A stretch of DNA of 64,000 nt from Halorubrum salinarum. GTDB taxonomy: Archaea > Halobacteriota > Halobacteria > Halobacteriales > Haloferacaceae. The first letter of the stretch is position 1. The number at the start of each line of letters is the position of its first letter. The notes below the pieces were generated by a model. That model was not told where the DNA came from. It was given only the letters and a program-made list of their open reading frames with translations, and searched no databases. Shown here piece by piece: positions 1 through 64,000 of the stretch. The position numbers were made by a program, and so were the translations under genes. The DNA lies in the NCBI RefSeq assembly GCF_013267195.1, contig NZ_CP053941.1:1302001-1366000 (forward strand), in the 5' to 3' direction.

Positions 1-1
1 C

Positions 2-1138
2 GGCGGGGCGGCCGACCCGCCCGCCACCGCCGCCGAGGGGTACCTCCCGTACGGCGCGGTCGACGCCCGGGTGGAGACGGGGGACGCGGTCCGCGTCCAG
101 GTGCGCGAGTCCGCGGCGCCGTGGACCGACCGCCGCCCGGAGCTCGCCGGGGAGCTTCGGGTCGGCGGCGACCTCGTCGCGCTCGAACCGGGCTCCGGGA
201 CGCGGGTCGACGTCCGGGACGACGAGGCAGCCCGCGAGCTGTCGGGGATGCTCGACCTGCTCGACCTCGACCCGCCGGACGGGTGGCGCGCGGTGTGGCG
301 ACCCCCCGCGGTCGACGCCGACACCGAGGCGCTGAGCGCGGGCCTCGACGCGGCGGTCGACGCCGCCGAGGAACTGCGCGACGTGGTCGCGCCGGCGGAC
401 GCGGACGAGTCGGGGCTCGGCGTGCTCGACGACCGAGGGCGGCTCCGCGACGCGTCGGTCGCCGCGCCGAACGCCGGCGTCTGGGTCTGGTTCGGCCGCG
501 AGAGCCGGTTCGGGCTGGACGACGCGCGCCGGGGCGCGACCGCGACGATGCCGGGCCACCACCGCGTGAAGGCGGGCTCGGCGGACGCCTCGGCCGGGGT
601 CGACCTCGCGGAGGCGCTCTGTGACCCCGACCCCGACGCCGAGTTCCCGTTCGCGGTCGTGAGCGACGCGTTCGGGCCACGGGAGGGCGACGCGCTCCGG
701 ATCGACCACGGCAAGCCCGACGGGCGGCTGATCACCCTCGGCGAGGCGACCGTCACGGGGGTCGATCCCGACGGGACCGTCACCGTCGAGCGGGAGATGA
801 GCGGCGGCGGCACCTACGACGGGCTCGGGGTCGACCGCGTGGCCGGCGACGTCGCCGAGACGAGCCTGAAGGAGGGGCGCTGGTGGTACCCGACGACGTA
901 CCGCGGCCGCGACGGGAGCGTCCGCGGGACGTACGTCAACGTCTGTACGCCCGTCGAGGTGTTCCCCGACGCGGCCCGCTACGTGGACCTCCACGTGGAC
1001 GTGGTGAAGCGGCCGGACGGGACGGTCGAGCGCGTCGACGACGACGAGCTCGACGAGTCGGTCGCCGCCGGGCGCACGCCGGAGCCGCTGGCCGAGAAGG
1101 CGCGGCGCGTCGCGTCGGCGCTGGAGAACGCGCTGTAG
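2..1138 (+). CDS. FAU-1/RNase E/G-like RNA-binding protein (DUF402), 5' partial
   Basis: The reading frame is open from base 2, so the true start lies upstream of the window. The visible first residues (EGYLPYGAV..V..GD.VRVQV) look like the end of an S1-type domain of the RNase E/G family, and the C-terminal part (about residues 190-330 of what is visible, with KEGRWWYPTTYRGRDG) looks like the DUF402 domain. In archaea this pairing is the FAU-1 family, known to bind AU-rich RNA and to have ribonuclease activity in one studied case; a role in rRNA maturation or RNA decay is family knowledge, not shown here. The gene ends 120 bases before the glycosidase and has no visible partner in the window. 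Confidence 0.75.
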   Translation, partial: GGAADPPATAAEGYLPYGAVDARVETGDAVRVQVRESAAPWTDRRPELAGELRVGGDLVALEPGSGTRVDVRDDEAARELSGMLDLLDLDPPDGWRAVWRPPAVDADTEALSAGLDAAVDAAEELRDVVAPADADESGLGVLDDRGRLRDASVAAPNAGVWVWFGRESRFGLDDARRGATATMPGHHRVKAGSADASAGVDLAEALCDPDPDAEFPFAVVSDAFGPREGDALRIDHGKPDGRLITLGEATVTGVDPDGTVTVEREMSGGGTYDGLGVDRVAGDVAETSLKEGRWWYPTTYRGRDGSVRGTYVNVCTPVEVFPDAARYVDLHVDVVKRPDGTVERVDDDELDESVAAGRTPEPLAEKARRVASALENAL

Positions 1139-1257
1139 CGACCGACCTGCGGACGGCACGGCGATCGACGGGGGCGTCTACTCGGTCGTTTCGAAATCCA
1201 ATCACTTCGATTCGTTACAATAGCATTATTATTCATCGTATACACGGTGCTGACGGA

Positions 1258-4200
1258 ATGCGTGAGAAACGATCACAGCAAACGTTGAGCGGGACGACGC
1301 GCCGCGGCTTCCTCGGGAGCGTGGGGGCGCTGGTGGCGGCGGCCGCCTACTCGCGGGACGTGTCGGCCGGCGACGCCGCGCCGGTGGCCAACGACGCCGA
1401 CGACCCGGTTCAGACGATCGAGTCGCCGGACGGGTCGATCGCGGTGACGGTCGACGTCTCGGACGGCGTCCCGACCTACGAGGTCGCGCGGAACGGGACG
1501 ACCTACGTCGGCCCGTCGCGGCTCGGGTTCGACTTCCGGAACCAGTCGGCGTTCGGCGCGAGCGCCGAGGGGTCGGACGGCCCGGTCGCGGTCACCGGGA
1601 CGCTCCGCGCGGTCTCGACCGAGGAGTGGGAGCCGGTGTGGGGCGCCTACGACGAGGTTTCGGCCGAGTACAACGCCCTCAGCGTCGGGCTCGCGGACGC
1701 GGCCGCCGACGGCTCCCCCGCCGAGGACGGCCGCACCGCCACCCTCCAGGTCCGCGTGTTCGACGACGGGATCGGGTTCCGGACGGTGCTGCGCGAGGAG
1801 TTCGCGAGCAACTCCGAGAAGGCGGTGATCGACGCGGAGAACACCGGGGTCGACTTCGCGGACGACTACGACGCCTGGTGGATCGCGAACGCGGTGACGA
1901 ACCCCCGGTTCGAGCAGGAGTACGCCGAGACGCCGCTGTCTGAGATCCCGGGCGGGGTCGAGAACCGGCGACCGAACGGCACGCCGATGCGAGAGGGCGC
2001 GCACACCCCGCTCACGGTGGACGCGGGCGACGCCTACCTCAGCGTCCACGAGGCGAACCTCGACGACTACGCGGCCGCGACGCTCGCGCCGCGGAGCGAC
2101 GACGGCGGGACGGCGTTCACGACCGAGCTCACCCCGCTGCCCGACGGGTCGCGGGCCTCGCTCGACCTGCCGGCGGCGACGCCGTGGCGGACGATCCAGC
2201 TCGTCGACCGGCCGGGCGAGCTGATCGAGTCGCAGCTGGTGCCGCTGCTCTCCGACCCGCTCGACGAGGAGGCGCTGCCGACCGCCGGCGGCGCGCCCGA
2301 CACCGACTGGATCGAGCCCCGCAAGTACGTCGGCATCTGGTGGACGATGATCGCGGGGCAGGCGAACTGGGAGTACAAGACCGACGACGAGATCGCCGGA
2401 AACGGCAACAACCCCGCCGCGTACATCCACGGCGCGCGGACGGAGCGCATGAAGCGCTACATGCGCTTCGCCAGCGAGAACGGCATCGACAGCGTCCTCG
2501 TCGAGGGGTGGAACCAGGGCTGGGACACCTACCCCGGCGACGGCACCGGCTTCGAGTTCGGCGTCGGCGGCTCCTACCCCGACTTCGACGTGCCGGAGGT
2601 GACCGGCTACGGCGCGGACCTCCCCGACCCAGTGGAGATGACGATTCACAACGAGACGGCGGGCAACGTTCCGCAGTACGAGTCGGCCGTCCTCGACGAG
2701 GACGTGTTCGCGGGCTACGAGGCCGAGGGGATCAACTCGATCAAGAACGGGTACGTCTCCGACCGCGGGCTCGGAATCGACGGCGACGGCGCCGACCCGA
2801 CCCACAACCAGCACAACCAGCTCGCGGTGAACCACCACCGGCTCGTGATCCGCGAGGCGGCCGCGAACCGCCAGCTGCTGGAGATCCACGAGGGGATCAA
2901 GCCGACCGGCGAGATCCGCACCTACCCGAACGTGGCGAACCGCGAGGTCGTCAAGGCCCAGGAGTACGACGGGTTCGGTCAGCTCGGCTCGAACGTGGGC
3001 CGCGACCACCACGTCACGCTGCCGTTCACGCGGAACCTCGCCGGCCCGGTGAGCTACCAGCCGGGCATCTTCGACATCACGTTCGGCGACGACCGCGGCG
3101 ACCAGATCCAGACGACGCGGGCGAAGCAGCTCGCGATGTACCCGACGTACCTCAGCGGCCTCCAGATGGCCGCCGACCGGATCGAGGGCTACGTCGACGA
3201 GACGTTCGGGGTCGGCGAGGCGCTCCAGGCCGCGGCCGGCGACCTCGACGGGCTCGTCACCGACGACTCGTGGCGGGACGCGTTCGGCACCAACTTCGTC
3301 GCCGTCGACCCCAACCGCGCGCCCAGCGGGTCGTCGGTCTCGTTCGCGGTCGAGGACGTGCCGAGCGCCGGGACGTACGACCTCCACCTGCGGTACGCGA
3401 GCGACGCCGAGGAGAACGCGGGCCGCGTGATCGACGCCGGCACGCCGCGCGCGACGCTCCGCGTCAACGACGCGCGCGAGACCATCGAGCCCGACTTCAC
3501 CGACTACTGGGACGACTGGCAGGTGTTCACGACCGAGGTGGACCTCGACGCGGGCGACAACGAGGTCGCGATCGAGCTCGACTACGAGAGCGGCGACGAC
3601 GGCTTCAGCGGCGACGTGGGCGGGTTCAACCTCAACGCCGTCGCCGTCACCGAGTCCGGCGAGCCGTCGCCGGTCCCGGCCGAGTACGAGGGGTACGTCC
3701 CCGAGAACGAGAACTTCGACGCCGAGCCCGAGTTCGGCTTCATCGAGTCGGTCCCGGCCGCCGGCTGGGACGAGACGCGCGTCGTCGGCTCCGCGATCGG
3801 CGACTACCTCGCGATCGCCCGCCGGCACGGCGACGAGTGGTACGTCGGCGCCATGACCGACGCCGACGGCCGCGCGGTCGACGTGCCGCTCGACTTCCTC
3901 GCGCCGGGGAACTCCGGCGACGCCCCCGGCAACGCCGGCGACGCGCCGGGGCGCGGCAAGGGGAAGGGCAAGGGCCGCGGTAACGGAAACGGCAAGGGCA
4001 ACGGAAACGGCCGCGGGACGGGCCGGAACGGGCCGAAGTACGTCGCGGAGATCTACTCGGACGCGGTCGGCACGGGCGTCGACCGCGACCCGACCGGGGT
4101 CCGCATCGACGAAGCGATCGTCACGCCCGACGCGACCCTGCTCGCGTCGCTCGCGCCGAGCGGCGGGACGGCGGTGAAACTGCGCCCGGCGCGGGGCCGC

Positions 4201-5181
4201 GAGGTCAAGCGGCTCCCGGAGTACGAGCGGCCGGAGCAGGAGTTGACGGTCGACATCGCCGACGAGGCCGACCTCAACGAGTCGTTCATCACGGCGACCG
4301 GTTCCAACGACACCGATTTCGTTGGGGGGACCACGGTAGAGATCGTCCTCGATGGCGAGGTCGCGGCGGTCGGTAACGTCAGACTCCCGCCGAACACGAC
4401 GGACGAGACGGTGGATGTCGGCTTCAGCACCGCACGGATCGGGACTTTCGATGTTGTCGTCCGCGAAGCCGACAGCGGCGACGAACTGGCCTCAGAGAGC
4501 GTTACGATCGCTCCCGGCGACCTCGTCGCCGAGTTCACCGACCCGCAGGGCGACGACGACGGGCCGGGAGGGTACACCTACCCCACGGGCGGCGACTTCC
4601 AAGACGGCGCGTTCGACCTGCGCTCGTTCCGGGTTCTGGAGACGGACGAAGAGTACCGGTTCGCCTTCGAGGTGGAGAACCTGTACGACACGTTCGGCGG
4701 GACGTTCTCGCCACACTACTTCCTCGTCTACCTCCGCGATCCCGACGCGAGCGGCGGGCGGACGACCGCGCTCGACGACCTCGGGCTCACCGCTGAGTTC
4801 GCACAGCCGTGGCAGTACCGGCTCGACGCCAGCGGGTTCGGTACGGGCTTCGCGGACGCGAGCGGGGAGAACGTCGCCACGCCGGAGGTGTTCGCTAGCT
4901 TCGAGTCGAACACGGCCGTAGTCTCGATCCCGAAGTCGGCGGTCGGCGACGCCAATATTGCGGACTGGGAGGTGGTCCCGATCGTCGGGTCGGAGGACCG
5001 AGGGAGCCTGCGCGGAATCGCGGTCGAGGCGAGCACGTTCGTCTTCGGCGGCGCCAAGCAGGACGCCGTCGGGAACACGCCGCGCGTGATCGACATGATC
5101 ACGCCGGAGGGAACGTCGCAGTCCGACGCGCTCGCCTACGACGCCAATACGCTCGCCTCGCTGCCGTTCACGCCGCTGTAG
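1258..5181 (+). CDS. Secreted multi-modular glycoside hydrolase family 97 (alpha-glucosidase-like)
   Basis: 1307 residues, starting at the ATG that gives a Tat signal (RRGFL at residues 15-19, hydrophobic stretch, then Ala-rich cleavage zone); in-frame sequence further upstream lacks a signal. A GH97 N-terminal sandwich covers about residues 50-340, and the catalytic barrel begins near GIWWTM (359). HEGIKPTG at 544-551 and a Glu at 569 (VKAQEYDG) match the glutamates of the inverting SusB-type branch, so alpha-glucosidase or maltodextrin hydrolysis outside the cell is likely. After the barrel (end near 640) a beta module resembling CBM6/35 is inserted (about 665-800) before the GH97 C-terminal sheet (from about 825). 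Residues 883-927 are a Gly/Lys/Asn-rich basic run. An Ig-like segment (about 995-1085) and a glucodextranase-C-like module (from about 1095, DPQGDDDGPGGY) complete it. The family is well supported; exact substrate is not. Confidence 0.85.
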   Translation: MREKRSQQTLSGTTRRGFLGSVGALVAAAAYSRDVSAGDAAPVANDADDPVQTIESPDGSIAVTVDVSDGVPTYEVARNGTTYVGPSRLGFDFRNQSAFGASAEGSDGPVAVTGTLRAVSTEEWEPVWGAYDEVSAEYNALSVGLADAAADGSPAEDGRTATLQVRVFDDGIGFRTVLREEFASNSEKAVIDAENTGVDFADDYDAWWIANAVTNPRFEQEYAETPLSEIPGGVENRRPNGTPMREGAHTPLTVDAGDAYLSVHEANLDDYAAATLAPRSDDGGTAFTTELTPLPDGSRASLDLPAATPWRTIQLVDRPGELIESQLVPLLSDPLDEEALPTAGGAPDTDWIEPRKYVGIWWTMIAGQANWEYKTDDEIAGNGNNPAAYIHGARTERMKRYMRFASENGIDSVLVEGWNQGWDTYPGDGTGFEFGVGGSYPDFDVPEVTGYGADLPDPVEMTIHNETAGNVPQYESAVLDEDVFAGYEAEGINSIKNGYVSDRGLGIDGDGADPTHNQHNQLAVNHHRLVIREAAANRQLLEIHEGIKPTGEIRTYPNVANREVVKAQEYDGFGQLGSNVGRDHHVTLPFTRNLAGPVSYQPGIFDITFGDDRGDQIQTTRAKQLAMYPTYLSGLQMAADRIEGYVDETFGVGEALQAAAGDLDGLVTDDSWRDAFGTNFVAVDPNRAPSGSSVSFAVEDVPSAGTYDLHLRYASDAEENAGRVIDAGTPRATLRVNDARETIEPDFTDYWDDWQVFTTEVDLDAGDNEVAIELDYESGDDGFSGDVGGFNLNAVAVTESGEPSPVPAEYEGYVPENENFDAEPEFGFIESVPAAGWDETRVVGSAIGDYLAIARRHGDEWYVGAMTDADGRAVDVPLDFLAPGNSGDAPGNAGDAPGRGKGKGKGRGNGNGKGNGNGRGTGRNGPKYVAEIYSDAVGTGVDRDPTGVRIDEAIVTPDATLLASLAPSGGTAVKLRPARGREVKRLPEYERPEQELTVDIADEADLNESFITATGSNDTDFVGGTTVEIVLDGEVAAVGNVRLPPNTTDETVDVGFSTARIGTFDVVVREADSGDELASESVTIAPGDLVAEFTDPQGDDDGPGGYTYPTGGDFQDGAFDLRSFRVLETDEEYRFAFEVENLYDTFGGTFSPHYFLVYLRDPDASGGRTTALDDLGLTAEFAQPWQYRLDASGFGTGFADASGENVATPEVFASFESNTAVVSIPKSAVGDANIADWEVVPIVGSEDRGSLRGIAVEASTFVFGGAKQDAVGNTPRVIDMITPEGTSQSDALAYDANTLASLPFTPL

Positions 5182-5217
5182 GGGAGAAGAGAGACGCGAC
5201 GGGAGCGCCCGTCGCGT

Positions 5218-5553
5218 TCAGAAGTGGTTCGCGGACTCGGTCTCGTGTTTGAGTTCGCCGCCGCGGCCGCCCTCGACGGTCGAGGCGCCGTTGTCGCCGG
5301 AGGAGGCGGTCCGGACGGTGACGTCGTCGACCTCCTCGAAGTCCATGATGAGGTCGCGACGGATGTTGTCGGCGGTGATGTTCGAGATGCCGCACCCGGA
5401 GCAGGTGCCGCCGAGTTCGACGACGACCTCGCCGGTCTCGGGGTCCGCCTCGCGCACGACGCTCGTGCCGCCGTGCATCTGGATGATCGGCATCTGTCCG
5501 ACCATCCACTGCTCTACCCGGTCCGCGAGGCTCTCGTCGCTCTCGTCGCTCAT
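5218..5553 (-). CDS. NifU-like iron-sulfur cluster scaffold protein
   Basis: 111 residues. The core is a NifU C-terminal (Nfu) domain: an acidic helix, [10 protein letters not shown], then the CSGCGIS motif whose CxxC pair binds a [4Fe-4S] cluster between two subunits, followed by a C-terminal strand. It acts in the cytoplasm as scaffold or carrier for Fe-S cluster delivery. The last 25 residues (Gly- and His-containing tail) are not part of the domain. It stands alone, convergent with the glycosidase gene; no suf genes are visible nearby. The start ATG leaves a short acidic lead typical of halophile proteins. Confidence 0.88.
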
Positions 5554-5689
5554 TACCCCTCGTACATCGCCGACGGTATGGAAAGTTGCGGTTTACGAGC
5601 GGCCGGACGCGGCGAAAGGAACTGTGTCATCGTCGATGAGACGGAACGATGCCGAGAGGGACCGTGACGGGGCGCGTCCGCGTCGCCCG

Positions 5690-6028
5690 CTATCGCTCCG
5701 GGTCGTCGCCCGGGTCCGCCGACTCCCCGGACTGGCTGGGGAGTTGCGTGGGGTCGGCGGCGGCGTCGCCGTTCATCGAGTCGTCGCGTTCGAGCAGGTA
5801 GAGGAGCGGGCCGAGCGCGGTCAACACGAGGACGCCGGGGAGCGGGGCGTCGGGGACGAGGACGAACGTGACGATGCTCGCGCCGCCGGTGAGGACGACG
5901 AGCGCGGCCCAGGCCGCCGGCGAGCCGAGGTCGACGCCGACGCGGGCGGCGTCGCGGTAGACGGCCGCGGCGATCAGCGCGACGGCGACGGCCCCGCCGC
6001 CGCCGACGAGCGCCGTGGTGACGGTCAT
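5690..6028 (-). CDS. Small membrane protein, unknown function
   Basis: 112 residues. Three hydrophobic segments are visible (about residues 5-23, 37-56 and 62-78), followed by a hydrophilic acidic tail of about 33 residues ending in DPGDDPER. No catalytic or binding motif is recognisable. It lies downstream of the ferredoxin gene on the same strand with about 84 bases between them, so the two could be co-transcribed. The pattern (three short membrane passes, acidic C-terminus) is common among uncharacterised haloarchaeal proteins; I can assign no function. Confidence 0.7.
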   Translation of the reverse strand: MTVTTALVGGGGAVAVALIAAAVYRDAARVGVDLGSPAAWAALVVLTGGASIVTFVLVPDAPLPGVLVLTALGPLLYLLERDDSMNGDAAADPTQLPSQSGESADPGDDPER

Positions 6029-6112
6029 GCGATCGGTTGGAGCGAGACGCGAAAAAGGGTGTCGCGAGCGGACGTGGTGAGAGAAGACGGAAGAGAGGGA
6101 GAGTACGCGGCG

Positions 6113-6727
6113 CTACGGCGCCTCGCCGGTCTCGATGCTGAAGGAGTCGCGGGGGTAGGCGACGCAGGTGAGCGTGTAGCCGTCGTCGATCTCGGCCTCT
6201 TCGAGCATCTGCTGGTTGTCGTGCTCGACGAAGTCCTCGCTCGGCCCGTCGGCGATCCGGCCGGCACAGGAGACGCACTGGCCCTGTCGGCAGGCGTACG
6301 GGAGGTCCCAGCCCTCGTCTTCGCCCTGTTCGAGGATGGGCTCGTCGTTGGAGAGCTCGACCGTCTCCCCCTGCTTGACGAACTCGACCTCGAAGTACTC
6401 CACCTCGTCTTCGGGGATGTCGCCGGGGCCGGAGCTGACGGTGCCGCCCTCTTCGAGCTCGCCCTCCTCGCCCTCGGCGCCGCCGGCCGGGATGGCGCCG
6501 CCGCCGCCACCGCCGCCGACGGCGCGGTTACCCGGCTCCGGGAACTCCGTCTCGGGGACCGCGGACGCGCGGTGTTCGAGGACTTCTTCCGAGATGTCGG
6601 TCGTGGGTTCCCACCCCGTCCCCTTCACCGAGGTGACGAGGACCACGAGCAGCGTCGCGACCGCCGCGAGCACGATCGCTGGGGGATTCACGATCGCCAC
6701 GAGCACGATCGCCAGTGGGTTGAGCAT
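6113..6727 (-). CDS. Membrane-anchored plant-type [2Fe-2S] ferredoxin
   Basis: 204 residues in three parts: an N-terminal hydrophobic anchor (about residues 5-33), a flexible linker with seven consecutive glycines and an acidic run, and a C-terminal plant/chloroplast-type [2Fe-2S] domain. The cluster ligands appear as CRQGQCVSC followed about 30 residues later by TLTCVAYP, which is the C-x4-C-x2-C-xn-C pattern. It would carry single electrons at the membrane face; the partner enzyme is not visible. A TTAAAC-like box about 25 bases before the ATG, read on the minus strand, fits a leaderless transcript. Soluble halophilic ferredoxins lack the anchor and linker, which makes this version distinct. 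Confidence 0.85.
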   Translation of the reverse strand: MLNPLAIVLVAIVNPPAIVLAAVATLLVVLVTSVKGTGWEPTTDISEEVLEHRASAVPETEFPEPGNRAVGGGGGGGAIPAGGAEGEEGELEEGGTVSSGPGDIPEDEVEYFEVEFVKQGETVELSNDEPILEQGEDEGWDLPYACRQGQCVSCAGRIADGPSEDFVEHDNQQMLEEAEIDDGYTLTCVAYPRDSFSIETGEAP

Positions 6728-6873
6728 ACGAAGGGATATGGAGAGGTGGTTTAAGGCCGTTTTGATCGGTCCAACGAGTCGAGACCGGCGTCAGGGGCGA
6801 CAGCGCGGAGCGATCGCCGACCGCCACGACCGGGAGCGGTCCATTTATCGGCCGAGCGGTCGACGGGACGCGC

Positions 6874-7356
6874 ATGGAAGTGAAATCCCGGCACCACCTC
6901 CGGAGCGACGAGATCACGGCGATCCGCGAGGCGGTCGCCGACCACCTCGGGGTCGACATCGAGGGGGACACCTTCGAGTTCGTGGAGTTCGTCGACGCCG
7001 GCTACGAACTCGTCTTGATGGACGGCGACCCCGCCGTCTTCTACGTCGACGACGACGAGCCGTTCCTCACCGTTCGGGGCGCGAACGACTTCGACCCGGA
7101 GACCGGCGTCGTCACGGTCGACGCCGGCGCGATCTCGTTCGTCTCCGACGGCGCCGACGTGATGCGCCCGGGCATCGTCGAGGCCGACCAGACGATCCGG
7201 GAGGGAGACCTGGTCGTGATCGCCGAGGAGACCCACGGGAAGGTGCTGGCCGTGGGGCGCGCGCTGGCCGACGGCGACGACATGGTCGGCGACAGCGGGA
7301 AGGTGGTCCGGTCGATCCACCACGTCGGCGACGACCTCTACGAGTTCTCGGTCTGA
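6874..7356 (+). CDS. PUA-domain RNA-binding protein (MCT-1/Tma20-like)
   Basis: 160 residues. The N-terminal half fits the archaeal pre-PUA domain (DUF1947); the C-terminal half (from about residue 75, VDAGAISFVSDGADVMRPGIV through VLAVGRAL) is a PUA fold. The same two-domain arrangement is found in eukaryotic MCT-1/Tma20, which act with DENR in translation re-initiation and ribosome recycling, so a role in RNA or ribosome binding is likely in the cytoplasm. A TTTATCGG box 32 bases before the ATG suggests a leaderless mRNA. It is divergent from the ferredoxin gene. Confidence 0.8.
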   Translation: MEVKSRHHLRSDEITAIREAVADHLGVDIEGDTFEFVEFVDAGYELVLMDGDPAVFYVDDDEPFLTVRGANDFDPETGVVTVDAGAISFVSDGADVMRPGIVEADQTIREGDLVVIAEETHGKVLAVGRALADGDDMVGDSGKVVRSIHHVGDDLYEFSV

Positions 7357-7384
7357 CCTGACCGCCCCGCGGTCGGTCGGAGCG

Positions 7385-7603
7385 TCAGTCGACCGGACAG
7401 CGGTCGATCCCGAGCGCCCGGTACAGCAGACACCGGCGGGTGGCGCCCTCGACGACCAAGACGACGCCGATCACCCCGAGGCCGACCGCGGAGAAGACCG
7501 GGACGCTGATCGCCCCGACGGCGACGGCGACAGCGAGGACCGCGACGGCGACCCCCGCGACGACGCGGACGAGGGCGTCGATCCGACCGACGTTGCGCTT
7601 CAT
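7385..7603 (-). CDS. DUF2892 family small membrane protein
   Basis: 72 residues with the family layout: MKRNVGRIDALVR start, two hydrophobic segments (about 12-30 and 33-50), then RRCLLYRALGIDRC, matching the conserved CPLY-LGI-C ending of DUF2892 (YgaP-like membrane tail domain, often with sulfur-transfer or stress genes). The two cysteines (one in RRC, one in DRCPVD) are kept. The function is unknown; it is convergent with the PUA gene. Confidence 0.8.
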   Translation of the reverse strand: MKRNVGRIDALVRVVAGVAVAVLAVAVAVGAISVPVFSAVGLGVIGVVLVVEGATRRCLLYRALGIDRCPVD

Positions 7604-7711
7604 ACGCGTTTCCCGGGCCTCGGCCGCGATAAATCCCCCGCGCCGATCGGGCCGCCCGCCGGGCGGGGCACTCCCCGCCTTTTAATCGCCTCGCCCGCGA
7701 GGCCCGACGTA

Positions 7712-8548
7712 ATGACCGCGATTCGGGTGTTAAGCTACAACGTCCGCTACGCCAACCGGGGCGACCACCACGACGCCTGGCACGACCGCCGGGACGCGGT
7801 GGGGCGGCTCGTTCGGTTTCACCGGCCCGACGTCGCCGCCTTCCAGGAGCCGCTGCCCGAGCAGCGGCGCGACCTGCGCGAGCGGCTCCCGGGGTACGAG
7901 TTCGTCGGGCGGGGGCGCGAGGCGGACGGCGAGGGCGAGGGGTGCCCCGTCGCTGTGCGGAGCGACCGCTGGGAGGTCGTCGACGACGGGACGTTCTGGC
8001 TCTCCGAGACGCCCGACGAGCCGTCGACCGGGTGGGACGCCTCCCACCCGCGGATCGCGACGTGGGCCCGGGTGCGCGCCGTCGACGGGGACGCGGCGCT
8101 CCGCGTCGTCAACACGCACTTCGACCACGTGAGCGCCCGCGCGCGGCGCGAGTCCGCGCGCCTGCTCCGCGAGCGGCTGCCGACGATAGCGACGGCGGAC
8201 GAGGACGGCGCCGACGCGAAGGCGCCGCTCGTCCTCGTCGGCGACCTCAACTGCACGCCGGGCTCCGACCCGCACGGGATCCTCCTCGGTGATGAGTCCG
8301 GCGTTGAAGACGGCGCTCCGTCGGGCGACGCCCCCTCGCTCCGGGACGCCGCGGCCGAGGCGGACCTCCGGCATGGCCCGACTACGAGCCTCACCGACTT
8401 CGCGCGCCTCATCGACGGCCGTCGGATCGACCACGCGCTCGTCTCTCCGGAGGTGTCGGTCGAGGCGTTCGCGACGCTCGCGGACCGGGACGACCGCGGC
8501 CGGTACCCCTCCGACCACCTGCCGATCCTCGCGCGGCTGTCGGTGTAG
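7712..8548 (+). CDS. Endonuclease/exonuclease/phosphatase (EEP) family hydrolase
   Basis: 278 residues spanning a complete EEP domain: SYNVRY near the start, FQE (metal-binding Glu), NTHFDHV (catalytic His region), GDLNCTPGS (metal-binding Asp/Asn), and IDHALVS plus SDHLPI at the end (second His). These enzymes cleave phosphodiester or phosphomonoester bonds with a divalent metal; members include DNases, phosphatases and sphingomyelinases, so the substrate is open. No signal peptide, so probably cytoplasmic. A CTTTTAATC box about 33 bases before the ATG suggests a leaderless or nearly leaderless transcript. Confidence 0.85.
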   Translation: MTAIRVLSYNVRYANRGDHHDAWHDRRDAVGRLVRFHRPDVAAFQEPLPEQRRDLRERLPGYEFVGRGREADGEGEGCPVAVRSDRWEVVDDGTFWLSETPDEPSTGWDASHPRIATWARVRAVDGDAALRVVNTHFDHVSARARRESARLLRERLPTIATADEDGADAKAPLVLVGDLNCTPGSDPHGILLGDESGVEDGAPSGDAPSLRDAAAEADLRHGPTTSLTDFARLIDGRRIDHALVSPEVSVEAFATLADRDDRGRYPSDHLPILARLSV

Positions 8549-8558
8549 CGAGGGCCCG

Positions 8559-9302
8559 CTACTCGTCGGCGGCGCCGTCGGCCGCGCCCCCGTCGTCGTC
8601 GCTCTCGTCGTCCGCCCCGTCCTCCTCCTCGGCGTACTTCTCCAGGATGGTCTCGTAGCCGCGCTTGGCGGTCTCGTACGTCTCGCGGAGGTCCGCGACC
8701 GGCGTCTCGCTCGCGTCGACCCGGAGGTCGTTGTAGTAGGGGTCGTCCGCCTCCTCCTCGGTGTTCCGTACGAGCAGCGCCGCGGACTGGACCTCGAGGT
8801 CCTCGCGCTTGTCGCCGCCGGCGGCGTGGCCCGCCGCGAGGGCGTCGATCAGCCGCTCGGCGAGCGGCGCGTCGCCGTGCGCGTCCGACTCGTAGGCGGC
8901 CGCGGTGTCCGCGATCACGTCCTCGCCCGTCAGGAGGTTGCCCGCGACGGTGTAGTTCTCGCCCTCGCAGTGGCCGTACCAGTCGTTACACTCGTCGCCG
9001 GAGAACGCGAACGTCCCGTCGGCGTCGACGCCGTGGAGCTGGCGCTGGGCGCTCCCGTCGTCGGCGTTCAGGAGCGCCTGCAGGGCGTCGTCGACCGCGA
9101 GCCCGTCGCCGAGGTACTCGACCCCCTTCCGCCCCAGTTCGACGTTGACGAGCGACTGGGTCGCCACCGCGCCGTCGGACGACGCGAAGGGGCACAGCGT
9201 GCCGACGCCCGGCAGGCGGGTGGTCACCGCCACGCCGAAGCGGATCTGGTCGTCGCCGCCCTCGTCGGTGTACCGCTCGCGAACGCAGATGCTGAACGTC
9301 AC
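8559..9302 (-). CDS. DUF1028 family protein (Ntn-hydrolase-like fold)
   Basis: 247 residues starting at a GTG, because the family begins (M/V)TFSI and the in-frame sequence further upstream (Arg/Pro-rich) is not conserved-looking. Visible family marks include ATRLPGVGTLCPF, a VATQSLVNV-like segment and AGNLLTGEDV. DUF1028 proteins share a fold with Ntn hydrolases and often sit with peptidase or peptidoglycan-related genes in bacteria, but no enzymatic activity is established. The last 25 residues are an acidic Glu/Asp/Ala tail. A CTTTTGCG-like box about 25 bases upstream of the GTG supports this start as leaderless. Confidence 0.8.
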   Translation of the reverse strand: MTFSICVRERYTDEGGDDQIRFGVAVTTRLPGVGTLCPFASSDGAVATQSLVNVELGRKGVEYLGDGLAVDDALQALLNADDGSAQRQLHGVDADGTFAFSGDECNDWYGHCEGENYTVAGNLLTGEDVIADTAAAYESDAHGDAPLAERLIDALAAGHAAGGDKREDLEVQSAALLVRNTEEEADDPYYNDLRVDASETPVADLRETYETAKRGYETILEKYAEEEDGADDESDDDGGAADGAADE

Positions 9303-9760
9303 ACCGGTTCTGCGGCGGCGACTCGCAAAAGGGTGCCCTCCGGGGCCGATGGTTCCGGTTCTCGGCCGGCGCTCGCGAGCGGCGACCGCAGCCGCGACGC
9401 GCCGCGTCCGGACCGCGCGCGAGGGCTTCGCGGGGGGTCGCGACGCGCCCCCGCCGTCGATCTCACGAGCCGCTGATAAGACCGACTGACGGACCGTCGG
9501 CGAACCGGCCGGATCCGACGAGGGCGAGGGCGCCGGACGGATCGTGGCGGGTGTCAACTGGCGACATACTTATCCGTGCCAATCCCTCCCACATATATAG
9601 CCTCGGATACGGGCGAGGCGTCCACCGGCACCGACGCGCACTCCGACGACGCGCCGCTCGCGGCTCGACGAGTTGCCGACACGCGCACGGAGAGCCACTG
9701 CTCCGGCCGTCGCGTCGCACGCCGGCGACACCGCCTCGCGGTCCGAGCGAACGTGATACG
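9303..9760. promoter_or_regulatory. Divergent promoter region and long prkA1 leader
   Basis: 458 bases without a convincing gene. Next to DUF1028 lies its minus-strand box (about 9325-9332). For prkA1 two plus-strand TATA-like boxes are seen: CATACTTATCC at about 9564 and ACATATATAG at about 9590. From the second box transcription would begin near 9620, leaving roughly 140 bases of untranslated leader, which is long for a haloarchaeon where leaderless genes dominate. The leader is GC-rich and has no obvious riboswitch fold. Confidence 0.45.
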
Positions 9761-11836
9761 ATGGCAGACCGACACACGCTCGAACGGCTCAGCGAGGAGT
9801 ACCGGACGGAGGTCCCCGACGACCTCAGAGCGGCGCGCTCGTTCGACTGGTACCTCGACGCGCTGTACGACGACCCCGAGATCGCACGGAACGCACATCA
9901 GCGCGTCGCGGACATGTTCGACCACTACGGGACGCGCTACGACGAGGAACACGGCGTCGTCGAGTACGCGCTCGCCGCCGAGGACCCGCTCCACGACGGC
10001 GAGAACGTCTTCTACGGTCGGGAGGTCCACGAGGCGATCCACGAGTTCGTCAACAAGGTGAAGTCGGGGGCCCGCGGGCTCGGCCCCGAGAAGCGGATCA
10101 AGCTCCTCTTGGGCCCGGTCGGCTCCGGCAAGTCGCACTTCGACTGGCTGGTGCGCCGCTACTTCGAGGCGTACACCCGCGAGGACGCCGGGCGGATGTA
10201 CACCTTCCGCTGGGTCGACCTCTGTTCGGTGATCGACGACCAGGACCCGGACGACGACGTGGTCCGCTCGCCGATGAGCCAGGACCCGCTCGTCCTCCTC
10301 CCGAAGCCGCAGCGCCAGGCGGTGATCGACGACCTCAACGAGCGGCTCGACGCGCCATACACGCTGCGGAACGACCAGCACCCCGACCCGGCCTCGGAGT
10401 TCTACCTGAACGAGCTGCTCGCGCACTACGACGACGACCTCCAGCGCGTCCTCGACGAGCACGTCGAGGTCGTCCGGCTCGTCGCCGACGAGAATCGCCG
10501 GCAGTCCATCGAGACGTTCGAGCCGAAAGACAAGAAGAACCAGGACGAGACCGAGCTCACCGGCGACGTCAACTACGCGAAGCTCGCCGTCTACGGCGAG
10601 TCCGACCCGCGCGCGTTCGACTACGCCGGCGCGTTCTGTAACGCGAACCGCGGGCTGTTCTCCGGCGAGGAGCTGTTGAAGCTCCAGCGGGAGTTCCTCT
10701 ACGACTTCCTCCACGCCTCTCAGGAGTCGACGATCAAGCCGAAGAACAACCCGCGGATCGACATCGACCAGGTGATCGTCGGTCGGACGAACATGCCGGA
10801 GTACCGCGAGAAGACCGGCGACGAGAAGATGGAGGCGTTCAACGACCGGACCAAGCGGATCGACTACCCGTACGTGTTAGAGTACGAGAGCGAGGCGAAG
10901 ATCTACGAGAAGATGCTCGCCAACGCCGACGTGCCCAACGTCCACGTCGAGCCGCACGCCTTGGAGATGGCCGGGCTCTTCGGCGTGCTCACTCGCCTTG
11001 AGGAGCCGACCGACGAGACGGTGACGCTCGTCGAGAAGGCGAAGGCGTACAACGGCGAGCTGGAGGACGAGGAGATCGACCGGCGGAAGCTCCGCGAGGA
11101 CGCCGCCGAGTCCGCCGACATCGGCGAGGGGATGGACGGCATCTCCGCGCGGTTCGTCGGCGACGAGATCGCCGAGGCGATCATGGACGCCACCCACCGC
11201 GACCGCAGCCACCTCTCCCCGCTGTCCGTCTTCGACCACTTCGAGGCGAACCTCGGCGGCCACGGGTCGATCGCGGCCGAGGACCTCGACCGCTACGAGC
11301 GCCTGCTCGACCTGGTCCGCGAGGAGTACCGGGAGCGCGCCATCGAGGACGTGCGCCACGCGCTGGCGTACGACGTCGACGAGCTCCGCCGGCAGGGCGA
11401 GAAGTACATGGACCACGTGATGGCGTACATCGACGACGACACCGTCGACGACGAGCTGACGGGCCGGGAGACGGAGCCGGACGAGACGTTCCTGCGCGCC
11501 GTCGAAGAGCAGCTCGACGTGCCGTCCGACCGGAAGGACGACTTCCGGCAGGAGGTGTCGAACTGGGTGTCCCGGCGCGCCCGCGAGGGCCGCGGGTTCG
11601 ACCCGCAGGAGAACGACCGGCTCCGCCGGGCCCTCGAACGGAAGCTGTGGGAGGACAAGAAGCACAACATCAACTTCTCGGCGCTGGTGTCCGCGACCGA
11701 CCTCGACGACGAGGACCGGAGCGCGTGGGTCGACGCCTTGGTCGACCGGGGCTACTCCGAGGACGGCGCCGCGGAGGTGCTGGAGTACGCGGGCGCGGCG
11801 GTCGCGCGCTCGGAGATGGCGGACGACGGAGACTGA
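9761..11836 (+). CDS. prkA1: PrkA family serine protein kinase, paralog 1
   Basis: 691 residues, close to the usual 640-690 for PrkA/YeaG. It starts at MADRHTLERLSEEYR. The AAA+ N-terminal domain has a Walker A (GPVGSGKS, about residues 118-125); the C-terminal part (from about 380) is the PrkA kinase-like region. In bacteria PrkA/YeaG is a stress- and sporulation-linked Ser kinase/AAA protein that works with a VWA protein (YeaH/YhbH) and SpoVR (YcgB). Here all partners follow directly: paralog 2 begins one base after this stop, then the VWA protein and SpoVR. That order strongly supports a joint function, probably in stationary phase or stress signalling. Confidence 0.92.
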   Translation: MADRHTLERLSEEYRTEVPDDLRAARSFDWYLDALYDDPEIARNAHQRVADMFDHYGTRYDEEHGVVEYALAAEDPLHDGENVFYGREVHEAIHEFVNKVKSGARGLGPEKRIKLLLGPVGSGKSHFDWLVRRYFEAYTREDAGRMYTFRWVDLCSVIDDQDPDDDVVRSPMSQDPLVLLPKPQRQAVIDDLNERLDAPYTLRNDQHPDPASEFYLNELLAHYDDDLQRVLDEHVEVVRLVADENRRQSIETFEPKDKKNQDETELTGDVNYAKLAVYGESDPRAFDYAGAFCNANRGLFSGEELLKLQREFLYDFLHASQESTIKPKNNPRIDIDQVIVGRTNMPEYREKTGDEKMEAFNDRTKRIDYPYVLEYESEAKIYEKMLANADVPNVHVEPHALEMAGLFGVLTRLEEPTDETVTLVEKAKAYNGELEDEEIDRRKLREDAAESADIGEGMDGISARFVGDEIAEAIMDATHRDRSHLSPLSVFDHFEANLGGHGSIAAEDLDRYERLLDLVREEYRERAIEDVRHALAYDVDELRRQGEKYMDHVMAYIDDDTVDDELTGRETEPDETFLRAVEEQLDVPSDRKDDFRQEVSNWVSRRAREGRGFDPQENDRLRRALERKLWEDKKHNINFSALVSATDLDDEDRSAWVDALVDRGYSEDGAAEVLEYAGAAVARSEMADDGD

Positions 11837-11837
11837 G

Positions 11838-14243
11838 ATGAGCGACCGCACCAGATCCGGCGGCGAGCGGTTCCGGAGCGCGGCCGACGAGGCCCTCCGG
11901 GGAGCGTACGACCCGCCGATGGACCTCGCGTCCTACGTCGACCGCGTGTTGGAGCACCCGACCGCGGCCGCGTCCGGCGCGGGGTACGTCCTCGCGGCCG
12001 TCGAGTCGTACGGGACCCGCGAGGTCCGCGAGCGCGGCGAGACGCTCGACCGGTACCGGTTCTTCGACGACCCGGCGAACGACGGCGAGCACGCCGTCCT
12101 CGGCAACACCCGCGCGCTCAACGGGTTCGTCGACGACCTGCGCGCGGCCGCGACCGGGCGGGGCAACGACGAGACGATAGTCTGGATCGACGGCCCCACC
12201 GCGACGGGGAAGTCGGAGTTCAAGCGGTGCCTGGTCAACGGGCTCCGCGCGTTCTCGAAGACGGACGCCGGCCGGCGGTACACCGTCGAGTGGAACGTCT
12301 CGGGCGCCGGCGGGGTCGGCGGCGGCGGCGCCGCGTCGCTCTCGTACGGCGACGGCGGCGACCCCGGGGAGTGGTACCGCAGCCCGGTCCAGTCACACCC
12401 GCTGTCGGTGTTTCCCGAGACGGTCCGGGAGTCGATCGCCGACGCGGTCGACGACGACGCCTACCCCGTCGCGGCCGACGTGGAGCTCGACCCGTTCAGC
12501 CGCGAGGCGTACGACCACCTGGAGTCGGCCTACCGCGAGCGCGGGCGCCGCGACCTCTTCTCGGCGATCACCGACCGCGACCACCTCCGCGTGACCAGTT
12601 ACGTCGTCGACGTGGGCCGCGGGATCGGCGTCCTCCACGCCGAGGACGACGGGACGGCGAAAGAGCGGCTCGTCGGCTCGTGGATGGGCGGCATGCTCCG
12701 CGAGCTCGACTCCCGCGGGCGGAAGAACCCGCAGGCGTTCAGCTACGACGGCGTCCTCTCGCAGGGGAACGGCGTCGCCACCGTCGTCGAGGACGCGAGC
12801 CAGCACGCCGACCTGCTCCGGCGGCTGCTCAACGTCCCCGACGAGCGGCGCGTGAAGCTCGACAAGGGGATCGGGATGGACTTGGACACCCAGCTCATCG
12901 TCATCTCGAACCCCGACCTCGACGCGGAGCTGGACCGCCACGCCGAACGCGGCGACGCCGACCCGCTGAAGGCCCTGAAGCGCCGGCTCTCGAAACACGA
13001 GTTCCGGTACCTCACGAACCGCCGGCTGGAGGCGCGGCTGCTCCGCCGCGAGATCGCCGGCGCGACCGCGGTCGAGGAGGCGACCGGCGCCGCCGCCGAG
13101 CCGTCCGGCGTCGGTCGCGGGGGCGCCCCCGACGAGGGGGACAGAGACCCCGGGGCGGCGCCGCTGTCGATCGAGGTCCGGGAGGCAGACGGGAGCGCGG
13201 TCGAGCGCGAGATCGCGCCGCACGCGATCGGGGCCGCGGCGCTGTACGCGGTCGTCACGCGCCTCGACGGCGACGACCTCCCCGGCGACCTCGACCTGAT
13301 CGAGACCGCGACGCTGTACGAGACCGGCGAGGTCCGGCGCGGCGACGACGCGGTGACCGTCGACGACGTCGACCTCGCCGCGGGCGACGGCCGGAACGGG
13401 ATCCCGGTCACCTACGCCCGCGACGCCGTCGCCGACCTGCTCGCGACGACCGCCGACCGGAGCCACCCCGACCTGCCGGTCGAGCGCGTCGTCACCCCGA
13501 CGGACGTGCTCGACGCGATGGCGGACGGGCTCGACGACGCCCCCGTCTTCTCGCGGGCCGAGGCCGCGGAGTTCGAGGGTCGCCGCGGGCCGGTCGCGGC
13601 GCGGATCCGCGAGCGGCAGCGCGAGGACGTGATCGACGCGATGCTCGCCGAGGAGACCGTCCCGACCGAGACCGTCGCGGAGTACGTCGAGCACGTGTAC
13701 GCGTGGGACGAGGCGGACCCGACGGCGCGCGACCGCGAGGACGCGGCGCCGGACCCCCTCGCGATGAAGGTGTTCGAGACGGAGACGCTCGGGCGGTTCG
13801 ACGAGGACGATTATCGCGGGACCGAGCCCGGCCGCGACATCGAGCGCTTCCGGCGCGAGCGGGTGATCCGCGGACTCACGCGGTACGCGTGGCGCAACCG
13901 CGGCGAGGAGTTCAGCGTCGACGAGGTCGACCTCGGGGAGGTGCCCGAGCTGAAGGCGGTGATCGACGCGAACGACCTCGCGGACGTGAAGCGGCGGTTC
14001 CCGGACCTCGACCCCGCGGCGTGGCCCGACCCGCCCGCCGACACCGAGACCGAGCGGGTGAAGGCCGAGACGATCGACCGCCTGTGCGAGCGCGGCTACA
14101 GCCGCGCGTCCGCGGAGCTGACGAGCCGCGCCGTGATGGCGGACGTGCGCGACGAGTGGCCCGACGTCGACGGCGGGGACGCCGACGGCGAGGCGCCGGA
14201 CGGCGGCGCCGGCTCCAACGGAGGTGGCGACCCGTGGGACTGA
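11838..14243 (+). CDS. prkA2: PrkA-like AAA protein, paralog 2
   Basis: 801 residues, about 110 longer than paralog 1. The Walker A (GPTATGKS, about 119-126) falls at the same residue position, and the following [16 protein letters not shown] matches TREDAGRMYTFRW of paralog 1, so the pair arose by duplication. Extra length comes from disordered inserts, for example a Gly-rich stretch near residue 155 and an acidic Ala/Gly region around 415-440, and from an acidic Gly tail. Walker A is intact; I cannot judge whether its kinase part is active. The start ATG follows the prkA1 stop by one base and its end overlaps the next gene by ten bases, so the products are probably made in fixed ratio and may form a mixed AAA ring. 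Confidence 0.88.
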
Positions 14244-15622
14244 CCGAGGACCGCGAGCGGTTCCGCGAGGTCGGCGAGACGCGCCGGGAGGACCTCGCGG
14301 AGTTCATCGGCCACGGCGACCTCGGCGGCTCCGACGCCGACCGGATCCGGATCCCGATCAAGGTGGTCGACCTCCCGTCGTTCGAGTACGACCAGCGCTC
14401 CGCCGGCGGGGTCGGCCAGGGCGGCGACGGTCAGCCGCAGCCGGGCCAGCCGGTCGACCCCGAGCCGGGCGACGGCGACGAGGAGGGCGACCCGGGCGAG
14501 GAGGGCGGCGACCACGAGTACTACGAGATGGACCCCGAGGAGTTCGCCCGCGAGCTCGACGAGGCGCTCGGGCTCGACCTCGAACCGAAGGGGAAGCGGG
14601 TGGTCGAGGAGGTGGAGGGGGACTTCACCGACACCGCGCGCTCGGGGCCGCGCGGCACCCTCGACGTCGACGAGTTCTTCAAGCGCGGGCTGAAGCGGCA
14701 CCTCGCGACCGACTTCGACGGCGACTACGTCCGCGAGGGGCTGTTCGTCGACGGCGCCGACGTGGACGACGTGTTCGCCTGGGCGCGCGGCGAGGGGATC
14801 CCCGTCTCCCGGGCGTGGATCGCCGACGCGGCCGCGACGCTCGCCGAGGAGCGTGGCGAGCCGGTCGCGGCGCTCGACCGCTGGGAGAGCTTCGACGCGC
14901 TCGACGACGCGATCGACCGCGAGCCGGTCAGCCAGCGGATCCGGCGCGAGGGGCTCGACAGCGTCCCGTTCCGCCGGGAGGACGAGCGCTTCCGCCACCC
15001 GGAGGTGATCGAGAAGCGCGAGCGCAACGTCGTCGTGATCAACGTCCGCGACGCGTCCGGCTCGATGCGCGAGACGAAACGCGAGCTCGTCGAGCGGGTG
15101 TTCACCCCGATGGACTGGTACCTGACCGGGAAGTACGACGCCGCGGAGTTCCGGTACGTCGTCCACGACGCGGAGGCGTGGGAGGTCGACCGCGAGGAGT
15201 TCTTCGGGATCCAGTCCGGGGGCGGCACCCGCATCTCCAGCGCGTACGACCTCGTCGAGGAGCTCCTCGAAGAGTACCCGTACAGCGAGTGGAACCGGTA
15301 CGTGTTCGCCGCTGGCGACTCGGAGAACGCCGGCAGCGACACGACGGACAACGTGATCCCGGCGATGGAGTCGATCGACGCCAACCTCCAGGCGTACGTC
15401 GAGACCCAGCCCGGCGACGGCGCCGCGAACGCCCGCCACGCCGACGAGGTCGAGGCCGCGTTCGCCGACGCCGACGACGTGGCCGTCGCGCGCGTCTCGG
15501 AGCCGGACGACGTGACGGACGCCATCTACGAGATCCTCAGCACCGAGTCGTCGGGCGACGACGGGGCGGTCCGCGGCGGGACCGCCGCCCGCGGGCGGAC
15601 CGACGGAGGTGATCGGCGATGA
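14234..15622 (+). CDS. YeaH/YhbH (DUF444) family VWA protein
   Basis: 462 residues from a GTG that overlaps the prkA2 end by ten bases; it gives the family-like start [18 protein letters not shown]. After a Gly/Pro/acidic linker (about residues 60-95) comes DUF444, whose C-terminal half is a von Willebrand A domain with a metal site, DASGSM (Asp at about 273), and an [11 protein letters not shown] motif. In bacteria this protein pairs with PrkA and SpoVR; VWA-AAA pairs often act as chaperone-like machines. It is the third gene of a four-gene translationally coupled operon and its stop overlaps the SpoVR start (ATGA). Confidence 0.9.
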
Positions 15623-17664
15623 GGGACGACCGCGTCGAGGCGAAACGCGAGGCCGAGGCCCTCGACGAGCCCGCGCGAGAGGCCCGCGAGCTGGCGGAGC
15701 GGCTCGGCTTGAAGCCGTACCCGGTCCGGTACTGGATCGTCGACCACGACCAGATGAACGAGCTGATCGCCTACGGCGGGTTCCAGCGGCGCTACCCGCA
15801 CTGGCGGTGGGGAATGAACTACGAGCGCCAGCGGAAGAAGGACCGCCACGGGCTGGGGAAGGCGTTCGAGATCGTCAACAACGACGACCCGGCGCACGCG
15901 TTCCTCCAGGAGTCGAACTCGGCGGCCGACCAGAAGGCCGTGATCACCCACGTGGAGGCGCACGCCGACTTCTTCGCGAACAACGAGTGGTTCGGCCTCT
16001 ACGCCGACCGCGGCGAGGACGGGCCGAACGCGGCGGCGCGGTTGGAGCGCAACGCCGACCGGATCGCGGCGATCGCGAAGCGGACGGACGTTGACCGCGA
16101 CGAGGTGGAGCGGCTGATCGACGCCGTGAGCGCGCTCGAAGACACGATCGACCAGCACAGCCCGGTCGACGCCGCCCGCTCCGTGGAGGACCCGGGCGTC
16201 GCCGCGGACGTGAGCGACGGCGACGAAGACCCGCTCGCGGCGATCGAAGCCCGGATCGACGACCTCGACCTCTCCGAGGAGGTGCGCCGCGACGTGTTCG
16301 ACGACGAGTGGCTCGAAGCGAGGGGCGAGGGGATCGAGCCCGAGGAGCCGCGGCCGGACGTGCTCGCGTTCCTGCGCGACCACGGAAAGCGGTACGACCC
16401 CGAGAGCGGGAAGGCGGTCGACCGCGAGCCGTGGGAGACGACCGTCATCGACGCGATCCGCGAGGAGGCGTATTACTTCGCCGGCCAGAAGCAGACGAAG
16501 GTGATGAACGAGGGGTGGGCGACGTACTGGGAGTCGGTGATGATGGGCGGCGAGGGGTTCGCCGGCCCCGACGAGTTCCTGACGTACGCCGACCACATGG
16601 CCCGCGTGCTCGGCTCGCCCGGCCTCAACCCCTACAAGCTCGGGTTCGAGCTGTGGACGCACGTCGAGCTGCGGGCCGCGCGCCGCGAGGTGCTCGACAA
16701 GCTGCTCCGGGTCGAGGGCGTGACCCCGGAGAACTTCCACTCCCGGATCGACCTCGACGAGGTCGCCGACCTGCTCGAACCCCACCCGGCGATCGCGGGC
16801 GCCGGCCCGGCGACGCTGGACGAGCTCGCCGAGATGGCCGCCGACGGCGACCCGCGGGTCGACGCCGAGGCGGTCGACCGGGCGCTGTCCGCCGGAGACG
16901 GGCCCGAGGGGATCGACGTCGAGCGGTACCCGTGGAAGCTGCTCACGCGCGAGGGGCTCGCGGAGCGCCACTACGTCCTCTCGCGGCCGGAACACCGGGG
17001 CGCGCTCCGCAACGTCTCCCGGGAGGCGCTCGAAGAGCAGGCCCGGTACCTGTTCGACGTCGACCGGTACGAGACGGTGGCCGCCGCGATCGACGACGTC
17101 GACCGCGGGGCGGGCTGGGAGCGCATGTTCGAGGTGCGCGAGAGCCACAACGACGTGACGTTCATCGACGCGTTCCTCACCGACGAGTTCGTCCGCGAGG
17201 GGAACTACTTCACCTACGAGTACAGCCGGGCCGCCGGGGAGCACCGCGTCGCCAGCGTCGACGCCGACGACGTGCGCAAGAAGCTTCTCCTCCGGTTCAC
17301 GAACTTCGGGAAGCCGACGATCGTCGTGCTGGACGGGAACTTCCGGAACCGGGGCGAACTGCTCTTGGGCCACCGGTACAACGGCGTCGCGCTCGACGAG
17401 GAGCGCGCGAGGGCGACCCTGAAGCGCGTCTTCGAGCTGTGGGGGCGCCCGGTGAACCTCGCGACGATCCGCGTCGAGTACGACGACGGCGAGGTCCGAC
17501 GCGCAAAGCGGCGCGGCGAGGAGCCCGAGGGCACCGAGGTCGGCGTCCGCTTCCAGTACGACGGCGGCGAGGTGACCGAACACGACCTCGACGACGCGAT
17601 CGAGGCGCGGATCGCCGCCGACGAGGCGGACTACGACACGAAGCCCGACGACTGGCTGGCGTGA
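15619..17664 (+). CDS. spoVR: SpoVR family protein
   Basis: 681 residues, with the family region up to about residue 500 clearly recognisable: [21 protein letters not shown] and [14 protein letters not shown] near the start, AHADFFANN (His cluster) and [10 protein letters not shown] in the middle. Bacterial SpoVR is needed for spore cortex formation in Bacillus, and YcgB is its stress-induced counterpart in E. coli; its biochemical activity remains unknown. Archaea do not sporulate, so the conserved link to PrkA and VWA proteins is the real clue. A four-base ATGA overlap with the previous gene couples translation. Residues about 500-680 are more acidic and include a segment resembling a metal-independent C-terminal domain. 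Confidence 0.92.
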
Positions 17665-17778
17665 GCGGGGGAGCCGCCGCGCACCCCCGCGGATCGGGAC
17701 TCGGCGGCGCGCCGTTCTCGGCGGCGCTGCCGGCGCTGCGGCCGTCGGTGGCGACGTTTCGTGACGGAGGTGGAGGAG

Positions 17779-18471
17779 CTACGCCAGCGACGCGACCAGC
17801 TCCGACACCGCCGCGACCTCGTCGTCGTTGATCCCGTGGCCCATCCCCTCATAGATCCGCTCGTCGACGTCGGCGCCGAGCGCCTCCAGTACGTCGGTCG
17901 TCTCGTGGACCCGCTCCTCGGGGATGTGCGGGTCGACGTCGCTACACCCGACGAACGCCGGGGTGCCGGCGAGGGGGTTGTCGCCCGATTCGTCGCCCGC
18001 CGCGAGGTAGTCGTCGACCGCGACCGTCTCGCCGATCAGCCCGCCGCTGAAGACGGCGAGCCCGCCGTAGCGGGTCGGGTTGCGGGCCACGAACTCGCTC
18101 GCGAGGCAGGCGCCCTGCGAGAAGCCGCCGACGAGGACGCGGTCGCGGGCGATCCCGGCGTCGACCGCGCGGTCGACCGCGGCGCCGACCGCCCGGAGCC
18201 CGGAACTCCGGCCGGGCTCGTTGTCGGCGACCGGCGCGAGGAAGGAGTTCGGGTACCAGGTGTTGCCGGCGGCCGCGGGCGCGAGAATCGCCGCCTCTCG
18301 GTCCCCCGCCAGCTGCTCGCCCAAGTCGACGACACTGCGGGCGGTCGCGCCGCGGCCGTGGACGAGCACGAGCGCCGCGGCCGCGTCGTCGAGCGACGCG
18401 CCGGCCGTGACCAGCGGCTCGTCGCCGTGCGGGTCGTCGCCGGCGTGCGGACCCGGGGCGCGGCCGGCCAT
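17779..18471 (-). CDS. Phospholipase/carboxylesterase family alpha/beta hydrolase
   Basis: 230 residues with an alpha/beta-hydrolase fold: oxyanion region LVHGRGATARS, nucleophile elbow GFSQGA (Ser in the middle), Asp in CSDVDPH and His in GMGHGIND complete the triad. It is of the esterase/phospholipase group that contains MhqD. The VOC dioxygenase gene ends one base before this start on the same strand, so both are in one operon. The mhqD/mhqO combination protects bacilli against quinones and hydroquinones; a similar job here is an inference from the gene pair. Confidence 0.82.
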   Translation of the reverse strand: MAGRAPGPHAGDDPHGDEPLVTAGASLDDAAAALVLVHGRGATARSVVDLGEQLAGDREAAILAPAAAGNTWYPNSFLAPVADNEPGRSSGLRAVGAAVDRAVDAGIARDRVLVGGFSQGACLASEFVARNPTRYGGLAVFSGGLIGETVAVDDYLAAGDESGDNPLAGTPAFVGCSDVDPHIPEERVHETTDVLEALGADVDERIYEGMGHGINDDEVAAVSELVASLA

Positions 18472-18472
18472 C

Positions 18473-19087
18473 TCAGACCCCCACGCCGGCGTCGGCGTCG
18501 GGCAGGTCGTGCTTGTTCACCGGGAGGCCGAGCTCCTCTAAGGCCCCCTCCATGTGACGGTCCTGCGCGAAGTCGGCGCCGTCCTCCTCGCGGAGGCGCT
18601 GCGCGGTCGCCAGCACCTCGCCCTTCCGGTCGGCCGGGATCTCGTACTTGTCGGCCGACAGCTCGATGACGAGCCCGTTGTTGTCCTGCGTGTAAATCGA
18701 GTGGAAGATGCCGCGGTCGAACACGTTGTACCCCTTGCCGGCCTCCTCGAGCGCCGCCATGATATCCTCGTACTCGTCGGGTTCGACGCTGAAACACAGG
18801 TGGTGGACGGCGCCCGTGCTGACGCGCTGGCCGCGCGCGGACGCGCGCTCGTCGCTCACGAACACCGTGAGGATCCGCCCGTCGCCGGTGTCGAAGAAGA
18901 GGTGCGTCTGCGAGGGGTCGTCGAGGTTCGGCTGCCGCAACACGAGCGGCATCCCGAGCAGGTCGCGGTAGAAGGCGAGGGTGTCCTCCTCGTTGCTGCC
19001 CCAGACCGTGATGTGGTCGGTACCGCTGGTGTGGAACGGTGCGTCCGGGAGCTCCGACGTGACCGCCGCCGGGTTCTCGTCGCTCAT
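18473..19087 (-). CDS. VOC family ring-cleavage dioxygenase-like protein (MhqO-like)
   Basis: 204 residues, starting at MSDENP because the upstream in-frame residues are hydrophobic and unlike the family. Vicinal-oxygen-chelate motifs are visible: TDHITVW (first His ligand), VHHLCFSV (second His) and GLVIELSAD (Glu ligand), the 2-His-1-carboxylate set of extradiol dioxygenases and glyoxalases. Linked to the esterase gene one base downstream. A plus-strand TATAAAAAGG (read as CTTTTTATA on the minus strand) about 25 bases upstream of the ATG gives a strong leaderless promoter. Hydroquinone dioxygenase is plausible; glyoxalase-like activity is the alternative. Confidence 0.8.
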   Translation of the reverse strand: MSDENPAAVTSELPDAPFHTSGTDHITVWGSNEEDTLAFYRDLLGMPLVLRQPNLDDPSQTHLFFDTGDGRILTVFVSDERASARGQRVSTGAVHHLCFSVEPDEYEDIMAALEEAGKGYNVFDRGIFHSIYTQDNNGLVIELSADKYEIPADRKGEVLATAQRLREEDGADFAQDRHMEGALEELGLPVNKHDLPDADAGVGV

Positions 19088-19236
19088 ACCGATCCGAAGG
19101 CGGCCGAGCCGTATAAAAAGGAAAGGGACGGGACGGTGACCGGCTGACACCGGTGTTATCTGTCGCGCTCCATCGCGGCGTCAGCCGGCGGACGCACACC
19201 CGGCGGGACGGGACCGCCGACCGCGGCGGCCCGCCG

Positions 19237-19443
19237 TCACCGCTGCCAGACGGGCGGCGCGACGCCGAGCGCCCGAACGGCGACCGGATACGCGACGGCG
19301 ATGACGAAGACGATCGCCAGCGACGCCGCGAGCCCGAGCCCGCCGGCGACGCGCTCGACGCCCGCCAGCGCGACGAACATGACGATGAACATCACCGCCC
19401 AGTGGGGGGCGAGCTGTCGTACCTTCTCCGCTGTCGAAGTCAT
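19237..19443 (-). CDS. Small two-segment membrane protein
   Basis: 68 residues from the ATG (a GTG two codons upstream is possible). Two hydrophobic segments (about 15-30 and 33-55) with a short basic N-terminus and a Pro/Trp/Arg ending. No motif is recognisable. Sits alone between the VOC gene and a secreted protein gene. Function unknown. Confidence 0.55.
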   Translation of the reverse strand: MTSTAEKVRQLAPHWAVMFIVMFVALAGVERVAGGLGLAASLAIVFVIAVAYPVAVRALGVAPPVWQR

Positions 19444-19533
19444 AGGCACCGTAGCGGCCCCGCCGAGTAGTGGTTGTCGGTGAAACGCCGGTCGGCAGAA
19501 CGCGGCCGGACGAAATCGCCCGTTCGGCGTCGA

Positions 19534-20388
19534 TCAGTACCGCGACGGGATGAAGGCCATCCCGGCGAGCATGATCGACGACAGGACGGAGAGAACGAGG
19601 ACGCGCGAGAGACCGCTGTTGTACTGGTGGAACCGGTCGATCTCGGCGGCTTGCGCCTCGTACGACTCGATGTCGGTCGTCATCTGAAGCGTGGAGGCGT
19701 CGGGGAAGTGCGCGACGAAGTCCGTGCCGCTGAGCGTCAGCTCCGAGTGCTGCGAGACCTCCACCGACTCCGTCTGCGTGGTCTCGTAGACGACGACCGC
19801 GCCGCCGGCGGTCACGTCGTCCACGGTCACCGTCTGCCCGCCGTAGTCGAACGTCTCGCCCGTCGCGTACGTTCGCTCTTCGGGCGCCGGGAAGTACTCC
19901 TCGACCGGCACCAGCGTCCGATCGCCGTTCTCGTCGGTCACCGCGACGTACTCGCCGTCATCGAGCGTGACCGTCTCGTTTTCGGCGTCGTCGTCGGCCC
20001 CGAGGATCGCCTGCCGGTCGATCACCTCGACGAGGGTGAACTCGGTCGCGTTCTCCCCGGCGATCTCGACGCGCCACTCGCGGTCGTCGACCGAGACGGT
20101 CGACCCGTTCGCCAGCGTCTCCGACGTCTCCGCCGTGTACTCGCGTTCGAGCGTCGCCGTGACGACGGTGGTCGCTCCGCCGCCGTGACCACCGCCTTCC
20201 TCCGTCTCCGAGATGTCGGCCACGAGCCACGTCTCGCCGCCGACCTCGATCGACTCGTTTTGCGAGGCGTCAATCTCGGGGTTCTCGAAGGCGATTTCGG
20301 GACTCTCAGCCGTCGCAGTCAGCGCGCCCGCCACGCCCGCGACACCGAGGAAGAGCGCGACGAACACGGCCACAGCGCGTCGTTGCAT
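19534..20388 (-). CDS. Exported or membrane-bound beta-rich protein, unknown function
   Basis: 284 residues starting MQRRAVAVFVALFLGV, a signal peptide or first membrane segment, then a long extracellular part (about 30-255) with repeated Thr/Val/Glu beta-strand patterns and several N-x-S/T sites (for example ANGSTVS, AENATEF, AENETVT), and a C-terminal membrane segment (about 260-280, ending FIPSRY). The charge pattern would place the central part outside the cell. Two similar strand units (IEVGGETWLVADI, VSVDDREWRVEIAG, VTLDDGEYVAV) suggest repeat origin. I do not recognise the family. Confidence 0.7.
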   Translation of the reverse strand: MQRRAVAVFVALFLGVAGVAGALTATAESPEIAFENPEIDASQNESIEVGGETWLVADISETEEGGGHGGGATTVVTATLEREYTAETSETLANGSTVSVDDREWRVEIAGENATEFTLVEVIDRQAILGADDDAENETVTLDDGEYVAVTDENGDRTLVPVEEYFPAPEERTYATGETFDYGGQTVTVDDVTAGGAVVVYETTQTESVEVSQHSELTLSGTDFVAHFPDASTLQMTTDIESYEAQAAEIDRFHQYNSGLSRVLVLSVLSSIMLAGMAFIPSRY

Positions 20389-20467
20389 AGTTGACGCATG
20401 GGTCACCCGGTGTTTAACGGTTACTAAGCGGGGCAGTTTGCGGGAACGACGGAGGCGAAGAAACGGA

Positions 20468-20543
20468 AGCCAAGGGCCGGATTTGAACCGGCGTTGGGCG
20501 GCTCTGCAGGCCGCTGCGTCTGACCGGACTCTGCCACCTTGGC
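20468..20543 (-). tRNA. tRNA-Cys (GCA)
   Basis: 76-base cloverleaf on the minus strand. The acceptor pairs GCCAAGG with CCTTGGC, the anticodon stem GCGGC/GCCGC holds the loop CTGCAGA with anticodon GCA, the T arm reads GCCGG-TTCAAAT-CCGGC, and the discriminator is U, the base expected for tRNA-Cys. No CCA is encoded and no intron is seen. It lies just past the rRNA operon but has its own upstream promoter-like box and is separated from 5S by two hairpins. Confidence 0.95.
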
Positions 20544-20564
20544 GCCGTCCGAACGTACCGCTGT

Positions 20565-20578
20565 CGAGCGTTTAAGTT
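20565..20578 (-). promoter_or_regulatory. Promoter box of tRNA-Cys
   Basis: Minus-strand CTTAAAC centred near 20570, about 26 bases before the tRNA 5' end, the normal distance for an archaeal TATA-type box. Confidence 0.6.
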
Positions 20579-20590
20579 TAGCGGTCGGCT

Positions 20591-20607
20591 ACGAGCCTGC
20601 GGCTCGT
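20591..20607 (-). terminator. Short hairpin downstream of 5S rRNA
   Basis: Perfect seven-base stem ACGAGCC/GGCTCGT with a three-base loop, between the larger hairpin and the tRNA-Cys promoter. May support termination or processing. Confidence 0.4.
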
Positions 20608-20620
20608 TAGATATGAAGAA

Positions 20621-20647
20621 AGCCCACGGACGCGCTGTCCGTGGGCT
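20621..20647 (-). terminator. rRNA operon terminator hairpin
   Basis: Perfect 11-base stem (AGCCCACGGAC with GTCCGTGGGCT) around a five-base loop, followed on the minus strand by the T-rich TTTCTTC. It stands directly after the 5S gene and before a separately promoted tRNA, the expected place for the operon terminator. Confidence 0.6.
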
Positions 20648-20673
20648 GTAATGGGAATGTTCCCGTATGAGTG

Positions 20674-20795
20674 GGGAGGCGGCGACTCGTGGTTCCCAGA
20701 GGATCGCTCACTCCAGTACTTCACGATACGCTGGTAGGCTTAACTTCCGTGTTCGGAATGGGTACGGGTGTTTCCCTACCGCTGTGGCCGCCTTC
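20674..20795 (-). rRNA. 5S ribosomal RNA
   Basis: About 122 bases on the minus strand. The ends pair (GGCGGCC with GGCGGCG read in reverse complement), and the conserved core CCCGTACCCATTCCGAACACGG is directly visible, with the AGTACTGGAGTG arm behind it. Ends are estimated to within a few bases. A small GGGAA-TG-TTCCC palindrome follows at 20653-20664. Confidence 0.92.
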
Positions 20796-20869
20796 ATGCC
20801 GACTCTCGGACTCGAACCGAGACGCTCTCACTACAGAGAGCGACGCCAGTGTCGGTCGTGGTTCGAAAT

Positions 20870-20893
20870 CAACCGTGTGTACGTGCGATCCAG
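20870..20893 (-). repeat. 3' arm of the 23S rRNA processing stem
   Basis: This 24-base stretch is complementary to 23963-23986, with a single G-U type difference. The two arms bracket the whole 23S gene and would form the long helix with the bulge-helix-bulge cut site used by the archaeal splicing endonuclease. Confidence 0.8.
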
Positions 20894-20934
20894 ATACCGC
20901 CTGAACTCATGCGAGTTCGTGGCGCGTCAGCGCC

Positions 20935-23848
<2,914 letters not shown>

Positions 23849-23962
23849 TGTCAACGGACTCTCGAAGGAGAGTCGTTGACGGTGTCAGAAACACTCGTCA
23901 GAGTGTACCGACTGTATATGGTTCACTGACGTTCCACGAACTCGGATGAGTTCAGTGGACGT

Positions 23963-23986
23963 CTGGATCGCACGTATACACGGTTG
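23963..23986 (-). repeat. 5' arm of the 23S rRNA processing stem
   Basis: Partner of 20870-20893; see that entry. It lies about 115 bases before the mature 23S 5' end, with further hairpins in between. Confidence 0.8.
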
Positions 23987-24059
23987 TCATTGAATCGCCC
24001 CGGGTGTGACGGGGCGTTCGTCGAACCCTTCCCATCCGCGGTTTCCCGGGATGGTGCAT

Positions 24060-24120
24060 CGGTCGTCGTGTCCGAACCGAGTCGCGTCTCCCACTTAAGG
24101 GGACGGATTCGCTTCGGACG
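24060..24120 (-). promoter_or_regulatory. Possible internal promoter in the 16S-23S spacer
   Basis: Between tRNA-Ala and 23S the minus strand reads CCCCTTAAGTGGGAGACGCG, with a TTAA core similar to the main rRNA promoter boxes. Spacer promoters are known in Halobacterium; this one is only a sequence likeness. Confidence 0.25.
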
Positions 24121-24124
24121 GACA

Positions 24125-24196
24125 TGGACTCACTGGGATTCGAACCCAGGGCATCCTCCTTGCAAGGGAGGCACTCTACCGCTGAGCTATGAGCCC
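24125..24196 (-). tRNA. tRNA-Ala (UGC) in the rRNA spacer
   Basis: 72 bases on the minus strand. The acceptor GGGCTCA pairs with TGAGTCC (one G-U), the anticodon stem CCTCC/GGAGG holds loop CTTGCAA with anticodon TGC, and the T arm is CTGGG-TTCGAAT-CCCAG with discriminator A. A spacer tRNA-Ala is usual for euryarchaeal rRNA operons. Confidence 0.97.
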
Positions 24197-24241
24197 ACCT
24201 TCCCCGAAGGGAAGGTCATGTCGCGTGTTGTGTGAGCCGTG

Positions 24242-24293
24242 GTCGTTCTGAAGTGTCCAAGCCGGTGGGTGGGCGGACTACACAGTCCAATGC
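24242..24293 (-). repeat. 3' arm of the 16S rRNA processing stem
   Basis: Segments of this stretch (GCATTGGAC, CTGTGTAG, GTCCG, CGGCTTGG, GAACGAC in minus-strand order) pair with matching segments of 25908-25962, forming an interrupted helix around 16S with bulges, the usual cleavage platform for 16S release. Confidence 0.8.
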
Positions 24294-24363
24294 GAATGAG
24301 TAGTGACCGTCTTAGAAAGACGGTCGTAAGGTGAGCTCGCCCAGAAGGCGAGTCTCGGGTCGG

Positions 24364-25833
<1,470 letters not shown>

Positions 25834-26180
25834 GTATGTCCTTCAGGCCTGATTCCCGGCCTGAAGGGGGTGTTGGCGGGTGTCAACGATGATGTTGACA
25901 CACCATTGCATTGGTCTGTGTGGTGTCCGGGCCAGCCAACGGCTTGGATGGCACCGAACGACCACGGCTCACATCAGATCACCGCTTACGCCGGAGCGCA
26001 GGGGGCGTGATCCTCATCCTTCGCGGACCTGAACGTACCGGACGACGGGTCATAAACCCATCGGAACGGTACGGGTCCAGCGAAACCGGGCCGGGTTGAA
26101 CGGCCCGAGTCCGCGATGCGTTCTTCGCATTTCTTCGAATGCCCGGGTTGTACTTAACCCCGTCGAACCATCGGCGCCAC
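25834..26180 (-). promoter_or_regulatory. rRNA operon leader with two tandem promoters
   Basis: The distal promoter reads TTCGACGGGGTTAAG (minus strand, about 26153-26168) with a start region ATGCGAA near 26126, about 26 bases on. The proximal promoter reads CCGATGGGTTTATG (about 26051-26064) with start region CCGCGAAGG near 26025. Both follow the haloarchaeal rRNA promoter pattern (TTCGACGG-GTTTTATG then a GCGAA start). Closer to 16S lie two perfect hairpins (25840-25867 and 25880-25901). Confidence 0.65.
25908..25962 (-). repeat. 5' arm of the 16S rRNA processing stem
   Basis: Partner of 24242-24293. The helix includes GACCAATGC, CACACAG, CGGAC and CCAAGCCG segments separated by small bulges. 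Confidence 0.8.
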
Positions 26181-26343
26181 GTCATGCGGTTTCATGCCGG
26201 GAGACGGGAATTGACCGGATCCGATCGAACCGGCGACGTGACTGTTCGGGGCGGTCACTCTGCGGCGCAACGGTGATCATGCCCGAAGCGTTCCGGTCCA
26301 CCGGCGGCTAAAACGAGAGATCGGGATCGGAGCGCCCGGGGAA

Positions 26344-26673
26344 CTACTCCTCGTCGAGGTACTCGATGCCCTGCTTCGAGACGTTGGCTTTGGTGATGTC
26401 GTCGAGGTCGTTGAGCCAGAAGTCGTCGGCGGCGTCGTCCACCTCCGGGGCTCCGTCCTTCCACGCCCAGCCCTCGTACTCGTGGACTTTCTGCGTCCCC
26501 TTCTCGCGAAGCCTGAGCGTCGTTCGCTCGGCCTCCTCCTCCGAGGGCGCCGGGTCGAGCGTCCGAGCTGCCTTGAGCGCCGCCTGACGCGGCATGTTGC
26601 CCGAGAACTCGCTCGGTTCCGATCCGTCTTCTTCCCGAAGGGCAAAGTTTCGCTTACCGTCTTCACGTACCAT
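26344..26673 (-). CDS. MC1 family chromosomal (histone-like) protein
   Basis: 109 residues, starting at MVREDGKRNFALR because the sequence beyond has no MC1 likeness. It matches MC1 from Methanosarcina along its length: RNFALREEDG, the PRQAALKAA motif and LRLREKGTQKVHEYEGW. MC1 is a monomeric DNA-bending protein of the archaeal chromosome. This copy has fewer lysines and an acidic C-terminal third, as expected for a halophile. A GGAGG ribosome site eight bases before the ATG and a strong ATATATTTAT box at about 26711-26722 point to high expression. It lies next to the rRNA promoters. Confidence 0.9.
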   Translation of the reverse strand: MVREDGKRNFALREEDGSEPSEFSGNMPRQAALKAARTLDPAPSEEEAERTTLRLREKGTQKVHEYEGWAWKDGAPEVDDAADDFWLNDLDDITKANVSKQGIEYLDEE

Positions 26674-27014
26674 GGTTTTGCCTCCGTGTGACACCAGCAC
26701 ACAGTCTGTAATAAATATATCGGGGAAATGAAAGCTGTACGCCACAATTTTTATATACTATCCCGGTCGCTGGTTGCGGTTTTCGCTCTCTGCGACGCGA
26801 GGCGAGAATCTGACATCGGTTCGCACCGAGGCAGTCGCCGCGTTCGGCCGTCGGTTCGCCGCCCGCGAGACGGGTCGGATCCGCTCGCCGAGCGTCCGCG
26901 CCTCGATGTCCGTTCCGCGTTCTTCGACGCACGCGCGCGGTCGGGGACTCCCGCCGACTGCGGGTAAACAACACTTATGTGTCTGCTATGGCGAAATGCG
27001 ACAACACACCCGCG
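26674..27014. promoter_or_regulatory. Promoter region between MC1 and the AbrB-like gene
   Basis: 341 bases without a gene. The left 90 bases are strongly AT-rich and carry the MC1 promoter and a second TATA-like element, TTTTTATATACTA at 26748-26760, that could work in either direction. The right end has AACACTTATG (26971-26980), a box for the plus-strand AbrB-like gene. The GC-rich middle shows nothing I recognise. Confidence 0.45.
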
Positions 27015-27218
27015 ATGGTCCGTAAAAAGAAGCTCAGTCCCAGTGGCGCCAAGGACGACGAGGGGGAGTACCACAACGTCCACGTGAACCTCCACGAGGA
27101 CGAACTCGCCGTCGCCGGCATGGAGATCGGCGACGAGGTGTTCGTCCGGGTCCGAGACGGGAAGATAATCATCCAGAAGGCGGACGCCAACCCGGAGCAG
27201 CTGGAACACGACTTCTGA
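27015..27218 (+). CDS. AbrB/MazE-type small DNA-binding-fold protein
   Basis: 67 residues starting MVRKKKLSPSG; the earlier in-frame starts add only MAKCDNTPA-like residues. The core (VHVNLHEDELAVAGMEIGDEVFVRVRDGKIIIQKAD) is the swapped-hairpin SpoVT-AbrB pattern seen in transition-state regulators and antitoxins. No toxin gene is adjacent, so a stand-alone regulator is more likely than a toxin-antitoxin pair. Lys-rich start contrasts with the acidic remainder. Confidence 0.65.
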   Translation: MVRKKKLSPSGAKDDEGEYHNVHVNLHEDELAVAGMEIGDEVFVRVRDGKIIIQKADANPEQLEHDF

Positions 27219-27315
27219 GACGGACCGCGGGGTTTCGCCGAATCGATGCTCGCGAGCGACCGCGACCCGGAGCGCGGTCGGCGGATTGATTGTCGCTCGT
27301 GACGAGGCCAAGACG

Positions 27316-28371
27316 ATGGGCGCGTACGACCTGTTGAAGCCGGCGCTGTTCCGGCTTCCACCCGAGACCGCACACGGACTGGTACATCGACTGCTCGGCG
27401 GCGTCCAGGGGACGCCGGTCGCCGCCGCGCTCGCCGAGCGGTACGCGGTCGACGACGAGCGGCTCGCGGTCGACGCGTTCGGGTCGTCGTTCCCGAACCC
27501 GGTGGGCGTCGCGGCCGGGTTCGACAAGAACGCGCACGTCCCGCGAGCGCTGGCGTCACTCGGCTTCGGCCACGTCGAGGTCGGCGGCGTCACCGCCGAG
27601 CGACAGCCCGGGAATCCGCGACCGCGACTGTTCCGACTGAAGGCGGACGAGGCGCTCGTCAACCGGATGGGGTTCAACAACGAGGGCGCCGACCGCGTCG
27701 GGGAGCGCCTCGACCGCGACCCGCTCCCGGACGTGCCGGTCGGGATCAACATCGGGAAGTCGAAGTCGACGCCGCTGGCCGAGGCCCCCGACGACTACCG
27801 CTACACGTACGAGCGCGTCGCGGACGCGGGTGACTACTTCGTCGTCAACGTCTCCAGCCCGAACACGCCGGGGCTCCGCGAGCTCCAGAACCGCGAGGCC
27901 TTAGAGCGCATCCTCGGGACCCTCGACGACGCCGGCGCGGACCCGCTCCTCGTGAAGCTCTCACCAGACCTCCCGGAGCCGGCGGTCGAGGACGCGCTCG
28001 GCGTCGTCGACGACCTCGACCTCGACGGCGTCATCGCGACCAACACGACCACGTCGCGGCCGGACTCGCTGCGGAGCCACAACCGGGCCGAACGCGGCGG
28101 CCTCTCGGGGAAGCCGATCGAGTCGCTCGCGACGGATCGGGTGCGGTTCGTCGCGGAGCGCACCGACGTGCCCGTGATCGGCGTGGGCGGCGTCTCGGAC
28201 GCCGCGGGCGCCTACGAGAAGATACGGGCGGGCGCCTCGCTCGTCCAGCTGTACACGGGCCTCGTCTACGAGGGGCCGGGGCTGGCGCGGGAGATCAACG
28301 AGGGGCTGCTCGAACTGCTCGAACGGGACGGGTTCGACTCGGTCGGAGACGCCGTCGGCGCGGACCTGTAA
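27316..28371 (+). CDS. pyrD: Dihydroorotate dehydrogenase (quinone), class 2
   Basis: 351 residues starting MGAYDLLKPALFRLPPETAH. It oxidises dihydroorotate to orotate in pyrimidine synthesis with FMN and passes electrons to quinone at the membrane. Class 2 marks: an N-terminal helical pair for membrane contact, GVAAGFDKNA, NRMGFNNEGA, the catalytic-serine loop NVSSPNTPGLR (class 1 enzymes have Cys there), TNTTTSRP and GVGGVSDA. Length is normal. No other pyr genes are adjacent. Confidence 0.93.
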   Translation: MGAYDLLKPALFRLPPETAHGLVHRLLGGVQGTPVAAALAERYAVDDERLAVDAFGSSFPNPVGVAAGFDKNAHVPRALASLGFGHVEVGGVTAERQPGNPRPRLFRLKADEALVNRMGFNNEGADRVGERLDRDPLPDVPVGINIGKSKSTPLAEAPDDYRYTYERVADAGDYFVVNVSSPNTPGLRELQNREALERILGTLDDAGADPLLVKLSPDLPEPAVEDALGVVDDLDLDGVIATNTTTSRPDSLRSHNRAERGGLSGKPIESLATDRVRFVAERTDVPVIGVGGVSDAAGAYEKIRAGASLVQLYTGLVYEGPGLAREINEGLLELLERDGFDSVGDAVGADL

Positions 28372-28398
28372 CGGGTCGAAAAACGGCGGGGCGGCGAC

Positions 28399-31044
28399 TT
28401 ACGCGTCGTTGCGGACGATGACGACCACGTCGTCCGCCTGGAGCAGCTCGCCTTCCCCCTGATACTGCCGCTCTTCCTCGACCGCGAACTCGTCGCCGAC
28501 GAGCGTGACGCCCGCGACGTGAAGCTCGTCGCCGTCGAGTTCGTACTCCTCCTGAGCCAGGGCGGCCTCGATGTCGCCGACCTGGTCGCCGTACTTCGGG
28601 CCGACGGTGGCGTAGTCGAGGTCGATCCCCGTGATCACCGTCTCGACGGGCGCGTCGCCGTCCGGGTGGACCGCGAGGTCGTCGACGTGCATCACGCCGG
28701 TGATGTCGTCCTCGAACCCGCGCACGTCGGCGTACACCTCCACCGCGTCGAGCGCGGCGGTGAGGGGGAGCTGGTTCTCGCTTTTATACTTGCGGAGCGC
28801 GCCGACGACCGCGGTCGCTGCGGTCCCGGCGTCGCGGTCCGCCTCGATCCCCAGCGGCTCGGGCCAGTCGGCGAGGTGGACCGAGTCGCTCGCGCCGTCC
28901 GCGAGCCCGGCCGCCGCCGCGTCGCCGGCGTACATGTCGTGCCACAGCTCCTCGGTGACGTGCGCGAGGAGGGGCGCGAACAGCTTCAGGAACCGGCGGT
29001 GCGCGGTGCGGAGCGTGTACGCGGCCGCGGCGTCCTCGCGCTGTTTGGCGATCTCGAGGTAGTCGTCGCAGAACGTGTTCCAGAAGAAGCTCCGGAGCTC
29101 GTCGCGCGCCTTCGAGAACGCGCGGTCGTCGAGGAGGTCGGTGAGCCGCTCGACCTCGGCGTCGAGCTCGGCGAGCAGCCAGCGGTCGAGCTCGCGGAGC
29201 CCGTCGTTCGGCTCGGCCGGGAACGGCTCCGGCGCGAGCGACTCGACGAGCTTCGAGGCGTTCCACAGCTTCCGGATCAGCTTCTCGCCCGCGCGGAGGT
29301 CCTTCTCCTTGAACGGGAAGTCGTCGCCGACGGCGGTGCCGGCCGCCCAGTAGCGCGTGGCGTCGACCGGGAACTCCTCCAGCACGGCCTCGGGCTCGAC
29401 GACGTTGCCGACCGACTTCGACATCTTCTCGCGGTTCTCGTCGAGCACGTGCCCGTTGATCATCGTCTCCTCGAACGGGACCTCGCCGGTGTGCTCGTAG
29501 CACTTGACGAGGGTGTGGAACAGCCAGAAGCTGATGATGTCGTGGCCCTGCGGCCGGAGGTCGAACTGGTACAGCTCCGGGCGCTCCATCGTGAACTCCC
29601 CGGCCGCCTCGTCCCAGTCCCAGCCGGCGTTGATGAGCGGGGTCAGACTGGAGGTGGCCCACGTGTCGAGCACGTCGTCTTCGGGTTCGAACTCGTCGTG
29701 CCCGCACTCGGGACAGGCGTCGACGGGCGGGTCGTCGGAGAGCGGGTCGACCGGGAGGTCGGCCTTCTCGGCGATGACCGCCTCGCCGCAGTCGGCGCAG
29801 TACCACACCGGGAACGGGATGCCCGACGAGCGCTGGCGGGAGATGAGCCAGTCCCACTGGAGCCCCTCGACCCAGTGTTCGTACCGGGTGAACATCTTCT
29901 CGGGCGACCAGTCCATCTCCCGGCCGACCTCGAGGTACTCGTCGGTCTTGTCGAGCATCTCGATGTACCACTGCTCGGTGACGAGGAACTCGACGCTCGT
30001 CCCGCAGCGCTCGTGGACGTTGACCGTGTGGGTGATGTCGCGGCGGTCGAGCAGCGCGCCCGCCTCGTCGAGGTCCTCGACGATGGCCTCGCCGGCCGCA
30101 TCGGCGTGGAGCCCCTCGTACTCCTCCGCGACGTCCGTCATGTGCCCGGACTCGTCGATGGCGACGCGGAGGTCCAGGTCGTGGACCTGGTACCACTCGA
30201 TGTCGTTCTGGTCGCCGAACGTACAGCACATCACGATGCCGGAGCCCGTCTCCATGTCGACGCGCTCGTCGGCGATGATCGGCACCTCGTGGCCGAACAG
30301 CGGGACCTCGGCGGACTCGCCGACGAGGTGCTGGTTCTCGTCGTCGTCGGGGTGGACGAAGACGGCGACGCAGGCCGGGAGGAGCTCGGGGCGCGTCGTC
30401 GAGATGGTGAAGGTCTCGCCGTCGCCGCCCGCGACGGGGAAGGCGATGTCGTTGAAGTGGCTGCCCTGCTCGTCGTCCTCGGTCTCGACCTGCGAGATAG
30501 CGGTCTCGCACTCGGGACACCAGATCGCGGGCGCCTTCTCGCGGTACTCGCGGCCCTGCTCGTAGAGGTCGACGAACGAGAGCTGGGAGACGCGCTGGAC
30601 GCGCGGCTCGATGGTCTGGTACGTGTGGTTCCAGTCGACCGACACCCCGAGCGACTGGACGTTCTCGGTGAACTGCTGCTCGTAGTCGGCGCAGACCTCC
30701 CGGCACTTCGCCTGGAACTCGCGCCGCTCGAACTCCTGGTGGCGGATGTCGAGCTCGTCCTCGGTGAGCCGCTCGGAGGCGATCCCGTTGTCGTCGTAGC
30801 CGAACGGGAAGAACGTCTCGCCGCCGTTCATGCGCTCGAAGCGCGCGACGAAGTCCTGGAGGGTGAACCCGTACAGGTGGCCCATGTGGAGGCTCCCCGA
30901 TACCGTCGGCGGGGGCGTGTCGATGGAGAAGACGGTGTTCGGATCGACCGGGTCGTCGTCGGAGTAGGCGTACGTCTCCTCGTCGACCCAGCGCCGCTGC
31001 CAGCGCGGCTCGACGGCGTCGGGGTCGTACTCACCACTGGGCAT
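28399..31044 (-). CDS. valS: Valyl-tRNA synthetase
   Basis: 881 residues from the ATG (a GTG three codons upstream is also possible). Class I synthetase signatures: PPPTVSGSLHMGH (HIGH) near residue 50 and KMSKSVGNV near 555, a CP1 editing domain between, and a zinc-site-like CPEC-x-CPECG region. It charges tRNA-Val with valine and edits mischarged threonine. It lacks the long C-terminal coiled coil of bacterial enzymes, as expected for the archaeal form. Monocistronic by its surroundings, convergent with pyrD. Confidence 0.97.
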   Translation of the reverse strand: MPSGEYDPDAVEPRWQRRWVDEETYAYSDDDPVDPNTVFSIDTPPPTVSGSLHMGHLYGFTLQDFVARFERMNGGETFFPFGYDDNGIASERLTEDELDIRHQEFERREFQAKCREVCADYEQQFTENVQSLGVSVDWNHTYQTIEPRVQRVSQLSFVDLYEQGREYREKAPAIWCPECETAISQVETEDDEQGSHFNDIAFPVAGGDGETFTISTTRPELLPACVAVFVHPDDDENQHLVGESAEVPLFGHEVPIIADERVDMETGSGIVMCCTFGDQNDIEWYQVHDLDLRVAIDESGHMTDVAEEYEGLHADAAGEAIVEDLDEAGALLDRRDITHTVNVHERCGTSVEFLVTEQWYIEMLDKTDEYLEVGREMDWSPEKMFTRYEHWVEGLQWDWLISRQRSSGIPFPVWYCADCGEAVIAEKADLPVDPLSDDPPVDACPECGHDEFEPEDDVLDTWATSSLTPLINAGWDWDEAAGEFTMERPELYQFDLRPQGHDIISFWLFHTLVKCYEHTGEVPFEETMINGHVLDENREKMSKSVGNVVEPEAVLEEFPVDATRYWAAGTAVGDDFPFKEKDLRAGEKLIRKLWNASKLVESLAPEPFPAEPNDGLRELDRWLLAELDAEVERLTDLLDDRAFSKARDELRSFFWNTFCDDYLEIAKQREDAAAAYTLRTAHRRFLKLFAPLLAHVTEELWHDMYAGDAAAAGLADGASDSVHLADWPEPLGIEADRDAGTAATAVVGALRKYKSENQLPLTAALDAVEVYADVRGFEDDITGVMHVDDLAVHPDGDAPVETVITGIDLDYATVGPKYGDQVGDIEAALAQEEYELDGDELHVAGVTLVGDEFAVEEERQYQGEGELLQADDVVVIVRNDA

Positions 31045-31137
31045 TTCGGTCACACGTTCCGCCGGTTCCCCCTTAACGGACTCGGTTGTGTGGGGCGGCG
31101 TCGCGCGGCCGGCCGCGGCGAGGTGCAGAGAGCGGGG

Positions 31138-31392
31138 TCAGACCCGGTCGTCGAGGTCGTGTTCGGCCGCCATCTTGGACGCCTCGGTCGCGAACCGCTC
31201 GACCTCGTCGGCCGGCGTCTCGCCGAGTGCCGTCTCGTCGACCTCGCGGCCGGCGGTGATCCCGTCGCCCGTGACGAGCCGCTGTTCGGCCAGCTCCTTC
31301 GTGTGGACGCGCTCGCCGTCTTCGGTGGCGTACGTGAGTCGGACGAGCCCCTTCGAGTCGAACTGCCGGTCGACGAGCCAGACGGTGGGCAT
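31138..31392 (-). CDS. Small hypothetical protein (haloarchaeal)
   Basis: 84 residues. The N-terminal half (MPTVWLVDRQFDSKGLVRLTYATEDGERVHTKELA, read in two parts) predicts a small beta sheet; the rest is acidic and helical (ADEVERFATEASKMAAEHDL). No motif is recognised. It is upstream of valS on the same strand with a 93-base gap. Reading frame, codon use and acidic charge fit a real gene; function unknown. Confidence 0.6.
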   Translation of the reverse strand: MPTVWLVDRQFDSKGLVRLTYATEDGERVHTKELAEQRLVTGDGITAGREVDETALGETPADEVERFATEASKMAAEHDLDDRV

Positions 31393-31489
31393 GCGCGGGG
31401 ATCCGTCCCTGCGAGGCTTAAGAAGGACGGTCGGCGCGCGGCGAGATCGGTAGTACCCTCTTTTTGATCGACCGACCGAATCCGGTCGG

Positions 31490-31665
31490 CGCGTGCCGAC
31501 GAACGCCCTCGGGGCGTGAGTCGCACGCGCGAGGGAGTCGCTGGCTCCCGGAGCGTAGCGGAGGGTGCCAGCGACGAGGCTGGGGAGGAGTGAGGTGCGG
31601 TCGCGGTGCGGGGTGGGATCCGAAGGGGCGGCCGGGGCTTTGGGGCGGTTCTCCGGTGGCCTGTC
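31490..31665 (+). repeat. GC-rich repeat, left copy (inverted to 32010-32305)
   Basis: Shares ordered blocks with the reverse complement of the right copy: GAGGCTGGGGAGG, GTGCGGGG-GGGA, AAGGGGC-GCCG and GGGGCTTTGG-GG-GTTCTCC. It fills most of the 347-base gap before the ferredoxin gene; the rest holds that gene's promoter. Confidence 0.6.
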
Positions 31666-31739
31666 GGCGAGTCCGAATCGACCGGACTCTCACTCGTCTC
31701 GTCGCCACGGCTTTGTATCGGCTCGCCGAACCAGTGGTC

Positions 31740-31982
31740 ATGTACGTCGAGTTCGACCGCGACACCTGCGTCGGGATGTACCAGTGCGTCGCCGAGTGGG
31801 ACGCCTTCGAAAAGAACCTGAACGACGGGAAGGCCGACTTAGAAGGGAGCGAGGAGGAGGAAGACGACCTGTTCGTCGTCGAGGTGCCCGACGGCGAGGA
31901 GTTTGACGCGAAGTTCGCGGCGCGCGTCTGCCCGGTCGACGCAATCGAAGTGTACGACGACGACGGCGAACAGGTGGTGTAG
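31740..31982 (+). CDS. [3Fe-4S]-type ferredoxin
   Basis: 80 residues starting MYVEFDRDTCVGMYQC. Three cysteines occur in the pattern C-x5-C ... C-P (CVGMYQC and ARVCPVDAI), which is the layout of small [3Fe-4S] ferredoxins that feed cytochromes P450 and some dehydrogenases; the second-cluster cysteines are absent. An acidic insert (EGSEEEEDD) in the middle is a halophile trait. The ORF could extend upstream but that part is repeat-derived and basic, so I reject it. It is flanked on both sides by inverted copies of a GC-rich repeat and has no obvious partner gene. Confidence 0.8.
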   Translation: MYVEFDRDTCVGMYQCVAEWDAFEKNLNDGKADLEGSEEEEDDLFVVEVPDGEEFDAKFAARVCPVDAIEVYDDDGEQVV

Positions 31983-32009
31983 CCGGTTCGAGATCCGAGA
32001 AGTTGCTGT

Positions 32010-32305
32010 GTGTCGAGGGAGAACACCTCCAAAGCCCCAGCCGCGACGGCTCGCGCGGCTCGGTGCGCTCCTCGACCGCTCACTCCGTTCGCGGTCTGCG
32101 GTGCTTCCGTCGCCGTGCTTCGCCCTCGCGGCTGCCCCTTTGAGTCCCGCCCCGCACAGCACAGCTACCACAGCCTCACCCTCCCCAGCCTCGCGGTTCG
32201 CTCGGGGCTCCCTCCGGTCGCCTCTCACTCACCGCGTCCCTCGCACGCGCTCCTCGCGGCCGCCGGGGGCGGCCGCTCGCAGGCGCGCGCCGGGGTGGTA
32301 TGCTT
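32010..32305 (-). repeat. GC-rich repeat, right copy (inverted)
   Basis: Read on the minus strand it carries the same ordered blocks as 31490-31665 but is longer, with an extra middle of about 100 bases and a nine-base stem hairpin (GCGGCCGCC/GGCGGCCGC at 32259-32279). It fills the 356-base gap between ferredoxin and hemB; no gene is seen in it. Confidence 0.6.
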
Positions 32306-32338
32306 GAGAAAGCACGTCGGTTCCCTGCCCGTTTCTAT

Positions 32339-33319
32339 TTATAAATGGTCGGCCACGTCCTCGGCGAAGTACGTGATGATCAGGTCCGCGCCCGCGCGCT
32401 TGAGCGCCGTGAGCGACTCCAGCGCGGTGGCCTCCAGGTCGAGCCACCCCTTCTCCGCGGCGGCGTGGAGCATCGCGTACTCGCCGGAGACGTTGTAAGC
32501 GGCGATGGGGCGGTCGAACTCCCGCCGGAGGTCCCCGACGATGTCGAGGTACGGCAGGCCGGGCTTCACCATCAGCACGTCGGCGCCCTGCTCGGCGTCG
32601 AGGCGGGCCTCCCGGAACGCCTCGCGGCGGTTCGCGGGGTCCATCTGGTAGTGCCGGCGGTCGCCGAACGCGGGCGCGCCGTCGGCCGCGTCGCGGAAGG
32701 GGCCGTAGAAGGCGGACTCGTACTTCGCGGCGTAGCTCAGGATGGCCACGTCCTCGTGGCCCGCCTCGTCGAGCGCCTCGCGGATCGCCCCCACCTGGCC
32801 GTCGGTCATCGCGGAGGGGGCGACCACGTCCGCGCCCGCGTCGGCCTGCGAGACCGCAGTGCGCGCGAGCAGGTCGAGCGTCTCGTCGTTCTTGACGGTG
32901 AGCGTCGGGTCCGACTCGGCGGTCTCCTCGATGACCCCGCAGTGGCCGTGGTCGGTGTACTCACAGAGGCAGACGTCGCCGATCACGGTGGCGTCGGTCT
33001 CGGCCGAGATCCGGCGGATCGCGCGCTGGACGACGCCGTCGTCGGCGTACGCGCGGCTCCCGGACGCGTCCTTTGACTCGGGGACGCCGAAGAGGATGAC
33101 GGCCTCGACGCCCGTCTCGCGTACCTCGGCGACGCGGTCGACGGCCTCGTCGACGGGCACGCGCTCGTGGCCGGGCATCGTCTCGATTGGCACGCGCTCG
33201 TCGGTCGTGGCGTCGACGAAGACGGGCGCGACGAGGTCCGACGCCGAGAGGTCGGTCTCGGCGACGAGCGGGCGAACGCCGTCGGTCCGGAGGCGGCGCG
33301 GCCGGTCCGTGAGGTCCAT
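32339..33319 (-). CDS. hemB: Delta-aminolevulinic acid dehydratase (porphobilinogen synthase)
   Basis: 326 residues, normal length. It joins two aminolevulinate molecules to porphobilinogen for heme, siroheme and cobalamin. The metal-binding loop DVCLCEYTDHGHCG contains the Cys set of the zinc-dependent class; the two active-site lysines are in SYAAKYES and MVKPGLPYLD. The C-terminal NVSGEYAML is also conserved. No other hem gene is adjacent; the DUF6757 and PHP genes upstream run the same way with short gaps. Confidence 0.95.
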   Translation of the reverse strand: MDLTDRPRRLRTDGVRPLVAETDLSASDLVAPVFVDATTDERVPIETMPGHERVPVDEAVDRVAEVRETGVEAVILFGVPESKDASGSRAYADDGVVQRAIRRISAETDATVIGDVCLCEYTDHGHCGVIEETAESDPTLTVKNDETLDLLARTAVSQADAGADVVAPSAMTDGQVGAIREALDEAGHEDVAILSYAAKYESAFYGPFRDAADGAPAFGDRRHYQMDPANRREAFREARLDAEQGADVLMVKPGLPYLDIVGDLRREFDRPIAAYNVSGEYAMLHAAAEKGWLDLEATALESLTALKRAGADLIITYFAEDVADHL

Positions 33320-33367
33320 GCCGACCGGTTGGTCCCGCGCCGCCTTTTACCGTTCGTCTCGGTCCGG

Positions 33368-33532
33368 CTACTCCGAGGACTCGATGTCGATCCGGTCGCG
33401 GAGCTCGGCGAGCTCGTCCGACTCGGCGAGCTCCTCGACGCGCTGTTTGAAGTGGGACTCGCAGAGGCCGACGACCACGCCGCGCTGCTCCGCCTCGTAC
33501 GTGGCCTCTCGGTCGCAGTAGTGACACCGCAT
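33368..33532 (-). CDS. Zinc-finger microprotein (DUF6757-like)
   Basis: 54 residues. It begins MRCHYCDREATYEAE and carries a second half-site LCESHFKQ, giving C-x2-C ... C-x2-H, a compact zinc-binding knuckle, then an acidic helical tail ending DIESSE. Such small zinc-finger proteins are numerous in haloarchaea and some affect biofilm or stress behaviour; the role of this one is unknown. It lies 48 bases upstream of hemB on the same strand, so co-transcription is possible. Confidence 0.7.
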   Translation of the reverse strand: MRCHYCDREATYEAEQRGVVVGLCESHFKQRVEELAESDELAELRDRIDIESSE

Positions 33533-33557
33533 ACGCGTCTCTCCGTCGGGCGCGGGC

Positions 33558-34466
33558 TTAATCCTGTTCGTCGGGCGCCGCGGCGGGGGACGATCCGGTC
33601 GCGAACGACTGGACGGAGACCGGTTCGGGCAGGCGTTCGCGGACGGGTTCGAACGCCGATTCCGTCAGCCCGGCGACGCCGAGGGTGCGCTCGTGCGCGT
33701 CCGTCCCGCCGGTTCTGAGCAGGTCGGCCTCGGCGGCGACGCGGTCGATCCGCTCGTCGTCGACGGCGCGGCCGTACGGGTAGAAGCGCTCGACCGCGCC
33801 GATCTCGTCGCGCTCGCGGGCGACCCCGAGCGCCTCGTCGACGCGCTCGTACCGGAACGGGTGCGCGAGCCCGACGAGCGCGCAGGCGTCGGCGAGCAGG
33901 TCCAGTCCCTCGTCGAGCGGGGTCACCTCGCGCGCGACGTAACACGGCCCGTCGTTCCTGATCAGCTCGTCGAACGCGCCGGCGTAGTCGTAGGGCGCGT
34001 CGGACTCGTCTATCGCCCGCGCGATGTGCGGTCGCCCCAGCCCCGCTCGGGGTTCTACGTCGAGGTCGACGCCGAGCCGGTCCTCGACCGCGTCGAGGAT
34101 GGCGGCGCCGCGCTCGCGGCGGTCGCGCTGGAGGCGCTCGACCTCCGCGTCGAGCGCGTCGGTGTGTTCGACGCCGTACCCGAGGAGGTCCAGGCGCTCG
34201 AAGCCGGCGTCGACTCGGAGCTCGATCCCCCTGACGACCCGGACGCCGTCGCGCTCGACGACCGGCGCGTCGAGCCCGGGGTGGATCCGGTCGTGGTCGG
34301 TGACGGCGGCCCAGTCGACGCCGGCCTCGCGGGCGGCCGCGGGCACCTCGTCGAGCGTCAGGGTCCCGTCCGAGACGGTCGTGTGCGCGTGGAGGTCGGC
34401 GACGATCGGTTCGGCGGTGTCGGCCGATCCCGCGGAATCGACGGAATCGGCGGATTCGGGGGGCAT
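33558..34466 (-). CDS. PHP domain phosphoesterase
   Basis: 302 residues. After an acidic lead comes DLHAHTTVSDG (first PHP metal motif), TDHD (second), and later HPFRY and GTDAHE motifs; together they build the three-metal site of PHP hydrolases such as RNase AM and 3',5'-nucleoside bisphosphate phosphatase. Central residues (ERLDLLGYGVEH, then RPHIARAI) match that subgroup. So a nucleotide or RNA 5'-end phosphatase is likely, cytoplasmic. Convergent with nothing; upstream is the DUF5789 promoter. Confidence 0.82.
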   Translation of the reverse strand: MPPESADSVDSAGSADTAEPIVADLHAHTTVSDGTLTLDEVPAAAREAGVDWAAVTDHDRIHPGLDAPVVERDGVRVVRGIELRVDAGFERLDLLGYGVEHTDALDAEVERLQRDRRERGAAILDAVEDRLGVDLDVEPRAGLGRPHIARAIDESDAPYDYAGAFDELIRNDGPCYVAREVTPLDEGLDLLADACALVGLAHPFRYERVDEALGVARERDEIGAVERFYPYGRAVDDERIDRVAAEADLLRTGGTDAHERTLGVAGLTESAFEPVRERLPEPVSVQSFATGSSPAAAPDEQD

Positions 34467-34612
34467 GGCGGCGAATAGCCCCGCCCGACACTAAGCGGCG
34501 GCGGTCCGGCACTGGGCCGCGGAGTCCGAATATAAGGCGATATAAGGTATCCCCTCCGACTAAGGTCGTACATGGACAATCATTAAGAACCATCGGCGGT
34601 TTTCATCTGTTG

Positions 34613-34897
34613 ATGCGCTTGAACGGCGTCGACGACCGACTCGAACGGCACCAGTACCCGACCACCTCTGAGGAGATCATCGCGGCTCACGGCAACGCGA
34701 CCGTAGAGCTCGCGAACGGGTCCGAGCGGCTCGGCGACGTCTTGGAGCGGTTCGGCGACCAGACGTTCGAGGACGCGGAGGACGTGTTCACCACGCTCCG
34801 AGCCGGCGTCTGTCACCGCGGCGTCGGTCGCCGGTTCTACTCGGACCGCGACCCGACCACCGACGCGGAGGACGGGCCCGCGCCAGTCTCGTTCTGA
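34613..34897 (+). CDS. DUF5789 family protein
   Basis: 94 residues. The segment LERHQYPTTSEEIIAAHG through ERLGDVLERFGDQTFEDAEDV is the recognisable core of this haloarchaeal family of small alpha-helical proteins; it resembles a DUF2795-like helix bundle. The function is unknown. A CATTAAGAAC box about 30 bases before the ATG fits a leaderless promoter; further upstream a short direct repeat (ATATAAGG twice, 34531-34548) may be a second promoter. Confidence 0.7.
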   Translation: MRLNGVDDRLERHQYPTTSEEIIAAHGNATVELANGSERLGDVLERFGDQTFEDAEDVFTTLRAGVCHRGVGRRFYSDRDPTTDAEDGPAPVSF

Positions 34898-35037
34898 CGC
34901 GGCGAACCGCGCGAAGTCCATACCCTTCCTTTCGAAGCCCGACCGCGGAGCGTCGCCGATCCGCGGAGGCGGAACGCCGCGACCCGCGACGCGGCTACGG
35001 CACGGCGTCGACGGCGAGCGACGCGACTGCGACGCAA

Positions 35038-36087
35038 CTACGACACGCCGTCGACGACGCCGGAGAGGTCGAGCGGGACCGAGCCCTTCCGGTACCCCTC
35101 GATCGACCCGTCGGGCTCGGTGCGGTACACGACCGCGGGCTTGTGACGGACAGCGGGCTCGGCCGCGCGCACCGCTTCCCACTCGTCGGCGGGGAACGAC
35201 GAGCAGTCGACGAACAGCGTGACGCCGCCCGCGTGGGCCGCGAGCTGGCCGCTGGTCTTCGTCTCGGCGGTGTCGCGGACGGCCGCGACGGGGTCGTTCG
35301 CGGAGCGACCGGCGGTCGGCTGCGGGCGCGTCACCTCCACGAGGTGACCGGCGCCGGTCTCGGGATCGGTCGCGCGGAAGTCGAGCGAGTGCCCGGTTGT
35401 CACCTCGATCTCCGGCGTGATCTCGTACCCCGCGTCGGTGAGGATCCGGGCCGCGGCGAACTCGGCTATCGCCGCGCTCATGCGGACGAGGTCCCGGGAC
35501 GCGGAGGTGCCGAGCTTCCCGGCCATGACCTCGCGGTAGTCGTCCAGCGTGCCCGGTCGGAGGGTCTCCTCGACGAAGCCGGTGCCCGCCTCGCGGATCG
35601 CGTCCGGGAACCCGGCGGCGTGGTCGCGGAAGAACGCCCGGCTCGTCTCCGCGCCGTCCTTCGAGCAGAACACCGGCAGGAAGTACCACGAGACGTGCGG
35701 GTAGTCGGCCAGCCACGGCTCGTCGTCGTGGAGCCCGGCGAGGAGCTCCCTCTGCGCCCACCGCGAGACGGGGTAGGGCGCCTCGTCGAACCCGTACTTG
35801 TCCGTCCGCCAGAGCTCGCTCGGGGTCTCCGTGTTGCCAAGCCAGTACCCGACCGGGCCGCCGTCGGCGCCGGCCGGCGGGTCCGCGTCGTCGTCGGTCC
35901 AGCAGAACAGCGCGAACGACCCGTCGTCCATGTCGAACCGGCGCGCCTCGTAGTCCGGCGGCGGGGCGAACCACGGGTCGCCGGCGGTCGCTCCGAGGTT
36001 CTCGTCGAGGGGGCGAGCGAGCTGCGACCGGACGCGGTCCGCCGTCCACCGACCGGGCGAGCGCCTGAAGCGGAGCGGTTGTGCCAC
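35038..36087 (-). CDS. DUF5784 family protein, possible nuclease-like fold
   Basis: 349 residues from a GTG. The N-terminal two thirds have many aromatic residues (WFAPPPDYEARRF, HVSWYFLPVF) and no known motif. Residues about 230-275 hold SLDFRAT ... HLVEVTRP, an Asp ... Glu-x-Thr arrangement on neighbouring strands like the PD-(D/E)XK nuclease core; a Lys or Arg follows. That fold call is my inference. The family is known mainly from haloarchaea and has no known role. It stands alone. Confidence 0.6.
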   Translation of the reverse strand: MAQPLRFRRSPGRWTADRVRSQLARPLDENLGATAGDPWFAPPPDYEARRFDMDDGSFALFCWTDDDADPPAGADGGPVGYWLGNTETPSELWRTDKYGFDEAPYPVSRWAQRELLAGLHDDEPWLADYPHVSWYFLPVFCSKDGAETSRAFFRDHAAGFPDAIREAGTGFVEETLRPGTLDDYREVMAGKLGTSASRDLVRMSAAIAEFAAARILTDAGYEITPEIEVTTGHSLDFRATDPETGAGHLVEVTRPQPTAGRSANDPVAAVRDTAETKTSGQLAAHAGGVTLFVDCSSFPADEWEAVRAAEPAVRHKPAVVYRTEPDGSIEGYRKGSVPLDLSGVVDGVS

Positions 36088-36161
36088 GCCCGTTCGGTAT
36101 CACGCCGCGCGGTTAATCGATTCCGGTGGCCGGCCCCCGAACGTTCACGGTCTTTGATACG

Positions 36162-36177
36162 TTTACCGACAGGTATA
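36162..36177 (+). promoter_or_regulatory. Near match to the TTTACC-N4-GGTAAA operator
   Basis: TTTACC-GACA-GGTATA, 11 of 12 conserved positions of the palindrome found three times around the tetR island. It overlaps the TATA-like GGTATATTA box of the DUF5786 gene, 31 bases before its start. Confidence 0.35.
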
Positions 36178-36207
36178 TTACAGGAAACGGCCAAGTGTAG
36201 TCGTACC

Positions 36208-36381
36208 ATGTCAATGGGTGCCTATGACGAGGCCGAGCACGAGCGTCGCGAGAAGAAGACCAGCGAAGTCGACGCCGACTTCGACGCGGAGCGGCCCGAG
36301 TACTCCGGTTCCCTGACCTACGACTCGGGCGACTCGACGGAGGCACTCCTCGACAAGTTCGAAGAGCTTCAGGGCAAGTGA
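36208..36381 (+). CDS. DUF5786 family small acidic protein
   Basis: 57 residues starting MSMGAYDEAEHERREKKTSEV; the whole length (including ERPEYSGSLTYDSGDSTEALLDKF) fits this small haloarchaeal family. Function unknown. Strong TATA-like box 30 bases upstream supports a leaderless transcript. Confidence 0.75.
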   Translation: MSMGAYDEAEHERREKKTSEVDADFDAERPEYSGSLTYDSGDSTEALLDKFEELQGK

Positions 36382-36467
36382 CGCGGCCGCGGCGACGCCG
36401 CGTTTTCTGATTCCGTTCTCAGCCGCCGAGCGCGAACGCCGTGAGCGACGACGCCGCGAGCGACGGC

Positions 36468-37148
36468 TCAGGTGAGCCAGATCGCGAGCGAGCAGACGAC
36501 GGCGACGGCGATGACGTGGCCGACCACCGCGCCGAGCAGCACGGGCTCGGTGAGCAGGAACGGGACGAGCGCCAGCTGGACGAGCGAGAAGCCGATGTTC
36601 TCGGCGTCGAGCCGGCGGACGACCGCCCGCTCCTCGTCCGGCAGATCGACGTGGACCGCGCGCCACAGCGCCACGACCGCGCTCCACCACGAGGTTCCGA
36701 TCCGGTAGGTCAGGTCCCAGAGGACGAGCAGCGTGAGGTAGACGACGGGGAGCGGGGGGTCGTCCCCGAACAGCCGGTCGATGAGGGTCGGGCCACCGGT
36801 CCCGTCCCACGCGAACAGGTAGGTGAGCAGCGCGATGAACGCCAGCACGCCCAACACGATCTCGATGCTCGACCCGAACAGCAGCCGCTTGTGCTCGGGC
36901 GGCGTGCCGAGCAGTCGGTTCTTCGCCCCGAGGCGGTGCATCTCGACGCTGCCGACGGCGGCGACGACGACCGCGACCGTCCCGGCGACGACGGCGTCCC
37001 AGGTCCCGTAGTACCAGCCGAGCGCCACCACGCCGACCTCAAAGACGGCGAACTGGAGCGCGACCGCCAGCGTGCGCGAGACGTCGAGGCCCGGGATCCC
37101 GCCGACGAGGCTCTCGTACACCCACGTCTCCCCGTATTCGCGGCTCAC
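36468..37148 (-). CDS. Polytopic membrane protein
   Basis: 226 residues from a GTG that overlaps the epimerase stop by four bases (GTGA). Five to six hydrophobic segments can be placed (about 25-45, 45-65, 85-105, 120-140, 175-195, 200-222), with a His-containing loop (EMHRLGAKNRLLG). No family recognised; an oxidoreductase-linked or lipid-related job is possible because of its coupling to the NAD(P)-binding gene. Confidence 0.7.
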   Translation of the reverse strand: MSREYGETWVYESLVGGIPGLDVSRTLAVALQFAVFEVGVVALGWYYGTWDAVVAGTVAVVVAAVGSVEMHRLGAKNRLLGTPPEHKRLLFGSSIEIVLGVLAFIALLTYLFAWDGTGGPTLIDRLFGDDPPLPVVYLTLLVLWDLTYRIGTSWWSAVVALWRAVHVDLPDEERAVVRRLDAENIGFSLVQLALVPFLLTEPVLLGAVVGHVIAVAVVCSLAIWLT

Positions 37149-38089
37149 GGCGAGACTCCGGGCAGCGCGCTCAGCGGCGACGCCTCCGCGTTCCGCGACT
37201 CGGTCAGCGCGCGGGCGACCGCGAGCTCGAAGGGCGTGCGCTCGACGGGCACCAGCTCCCGGATCCGGTCGTCCTCGACGACCACGGTGTTTCGGAGCCC
37301 CTCGACCAGCGACCGGGCGAGGTAGGGGTTCACGTCGGTGACGAGCCGGAGCCACCGGGCCGACAGCTCCGGGCTCAACACCGGGACCCGCACGATCCGG
37401 AGGGAGTGGCCGAGCTGCCGCCTGGTCCGGCGGAGGATCTCGGCGTAGGTCAGCACCTCCGGGCCGCCGATCTCGAACGTCTCGCCGGCGGTCTCGGGGG
37501 CGTCGAGGACGCCCGCGAGGTACGCGACCACGTCGGCGATAGCGATCGGCTGGCACAGCGTGTCGACCCACTTCGGCGTGACCATCACCGGGAGCCGCCG
37601 GGCGAGCCCCGACACCACCTCGAAGCTGGCGCTGCCGGCGCCGATGATGATCGCGGCGCGCAGGGTCGTGAGCGCCGGGTCGCCCTCGGCGAGGATCCGC
37701 TCCACCTCGCGGCGCGAACGGAGGTGCTCGGAGAGCTCCTCGCGGTCCTCGCCGAGCCCGCCGAGGTAGACGATCCGGTCGATCCCGGCGGCCGACGCGG
37801 CCGCAACGAAGTTCCTCGCGCAGTTCCGGTCGCGCTCCTCGTACCCCGGGCCGCCGTCCATCGAGTGGACGAGGTAGTACGCGGCGTCGACCGCCTCGCC
37901 GTCGAGTTCGAACGCCGGGGGGAGCGTCTCCGGTTCCAGGAGGTCGCCCTCGACGACCGAGACGCCCTCGGGCGCGTCGTAGCCGTCGGCGTCGCGGACG
38001 AGCGCGACCACGTCGTGGCCGCGCGAGAGGAGCGTCGGGACGAGCCGGCTCCCGACGAATCCGGTCGCGCCGGTGACGAGCACTCGCAT
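37145..38089 (-). CDS. NAD(P)-binding SDR/epimerase-like protein (NDUFA9-like)
   Basis: 314 residues with an N-terminal Rossmann fold, VTGATGFVGSRL (glycine-rich loop), then VEGDLLEPE and YLVHSM; the usual YxxxK catalytic pair is not obvious, which fits atypical SDRs of the NDUFA9/YbjT group that bind nucleotides without clear catalysis. The C-terminal half (EIGGPEVLTYAEILRRTRRQLG) is typical of that group. Coupled by overlap to the downstream membrane protein. Confidence 0.8.
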   Translation of the reverse strand: MRVLVTGATGFVGSRLVPTLLSRGHDVVALVRDADGYDAPEGVSVVEGDLLEPETLPPAFELDGEAVDAAYYLVHSMDGGPGYEERDRNCARNFVAAASAAGIDRIVYLGGLGEDREELSEHLRSRREVERILAEGDPALTTLRAAIIIGAGSASFEVVSGLARRLPVMVTPKWVDTLCQPIAIADVVAYLAGVLDAPETAGETFEIGGPEVLTYAEILRRTRRQLGHSLRIVRVPVLSPELSARWLRLVTDVNPYLARSLVEGLRNTVVVEDDRIRELVPVERTPFELAVARALTESRNAEASPLSALPGVSP

Positions 38090-38153
38090 ACCGTCTCCTG
38101 GGGCGGAACGACCATAAGCCTCGGCCTGCGCGGAGACTCACAGTTCCACAGAG

Positions 38154-38651
38154 TCAGAACAGACTGAGTCCACCGGAGAGGAGGATCAATGTGGAGACGA
38201 AGAGTGAGGCAATCGCAACGGTTAGGCTGAGCCGAGCGATCGCAACCGTCCGTTTGTCCTCGATCTGTCGTTCGATCCGTGCGGCCGTCTCGTCGAGGGA
38301 CTCGACCGCGTCAGTTGCCGTTCCGTCACGGACGAACGAACGGAACGTTCGGTCGGCAGATTTCGTGGCTTCGATTTCCGACACTGGTTCCAGTGACTCC
38401 TCGATACAGGCCGATCTCAGCTCGGCGATCTGCCGGATCAGTTGGTCGTGTTCCGACTCAATCCTGTTCAGAGACCAGACAGTACGCAGTCCGCACAGGG
38501 ATGATTGAACCTCGGTGACTGCGGCCCGGTACGACATTAGTTCCCGTTCGCAGTTCGCTACAGCGGTTGCGAACTCTCTCACCGCCCGCTCATCGGGGAA
38601 CTCACCGTAGATGCGTGTCGAGTTCGCCGCAGACGAATCGCTGTCAGGCAT
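38154..38651 (-). CDS. Tail-anchored coiled-coil protein, unknown family
   Basis: 165 residues. The body is helical with heptad-like spacing (about 20-75 and 105-135), then one C-terminal membrane segment (LTVAIASLFVSTLILLSGGL) with only five residues behind it, so most of the protein faces the cytoplasm. Codon use is less GC-biased than in the neighbours and the protein is much less acidic. It is divergent from the Lrp-like regulator with a 39-base AT-rich gap, so the two probably share control. No function known. Confidence 0.6.
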   Translation of the reverse strand: MPDSDSSAANSTRIYGEFPDERAVREFATAVANCERELMSYRAAVTEVQSSLCGLRTVWSLNRIESEHDQLIRQIAELRSACIEESLEPVSEIEATKSADRTFRSFVRDGTATDAVESLDETAARIERQIEDKRTVAIARLSLTVAIASLFVSTLILLSGGLSLF

Positions 38652-38690
38652 AAGATAATTAACATTTGGTGGTGTCGGATTATAAACACT

Positions 38691-39647
38691 ATGGCGGTGA
38701 GCGACGACACAATAGTCGTGTTGGAACAGCTCCGGCGGGACGCGAACCGAAATGACGAGGAGATCGCGGAGCGAACTGAACTTAGTCCGGCGGCGGTCGA
38801 CGAGGCGCGTGAGGAAATTCACGACGAAGGGTTGGTCGATTCGTACGCCGCGGTGGTTGACCCGGCCGCGGTCGGACATCGAGAGTCCTCGTATCACTTC
38901 ATCGGTGCGATAGACAACTACGACGAGACCTTGCGGAACGGAGTGCCAGAGTTCAACGAGTGGGGAGGGTCGCAGCTCGCGATGGTGGGGTTCGGTAACT
39001 ACGACATGATATTCCGAAAAGTGAGCAGGAACGAGGAGCGCCTCGACCGGTTCGCGCAGAATCTCATCACGAACCCGAAGTACCCGTCCCTTCGGGAAAC
39101 GAGCACCTATCGGATCAACGAGCGATACCGATGGAACGGAGCTAACCTCGAAGCAAATCGGTACGGACAGACGAACTGCGGTCTCGACGAGGACCGGCGC
39201 GAGGTGCTCAGCGTGCTCCAGGCGAACGGCAGGCTCCGCAACAGACCGGGAAAGGTCGCCGAGCGAGCGGATATCGCGACGGGAGAGGTAGCAGAGATCA
39301 TCAACGAGCTCGAAAGAGACGGCGTGATTCTCGGCTACACGGCCTTCCCGGACGTGAAGTCGCTTGGATGGTATCGGGGGTTCTTGGGACTGTCGAACCT
39401 TGAGAACAGCTACGAAGGCGTAGTGGACAATCTACTTGAACTTGAGCCACTCTACGCGCCGTACATCATCTCAGGAACAGGAGCAACTTGGGCCGACATC
39501 GGGATCGAGTTCGTTTGTCGGTCTATCGAACACCTAGACGAATTCACCGACCGAATCCGAGTTGGACTCGACGCGCGCGAGTCGCGAACGCTGCTCTCTC
39601 CGAAGGTATTCCAAAACGAAAGGACCGTAGACGTGAGTCCGAGTTGA
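38691..39647 (+). CDS. Tandem Lrp/AsnC-like transcriptional regulator
   Basis: 318 residues. Two similar halves: each begins with a winged-helix segment (IVVLEQLRRDANRNDEEIAE near residue 10; REVLSVLQANGRLRNRPGKVAE near 165) followed by a ligand-sensing beta region (SYHFIGAIDNY; GWYRGFLGLSNL). Duplicated Lrp-like proteins occur in haloarchaea. Pairs of ends match so well that an internal duplication is likely. The promoter (GATTATAAACAC, 38680-38690) abuts the ATG more closely than usual, so the true transcript start is uncertain. Lower-GC codons mark it as part of a transferred block with the gene to its left. Confidence 0.7.
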   Translation: MAVSDDTIVVLEQLRRDANRNDEEIAERTELSPAAVDEAREEIHDEGLVDSYAAVVDPAAVGHRESSYHFIGAIDNYDETLRNGVPEFNEWGGSQLAMVGFGNYDMIFRKVSRNEERLDRFAQNLITNPKYPSLRETSTYRINERYRWNGANLEANRYGQTNCGLDEDRREVLSVLQANGRLRNRPGKVAERADIATGEVAEIINELERDGVILGYTAFPDVKSLGWYRGFLGLSNLENSYEGVVDNLLELEPLYAPYIISGTGATWADIGIEFVCRSIEHLDEFTDRIRVGLDARESRTLLSPKVFQNERTVDVSPS

Positions 39648-39735
39648 GGGAGTCGGCTCGGAGCCCGAAAACGGGACGTGATCAGTCTGGCCCACGGACC
39701 GATCGCTAGAAGTGCCCCCGGGTTCCTCGTCCGGT

Positions 39736-40650
39736 ATGCGCGCAGGCGAGTTCGAACCGGTCCGCGGCGTCGAGGACCTGTACGTCCACGACACCGGGAT
39801 GTTCGACACCGACGAGTACGGCGCCGTCTACGTGTACGACGCCGAGCGACCGATCGTGATAGACACGGGGACGGGAGCGAACCGGGAGTCCCTCTTCGAG
39901 ACCGTCGAGGCGATCGGAATCTCCCGCGAGGAGCTCGCGTGGATCCTCCCGACCCACGCCCACCTCGATCACGCGGGCGGCGCCGGCCACCTGGCGGAGC
40001 GCTACCCGAACGCCGAGGTCCGGGTGCCCGAGAAGGGCGTCCGCCACCTCGTCGACCCCGACGCGCTCGTCGCCGGCACCAAGTCGGCGGTCGAGGAGCA
40101 GTGGAAGTACTACGCCGAGCCGCGGCCGGTCCCGGACGACCGGATCGCAGGGGTCGCCGAGGGCGACCGGATCGACCTCGGCGACCGGGAGCTCGTCGTC
40201 CGCGAGGCGCCCGGCCACGCACCCCACCACGCGGTCTACCACGACCCTGACGCGGACGTGGTGTTCGTCGCCGACGCCGCCGGCATCTACGTCCCCGCGG
40301 TCGACGCGGTGACCCCGACGACGCCGCCGCCGCAGTTCGACTTCGAGCAGTGCCTCGACGACATCCGGCTGATCGAGGATCTCGACCCCGACACGATCTG
40401 CTTCGGTCACTTCGGCCCGCGGACCTGCGACGAGGCCCTGATCGGCGAGGCGAAGCGGGCGTACGTCGAGTGGGTCGAGCGCGTCAGGGAGAAGCGCGCC
40501 GAACTCGGCGACGACGAGGCGGTCGTCGAGCATTTCGAGTCGGCGAGCCGCGACATCGACTACTGGAACCGCGAGCGCGCGCGGGCGAACGCGAGCCTGA
40601 ACGCGAGAGGCGTGTTGACGTACCTCGACCGCGCCGGCGACGAGGCGTGA
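39736..40650 (+). CDS. Metallo-beta-lactamase fold hydrolase
   Basis: 304 residues starting MRAGEFEPVRGVEDLYVHD. The MBL signature THAHLDHAGG lies near residue 77, with further ligand motifs at APGHAPHH, ADAAG (Asp) and FGHFGP (His), giving a two-metal site like glyoxalase II. Substrate unknown; thioester hydrolysis is typical of the group. The gap to the regulator is short but strand and GC content differ in character. Confidence 0.85.
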   Translation: MRAGEFEPVRGVEDLYVHDTGMFDTDEYGAVYVYDAERPIVIDTGTGANRESLFETVEAIGISREELAWILPTHAHLDHAGGAGHLAERYPNAEVRVPEKGVRHLVDPDALVAGTKSAVEEQWKYYAEPRPVPDDRIAGVAEGDRIDLGDRELVVREAPGHAPHHAVYHDPDADVVFVADAAGIYVPAVDAVTPTTPPPQFDFEQCLDDIRLIEDLDPDTICFGHFGPRTCDEALIGEAKRAYVEWVERVREKRAELGDDEAVVEHFESASRDIDYWNRERARANASLNARGVLTYLDRAGDEA

Positions 40651-40750
40651 CTCGCCGGGAGAGGAGGGGCGCGACCCGGCGGGGAGCGGCGACGGAGGCG
40701 GCCCCGGCGAGAGAAACGCCCTAAACCCCGCCGCCCGTATCCCGGGGCAG

Positions 40751-41356
40751 ATGGGCATCTTCGACACGATCCGGGCCGTGCTCGGGACGAGCGCCGAGAC
40801 CGACGCGACCCGCGAGGCGGACCCCGAGGACCTCTTCGGGATGTCGACCGCGTACATGACGATGGAGGCGGACCTCCGCTACGACCACTGCGGCGAGGCC
40901 GCCCTGTGTTTCTCCGGGATGGACAGCACACGCTTCGACGAGGCGGTCGAGACCGTCGAGGCCATCCTGGAGGCCGGCGAGATCGACACCGGCACCGGCT
41001 TCCACCGGTACGAGGACGACCACGGCTACCAGTGGTTCGTGCTGGAGGACGACGACCCCGAGGACCTGGTGACGAGCGTCCACTTCGCGGCCGACCAGTT
41101 CATCGAGGAGGGGTTCGGGTCGCGGCTGCTCGCGGCCGTCTTCGGCTTCGAGAACGACGACGGCCCCGTCTACTGGATCTACTCGTTCCGCCGGGGCGCG
41201 TACTACCCGTTCGCGCCGCGGGGGACGAGCGACCGGAACCAGCGGGTCGAGTTCAAGCTCCAGTCCGTCCTGGACGGCGAACTCGGCTTGGAGGACGACG
41301 AGTCGTACTGGTACCCGCTGTGGCCCGACGCGCCCGGGAGCCACCCGTGGGAGTGA
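40751..41356 (+). CDS. PspAB-like protein (PspA-associated)
   Basis: 201 residues. The start MGIFDTIRAVLG, then DPEDLFGMSTAYMTMEADLRY and ALCFSGMDSTRFDEAVETVEAIL fit the family annotated as PspA-associated protein PspAB, found with PspA-type membrane stress proteins. No PspA gene is visible here, so the link is by family only. A long Tyr/Phe/Trp-rich C-terminal half (YWIYSFRRGAYYPFAP) is part of the fold. Confidence 0.65.
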   Translation: MGIFDTIRAVLGTSAETDATREADPEDLFGMSTAYMTMEADLRYDHCGEAALCFSGMDSTRFDEAVETVEAILEAGEIDTGTGFHRYEDDHGYQWFVLEDDDPEDLVTSVHFAADQFIEEGFGSRLLAAVFGFENDDGPVYWIYSFRRGAYYPFAPRGTSDRNQRVEFKLQSVLDGELGLEDDESYWYPLWPDAPGSHPWE

Positions 41357-41378
41357 CCGCCGAGCCGACGGTGGTCCG

Positions 41379-41885
41379 ATGAGCGACGGGCGCGACCCGA
41401 CCGCCGGGCCGGAACTCGGTGACGGAGCGGACGCGGCCGGGCGGAACGCCCCGAAGAAGCGCCTGCTCCGCGGCGTCGCCGTCCAAGCTGCGGCGGTCGC
41501 GGCGGCGGTCCACCTGCTGTGGGCGTGGCCCCGACTCGGCTCGCCCCCGGACGCGCGCCCGTACCTCTTCCTCGCCGGGAGCGCGCTCGCGGTGGCGGTC
41601 GCCGTCGCGACGCTCCGGGCGGGCGAGTACCGCCGGCTCTACGCGCTCGGCGCGGGGACGCTCGGGGCGTTCCTCGGCGGGTTCCTCGCGTGGCACGGGA
41701 CCGACGCCCCGGCGGCGCTCGGGGCCGAGCCGCTGGCGGTCGTCGCGGCGATAGCGGAGGTCGTCGGGGTCGGCGCCTTCCTCGCGCTGTACCGGCTCGC
41801 GCCGCCGACGAGCGTCGTCCTCGAACGGCGACGGGACGAGGGACCGGACGAGGCGTCGAAGGACGGCGGGGAGGGGCCGCCGTGA
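41379..41885 (+). CDS. Four-segment membrane protein
   Basis: 168 residues: a hydrophilic lead of about 30, then four hydrophobic segments (about 30-48, 60-80, 85-105, 115-137), then an acidic/basic tail. Unknown family restricted, as far as I know, to haloarchaea. Its stop overlaps the next gene's GTG (GTGA), so the two are coupled. Confidence 0.65.
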   Translation: MSDGRDPTAGPELGDGADAAGRNAPKKRLLRGVAVQAAAVAAAVHLLWAWPRLGSPPDARPYLFLAGSALAVAVAVATLRAGEYRRLYALGAGTLGAFLGGFLAWHGTDAPAALGAEPLAVVAAIAEVVGVGAFLALYRLAPPTSVVLERRRDEGPDEASKDGGEGPP

Positions 41886-42514
41886 GCGACACGTACCTGA
41901 CGGTCGCCCAGCGCGCGACCGCGCGGTTCGAGGTCCAGGGGTCGGAGTTCCTCGGCCACGTCGCGCCCGTCGACACGGTCGAGGCCGCCGAGTCGTTCGT
42001 CGCGGCGGTCCGCGAGGGGTACGCGGACGCGACCCACAACGTGCCAGCGTACCGGGTGCCCGCGGGCGAGCCGTCCGAGCGGACGCCGGGGTCGGAGCCG
42101 ATGCTCAGGGAGTACTCGTCGGACGACGGCGAGCCGACCGGGTCGGCGGGCAAGCCCGCGCTGAACGTGCTCCAGCAGCGCGAGGTCCGGAACGCCGCCG
42201 CGGTGGTGACGCGGTACTACGGCGGGACGAACCTCGGGGTCGGGGGGCTCGCGCGCGCCTACTCGCGCGCGGTGAAGGACGGTATCGACGCCGCCGGCGT
42301 GGTCGAGGAGCGGCCGCACCGCGCCCTCGTCGTGGAGACCGAGTACGACGACTCGGGGACGGTCCGGGGCGTCATCGAGTCGGCGGGCGTCGAGTTCGAC
42401 GCCGACTACGGCGAGCGCGTCCGGTTCGACCTCCGGGTGCCGGTCGCCGAGGTGGAGGCGCTCCGCGAGCGGCTCAACGACGCGACGAGCGGACGGGTCG
42501 AGATCGACCGCTGA
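41882..42514 (+). CDS. IMPACT/YigZ family protein
   Basis: 210 residues from a GTG. The N-terminal IMPACT domain is evident from EFLGHVAPV, the SSDDGEPTGSAGKPALNVL stretch and VVTRYYGGTNLGVGGLARAY, and the C-terminal DUF1949-like half follows. Such proteins influence translation control in eukaryotes (GCN2/GCN1) and ribosome function in bacteria; the archaeal role is unknown. It ends 16 bases before the convergent DNA polymerase subunit gene. Confidence 0.88.
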   Translation: MSDTYLTVAQRATARFEVQGSEFLGHVAPVDTVEAAESFVAAVREGYADATHNVPAYRVPAGEPSERTPGSEPMLREYSSDDGEPTGSAGKPALNVLQQREVRNAAAVVTRYYGGTNLGVGGLARAYSRAVKDGIDAAGVVEERPHRALVVETEYDDSGTVRGVIESAGVEFDADYGERVRFDLRVPVAEVEALRERLNDATSGRVEIDR

Positions 42515-42530
42515 AGCCCCGAAATACGGG

Positions 42531-44159
42531 TTACGAGAACTTCCGGACCGTCATGTCGAGGGTGTCGAGGTCGAGGATAGGGGCGTAGCCGGCGTCGGGG
42601 TCGATGTTAACGGACTTCTGGAAGTCGGTCTGGGCCTGCCAGCAGCCGGAGTTGACCGCGAGCACGTTGTGGTACTTCCCCCAGCCGAGCTTGTGGACGT
42701 GGCCGGTGTGGAACACGTCGGGCACGTCCTCGATGACGAGGTAGTCGCGCTCCTCGGGCGCGACGCGGGTGTGACCGCCGAACTGCGGGGCGACGTGGCG
42801 CTTCTTCAGCAGGTGGTACATCGCCTTGTGCGGCTCGTCGTAGCTCGCCTTCTCCTCCGGCAGCTCAGCGATCACCTCGTCGAGCGAGACGCCGTGGTAC
42901 ATCAGCACCTCGACGCCCTCGACCGAGACGGTGGCCGGGTTCGAGACGATCCGGGCGTCGTGGACGTCCAGGATGTCCCGGATCTCGTCGTCGAAGCCGG
43001 GCTGCGGCTCGGCGAGTCGGACGGCGTCGTGGTTGCCGGGGATCATCACGACCTCGGTGTCGGCGGGCACCTCCTTGAGGTGCTCCGAGAAGGCCTCGTA
43101 CTGCTCGTAGATGTCGACGATGTCCAGCTCCTCGTCCTGATCGGGGTAGACGCCGACCCCCTCGACCATGTCGCCCGCGAGGAGGAGGTACTCCACGGGA
43201 TCGGCCTCGGGGGTGTGGAGCCAGTCGGTGAACGAGTGCCACGCGTCGGCCATGAACTCGTCGCTGCCGACGTGGACGTCGGAGATCAGCGCGGCCTGGA
43301 CGTGGCGGTCCGCGCCGCCCGGGCGGTGGGTCCGAGGGACGTCCGGGAAGTGGAGCGAGTCGGCGAAGAGGATGCCGGCGTCGTCCGCGAGCGACCCCTC
43401 GACGGCGACGCACTCGTCTAAGAGGATCTCGTCGACCACGTCGGCGAGGCCCTTGTCCTTCATCACGAGGGCGGGGAAGGTCCCGGTGGTGTCCTCCAAC
43501 TCGATCAGCCAGTGGCCGGACTTCGTGGAGCGCACGTCGTTGACGAGGCCGATCATGGCGGCGTCGCTGCCGCCCGGCATGTCCGCGATCGCCTCCGCGG
43601 GCCGGTGGTTGACGCGGCCGCGGAGGATCTTCGAGAGCCGCTCGTAGCGGTCGCGGAACGTCGTGACGAAGTCCTTGTACTCGCCGGTTCCCGTGCTGCG
43701 CCCGGTCATGTCGTTGCCGACCGCCAAGTCGCGCAGGTCGGGGTCGCGGCGGCGTTCCGAGTTGTCGCGGGGAGCGCCGGCCTCGGTAGCCTCGGCAGCC
43801 TCGGCGGTCTCGACGGGGGCGTCCGGCTCGACGGCGTCCGCGGTCGCGGTCGGTGCGTCGGCGGTCCCTCGCGAGGCCCTCCCGGCGTCCGTTGGGTCCG
43901 GATCCACAGACCCCTTCGTTTCGACTGGAGATTGTCCCGTTTCGCCCGGTGAACCCGGAGATCCGTCTGTCTCCCCGATCGCGTCGCGGACGTGGTCGGC
44001 GGTGATCCGCAGGGCGTCGTCGGGGGCGCGGTCGACGGCGGCCGCGACGGCGGCGGCCGGGTCGGTCGCGCCGGCGAGCAGGGTCACCGCCTCGCGCTCG
44101 GCGTTGTAGCCGCGCTCGGCGAGGGCTTTCGCGATCCGGGCGTTCGACTCCAGCGGCAC
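42531..44159 (-). CDS. polD1: DNA polymerase D small subunit (DP1), 3'-5' exonuclease
   Basis: 542 residues from a GTG giving VPLESNARIAKALAERGYN, the usual family start; an ATG nine codons upstream is the alternative. Layout: N-terminal helical domain, a disordered acidic linker (about 80-160), OB fold (GLVNDVRSTKSGHWLIELED), then a calcineurin-like phosphodiesterase with ISDVHVGS, LLAGDMVEG, PGNHDA, MYHGVS and FHTGHVHKLG, the metal ligands of proofreading by PolD. It pairs with DP2 coded elsewhere to form the archaeal replicative polymerase. Its place beside sec11 and orc1 is a conserved origin neighbourhood. An ORB-like core (43911-43922) sits within its linker coding region. Confidence 0.93.
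   Translation of the reverse strand: MPLESNARIAKALAERGYNAEREAVTLLAGATDPAAAVAAAVDRAPDDALRITADHVRDAIGETDGSPGSPGETGQSPVETKGSVDPDPTDAGRASRGTADAPTATADAVEPDAPVETAEAAEATEAGAPRDNSERRRDPDLRDLAVGNDMTGRSTGTGEYKDFVTTFRDRYERLSKILRGRVNHRPAEAIADMPGGSDAAMIGLVNDVRSTKSGHWLIELEDTTGTFPALVMKDKGLADVVDEILLDECVAVEGSLADDAGILFADSLHFPDVPRTHRPGGADRHVQAALISDVHVGSDEFMADAWHSFTDWLHTPEADPVEYLLLAGDMVEGVGVYPDQDEELDIVDIYEQYEAFSEHLKEVPADTEVVMIPGNHDAVRLAEPQPGFDDEIRDILDVHDARIVSNPATVSVEGVEVLMYHGVSLDEVIAELPEEKASYDEPHKAMYHLLKKRHVAPQFGGHTRVAPEERDYLVIEDVPDVFHTGHVHKLGWGKYHNVLAVNSGCWQAQTDFQKSVNIDPDAGYAPILDLDTLDMTVRKFS
43911..43930 (-). promoter_or_regulatory. ORB-like motif inside the DP1 gene
   Basis: The 12-base core GAAACGAAGGGG, identical to that of the right ORB of the origin, within CTCCAGTCGAAACGAAGGGG. 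It falls in the disordered-linker part of the coding region. Confidence 0.35.
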
Positions 44160-44288
44160 GCTATCCGAAAGGGGGGTCGCGGGCAAAACCGTTCCGGAGG
44201 CGTCGAAGGAAGTCGGTGCGCGGGAGCCCGAGCCCCCGGAACGCGGGGACCCGGAAGCTTATGAACGGAACCCCCCAAAGCCGACGTA

Positions 44289-45344
44289 ATGGACGAAGGG
44301 GATCGGCCGACGGACACCGACGAGTCGGCCGGTCGAGACGAGCGGACGGACGAGGAGTCCGCGGCGGCGTCCGAGGGATCGGACGACGGAGCGTCCGACG
44401 AATCGGCCGACCGGTTTTCTGACGAGTCGGCAGACCGGTTTTCTGACGAGTCGGCAGACCGGCTTCCCGACGAATCCGCCGGTCCGACCTCCCTCGGCGA
44501 GGGCGATGTGCCTCCCGATTCCAAGGTCGACGCTCAGCCTCGGGACGAGCCCGGGTCGCTCGGGCAGGGCGACGCCGCGACCGGGCAGCGGAGCGCGTCG
44601 AGAGCAGGAGGGGAATCGGGAATCGAGTCGGGAGAGGCGACGGCGGACGAGTCGCTCGTCCACCGGTTCCGGCACGACCGGGAGGGCGCGCTGATGTGGA
44701 TCCGAGAGATGCTGTCGAGCGTCGCCGTCGTCCTCCTGGTCGGACTGCTGCTGTTCGGCGTCAGCGGCGTGTGGCCGCCGATGGTCGCCGTCGAGTCGGG
44801 GAGCATGGAGCCGAACATGCAGGTCGGCGACCTGGTGTTCGTCACCGAACCCGGCCGGCTCGCGCCGGACGCGGCCGAAAACGGGGTCGGCGTCGTCACC
44901 CATGAGGTGGGCCAGGAGGTCGACTATCGGACGTTCGGGTCCTACGGGTCGGTGATGATATACACGCCGCCCGGCCGGACCGGGGCGCCGATCATCCACC
45001 GGGCGATGTTCCACGTCACCGAGGGCGAGAACTGGTACGACCGCGCCGACGCGGAGTACCACAACGCCGTCGACTGCGGGTCGCTCGCCAACTGCCCGGC
45101 GCCGCACGACGGGTACATCACCCTCGGCGACAACAACGGCGCCTACGACCAGGCCAGCGGCCTCTCGCCGCCGGTCAGGGCCGAGTGGGTGAACGGGGTG
45201 GCGCGCCTCCGGGTCCCGTATCTCGGCTACATCCGGCTGATCGCGACGGGACAGGTAGAGCTGAACGAGGCGATAGCGGGGGCCGTGGGAAGCGGCCTCC
45301 CGGCGACCGGACCGGGGAGCGCTTCGACTGCGCCGGCGGCGTAG
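44289..45344 (+). CDS. sec11: Archaeal type I signal peptidase (Sec11-like)
   Basis: 351 residues. The first 130 are a hydrophilic, acidic extension; residues about 140-165 form the membrane anchor (MLSSVAVVLLVGLLLFGV). Catalytic motifs follow: ESGSMEPNM with Ser172, PIIHRAM with His237, and TLGDNN with Asp281, the Ser-His-Asp arrangement of archaeal and ER signal peptidases (bacteria use Lys). It removes signal peptides on the outside of the membrane. A GCTTATGAAC box 26-30 bases before the ATG fits a leaderless promoter. Its N-terminal extension contains a tandem repeat (44397-44480). Confidence 0.92.
   Translation: MDEGDRPTDTDESAGRDERTDEESAAASEGSDDGASDESADRFSDESADRFSDESADRLPDESAGPTSLGEGDVPPDSKVDAQPRDEPGSLGQGDAATGQRSASRAGGESGIESGEATADESLVHRFRHDREGALMWIREMLSSVAVVLLVGLLLFGVSGVWPPMVAVESGSMEPNMQVGDLVFVTEPGRLAPDAAENGVGVVTHEVGQEVDYRTFGSYGSVMIYTPPGRTGAPIIHRAMFHVTEGENWYDRADAEYHNAVDCGSLANCPAPHDGYITLGDNNGAYDQASGLSPPVRAEWVNGVARLRVPYLGYIRLIATGQVELNEAIAGAVGSGLPATGPGSASTAPAA
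44397..44480 (+). repeat. 24-base tandem repeat in sec11
   Basis: Three full copies plus half a copy of a 24-base unit, coding DESADRFS repeats in the disordered N-terminal tail. Copies two and three differ by only a few bases, so the repeat is recent or kept uniform. Confidence 0.85.
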
Positions 45345-45387
45345 CTTCTGGGGAATCCAGTATTAACCGGACCTCGATGAATCGAGG

Positions 45388-47196
45388 TCAGTTGTCGAAC
45401 CGCGCTTGGACGAACGGCTGCGCGTTCTCGATGTCGCCGAGCCGCGAGTCCGACAGGAGCACTGCTTCCGTCTCCTCAACGGGGACGGAGAGGCCCATCT
45501 CCTTCGTCCGGCCGTAGCGGCCCTTCGAGACGACGACGGCGTTGACGATCCCGAGCATGTCGAGCTCGCTGATGAGGTCGGTGACCCGTCGCTGGGTTAA
45601 GACGTCGGCGTCGATCTCCTCGCAGAGGCGCTTGTAGATGTTGAACACCTCGCCCGTGTTGATGTTGTGGACGCCGTTCTTTTCGAGGAGGATAACGGCG
45701 AACAGGACGATCTTGCTCTGCGTCGGGAGGGTGCGGACGACCTCGACGACGCGGTCGAGCTCGATCTTGTCCTGGGCCTGTCGGACGTGTTTCTCCGCGA
45801 CGATCTCGGCCTGCGAGCGCTCGGCGAGCTCGCCGGCGGTCCGGAGGAGGTCGAGGGCGCGTCGGGCGTCGCCGTGTTCCTGTGCGGCGAAGGCGGCACA
45901 GAGGGGGATCACGTCGTCGGTGAGCGCGTCGGGCTTGAACGCGGTGTCGGCGCGGTGCTGGAGGATGTCGCGGAGCTGGTTGGCGTCGTACGGCGGGAAG
46001 ACGATCTCCTCCTCGCCGAGGCTCGACTTGACGCGGGGGTCGAGGAAGTCGGTGAACTTCAGGTCGTTCGAGATGCCCATGATCGAGATGCGCGAGCGGT
46101 CGAGCTCGGAGTTCATCCGGGAGAGGTTATAGAGGGTGTCGTCGCCGCTCTTCTCGACGAGCTTGTCGATCTCGTCGAGCATGATCACGACCACGCGCTC
46201 GTGGTAGTCGACCGCCTCGAAGAACGTCGAGTAGACGCGGTCGGTGGGCCACCCCGTCATCGGCACTTCCTCCATCTCGTCGGCGTCAGCTTCGAGCTCG
46301 TCGATGCGGTCGTCGAGCTCGTCGACGGAGTCGAACTCGGTGTCGGCGAGGGCGGCGGCCGGGTCGCGCCCGGTGGTCTCCGCGGCGTCTGTCGCGTCGG
46401 CGCGGAGCCCCTCCAGTCGCTCTAACCGGTCGGCGATCACCGCCTGGTTCTCCTCGATGAACGTGTTCGCGAGCTGAGCGAGGACGCGGTACTGCGTGTC
46501 GGTCACCTCGCAGTTGATGTACTCGACCTCGCAGGGCACGTCGTACTTCTGGGAGGTGGACTCGAGCTCCTGGGAGACGAACTTCGCCGAGGCGGTCTTC
46601 CCGGTCCCCGTCTTCCCGTAGATGAGGATGTTCGAGGGGGTCTCGCCGCGGAGCGCGGAGACGAGGATGGTCGCCATCCGGTTGATCTGGTCGTTGCGGT
46701 GGGGGAGCTCGTGCGGCGTGTACGAGGGGCGGAGGACCTCTTTGTTCTCGAATATCGGTTCGCCGGAGAGGAGGTCGTCGAACAGTCCCTGGTTATCGTC
46801 GTCGTCGTCGAGGACGACCCCGTCGAAGTCGACGTCCGGCGACGACCGGTCGCGGCCGCCGTTGTCGAGCCCCGCCGTTTCGGGTCGAGCGTCGGTCGAG
46901 AGGGAGGCCGCGTCGGGGTCCGACTCGGCGTCCGAGACGCCGAAATCCGATCCCGCGTCGGCGCCGGAACCGGACCCGGCCGGAGAGTCGGGGTCGAAGT
47001 CGTCGATATCGGGGGACTCAGACCCGTCGTCCTCGGACCCGGCGGTTCCAGAGCCCGAGGCCGCGAAGTCGTCGGGGTCGGGCGTCGAAGAGCGGTTCGA
47101 CGGCGGGTCATCGGAGTCGCCGCTATGGTCCGATTCGTCGCCGTCGTCCGGGTCGATGCCGCCGTCGGCCCGCGGTGTGTGATCGCCTTCGTCCAT
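45388..47196 (-). CDS. orc1: Orc1/Cdc6 replication initiator
   Basis: 602 residues. An N-terminal acidic, Ser/Asp/Gly-rich disordered region of about 140 residues precedes an AAA+ ATPase: Walker A GKTGTGKT (about 187-195), Walker B VVIMLDEIDK, sensor 1 GISNDLKF, arginine-containing HGDARRALDLLR, then a C-terminal winged helix (DRVVEVVRTLPTQSKIVL onward). It binds ORB repeats and starts replication. An ORB lies right against its start codon, so self-regulation is likely. With sec11 and polD1 behind it this is the origin-linked orc1 that is conserved across haloarchaea. The 50-residue charged insert between Walker A and B (TEFDSVDELDDRIDELEAD) is common in this group. Confidence 0.95.
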   Translation of the reverse strand: MDEGDHTPRADGGIDPDDGDESDHSGDSDDPPSNRSSTPDPDDFAASGSGTAGSEDDGSESPDIDDFDPDSPAGSGSGADAGSDFGVSDAESDPDAASLSTDARPETAGLDNGGRDRSSPDVDFDGVVLDDDDDNQGLFDDLLSGEPIFENKEVLRPSYTPHELPHRNDQINRMATILVSALRGETPSNILIYGKTGTGKTASAKFVSQELESTSQKYDVPCEVEYINCEVTDTQYRVLAQLANTFIEENQAVIADRLERLEGLRADATDAAETTGRDPAAALADTEFDSVDELDDRIDELEADADEMEEVPMTGWPTDRVYSTFFEAVDYHERVVVIMLDEIDKLVEKSGDDTLYNLSRMNSELDRSRISIMGISNDLKFTDFLDPRVKSSLGEEEIVFPPYDANQLRDILQHRADTAFKPDALTDDVIPLCAAFAAQEHGDARRALDLLRTAGELAERSQAEIVAEKHVRQAQDKIELDRVVEVVRTLPTQSKIVLFAVILLEKNGVHNINTGEVFNIYKRLCEEIDADVLTQRRVTDLISELDMLGIVNAVVVSKGRYGRTKEMGLSVPVEETEAVLLSDSRLGDIENAQPFVQARFDN

Positions 47197-47222
47197 GTGA
47201 CCCCTCCGTTTCAGGTGGAGAC
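47197..47222 (-). promoter_or_regulatory. ORB element next to the orc1 start
   Basis: Minus strand GTCTCCACCTGAAACGGAGG then GGTCAC. It has the ORB core GAAAC-xx-AGGGG and ends one base before the orc1 ATG, so Orc1 bound here could block its own gene. Confidence 0.6.
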
Positions 47223-47643
47223 GGCAAGGGAAGTCCCTTCAGACGCCGTCTCCGGTCGGAAACACGCGTTCGCGGTCGGAACCGAGACCGACCACGTCCA
47301 GTTGATACAGTCGAACCAGATGAAGAGACGGTACAAAAGTGTTCCTCTCTGGAGTTGAAACGTCCCCCTCGATTGGAGCATCGGGGTGATAGGGGGTCGG
47401 TTCGGGTCGAACGACGCGCCGGTCGAACCGGTCGGGAGACGGAGCCAATTCGAATGACGGCCGGTCGGATCGCGAGGCGACTCGACGGAACCAAGGCGTG
47501 TAGCAGACATCGACAGCCGTTGGGGTCATCTCGCCCTCCGGCAATCGTCTCGGAGCTGATCGCAGTCGGATCGGCGTTCCGTCTCACGCTCGGCGATTTC
47601 GGGTCGCGGTTCCATGCTCGGGGAGCCGCGTCGGTTGGGGTTA

Positions 47644-47672
47644 CCCCCACACCCCTTTGTTTCGGGTGGAAC
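47644..47672 (-). repeat. Left ORB of oriC
   Basis: Minus strand GTTCCACCCGAAACAAAGGG then GTGTGGGGG; differs from the right ORB at three of 29 positions and is in opposite orientation. Confidence 0.8.
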
Positions 47673-47691
47673 GCCGAATGGGTGGGGTGGG

Positions 47692-47704
47692 GGTGTTGGG
47701 GTGG
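47692..47704 (+). repeat. Left arm of 13-base inverted repeat
   Basis: GGTGTTGGGGTGG, the exact reverse complement of 47856-47868. Confidence 0.8.
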
Positions 47705-47713
47705 CTATAGATA

Positions 47714-47825
47714 GCGGTGGTTTTAATACACAAACCATATAATAGTACCCTCGACAATCCTCTCTAGATTATATTTGTAGTATTGTGGTTGTTTTATTTG
47801 ATCTTCGTGCTGATTTTATCTAGTG
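47714..47825. other. AT-rich unwinding region of oriC
   Basis: About 110 bases that are mostly A/T in a genome near 68-70% GC, centred between the two arms and the two ORBs. It fits a DNA unwinding element. Confidence 0.75.
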
Positions 47826-47855
47826 TAGCTCCAACCGACCCCGAGCAGCCACCGT

Positions 47856-47868
47856 CCACCCCAACACC
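47856..47868 (+). repeat. Right arm of 13-base inverted repeat
   Basis: CCACCCCAACACC; partner of 47692-47704, 8 bases before the right ORB. Confidence 0.8.
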
Positions 47869-47875
47869 TCTCCGG

Positions 47876-47904
47876 GTTCCACCTGAAACGAAGGGGTGGG
47901 GGGC
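47876..47904 (+). repeat. Right ORB of oriC
   Basis: GTTCCACCTGAAACGAAGGG then GTGGGGGG; contains the core GAAACGAAGGGG. Confidence 0.8.
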
Positions 47905-48096
47905 TACCGATCGACACCTGCTCTCAGGTGACATCCTCTCACCGGCAACGTTTCGTCTCGACGCCACCTCTCCTCGACAACGTCCTTCCCCAACAACGTC
48001 CTTCCCCGACAACGACCCCCTCAACGACGCTCCACCTCGACGACGCTCACCACCCACGGCGCGCCGCTGGCGAACGTCACGGTTGGCGGCGATAGT

Positions 48097-48112
48097 TTTA
48101 CCACATGGTAAA
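48097..48112 (+). promoter_or_regulatory. Operator 1: TTTACC-ACAT-GGTAAA
   Basis: Perfect palindrome arms, 54 bases before the CoA transferase start, overlapping a GTTTTACC promoter box. One of three matching sites around the tetR gene. Confidence 0.75.
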
Positions 48113-48130
48113 CAAACGGTACACGCACAC

Positions 48131-48169
48131 ATGACCCGATTCCGCACGTCGGACGAGGTGGTCCGATGA
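48131..48169 (+). CDS. Possible 12-residue leader peptide
   Basis: ATG followed by codons for MTRFRTSDEVVR and a TGA that overlaps the CoA transferase ATG (ATGA). It lies just after the predicted transcript start of operator 1, and its last codons contain the GAGGTG ribosome site of the next gene. It may only be chance. Confidence 0.25.
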   Translation: MTRFRTSDEVVR

Positions 48170-49476
48170 CTGATGGCGACACCCCCGGTGCCGACAACAC
48201 CGACACCGACGGCGTCGGTGCCGGCGGCCCCGCCGGCGGCGGGAGGATCTTGGACGGCGTCACCGTCCTCGACCTCTCGACGTTCGTCACCGGCGGCTTC
48301 TGCTCGGCGATGCTGTCGAACCAGGGCGCGGAGGTCGTCAAGATCGAACAGCCCGGCTACGGCGACGCCGTCCGCCACTCCGGACCGCCGTTCATCAAGG
48401 GCGAGTCCCCGTACTACTGGACGCTGAGCTACGGGAAGAAGAGCCTCGAACTCGACTTGAAGAACGACGACGCCAAGGAGGCGCTGTACGAGCTGGTCGA
48501 GGAGGCGGACATCTTCATCCAGAACTTCCGCCCGGGCACCGCCGAGCGGCTCGACGTCGACTACGACACGCTCACCGAACACAACGAGGACCTGATCTAC
48601 CTCGCCATCTCCGCGTTCGGGCAGACCGGCCCGTGGCGCGAGCGCTCCGGCTACGACCTCCTCATCCAGGGGATGAGCGGGATCATGAGCGTCACCGGCG
48701 AGGCGGACCGTCAGCCGGTCAAAGTCGGCCTCCCGATGACCGACCTCATCACGGCGATGTGGGCCGCCTTCGGCGCGACGACCGCGCTCTACCGCCGCGA
48801 GCGGACCGGCGAGGGCGAGTACATCGACCTCGGAATGTTGGAGGCCACCCTCCCGTGGCTCACCAAGCAGGCCGGGATGGTGTTCGCGGGCGAGGAGACG
48901 AAGCGCATGGGGACGAAAGACCCCGTCCTCGCCCCGTACCAGACGTTCGAGACGAAGGACGGGTTCATCAACATCTGTATCCTCAACGAGAAGCTCTGGG
49001 GGGAGCTCTGCGAGGCGCTCGACCGGCCGGACCTCCCCGAGGACGACCGCTTCGAGCAGAACGCGGACCGCGTGGAACACCTCAACGAGCTCGAGGCCGA
49101 AATCGAGGCCACCCTCGCCGACAAGACGACCGACGAGTGGATCGAGGTCATCGCCGAGGACGCCGGCGTCCCCGCCGGCCCCGTCTACAGCGTCGAGGAG
49201 GCGCTCAACAGCCCGCAGATCGACGCCCGCGGCACTATCACCGAGATCGAACACCCCGAACTCGGCGAGGTGCCCGTGATCGAGCACCCGCTCAAGTTCC
49301 GCAACGCGGAGAGCGGCTTCGAGCTCCCGCCGCCGTTGCTCGGCGAGCACAACCGCGAGGTGTTCCGCGAACACGGCTACTCGGAGGCCGAGATCGACCG
49401 CCTCGCGGAGCTGGGCGTGTTCGGCGACGCCGCCGAGGACTCCGATGACGAGGACACCGACGGGAATGACGACTGA
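48166..49476 (+). CDS. CaiB/BaiF family (class III) CoA transferase
   Basis: 436 residues. The family moves CoA between carboxylic acids through an aspartyl-CoA intermediate. Visible marks: VLDLSTFVTGGFCSAMLSNQGAEVVKIEQP (read in parts) at the start, FIQNFRPGTAERL, the LPMTDLITAM segment whose Asp193 aligns by eye with the catalytic Asp169 of formyl-CoA transferase, and a C-terminal HPLKF. A 25-residue acidic extension precedes the fold. It is the first gene of a three-gene unit with the thiolase (11-base overlap) and zinc-ribbon gene, and sits behind operator 1 with a clear GAGGTG ribosome site. It probably activates the substrate acid of the island's pathway. Confidence 0.9.
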   Translation: MTDGDTPGADNTDTDGVGAGGPAGGGRILDGVTVLDLSTFVTGGFCSAMLSNQGAEVVKIEQPGYGDAVRHSGPPFIKGESPYYWTLSYGKKSLELDLKNDDAKEALYELVEEADIFIQNFRPGTAERLDVDYDTLTEHNEDLIYLAISAFGQTGPWRERSGYDLLIQGMSGIMSVTGEADRQPVKVGLPMTDLITAMWAAFGATTALYRRERTGEGEYIDLGMLEATLPWLTKQAGMVFAGEETKRMGTKDPVLAPYQTFETKDGFINICILNEKLWGELCEALDRPDLPEDDRFEQNADRVEHLNELEAEIEATLADKTTDEWIEVIAEDAGVPAGPVYSVEEALNSPQIDARGTITEIEHPELGEVPVIEHPLKFRNAESGFELPPPLLGEHNREVFREHGYSEAEIDRLAELGVFGDAAEDSDDEDTDGNDD

Positions 49477-50722
49477 GGTCCGCGTCCGCGGCGTCGGCAT
49501 GACGCCCTTCGAGAGCGAGGCCGAGCGCTCGCTCACCGACCTCGCCGCCACCGCCGCCGAGCGCGCCCTCACGGACGCGGGCGTCGACCCCGCGGCGGTC
49601 GACGCGCTCCACCTCGGCAACGCGCTCGCCGAGGCGCTCGACGAGGGCGCGGGGCTCGCGAACGCCCTCGCGGCCGCGCTCGGCCTCGACGGCGCGTCCG
49701 CGGACCGGATCGAGAACACGAGCGCGACCGGCGCGAGCGCGTTTCACCGCGGCGTCGAGACGCTCCGGAGCGGCGACGCCGACGTCGCGCTCGTCGTCGG
49801 CGCCGAGAAGATGTCCGCGGGCGACACGCGGACCGTCACCGAGGCGATCAGCCGGCTCGTCCACCGGCGCGAGTACGCGCAGGGGCTCACCCTCCCCTCG
49901 TTCGGCGGCCTCGCCGCCGGCGCCTACCTCGACCGCCACGACGCGCCCCGCGAGGCGCTCGCCGCGGTCGCGGCCAAGAACCACGAGAACGCGGTCGACA
50001 ACCCCGTCGCCCAGTTCCGGAAGTCGATCGACGTCGCCGACGCGCTCGACTCCCCGGTCGTCGCCGCGCCGCTCCGGCTGTACGACTGCTGTCCGATGTC
50101 CGACGGCGCCGCCGCCGTCGTCCTGACCCGGGCGGCCGACGACGACCCCACGGACGCTATGGACCCCACCGACGCCACCCCCACCACCGACGCCAGTGAC
50201 GCCACGGACACCGCCGACGCCACCGACGCTGCCGGCGGGAGCGACGCCGACCGCGTCGCCCCCCGCGTCGCCGGCATCGCGAGCGCGACGGGCACCCACG
50301 CGGTCGCCGAGCGCCCGGACCCCCTCTCGATCGAGTCGGTCCGGACCGCGGGCGAGCGCGTCTTCGACTGCGCCGGAATCCGGCCCGACGACGTCGACGT
50401 GGCCTGTATCCACGACGCGTTCACGGTCCTCGAACTGATCGAACTCGAGGAGCTGGGCTTCTACGAGACCGGGACCGCGTGGGAGGCGACACTCGACGGC
50501 GACACCGCGCTCGACGGCGAGCTCCCGGTCAACCCCGGCGGCGGGCTCAAGGCCCGCGGCCACCCGCTCGGCGCGACCGGGCTCTCGCAGATCGTCGAAC
50601 TCGTGTGGCAGCTGCGCGGCGACCTCCACGCGGGCCGCCGCGTCGACGGCGCGGAGACGGCGTTCGCGATCAACGTCGCCGGGTTCGGGAACAACAGCGT
50701 CTGTACGGTGTTGCGCGCGTGA
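49466..50722 (+). CDS. Thiolase-like protein of the DUF35-linked (SCP2/acetyl-CoA C-acyltransferase) type, Cys-to-Ser
   Basis: 418 residues, starting at MTTEVRVRGVG. Thiolase-fold segments are clear: VDALHLGNALAEAL, VALVVGAEKM, CIHDAFT (His316), and NPGGGLKARGHPLGATG (His366). Where thiolases have the nucleophilic Cys (family form VENACASG), this reads IENTSATGA, so Ser86 stands in its place. Residues about 229-260 are an Asp/Thr/Ala-repetitive insert (DATDTADATDA). It overlaps the CoA transferase by 11 bases and its last bases overlap the zinc-ribbon partner. Either it acts without thiolase chemistry or Ser suffices for a different reaction; I cannot tell which. Confidence 0.85.
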   Translation: MTTEVRVRGVGMTPFESEAERSLTDLAATAAERALTDAGVDPAAVDALHLGNALAEALDEGAGLANALAAALGLDGASADRIENTSATGASAFHRGVETLRSGDADVALVVGAEKMSAGDTRTVTEAISRLVHRREYAQGLTLPSFGGLAAGAYLDRHDAPREALAAVAAKNHENAVDNPVAQFRKSIDVADALDSPVVAAPLRLYDCCPMSDGAAAVVLTRAADDDPTDAMDPTDATPTTDASDATDTADATDAAGGSDADRVAPRVAGIASATGTHAVAERPDPLSIESVRTAGERVFDCAGIRPDDVDVACIHDAFTVLELIELEELGFYETGTAWEATLDGDTALDGELPVNPGGGLKARGHPLGATGLSQIVELVWQLRGDLHAGRRVDGAETAFAINVAGFGNNSVCTVLRA

Positions 50723-51150
50723 CCGACTCCGATTCCCCGGACACCGGCTCCGACCGCCCGGGAACCGGTGCCTCAGCGGATCCGGTCACCGACCACCCGG
50801 CCGACCGAGATATCCCTGCGGACCGCGCGTTCGCCTGTGACGACTGCGGCCACCGCTGGTACTACGACCGCCGCCGCTGCCCGGCGTGCGGCCACGGCGC
50901 CGAGTCGGCCGGAACGGTTCCGCTCGAAACGGGCGAGGTCGTCGCGATGACGACGGTCGAGACCACCCCGCCGGACGTCCGCGCGCCGAACCACCTCGCG
51001 CTGGCGCGGTTCGACGACGTCCGACTGGTCGCGCAGGCCGTCGACGGCGACCTGGCCCCCGGCGACGCCGTCCGCTTCGAGGGGTCTCACCGGCTCCGCG
51101 AGGGCCGCGACCGGACCGATCCGCGGCTCGTCGCGGTCGACGATCCCTGA
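50719..51150 (+). CDS. Zinc-ribbon/OB-fold protein (DUF35), thiolase partner
   Basis: 143 residues from a GTG that overlaps the thiolase stop (GTGA). After a disordered acidic lead come CDDCGHRWYYDRRRCPACG, a four-Cys zinc ribbon (C-x2-C-x10-C-x2-C), and an OB fold (about 75-140). DUF35 proteins bind thiolase or HMG-CoA synthase and channel CoA intermediates, as in the archaeal acetoacetyl-CoA complex. The operon order thiolase-DUF35 is the usual one. Confidence 0.85.
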   Translation: MTDSDSPDTGSDRPGTGASADPVTDHPADRDIPADRAFACDDCGHRWYYDRRRCPACGHGAESAGTVPLETGEVVAMTTVETTPPDVRAPNHLALARFDDVRLVAQAVDGDLAPGDAVRFEGSHRLREGRDRTDPRLVAVDDP

Positions 51151-51230
51151 CGACAGCAAAGAGGTTCCAATTCCGCTTCCGACGCTTCGCCCGCTCGGAC
51201 CGTTCGATCTCGTTACCCACTCGGCCCTTC

Positions 51231-51947
51231 TTACTCGGTCCGTTCGAGCGACTCGAAGATGAACTCGTCCATCGCCTTCCGGGCCTCCTCGGGCGCGTCC
51301 TCGTGGCCGAGCGAGATCCGCCGCCCGCGGGCGGCGTGGATGACGTCGGTCACCAGCTGGCCCATCCGCTCCGCGTCGACGTCGCGGAAGACGCCCGCCT
51401 CTATCCCCTCCTCGACGACCTCGACGATGCTGCCGCGGATGCGATCGTAGTGTTCGTTGAACACCTCGCGGTGCTCGCCGTCGTTTTGCGCGTACGTGTA
51501 CAGCTCGTGGTACACCTTCATCCGGTCCCAGTGGCTGAACTCCTCGAACTCGGGACCGAACAGGCACTGGTCGACGCGGGCGCGCAGCTCCGTCCGCGGG
51601 TCCGCATCCCCGTCGACGACCACGCTCCCCTCGTACTGGTCGATGATGTGTTCGAGGAACGAGGACATCAGGTCGTACTTCCCGTCGAAGTGGTAGTGGA
51701 TGACCTGCCGCGTGAGGTCCATCTCCTCGCCGATGTCGCGCATCCGGAGGTCCTTGTACCCGTGCTTGCTCAGCGCGCGGAACGTCGCCTCCATGATCAC
51801 CTCTTTCGTGTCCTTCGAGGAGACCGTCTCCTCGCCGGACTCGTCCGAGGGATCGTCCGCCGGAGGGTCCCGATCGGACCCGTCGGCGCCGGCGTCGCTC
51901 CGGGACTCGACGGAGTCGCCCGCCGGTCCGCCCTGTGATTCGCTCAT
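51231..51947 (-). CDS. TetR family transcriptional repressor
   Basis: 238 residues from the ATG (a GTG two codons upstream is possible). A disordered acidic lead of about 45 residues precedes a TetR DNA-binding domain: MEATFRALSKHGYKDLRMRDIGEEMDLTRQVIHYHFDGKYDLMSSFL (about 50-100, read in parts), with HYHFDGKYDL the typical recognition end. The C-terminal ligand domain has YHELYTYAQNDGEHREVF and ends at an acidic helix. It faces the amidohydrolase gene with operator 2 between, about 48 bases before its start, so self-control and control of the island are likely. Confidence 0.88.
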   Translation of the reverse strand: MSESQGGPAGDSVESRSDAGADGSDRDPPADDPSDESGEETVSSKDTKEVIMEATFRALSKHGYKDLRMRDIGEEMDLTRQVIHYHFDGKYDLMSSFLEHIIDQYEGSVVVDGDADPRTELRARVDQCLFGPEFEEFSHWDRMKVYHELYTYAQNDGEHREVFNEHYDRIRGSIVEVVEEGIEAGVFRDVDAERMGQLVTDVIHAARGRRISLGHEDAPEEARKAMDEFIFESLERTE

Positions 51948-51994
51948 ACTCACACTCTACGGGTGAGGTACATAATACGATTGCCTCTCGTTGG

Positions 51995-52010
51995 TTTACC
52001 GTCCGGTAAA
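51995..52010 (+). promoter_or_regulatory. Operator 2: TTTACC-GTCC-GGTAAA
   Basis: Perfect palindrome arms between the divergent tetR and amidohydrolase genes. Just downstream on the plus strand lies a GTTTTAAC box, on the minus strand GTATTATG; both promoters would feel a bound repressor. Confidence 0.8.
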
Positions 52011-52044
52011 GTTTTAACCTCTTGGTCAAACCCTATTATCGAAC

Positions 52045-53400
52045 ATGACACAGACGATCGTGCGAAACGGGACCGTGGTCTCGCTGGACCCGGACGTGGG
52101 GGAGTTCGACGAGGCCGACGTCCTGATCGAAGACGGGGAGATAGTCGAGGTCGGCACCGGGCTGTCGGCGTCGAACGCGGAGGAGATCGACGCCGCCGGG
52201 AAGATCGTCGTCCCCGGCTTCGTCGACTCGCACATCCACCTCGCGCAGACGCAGGTCCGCGGCATCGCCGGCGACTGGTCGCTGATGAACGAGTACTTCG
52301 ACCACATGCTCGGCAACATCACCGGGCTCTACCGGCCCGAGGACATGTACCTCGGCGGCCTCTTCGGCGCCTTCGAGAAGCTCCACACTGGCACGACGAC
52401 CGCCCTCGACTGGTCGTACCCGAACACGCTCGAACACGGCGAGCGCGCCGTCGACGCGCTCAAAGACACTGGCCTGCGCGCGGTGTACACCTACGGCCCG
52501 CCGGGCGACGACTCGGCGAAGTGGTGGTACGAGAGCGACGTGGGCCTCCCCGAGGAGAACATCCGCACCCTCCACGAGGAGAAGATCCGCGACGACGACC
52601 TGCTCAGCCTCGCGCTCGGGCTCCGCGGTCCCGACTTCTGTACCGACGAGACCGCCCGCGGCGACCTCGAACTCGCCCGCGACCTCGGCGTCCTCTCGAC
52701 GATCCACATGGGCGCGGCGCTGTGGCCGTCCTCGGAGTACGGCGGCGACTACCAGGGCTTCGGCTGTATCGAGGACATGCTCGGCCCCGACGTCAACGTC
52801 GCCCACGGGAACCACTTCTCGCAGGAGGACATCGACCACGCCGTCGAACAGGGCGTCTCCTTCTCGTCGACGCCGGAGGTCGAGATGCAGATGGGCCACG
52901 GCATCCCCGTCACCGGGAAGGTGCTCGAAGCCGGCGGCCGCCCGACGTGGGGCGTCGACGTCTGCTCGAACGTCAGCGGCGACATGGGGAGCCAGATGCG
53001 GATCGGGATGCAGCTCCAGCGCATGTTCGACAACCAGAAGGTCCTCGAAGGCGACGAGGAGGTCACCGAGGTCAGCATCTCCGCGCGCGACACCCTGGAG
53101 ATGGCCACGATCGAGGGCGCGAAGGCGCTCGGGCTGGACGACGAGATCGGGACCATCACGCCCGGCAAGCGCGCCGACCTCGTCCTGTTCGACGCCGACG
53201 ACTTCATCACCGCGCCGTCGCACTCGCCGATCGAGACCGTCGTGTTCCAGGCCGACCCCTCGCATATCGACACCGTCCTCGTCGACGGCGAGGTCGTCAA
53301 GCGCGACGGCGAGCTGACGAACCCGAAGGTCCACGAGGAGTTCGACCGCTTCGTCGCCTCCGGCGAGCGCCTCCTCGACGAGGCCGGCATCGACCTGTAA
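52045..53400 (+). CDS. Amidohydrolase (cytosine deaminase/chlorohydrolase superfamily)
   Basis: 451 residues. Metal-dependent TIM-barrel hydrolase: HIHLAQ (His63, His65), TIHMGA (third His), AHGNHFS (fourth His) and GVDVCSNV (Asp), the set of mononuclear deaminases and chlorohydrolases. The strand-rich start (NGTVVSLDPDV...) and end (GTITPGKRADLVLFD) are the outer beta sandwich. It acts on cyclic C-N bonds such as lactams, pyrimidines or triazines; which one is not readable. It starts 35 bases after operator 2 and ends 40 bases before the FAH gene; no operator separates the two, so they are probably one transcript. Confidence 0.88.
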   Translation: MTQTIVRNGTVVSLDPDVGEFDEADVLIEDGEIVEVGTGLSASNAEEIDAAGKIVVPGFVDSHIHLAQTQVRGIAGDWSLMNEYFDHMLGNITGLYRPEDMYLGGLFGAFEKLHTGTTTALDWSYPNTLEHGERAVDALKDTGLRAVYTYGPPGDDSAKWWYESDVGLPEENIRTLHEEKIRDDDLLSLALGLRGPDFCTDETARGDLELARDLGVLSTIHMGAALWPSSEYGGDYQGFGCIEDMLGPDVNVAHGNHFSQEDIDHAVEQGVSFSSTPEVEMQMGHGIPVTGKVLEAGGRPTWGVDVCSNVSGDMGSQMRIGMQLQRMFDNQKVLEGDEEVTEVSISARDTLEMATIEGAKALGLDDEIGTITPGKRADLVLFDADDFITAPSHSPIETVVFQADPSHIDTVLVDGEVVKRDGELTNPKVHEEFDRFVASGERLLDEAGIDL

Positions 53401-53440
53401 CGCCTCGACTCACCCCTCTTACAACTTCACTCACTTTCAC

Positions 53441-54325
53441 ATGCGAATCGGACAATACCGCACGACGGACGAACAGACACCGTGGGCCGGCGTCGCCACC
53501 GACGACGGCGTCGTCGACCTCGCCGAGGCCGGCGCCGCCGCCGGCGTCCACGTACCGAGCCGGACCAGCGACCTCCTCGCCGACTGGGAGTGGCGCCGGA
53601 AGGTCGACCTCGCGGTCGAACGCGCCGCGGAGACGGGCGTCGGCGTCCGCGACCCGGCCGACCTCGACCGCGCCGCCCCCGTCGACGACCCGCGGAAGGT
53701 CGTCTGCGTCGGGCTGAACTACCGCGACCACGCCGAGGAGGGCGACAACGAGATCCCGGACGAGCCGGTCCTCTTCTCGAAGTTCCCCACCTCGGTCGTC
53801 GGCCCCGACGACCCGGTCCGCTGGGACCCCGAGTACACCGAGAAGGTCGACTACGAGGCCGAGCTGGTCGCCGTGATCGGCGAGCGCGCCCGCCGCGTCG
53901 ACCCCGAGGACGCCTTCGACCACGTCGCCGGCTTCACCGTCGGCAACGACGTGTCCGCGCGCGACCTCCAGCACGGCGACGGCCAGTGGGTCCGCGGCAA
54001 GAGCCTCGACACGTTCGCGCCGACCGGTCCCGACCTCGTCACGACCGACGAGGTGGGCGACCCCCACGACCTCGACATCTTCGCCGAGATCAACGGCGAG
54101 CGCCTCCAGGAGTCCTCGACCGAGCACCTGATCTTCGGCGTCGACGAGCTGATCTCGTTCTGTAGTCAGGCGTTCACGCTCGAACCGGGAGACCTCGTCT
54201 TCACCGGCACGCCGCCCGGCGTCGGCGTCTACCGCGAGCCCCCGGTGCTGCTCGGCGACGGCGACAGCGTCACGATCGGCGTCGAGGGCGTCGGCGAACT
54301 GACGAGCGAGTTCGAGACGGAGTAG
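53441..54325 (+). CDS. Fumarylacetoacetate hydrolase (FAH) family protein
   Basis: 294 residues. FAH-fold marks: VCVGLNYRDHAEEG, FSKFPTSVVGPDDP, YEAELVAVIGERAR (metal Glu/Asp), VGNDVSARDLQ, RGKSLDTFAPTGPDL, and FTGTPPGVGVYREP. Members break C-C bonds of beta-diketo or acylpyruvate compounds or isomerise ring-cleavage products, with a divalent metal. Position after the amidohydrolase suggests a later step in the same route, for example hydrolysis of a ring-opened acid. Substrate unknown. Confidence 0.88.
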   Translation: MRIGQYRTTDEQTPWAGVATDDGVVDLAEAGAAAGVHVPSRTSDLLADWEWRRKVDLAVERAAETGVGVRDPADLDRAAPVDDPRKVVCVGLNYRDHAEEGDNEIPDEPVLFSKFPTSVVGPDDPVRWDPEYTEKVDYEAELVAVIGERARRVDPEDAFDHVAGFTVGNDVSARDLQHGDGQWVRGKSLDTFAPTGPDLVTTDEVGDPHDLDIFAEINGERLQESSTEHLIFGVDELISFCSQAFTLEPGDLVFTGTPPGVGVYREPPVLLGDGDSVTIGVEGVGELTSEFETE

Positions 54326-54459
54326 GTCCGTCGCGCCGTCGGAATCTGAGAGCGGTTCCTGCTGTCGAGGCTCCGTTGATGCCTTAGTTCCAGAATTATA
54401 TTCATTGGAAACGCTTGGGGTACGAGAAAATATTTATCGGTAAAATATATTTCTGAACC

Positions 54460-54918
54460 GTGTCAGATTCGTTTCCGACCGGCGCGGTCCCGATAGCAAT
54501 ACTCGCTGGGCTGCTGTGGATCGTCGACCCGGTGTGGCTGTTCTCTCTGCTCGAACCGGCTACCGGAGACGCGCCGCTCGGAATCGGAATGCTGTTCGCC
54601 GTACTCTTCGGACGTGGTGGCAGGAACGTTCTGGTATTGGTCCTCACCGTCAGTATCCTCTGGAGGGTCTTTCGCGACCCCAGATCGCTGCGTGAGTTCG
54701 ATCGGGCGATCCAGGTCGCCGCCGTCAGCGGCGCGGCTTTCGTGTTTTTAGCCTCGCCCGTCACCGACGTCCTCTACAATTTCTTTCCGCGGGAAGAGAC
54801 CCCTCTGATCTCCCGTTCCGTACTCGTCGCCGGATCGATCTGCGCGGCTGTCACGATCGGAAGCGTTCTGCTCGGCAAGTTATCCTCTGCCCGCCCCCGA
54901 ACCGGGTCGGACCAGTGA
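54460..54918 (+). CDS. Four-segment membrane protein, unknown function
   Basis: 152 residues from a GTG with a TTTATCGG box 26-30 bases upstream, which marks this start as leaderless. Four hydrophobic segments (about 7-24, 40-65, 80-98, 118-138). Codon use is less GC-biased than in the flanking genes and Lys/acidic content is low, so it may have come separately. No family recognised. It lies between two parts of the tetR island but has no copy of the operator palindrome. Confidence 0.6.
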   Translation: MSDSFPTGAVPIAILAGLLWIVDPVWLFSLLEPATGDAPLGIGMLFAVLFGRGGRNVLVLVLTVSILWRVFRDPRSLREFDRAIQVAAVSGAAFVFLASPVTDVLYNFFPREETPLISRSVLVAGSICAAVTIGSVLLGKLSSARPRTGSDQ

Positions 54919-54968
54919 GCGGTTCGTGCGTTACGTATCAGTAATCGCTACTGCCCACACTAAACGGC

Positions 54969-55976
54969 TTACTCCGCCAGCCCGAACACGTCCCGCGGGT
55001 TCTCGTACACGACGGTCCGGATGTCGTCGATGTCGATACCGTAGCGGTACAGCTCGAATATCGCGCGCTTCACCGCGTACGGGTCCGTGCGCAGCACGTT
55101 CGCGGTGTCGGTGTCGATCATGACCCGCTCGGGCCCGTACTCGTCGATGGCGTCCGCCACGTCGGCGGCGTCGACGCCGACGAGCCACGAGTGCCCGATG
55201 GTGTAGCTCAGGTAGCAGTCCGTCTCGGTCATGAGGTACTCCGTGTTGTTCGCGTCCGCGTGCGAGGCGACGACGCGCTCCTCTGCGAGGCCGGCGTCGC
55301 GCGCGGCCGCCACGTCCCGCTTCACCGCCTCCAGCGCTAGGTTCTCGCCGTCGAGGACCGGCTCCGTCCCGAGGCCGGCGTTCTTCTCGTAGCCGGGCGT
55401 CACGCCGAGGTCGTCGCGGTACTCCCGTTTCGCGTCGGGCGTCGTGTTCGGCGTGTGGAGCAGCACGGGCAGGTCGTGGTCGGCGGCCAGCGCCATCTGC
55501 GCCTCGACGACCGCCTGCTGTTCGTCGAGGTCCCAGCGCTCGACGTGCTGGCTCGGGGTCACGCCGGTCTCGCCGACGGCGACGACCTCGTCGAGCGCGC
55601 AGTAGTCGTCCATCGCGTCGAGCAGCTCGTCCGGGTTCTCGATCCGGACGCCGGTGTGGACGCCGAGGCTCAGCTTCGCCTCGAAGAAGTGGTTGCGCTC
55701 GATGGCGCGGCGGCGGTTGATCGCGTCGTCCCAGAGGAACCGGATGTCGCTCGCCTCCACGGGCTTGTAGGGCGTCCAGTGGTAGCCCGAGGACACCATC
55801 ACCATCGAGCGACAGCCGGCGAGCGCGTACCGCTCGCGGTCCTCCCACGAGAGCGTGTGCGCGTGATTGTGCGGGTCGATCCACGGGAGGTTCAGCAGTT
55901 CCGTCGGGAGGTCGGCCGCCGACTCGTCGAGGTGGTCGGCGTCGGTCGGGCGAACGGTGGCGTGTGGCGCGGTCAT
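54969..55976 (-). CDS. TatD-like metal-dependent hydrolase
   Basis: 335 residues. Motifs of the TatD/amidohydrolase-type barrel: WIDPHNHAH (paired His), VAVGETGVTPS (Glu), VLLHTPN (His), VASHADAN (His) and MIDTDTAN (Asp). TatD enzymes are nucleases or esterases, but more distant members hydrolyse small esters or lactones; the sequence here (long first loop, SSGYHWTPYKPV) is remote from true TatD. It is divergent from the propeller gene across operator 3. Confidence 0.78.
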   Translation of the reverse strand: MTAPHATVRPTDADHLDESAADLPTELLNLPWIDPHNHAHTLSWEDRERYALAGCRSMVMVSSGYHWTPYKPVEASDIRFLWDDAINRRRAIERNHFFEAKLSLGVHTGVRIENPDELLDAMDDYCALDEVVAVGETGVTPSQHVERWDLDEQQAVVEAQMALAADHDLPVLLHTPNTTPDAKREYRDDLGVTPGYEKNAGLGTEPVLDGENLALEAVKRDVAAARDAGLAEERVVASHADANNTEYLMTETDCYLSYTIGHSWLVGVDAADVADAIDEYGPERVMIDTDTANVLRTDPYAVKRAIFELYRYGIDIDDIRTVVYENPRDVFGLAE

Positions 55977-56006
55977 GCCCCCATCGTCGTCCCCCGGCCA
56001 CTTAGC

Positions 56007-56026
56007 GTTTTACAGGTTGGTAAAAC
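56007..56026 (+). promoter_or_regulatory. Operator 3: TTTTACA-GGTT-GGTAAAA
   Basis: GTTTTACAGGTTGGTAAAAC; one arm differs by one base (TTTACA) from the consensus, same spacing as operators 1 and 2. It lies 30 bases before the plus-strand propeller gene and 31 bases before the minus-strand TatD gene, overlapping both promoters. Confidence 0.7.
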
Positions 56027-56055
56027 TTTATTGTCCCTCCGACGGACACACGGAT

Positions 56056-57117
56056 ATGACACTGTTGATCGGGACAGACTCCGGCCTGTACCGGACCGAC
56101 GAGGTCCCCTTCGAGCGCGGCGACCCCGACCCAGTCCTCGACTGCGGGGTCGTCACGGCGGTGAAGTCGTGGGACCACACCGAGGGCGTGTTCGTCGCCT
56201 CCTCGACGGGCGCGTACCGCTCGCTGGACGGCGGGGAGACGTGGACCGACCTCGAAGTGCCGCTCGGCGACCGGTTCTGGCACGCCGGGACCAGCGAGGT
56301 GTGGTCGATCCTCGCGACCGCGGACGGCGCGCTGTACGCCGGCACCAACGACCCGTACGTCTTCCGCTCGGTCGACGGCGGGGAGACGTGGACCGAACAG
56401 AAGGGGTTCCGCGAGCTGCCCTCCCGCGGGCACTGGGAGTCGCCGATCGACCCGCACTACGCCCGCCTCCGCGCGCTGGAGGCGATCCCCGGCCGCCCCG
56501 AGCACCTGATCGCGGGCGTCGAGGCCGGTGGGATCCACGTCAGCCGCGACGGCGGCCGGACGTGGACGGACCACCGGGACGCCATCGTCGACGACGTCCA
56601 CCAGGTCCTCCCGATCTCCGAGGACGTGTGGCTGGCCGCGACCGGCTACCTCGACCACGACTTAGAGAACCTCGGGCTCGGCCACGCCGTGGGGGAGGGC
56701 GGCCTGTGGCGGACGACCGACGCCGGCGAGTCGTGGGACCGCCTCGACGTCGGCAGCGACTTCTCGTACATCCGCCGCGTGTTCGTCCACGACGGCCGGG
56801 TGATCTTCTGCGGCGGCGAGGAGGCGCCGCCCGCGTGGGTGAACGACGACCACGAGGTCGCGCTGTTCGAGTCGACCAACTTCGGCCGCGACTTCGAGCG
56901 CGTCTCCTTCCCCGGCGAGCCCCACGAGATAATCGAGACGTGGGCGGTCCACGACGGCGACGTGGTCTGCGGCTCCGGGCTCTTCGACGTGCCCGACGAG
57001 CGCGATGACGTGGAGGGCCGGATCATGCGGCGCCTCGACGGCGAGGGCGACGAGGGACCGACCTACGAGACGGTCGGTCGCGTCGACGCGAACGTCAGCC
57101 GCATCGAGGTGGTCTGA
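56056..57117 (+). CDS. BNR/Asp-box beta-propeller protein
   Basis: 353 residues starting MTLLIGTDSGLYRTDEVPF. Repeated Asp-box units (SLDGGETWTDL, SVDGGETWTEQ, SRDGGRTWTDH, TTDAGESWDRL) show a six- or seven-bladed propeller like sialidases, sortilin-type and photosystem-assembly proteins. No signal peptide, so cytoplasmic. Sialidase active residues are not evident, so a lactonase-like or scaffold role is more likely than a sialidase. It is directly followed by DoxX (ATG right after the stop) and shares operator 3 with the TatD-like gene. Confidence 0.8.
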   Translation: MTLLIGTDSGLYRTDEVPFERGDPDPVLDCGVVTAVKSWDHTEGVFVASSTGAYRSLDGGETWTDLEVPLGDRFWHAGTSEVWSILATADGALYAGTNDPYVFRSVDGGETWTEQKGFRELPSRGHWESPIDPHYARLRALEAIPGRPEHLIAGVEAGGIHVSRDGGRTWTDHRDAIVDDVHQVLPISEDVWLAATGYLDHDLENLGLGHAVGEGGLWRTTDAGESWDRLDVGSDFSYIRRVFVHDGRVIFCGGEEAPPAWVNDDHEVALFESTNFGRDFERVSFPGEPHEIIETWAVHDGDVVCGSGLFDVPDERDDVEGRIMRRLDGEGDEGPTYETVGRVDANVSRIEVV

Positions 57118-57573
57118 ATGGCGGACGAATCTGAAACCCAGTCCGAGGCCGACGGCGGATCCGGCCGCGACGCCCCCTCGCTGCTCGGGCGCTCGCTGTA
57201 CGGCGGCGTCCTCGCGTACATGGCCGTCGACGGGTTCAGGAACAACGACAAGCGGGTCGCCGTCGCCGAGGAGAAGGGCGTGCCGATGCCCGACGTGCTG
57301 GTCCCGTTCGTCACCGGGATGCTGCTGGTCGCCAACCTCGGCATCGTCCTCTGGCGGCTCCCGCGGGCGGCCGCAGGCGCGCTCGTCGTCTTCTTCCTCG
57401 GGACGACGCCCGCCATCCACGACTTCTGGACGATGGAGGGCAAAGAGCGGCAGGGCAACAAGATCAACTTCCTGAAGAACCTCGCGTTGCTCGGCGGCGC
57501 CCTCATCTTCCTCGACGCCGCGGGCGGGAGCGACGAGGCGAGCGCCCCCTCGACCGATCGCGACGAGACGTGA
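57118..57573 (+). CDS. DoxX family membrane protein
   Basis: 151 residues. Four hydrophobic segments and the DoxX-like AYMAVDGFRNNDKRVAVAEEKG, then PDVLVPFVTGMLL and HDFWTMEGKERQGNKINFLKNLALLGG. DoxX proteins are membrane parts of quinone-linked oxidation or redox defence systems. The ATG follows the propeller stop directly with a GAGGTGG ribosome site in the end of that gene. It is the last gene of the island. Confidence 0.85.
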   Translation: MADESETQSEADGGSGRDAPSLLGRSLYGGVLAYMAVDGFRNNDKRVAVAEEKGVPMPDVLVPFVTGMLLVANLGIVLWRLPRAAAGALVVFFLGTTPAIHDFWTMEGKERQGNKINFLKNLALLGGALIFLDAAGGSDEASAPSTDRDET

Positions 57574-57779
57574 CCGGTCCCGGATTTCGGGTAACCGGCC
57601 CCGAATTTCGGGTCCGTCCGGCGTCGACGCTCCGGATCGGGGATGTCTGACGCAGTTCTTAAGTGAGAGCGGCGAGGACCCTACCGTAATTCCCCGAACG
57701 GGCGTCGAGCGCACGGATCGAACGGCGTCGCGAAACGACCGCGGTGTTCGGGTCAACCACACACGGACTGGAGGTCAGG

Positions 57780-58421
57780 ATGGGACTGCTCACGAATCTC
57801 AGAGACAGCATATCGCGGGTCACGGACGGCCTGTTCGCGGCCGACGAGCCCAAGCGGATCGGGATCTACGGACCGCCGAACGCCGGCAAAACGACCCTCG
57901 CAAACCGGATCGCACGCGACTGGACGGGTGACGCCGTCGGGCCCGAGAGCCACATCCCCCACGAGACTCGCCGGGCCCGCCGGAAGGAGAACGTGGAGAT
58001 CGAGCGCAACGGGCGCAAGGTCACCATCGACATCGTCGACACTCCCGGGGTGACGACGAAGGTCGACTACAAGGAGTTCCTCGACCACGACATGGAGAAG
58101 GACGACGCCGTCCGCCGGTCGCGCGAGGCGACCGAGGGCGTCGCGGAGGCGATGCACTGGCTCCGCGAGGACGTCGACGGCGTCATCTACGTGCTCGACT
58201 CCACCACCGACCCGTTCACGCAGGTGAACACGATGCTGATCGGGATCATCGAGTCGCAGGACCTGCCGGCGCTCATCCTCGCGAACAAGACGGACCTGGA
58301 GGGGTCGGACGTCCAGCAGATCGCGAACGCCTTCCCGCAACACGAGACGATTCCGCTGTCCGCGCTGGAGGGCGACAACATGGACGAAGTGTACACCAAG
58401 ATCGCGGAGTACTTCGGCTAA
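57780..58421 (+). CDS. oapA: Era-like GTPase, origin-associated (OapA-like)
   Basis: 213 residues from an ATG with a perfect GGAGGT ribosome site. GTPase motifs: GPPNAGKT (31-38), DIVDTPGV, LANKTDLE and SALEGD. It heads a three-gene operon (GTPase, DUF2073, zinc-ribbon) that in Haloferax volcanii lies next to the chromosome origin and was named oapABC for origin-associated proteins. Their precise job is unresolved. The symbol is assigned by that synteny and family, not by a direct comparison. Confidence 0.85.
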   Translation: MGLLTNLRDSISRVTDGLFAADEPKRIGIYGPPNAGKTTLANRIARDWTGDAVGPESHIPHETRRARRKENVEIERNGRKVTIDIVDTPGVTTKVDYKEFLDHDMEKDDAVRRSREATEGVAEAMHWLREDVDGVIYVLDSTTDPFTQVNTMLIGIIESQDLPALILANKTDLEGSDVQQIANAFPQHETIPLSALEGDNMDEVYTKIAEYFG

Positions 58422-58834
58422 TGGCCGGTCCGAAAGCCAACGTCGACGCCGCGGACGACCCGGACGACGGCGACGACGGCGTCCGGATCGACATGATAAG
58501 CGGCGCGCGGATGGAGGGGCTCACCGGGATGGAGAAGATCCGGCTCATCCTCGACGGCGTCCGCGACGGCAACATCGTCATCCTCGAGGAGGGGCTCTCC
58601 CCGGACGAGGAGTCGAAGCTCATCGAGGTGACGATGACCGAGATCAGCCCCGACGACTTCACCGGCATCGAGATAGAGACGTACCCGAAGGCCGAGGCGG
58701 GCGACCAGAGCTTCCTCGACAAGCTGATGGGCCGCGAGTCGACCCAGAAGCTCACCGTCATCGGCCCGGCGAACCGCATCGAGACCCTCCACAAAGACGA
58801 GAACCTCATCAGCACGCTCGTCTCCCGCAAGTAG
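58421..58834 (+). CDS. oapB: DUF2073 protein, origin-associated (OapB-like)
   Basis: 137 residues, its ATG overlapping the GTPase stop (TAATG). The segment ISGARMEGLTGMEKIRLILDGVRDGNIVILEEG and the later LIEVTMTEISPDDFTGIEIETYP (read in parts) are the DUF2073 core, an RNA-binding-like small alpha/beta domain. Second gene of the operon; the function is likely tied to the GTPase. Confidence 0.85.
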   Translation: MAGPKANVDAADDPDDGDDGVRIDMISGARMEGLTGMEKIRLILDGVRDGNIVILEEGLSPDEESKLIEVTMTEISPDDFTGIEIETYPKAEAGDQSFLDKLMGRESTQKLTVIGPANRIETLHKDENLISTLVSRK

Positions 58835-59473
58835 ATGCCCCATCAGTGTACCTCCTGCGGGCGGACGTTCCCCGACGGTTCCAAGGAGATGCTGTCGGGC
58901 TGTCCCGACTGCGGCGGGAACAAGTTCCAGTTCAAGCCCGCCGGAGCCGCGTCCGACGCCGGCGCCGACGAGGGCGGCCGGGCGTCCGAGTCCGCGCCCG
59001 ACCCGTCCGACCGGACGGCCCCGAGCCCGGACGACTCGCCAGCGGCGACGCCCGACGAGCCCGCGGCCGACCGCCGCCCGACCGAGCCCGCGGACGCGGC
59101 GCCGAGCGACGCCTCCGCGAGCGCCGACGCCCCGGGCGAGTCCGACGGCACCGAACAGATCGCGGACCGGAGCGACGAGGACACCGCGCAGGCGAGCGCC
59201 CGCTCGGAGGTGGTGTCGCCGGACGAACTCGACCGCGCGAGCCGCGACGTCGAGCCCGCGGAGACACCGGCGGCGGAGGAGCCCCAGCCCGGTATCGACG
59301 CGCTCCGCGACGAACTGAACGACCAGTTCGAGAGCATCCGCATCGTCAGCCCCGGACAGTACGAGCTCAACCTGATGGAGCTGTACGACAGACAGGAGTA
59401 CATCATCTCCCTCCAGGAGGACGGCCGGTACGTCATCGAGATGCCCGACGCGTGGGGCATCCAGGACGAGTAG
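58835..59473 (+). CDS. oapC: Zinc-ribbon origin-associated protein (OapC-like)
   Basis: 212 residues starting directly at the end of DUF2073. The N-terminal zinc ribbon is HQCTSCGRTFPDGSKE ... GCPDCGG (two CxxC). A long acidic Ala/Ser/Pro-rich linker (about 40-140) leads to a compact C-terminal domain (SIRIVSPGQYELNLMELYDRQEYIISLQEDGRYVIEMPDAWG, read in parts) that ends the family. This is the OapC-type zinc-ribbon protein. The linker length varies among relatives. Confidence 0.85.
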   Translation: MPHQCTSCGRTFPDGSKEMLSGCPDCGGNKFQFKPAGAASDAGADEGGRASESAPDPSDRTAPSPDDSPAATPDEPAADRRPTEPADAAPSDASASADAPGESDGTEQIADRSDEDTAQASARSEVVSPDELDRASRDVEPAETPAAEEPQPGIDALRDELNDQFESIRIVSPGQYELNLMELYDRQEYIISLQEDGRYVIEMPDAWGIQDE

Positions 59474-59878
59474 CGACCTCCCCGCCCCGCCCCCGCAGTC
59501 CCCGCCCCCGCAGTCCCGGACCCTGACCCCACGGCCCCCGACTCCCCGCCTCCGACTCCCCGGTCCCTCGGTTCCGCGGTCGCCGCGCCGCGTTCCGCGA
59601 CCCCCTTCCCCGTCGCTCGACGCCGCCCGGATCTCCGGTGATCGTTCGTTTCGCTTTCCCGGCGTCTCCCCCGTCCTTTCGTGCGGTTCTGCGATTCGGG
59701 CGACCCTTGTCGAAGAGGATACTGTTATCCGGCTTCCTCCGCTACGCAGTGGCATGTTTACCGATCGCCGCCGACCGGGCCGGGACTCCGGCTCCGGTTC
59801 GGGCCGCGCCGTCCCGCTCGCCCGCCGCCGACCGCACCCCCGACACCGAGCGCCTCGCGCTCCCGACGAGGTAGCCGC
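59474..59878 (+). promoter_or_regulatory. C-rich intergenic tract and lysC leader
   Basis: 405 bases. The first 150 are almost only C, G and T on the plus strand with a 15-base unit repeated twice (59489-59518), so the minus strand is G-run-rich and could form quadruplexes. Near the right end is a CTGTTATCC box (about 59725) and from 59754 a 44-codon frame that overlaps lysC; its Arg-rich content argues against a real gene. A GAGGT ribosome site precedes lysC. Confidence 0.4.
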
Positions 59879-61060
59879 ATGCGCGTAGTCGCGAAGTTCG
59901 GCGGCACGAGCCTCGGGAGCGGCGACCGGATCGAACGCGCGGCCGACTCGGTCGCGAGCGCGGTCGCCGCCGGCCACGAGATCGCGGTCGTCGCGAGCGC
60001 GATGGGGTCGACCACCGACGACCTCCTCGACGACATCACCTTCGAGACGGACGACGCCGACCGCGCCGAGATCGTCTCGATGGGCGAGCGCACCAGCGTC
60101 CGGATGCTGAAGGCGGCGCTGTCGGTCCGCGACGTCGACGCCGTCTTCCTCGAACCCGGCCATCCTGACTGGCCGGTCATCACGGACGAGCTCGGCGAGG
60201 TCGACGTGGCGGAGACGAAGAAGCGCGCGCGGAAGGTCGCCGCCGAGATGGACGGCGTCGTCCCGATCATCACCGGGTTCCTCGCCGAGGACCACGACGG
60301 CAACGTCACCACGCTCGGGCGCGGCGGGTCGGACACGACCGCGGTGATGCTCGGCAACTACATGGACGCCGACGAGGTCGTGATCGTCACCGACGTGGAG
60401 GGCGTGATGACGGGCGACCCGCGCGTCGTCGAGGGCGCGCGCAACGTCGGGCAGATCACCGTCGACGAGCTTCGAAACCTCTCGTTCCGCGGGGCCGAGG
60501 TCGTCGCGCCATCCGCGCTCTCGTACAAGGACGAGGACCTCGCCGTCCGGGTCGTCCACTACCAGCACGGCGACCTCCTCCGCGGGGGCACCCGGATCGA
60601 GGGCGAGTTCGAGAGCCTGATCGACATGCGCGAGGAGCCGCTGGCGTGTCTCACCATCGCCGGCCGGGCGATCCGCAACCGACCCGGGATCCTCTCGGAG
60701 CTGGCGAACGCGCTCCGCGCCGAGGAGATCAACATCGACGCGGTCGCCTCCGGCATGGACTCGGTCACCTTCTACGTCGACGTCGAGGTCGCTGAGACCG
60801 CCGAGGCGCTGCTCCACGAGGCGGTCGTCACCGACGAGGCGCTCTCCTCGGTCACCGTCGCCGACCCCATCGCCGTGATCCGCGTCACGGGCGGCGAGCT
60901 CCCGAACCAGTCCGGCGTCATCCAGGACATCATCGCGCCCATCGCGGACGCCGGGATCAACATCATCGACCTGATCACCAGCGCCACCTCCGTCGCGGTG
61001 TTCGTCGACTGGGACGACCGCGAGGAGGCGCTCGAAATCGTCCAACAGCGGTTCGACTGA
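59879..61060 (+). CDS. lysC: Aspartate kinase
   Basis: 393 residues starting MRVVAKFGGTSLGSG (the KFGGTS motif of the kinase fold binds ATP). GRGGSDTTAVMLG and TDVEGVMTGDP follow. Two C-terminal ACT domains (about 255-393; TIAGRAIRNRPGILSEL and IRVTGGELPNQSGVIQDI) suggest feedback control by an amino acid, lysine or threonine. It starts the aspartate pathway to Lys, Met, Thr and Ile. It is a single gene here. Confidence 0.95.
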   Translation: MRVVAKFGGTSLGSGDRIERAADSVASAVAAGHEIAVVASAMGSTTDDLLDDITFETDDADRAEIVSMGERTSVRMLKAALSVRDVDAVFLEPGHPDWPVITDELGEVDVAETKKRARKVAAEMDGVVPIITGFLAEDHDGNVTTLGRGGSDTTAVMLGNYMDADEVVIVTDVEGVMTGDPRVVEGARNVGQITVDELRNLSFRGAEVVAPSALSYKDEDLAVRVVHYQHGDLLRGGTRIEGEFESLIDMREEPLACLTIAGRAIRNRPGILSELANALRAEEINIDAVASGMDSVTFYVDVEVAETAEALLHEAVVTDEALSSVTVADPIAVIRVTGGELPNQSGVIQDIIAPIADAGINIIDLITSATSVAVFVDWDDREEALEIVQQRFD

Positions 61061-61091
61061 CCGGAGCGCTCCGGCCCGACCTCCCCGGCCT

Positions 61092-61532
61092 TCAGCCGCT
61101 CTCCTCCGGATCGAACCGGTACCGCGTCGTCGTCGCGCCGTCGATCCGCGGTCCCGAGCCGACCGCCTCGAACCCGACCGCCTCCGCCGCGTCGGCCGCG
61201 GTCCCGTCGGCGGGCAGGACGGCCTCGACGGTCATCCCCTCCCGGGTCGCGAACCCCACCGGCTCCTCGAACAGGCGCTCGACCGGGTCGGGGGCGCCCT
61301 CGACGTTCGTCACGTGGACGACGCCGTCCCGCACGTCGAACGCGACGAACCCCGCGACCGCGTCGACCGCGGTGTCGTCGCCGGCGTCCGCGTCGGCGGC
61401 CGGGTCGGCCCCGTCGGTCACCCCGACGCGGACCGACCGGTCGTGGATCATGTCGCGGACCACGCCCTCGGGGCGCCCCGTCATCGACGCGAGGGCCGCG
61501 GCGTCGGCCTCGACCCCGTCGCGAACTCGCAT
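61092..61532 (-). CDS. GNAT-like acetyltransferase, weak
   Basis: 146 residues starting MRVRDGVEADAAALASMTGRPEGVV. The start and the AGFVAFDVRDGVVHVTNVEG strand pair fit a GNAT fold, but the acetyl-CoA loop (Q/RxxGxG/A) is not clear. The region 45-60 is acidic and variable. A small alpha/beta acetyltransferase relative is the best guess. Convergent with lysC. Confidence 0.5.
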   Translation of the reverse strand: MRVRDGVEADAAALASMTGRPEGVVRDMIHDRSVRVGVTDGADPAADADAGDDTAVDAVAGFVAFDVRDGVVHVTNVEGAPDPVERLFEEPVGFATREGMTVEAVLPADGTAADAAEAVGFEAVGSGPRIDGATTTRYRFDPEESG

Positions 61533-61621
61533 ACCTCCGCACTCTCCCCCGGCGACATAAAATCGCCGCCCGGTCGCCGCGGACCGGATGATTTTAACGA
61601 CCGGCGCGCCCAGTGGCACGC

Positions 61622-61711
61622 ATGAACAAATCGACCCAGATCGTGGTTGGTACGGTCGGCGTCTCGGCCGTCCTCTCGGTGCTCATCGTCCTCTCGTACG
61701 TCTTCGCCTGA
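61622..61711 (+). CDS. Single-pass membrane microprotein, 29 residues
   Basis: MNKSTQIVVGTVGVSAVLSV then a hydrophobic run to SYVFA: one membrane segment with a basic start. Its TGA overlaps the next ATG (TGATG), so the two are translated together. A TTTTAACG box about 32 bases upstream gives a promoter. It may anchor or regulate the downstream protein. Confidence 0.55.
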   Translation: MNKSTQIVVGTVGVSAVLSVLIVLSYVFA

Positions 61712-62592
61712 TGTTCTCGTCCCGGTCGCTCGACGACGACCTCGCGGCGGTCCGCGACCGGTACGCGCCCGGCTCGCCCGTCCTCGACGTCGACGCCGAC
61801 TTCGAGACGCTCCCGCCGGCGGCCGCGGAGGACCTCGGGCTCTTCGTCGACGGGCTCGACCCCGCCTCCTACCCGACCGAGTGGCTCCCGGACTCGGTCC
61901 CGGACCTGCTCCGGAAGCACACCGGGCCGGCGTTCACCGTCGGACTGCCCGGCGACGGCACGGTCGTCCGGACGGCCCAGACCGACCCGCCGGCCGTCCT
62001 CGTCAAGCGCCGCGCGGAGGGGACGCCGGACGACTTCCTCGCGTTCCTGATCGCCGAGCGGCTGGTTCAGATCGGTCACGAGCCGGCGCCGGGCGCGGTC
62101 CGCGGCGACGCCTCGAACGGCGGCGACTCGGCCGGCCTCCCCGAGTCGTTCCTGCCCTTCTTCGGCGAGCGCTACCGCGACCTCGACGCCGCGATCCGCC
62201 GCCCGGACCCGGAGACCGGCGAGTCGACGACCGGGTTCGGTCCGACCGACGTCTTCCAGGTCGCGAACGCGCTGTTCGACGCGTGGGTCGGGCTCCACAC
62301 CCGCGACGCGTTCGCCTCGTGGGCCGACGAGTATCCCCGGCTGTTCGGCGCGTGGGTCGACGCGGGCGACCGGCTCTCCGGGCGGCTCGGTGACCTCTCC
62401 GGCGAGGTGGCGCGCGGCGACACCGACTTCCCGGCCGCGACGGAGTACGCCTGCTCGGCGGTCAAACACGACCTCGACCTGCCGGCGCCGTACGGCGCGC
62501 TCGACACGACCGCCTACCGGGAACGGGGGGCGCCCTACGCGGTCGCGTGGGCGGAGAAGACGTTCGCCGCGCTCGTCGACGACGAGGAGTAA
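61711..62592 (+). CDS. Hypothetical haloarchaeal protein (DUF7089-like)
   Basis: 293 residues. Largely helical with conserved-looking aromatic stretches (PTEWLPDSVPDLLRKHTGPAFT, LFDAWVGLHTRDAFASWADEYPRLFG, read in parts). No catalytic signature. Coupled to the membrane microprotein by overlap. I recall the neighbouring pair of haloarchaeal unknown families DUF7089/DUF7090 together, which fits this gene and the next on the opposite strand, but that name is from memory. Confidence 0.65.
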   Translation: MFSSRSLDDDLAAVRDRYAPGSPVLDVDADFETLPPAAAEDLGLFVDGLDPASYPTEWLPDSVPDLLRKHTGPAFTVGLPGDGTVVRTAQTDPPAVLVKRRAEGTPDDFLAFLIAERLVQIGHEPAPGAVRGDASNGGDSAGLPESFLPFFGERYRDLDAAIRRPDPETGESTTGFGPTDVFQVANALFDAWVGLHTRDAFASWADEYPRLFGAWVDAGDRLSGRLGDLSGEVARGDTDFPAATEYACSAVKHDLDLPAPYGALDTTAYRERGAPYAVAWAEKTFAALVDDEE

Positions 62593-62622
62593 CGGGGCGC
62601 GCGCTCGCGGCGAAACCGCCGT

Positions 62623-63201
62623 TCAGACGTCGACGACGACGTTGCCGTCGCCGTCGAGGTCGATGACGCCGTCGAACAGGTCGCGGAACCGGTCGAGGGT
62701 CGCGACCTCGTGGACCTCCTCGGAGAGGTGGAAGATGCCGACCGCGTCGTGTTCGTCGAGCAGGTCGAGGATCTCTGCGGCCGCCTCGTACACGGCGTCG
62801 TCGTCGGCGTAGTAGGCCATCTCGGTGAGCGAGTCGACGGAGACGCGCCGCTTCCCCTCGTTCTCCGTGAGGAACCGCTCGACGCGGTCGACGACGCCGT
62901 CGAGGTCGTCCGGCGCGGAGACGTAGTAGACGTCGTCGGACGTGCGGCGCGAGTAGCCGCGCTCGACGGAGAGGGTGTCGAGGATGGTCGCCTTCGTCTC
63001 GTCGACGTCGTAGTACTCCAGCTTCTGTTCGACCTCGCGCGCCGTGGTCCGCGTCGAGACGACGAGGAACGCGTCGGTGTCGGTCTTCAGGAAGTCCGTG
63101 TCGATCCGGTCCGTCTCGCCGATGCTCGGGTGGACGAGGAGCAGTCCGGTCCCGCCCGGTATCGCCTCCGGCCCATTCTCGATGGCGAGGGAGTAGTCCA
63201 T
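62623..63201 (-). CDS. RecA-like fold protein without Walker A (DUF7090-like)
   Basis: 192 residues. The alternation GTGLLLVHPSIG, AFLVVSTRTTAREVEQKLEYYD, ATILDTLS, and RRVSVDSLTEMAYYADDDAVYEAAAEILDLLDEH (read in parts) resembles KaiC/HTR-like RecA-superfamily proteins in which the P-loop has been lost. It probably binds a partner rather than ATP. Convergent with the previous gene. Confidence 0.6.
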   Translation of the reverse strand: MDYSLAIENGPEAIPGGTGLLLVHPSIGETDRIDTDFLKTDTDAFLVVSTRTTAREVEQKLEYYDVDETKATILDTLSVERGYSRRTSDDVYYVSAPDDLDGVVDRVERFLTENEGKRRVSVDSLTEMAYYADDDAVYEAAAEILDLLDEHDAVGIFHLSEEVHEVATLDRFRDLFDGVIDLDGDGNVVVDV

Positions 63202-63307
63202 GGGATCGGAACTCGCCGGACCGACTTAACGGTGCGGGCCGGGGCATCTCAGACCGTCCGACTCCGGCGGGTCGCTCGGTCCGCGTCCGACCGGCGTCGC
63301 GGTCGCT

Positions 63308-63340
63308 CACGTTCTCCCCTTCGTTTCGTTTGGAGGTTCT
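63308..63340 (-). promoter_or_regulatory. ORB-like motif in the intergenic region
   Basis: Core GAAACGAAGGGG at 63316-63327 in the minus strand, identical to the right ORB core, in a 236-base gap between divergent genes. Confidence 0.35.
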
Positions 63341-63437
63341 GATAGGAACGCGCCGACCGGTTACTCGCCCGCCCGCGAGCCGACGCCCTCGGTCTCGCCG
63401 GTCGGTTTTTTTGCCCCGCCCGCCGTCGGTGCGGTCG

Positions 63438-64000
63438 ATGCCCGGGCACGACTCCGCGCGCGACGTCTACCGGCAGGCGCTCCCGGTGATAGCCGTCAGC
63501 CTGATCGCCGGGCTGTTCGCGGGGACGATACTCGCCTCCGAGACCATGCGTGCGAACATCGCGGAGGTCCCCGGCCTCCTGCTGCTTTTGCCGGCGTTCC
63601 TCGCGACCCGCGGCGGGGTGTACGGCTCGCTCGGCGCCCGGCTCTCGACCGGCCTCCACCAGGGGATCATCGAGCCGCGGTTCCGCCCGGACCGCCGGCT
63701 CACGAACGCCGTCGTCGCCTCCTTCCTCAACGGGATGACCGTCTCCGTGTTCATCGCGGTCGTCACCTACGCGACGCTCGTCCTGTTCGGCGACGGCGGG
63801 AGCCTCTTCCAGCTGGTCGGCGTGATGGTCGTCGCCGGCTTCCTCTCCGCCGTCCTCATGATCACCGTGCTCATCGCGGTCATCTTCGTCGGCTACCGCC
63901 GCGGGCTCGACCCCGACAACGTCATCGGGCCGGTCGTCACGACGCTCGGCGACGTGTTCGGGGTGTTCTTCCTCCTCGTCGGGGTGGCCGTCGTGGGGGC
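63438..64000 (+). CDS. MgtE-like divalent cation transporter, 3' partial
   Basis: 188 residues visible, running off the window. Hydrophobic segments with LPAFLATRGGVYGSLGARLSTGLH and RLTNAVVASFLNGM match the MgtE/SLC41 integral membrane domain, in which the conserved Gly-rich segment lines the magnesium path. The N-terminal CBS domains of bacterial MgtE are missing, as usual for the archaeal type that is coded as two half-proteins; the second half would lie just beyond the window. Confidence 0.8.
   Translation, partial: MPGHDSARDVYRQALPVIAVSLIAGLFAGTILASETMRANIAEVPGLLLLLPAFLATRGGVYGSLGARLSTGLHQGIIEPRFRPDRRLTNAVVASFLNGMTVSVFIAVVTYATLVLFGDGGSLFQLVGVMVVAGFLSAVLMITVLIAVIFVGYRRGLDPDNVIGPVVTTLGDVFGVFFLLVGVAVVG

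Follow-up and report, generated by a model that had tools for sequence, protein, structure and literature searches.

The locus described here is almost certainly oriC1, the main chromosome origin of a Halorubrum-group archaeon, and the AT-rich DNA between its inverted ORBs carries a polar core element that we regard, with hardly any doubt, as a real component of the origin. The best overall explanation, which we consider probable, is an oriC1 with ORBs, inner G-rich tracts, a third ORB (ORB3) at the initiator gene and a promoter-like polar core.

An oriC1-type origin adjoining orc1

The window, by which we mean the whole 64,000-nucleotide stretch that was analyzed (C1:1302001-1366000), lies in a 3.34-Mb genome of three contigs from the Halorubrum group. 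Eighty loci orthologous to its origin region were fetched, the closest of which are from Halorubrum. An ORB pair was placed in 77 of the 80, which together with the window gives 78 origins; these belong to related species, and counts over them are not counts of independent events. The features of the window's origin are as follows.

45388..47196, minus strand: orc1/cdc6 initiator gene, 602 aa, with Pfam domains Cdc6_C, Cdc6_lid and AAA
47201-47221, plus strand: ORB3, matching the ORB core at 18 of 21 positions, with a few nt between its end and the orc1 ATG
47644-47672, plus strand: left ORB, which carries an outer halophile G-string, is conserved in relatives and agrees with the right ORB at 25/29 positions
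47680..47704, plus strand: left inner G-rich tract, with repeat arm GGTGTTGGGGTGG at 47692-47704; G-rich in 73/78 left arms
47716..47727, plus strand: core element block 1, GGTGG plus the TATA-type box TTTTAAT; TTTA 96-99% conserved per base
47717-47826, no strand: AT-rich core at 68% AT, the probable site of unwinding; practically no other 110-bp stretch of the window is richer in A and T
47741..47753, plus strand: core element block 2, AATAGTACCCTCG (also written AACCATACCCG), conserved in 78/78 origins; its end is the predicted RNA start if block 1 is a TATA box
47856..47868, minus strand: right inner G-rich tract, with arm CCACCCCAACACC on the plus strand, the perfect complement of 47692-47704; G-rich in 58/78 right arms
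47876-47904, minus strand: right ORB with outer G-string; its 21-nt core matches the consensus exactly

The two 29-base ORBs in opposite orientation and the stretch of about 110 AT-rich bases between them, both described in an earlier sequence-only reading of this DNA, are present, and the oriC1-type origin that it proposed is borne out by these elements and by the adjoining orc1 gene. Identification as oriC1 draws in addition on a PolD small-subunit-type gene beside orc1, a gene likewise found near oriC1 of H. volcanii. The adjoining initiator gene is of the oriC1 type, as judged from its Orc1/Cdc6 domains and the 80 orthologous loci, and the nearest solved structures to its product are the archaeal Cdc6 homologues 2qby and 2v1u; as in oriC1 origins, the AT-rich region is flanked by inverted ORBs bearing the halophile G-string. 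Cumulative GC skew reaches its maximum at the origin, which agrees with the peak at published haloarchaeal origins and is not proof of a replication start.

The operon to the right of the origin is conserved in about 70 of the 78 loci. In the window, a CoA-transferase family III gene and a thiolase gene (48166-50722) lie between the origin and this usual rightward oriC1 operon, and a homologous insertion occurs in only 8 of the 78 loci (the window, L001, L002, L005, L009, L012, L017 and L023). Elsewhere in the window, positions 20000-27000 have a GC content of 55-62%, against 70% for the window, and carry six of its twelve CTAG sites; this segment looks like acquired DNA.

A search of the 3.34-Mb genome with the 21-nt ORB core pattern, allowing up to three mismatches, returned four sites (none for the reversed control): the outer pair, ORB3 and one site 22 kb to the right of the origin. 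The last (G000 C1:1371498-1371518; L097, L177) is on the plus strand and has three mismatches; weaker ORB-like sites with five mismatches each occur on the plus strand at window positions 43911 and 63316. It is possible that the fourth ORB and the weaker sites are titration sites or that they arose by chance. Helical phasing of the ORB-ORB distance was considered and set aside, as the signal was weak (R no higher than 0.35 across nine periods) and the species are not independent.

G-rich tracts inside the ORBs

G-rich tracts of the same strand sense occur about 7-30 nt inside the ORBs; the counts per arm given above are for tracts some 9-22 nt inside, which are found on both sides in 56 of the 78 origins. 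In the window they include the perfect 13-nt inverted repeat that the sequence-only reading had picked out (47692-47704 and 47856-47868; 100% complementary, arms 151 nt apart). With the arms shuffled at equal composition, a shared word of at least 13 nt appeared in 0.06% of trials. When the left arm of one species was compared with the right arm of another, however, a shared word of this length or longer was found in 1.1% of pairs, and much of the 13-nt match thus follows from the G-richness of both arms. Over the 78 origins, the mean shared word was 6.74 for arms of one origin versus 6.57 for arms of different species. Judged by these comparisons, the constraint on the arms is one of G-richness, strand and position and not of palindromy, the perfect match in the window lies at the tail of chance expectation for two G-rich tracts, and the palindrome is ordinary once the relatives are taken into account.

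These results bear on the possibility that the origin is symmetric, the 13-nt repeat being a palindrome that is bound by a protein or forms a structure and works only if its arms match, a reading that we consider quite improbable. The low frequency of such a match at equal composition speaks for it, as does the observation, in a study of Haloarcula hispanica (PMC3936714), that mutating both sides has the largest effect; yet arms within one origin are no more alike than arms from different species, 151 nt separate them, and the core that they enclose is polar. Because the arm-to-arm match is unconserved, a structure relying on arm pairing is unlikely, and pairing between the two G-rich arms was rejected as the arms are not co-conserved. 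Neither the structure-forming palindrome nor the high symmetry once ascribed to this origin is upheld by the 78 origins, the interior between the ORBs being directional. The position and strand of the G-rich tracts, by contrast, are conserved among relatives and not random.

The work on Haloarcula hispanica oriC1 (PMC3936714) reports that a G-rich inverted repeat acts as an enhancer, that repeat mutants form smaller colonies with the strongest effect when both sides are changed, that the repeat is present at oriC1 of most haloarchaea with a half-repeat in a few, and that the same tests showed the terminal G-strings of the ORBs to be essential. As described there, the window has a G-rich repeat directly inside both ORBs, with the G-rich strand running from ORB to core; conserved palindromic matching of the arms, also part of that description, is absent across the 78 origins, although it extends to 13 nt in the window. 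The earlier view of the inner repeat as a G-rich element separate from the ORB therefore stands, whereas its novelty does not, an enhancer of this kind having already been tested in that work. By analogy with the Haloarcula hispanica mutants, the G-rich tracts of the window's origin very probably constitute an enhancer and would raise firing efficiency.

A G-rich oriC1 motif has been mentioned as prone to form intermolecular quadruplexes (PMC7565180), and the left arm in the window has four G-runs of three or more; however, four runs of three G occur in only 16/78 element-side and 12/78 far-side arms, and we consider it improbable that the tracts keep the core open through a quadruplex or other single-strand structure. 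An RNA primer, or termination at a G-tract in the mitochondrial style, was rejected on theoretical grounds: over the distal arm, such a transcript would have C-rich sequence. In Haloferax (L031, L032, L038, L041-L045), the distal arm carries a conserved palindrome-like sequence, ACCGCCGTCTAGCGGT, with CTAG at its centre, just inside the distal G-tract.

A polar element in the AT-rich core

Within the core, a TATA-type box is followed after about 19 nt by AAC[AC]RTAYCCG[TC]R. In an anchored core alignment, block 1 has the consensus GG[TA]RG plus TTTAT and block 2 the consensus AACARTACCCG[TC]R, with two invariant positions, while the spacer of about a dozen nt between them is poorly conserved. 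The alignment is gap-free for 74 of the 78 cores; the other four (Halolamina, Haloprofundus) were found by eye to be spaced 1 nt shorter. Between the start of one ORB, mostly the orc1-proximal one, and the first base of block 2 there are 84-101 nt. By our scoring, the element has the opposite orientation to orc1 in seven of the 78 origins (L033, L034, L051, L064, L065, L066 and L069, of which L066 is a weak call), and the neighbouring genes keep their direction.

CTAG is enriched in the oriC1 cores of the 78 loci (132 occurrences versus 57 by dinucleotide shuffle). CATG, by the same procedure, is strongly depleted (5 versus 34 expected). In the Halorubrum group, CTAG is sparse (mean 0.39 versus 2.24), with none beside block 2. 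We do not claim the enrichment as a new finding: CTAG enrichment at origins, together with an orphan methyltransferase, has already been published (PMC4752239), and it is weak in the Halorubrum group.

Spread of the core element across haloarchaeal origins

A model of the core element built from the sequences of 41 cores found matches in 192 of the 242 genomes from the class Halobacteria, which represent 63 of 74 genera, and matching genomes often carry two to four matches on different contigs. The best model score was 2.6 in 1.05 Mb of non-origin DNA from the 80 loci versus 18-53 at origins. We inspected 70 matches: the top 30 loci, a further 20 that were second matches, and 20 with weaker scores from among the matches listed. 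All 70 adjoin an orc gene or fall between an ORB pair at the usual distances, and many are at other orc families without an oriC1-type ORB. The core element may help to locate haloarchaeal origins with ORBs unlike those of oriC1. Outside the class, among about 205 genomes of the phylum, there were six matches with E values of 0.004-0.009, about two being expected by chance, which is close to the noise level. A search of the open-licence literature found no published description of the element.

The element of the window is unique within its genome, where the other orc loci have no strong copy (best score 8.9). Among 19 plasmid orc loci, six have a strong core element and several a degenerate copy. 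The degenerate form, with a shorter second block (AATAGTCC and similar), was seen near the plasmid orc genes of L185, L187, L188, L196 and L199, and may represent a second subtype of the core element. On H. hispanica pHH400, no strong core-element match was present in the 3.3 kb before the record start, the expected place of a mapped active origin, which argues against a requirement for the element at all active origins. The lack of a strong copy at the other orc loci of the window's genome and at roughly two thirds of these plasmid loci also weighs against the place given to the polar element in our overall explanation.

An embedded promoter or an unwinding site

Turning to the function of the core element, block-1 weights learned from origins alone were applied to haloarchaeal plasmids, at 116 annotated gene starts. 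High-scoring positions clustered 24-38 nt before the start codon (14/1740 positions versus 12/10788 elsewhere, p 1.8e-6), and the TATA half of block 1 by itself gave the same enrichment (p 1.2e-5). Reversed, reverse-complement and AT-rich controls gave about 2-fold, and the BRE half gave 1.4- to 2.2-fold, which was not significant. Block 2 was not found at ordinary gene starts. The spacing of the blocks is consistent with an archaeal transcription start site, and RNA synthesis would accordingly begin where block 2 ends. DNA stability is lowest in one of two places: on the TATA box, or at a distance of 20-60 nt beyond block 2 in the downstream direction.

Two readings of these data are of main concern. 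We favour, at about even confidence, the reading in which the core element would be an embedded promoter with an origin-specific start region. Several observations detract from it: at gene starts the BRE part of block 1 falls short of significance, AT-rich controls reach about 2-fold, and block 2 is more conserved than ordinary promoters, which fits a specific protein site too. Somewhat less likely, and still a serious candidate, is that the element is real and not a promoter, being instead a recognition or unwinding site for a helicase-loading or melting factor common to all haloarchaeal origins, its TATA likeness stemming from easy melting. That block 2 occurs at origins and is missing from ordinary gene starts, that the element is common to origins with different initiators, and that its orientation relative to genes varies all argue for such a site; against it, the distribution of the TATA half around annotated gene starts is that of a promoter box, and the block spacing fits an archaeal start site. 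We know of no candidate for such a common factor.

A third reading, that the element is merely a flanking gene's promoter, located inside the origin by coincidence, is highly improbable, and we reject it. The element does usually face the rightward operon, which most loci retain, but it is reversed in the seven flipped origins (counting the weak call at L066) while the operon keeps its direction, and in the window a different pair of genes has been inserted on its downstream side and the leader would be about 410 nt. At other origins, moreover, the place of the element relative to orc varies, and includes positions downstream of orc.

With the embedded-promoter reading, initiation may be envisaged as follows: Orc1 would bind the outer ORBs and load MCM, TBP/TFB and RNA polymerase would open the DNA at the polar element, beside the unwinding lobe, and transcription or open-complex formation there would help to melt the origin. 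More broadly, and only tentatively, haloarchaeal origins of different initiator families could share one polar promoter-type core element required for opening, with melting coupled to TBP/TFB/RNA polymerase (or to a common factor) and tuned by G-rich tracts and, in many genera, by CTAG methylation. A class-wide element common to origins with different initiators is a direct handle on the first opening of archaeal origin DNA.

A third ORB at the orc1 start

An ORB at the start of orc1, suggestive of feedback, had been noted earlier, and is both present and conserved. ORB3 lies 4-15 nt ahead of the in-frame orc1 start in 67 of 81 loci, with constant orientation, whereas 30 shuffled consensus patterns were found in 0-1 of the 81 loci and the reverse complement in none. 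This arrangement is consistent with feedback of Orc1 on orc1, which we consider slightly more likely than not, and in which Orc1 bound at ORB3 would restrain its own synthesis. The G-string of ORB3 coincides with the expected position of the ribosome-binding sequence, such that feedback could be transcriptional or translational. With an ORB fixed at the orc1 start, initiator feedback becomes testable.

Comparison with known systems

The closest comparison is with Haloarcula hispanica oriC1, as presented in the available part of Wu et al. (NAR, PMC3936714). It has in common with the window an adjoining orthologous initiator gene, two inverted ORBs with G-strings, an AT-rich core and, immediately inward of the ORBs, a G-rich repeat of matching strand sense; the repeat sequence differs. 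Where the same text names an inverted repeat, the 78 origins here have a G-rich tract per arm without an arm-to-arm match, and that part of the paper makes no mention of a polar core element or of ORB3. The haloarchaeal oriC1 family in general (PMC3528665, PMC4010727, PMC7776575) resembles the window in its ORBs with halophile G-string, its AT-rich region and the nearby orc1 and PolD small-subunit genes; the window differs in the CoA-transferase and thiolase genes that separate its origin from the usual rightward operon.

With archaeal promoters, the core element shares a TATA-type box rigidly spaced from a conserved start-site region. It differs in being inside origins, in a start region that is far more conserved than usual, in having no consistent downstream gene and in an unsupported BRE. 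Bacterial oriC, with DnaA boxes at dnaA, transcription near oriC and GATC methylation, is comparable only in how it would work: a possible promoter lies by the unwinding region, an initiator site lies at the initiator gene, and methylation sites occur at origins, CTAG being the site in haloarchaea (PMC4752239). The proteins and sequences are unrelated, and CTAG is sparse in the Halorubrum group. Set against these systems, the nested ORBs and G-rich repeat of the window are of a published kind, and the one-directional, promoter-like core between them is a concrete lead on the opening of these origins.
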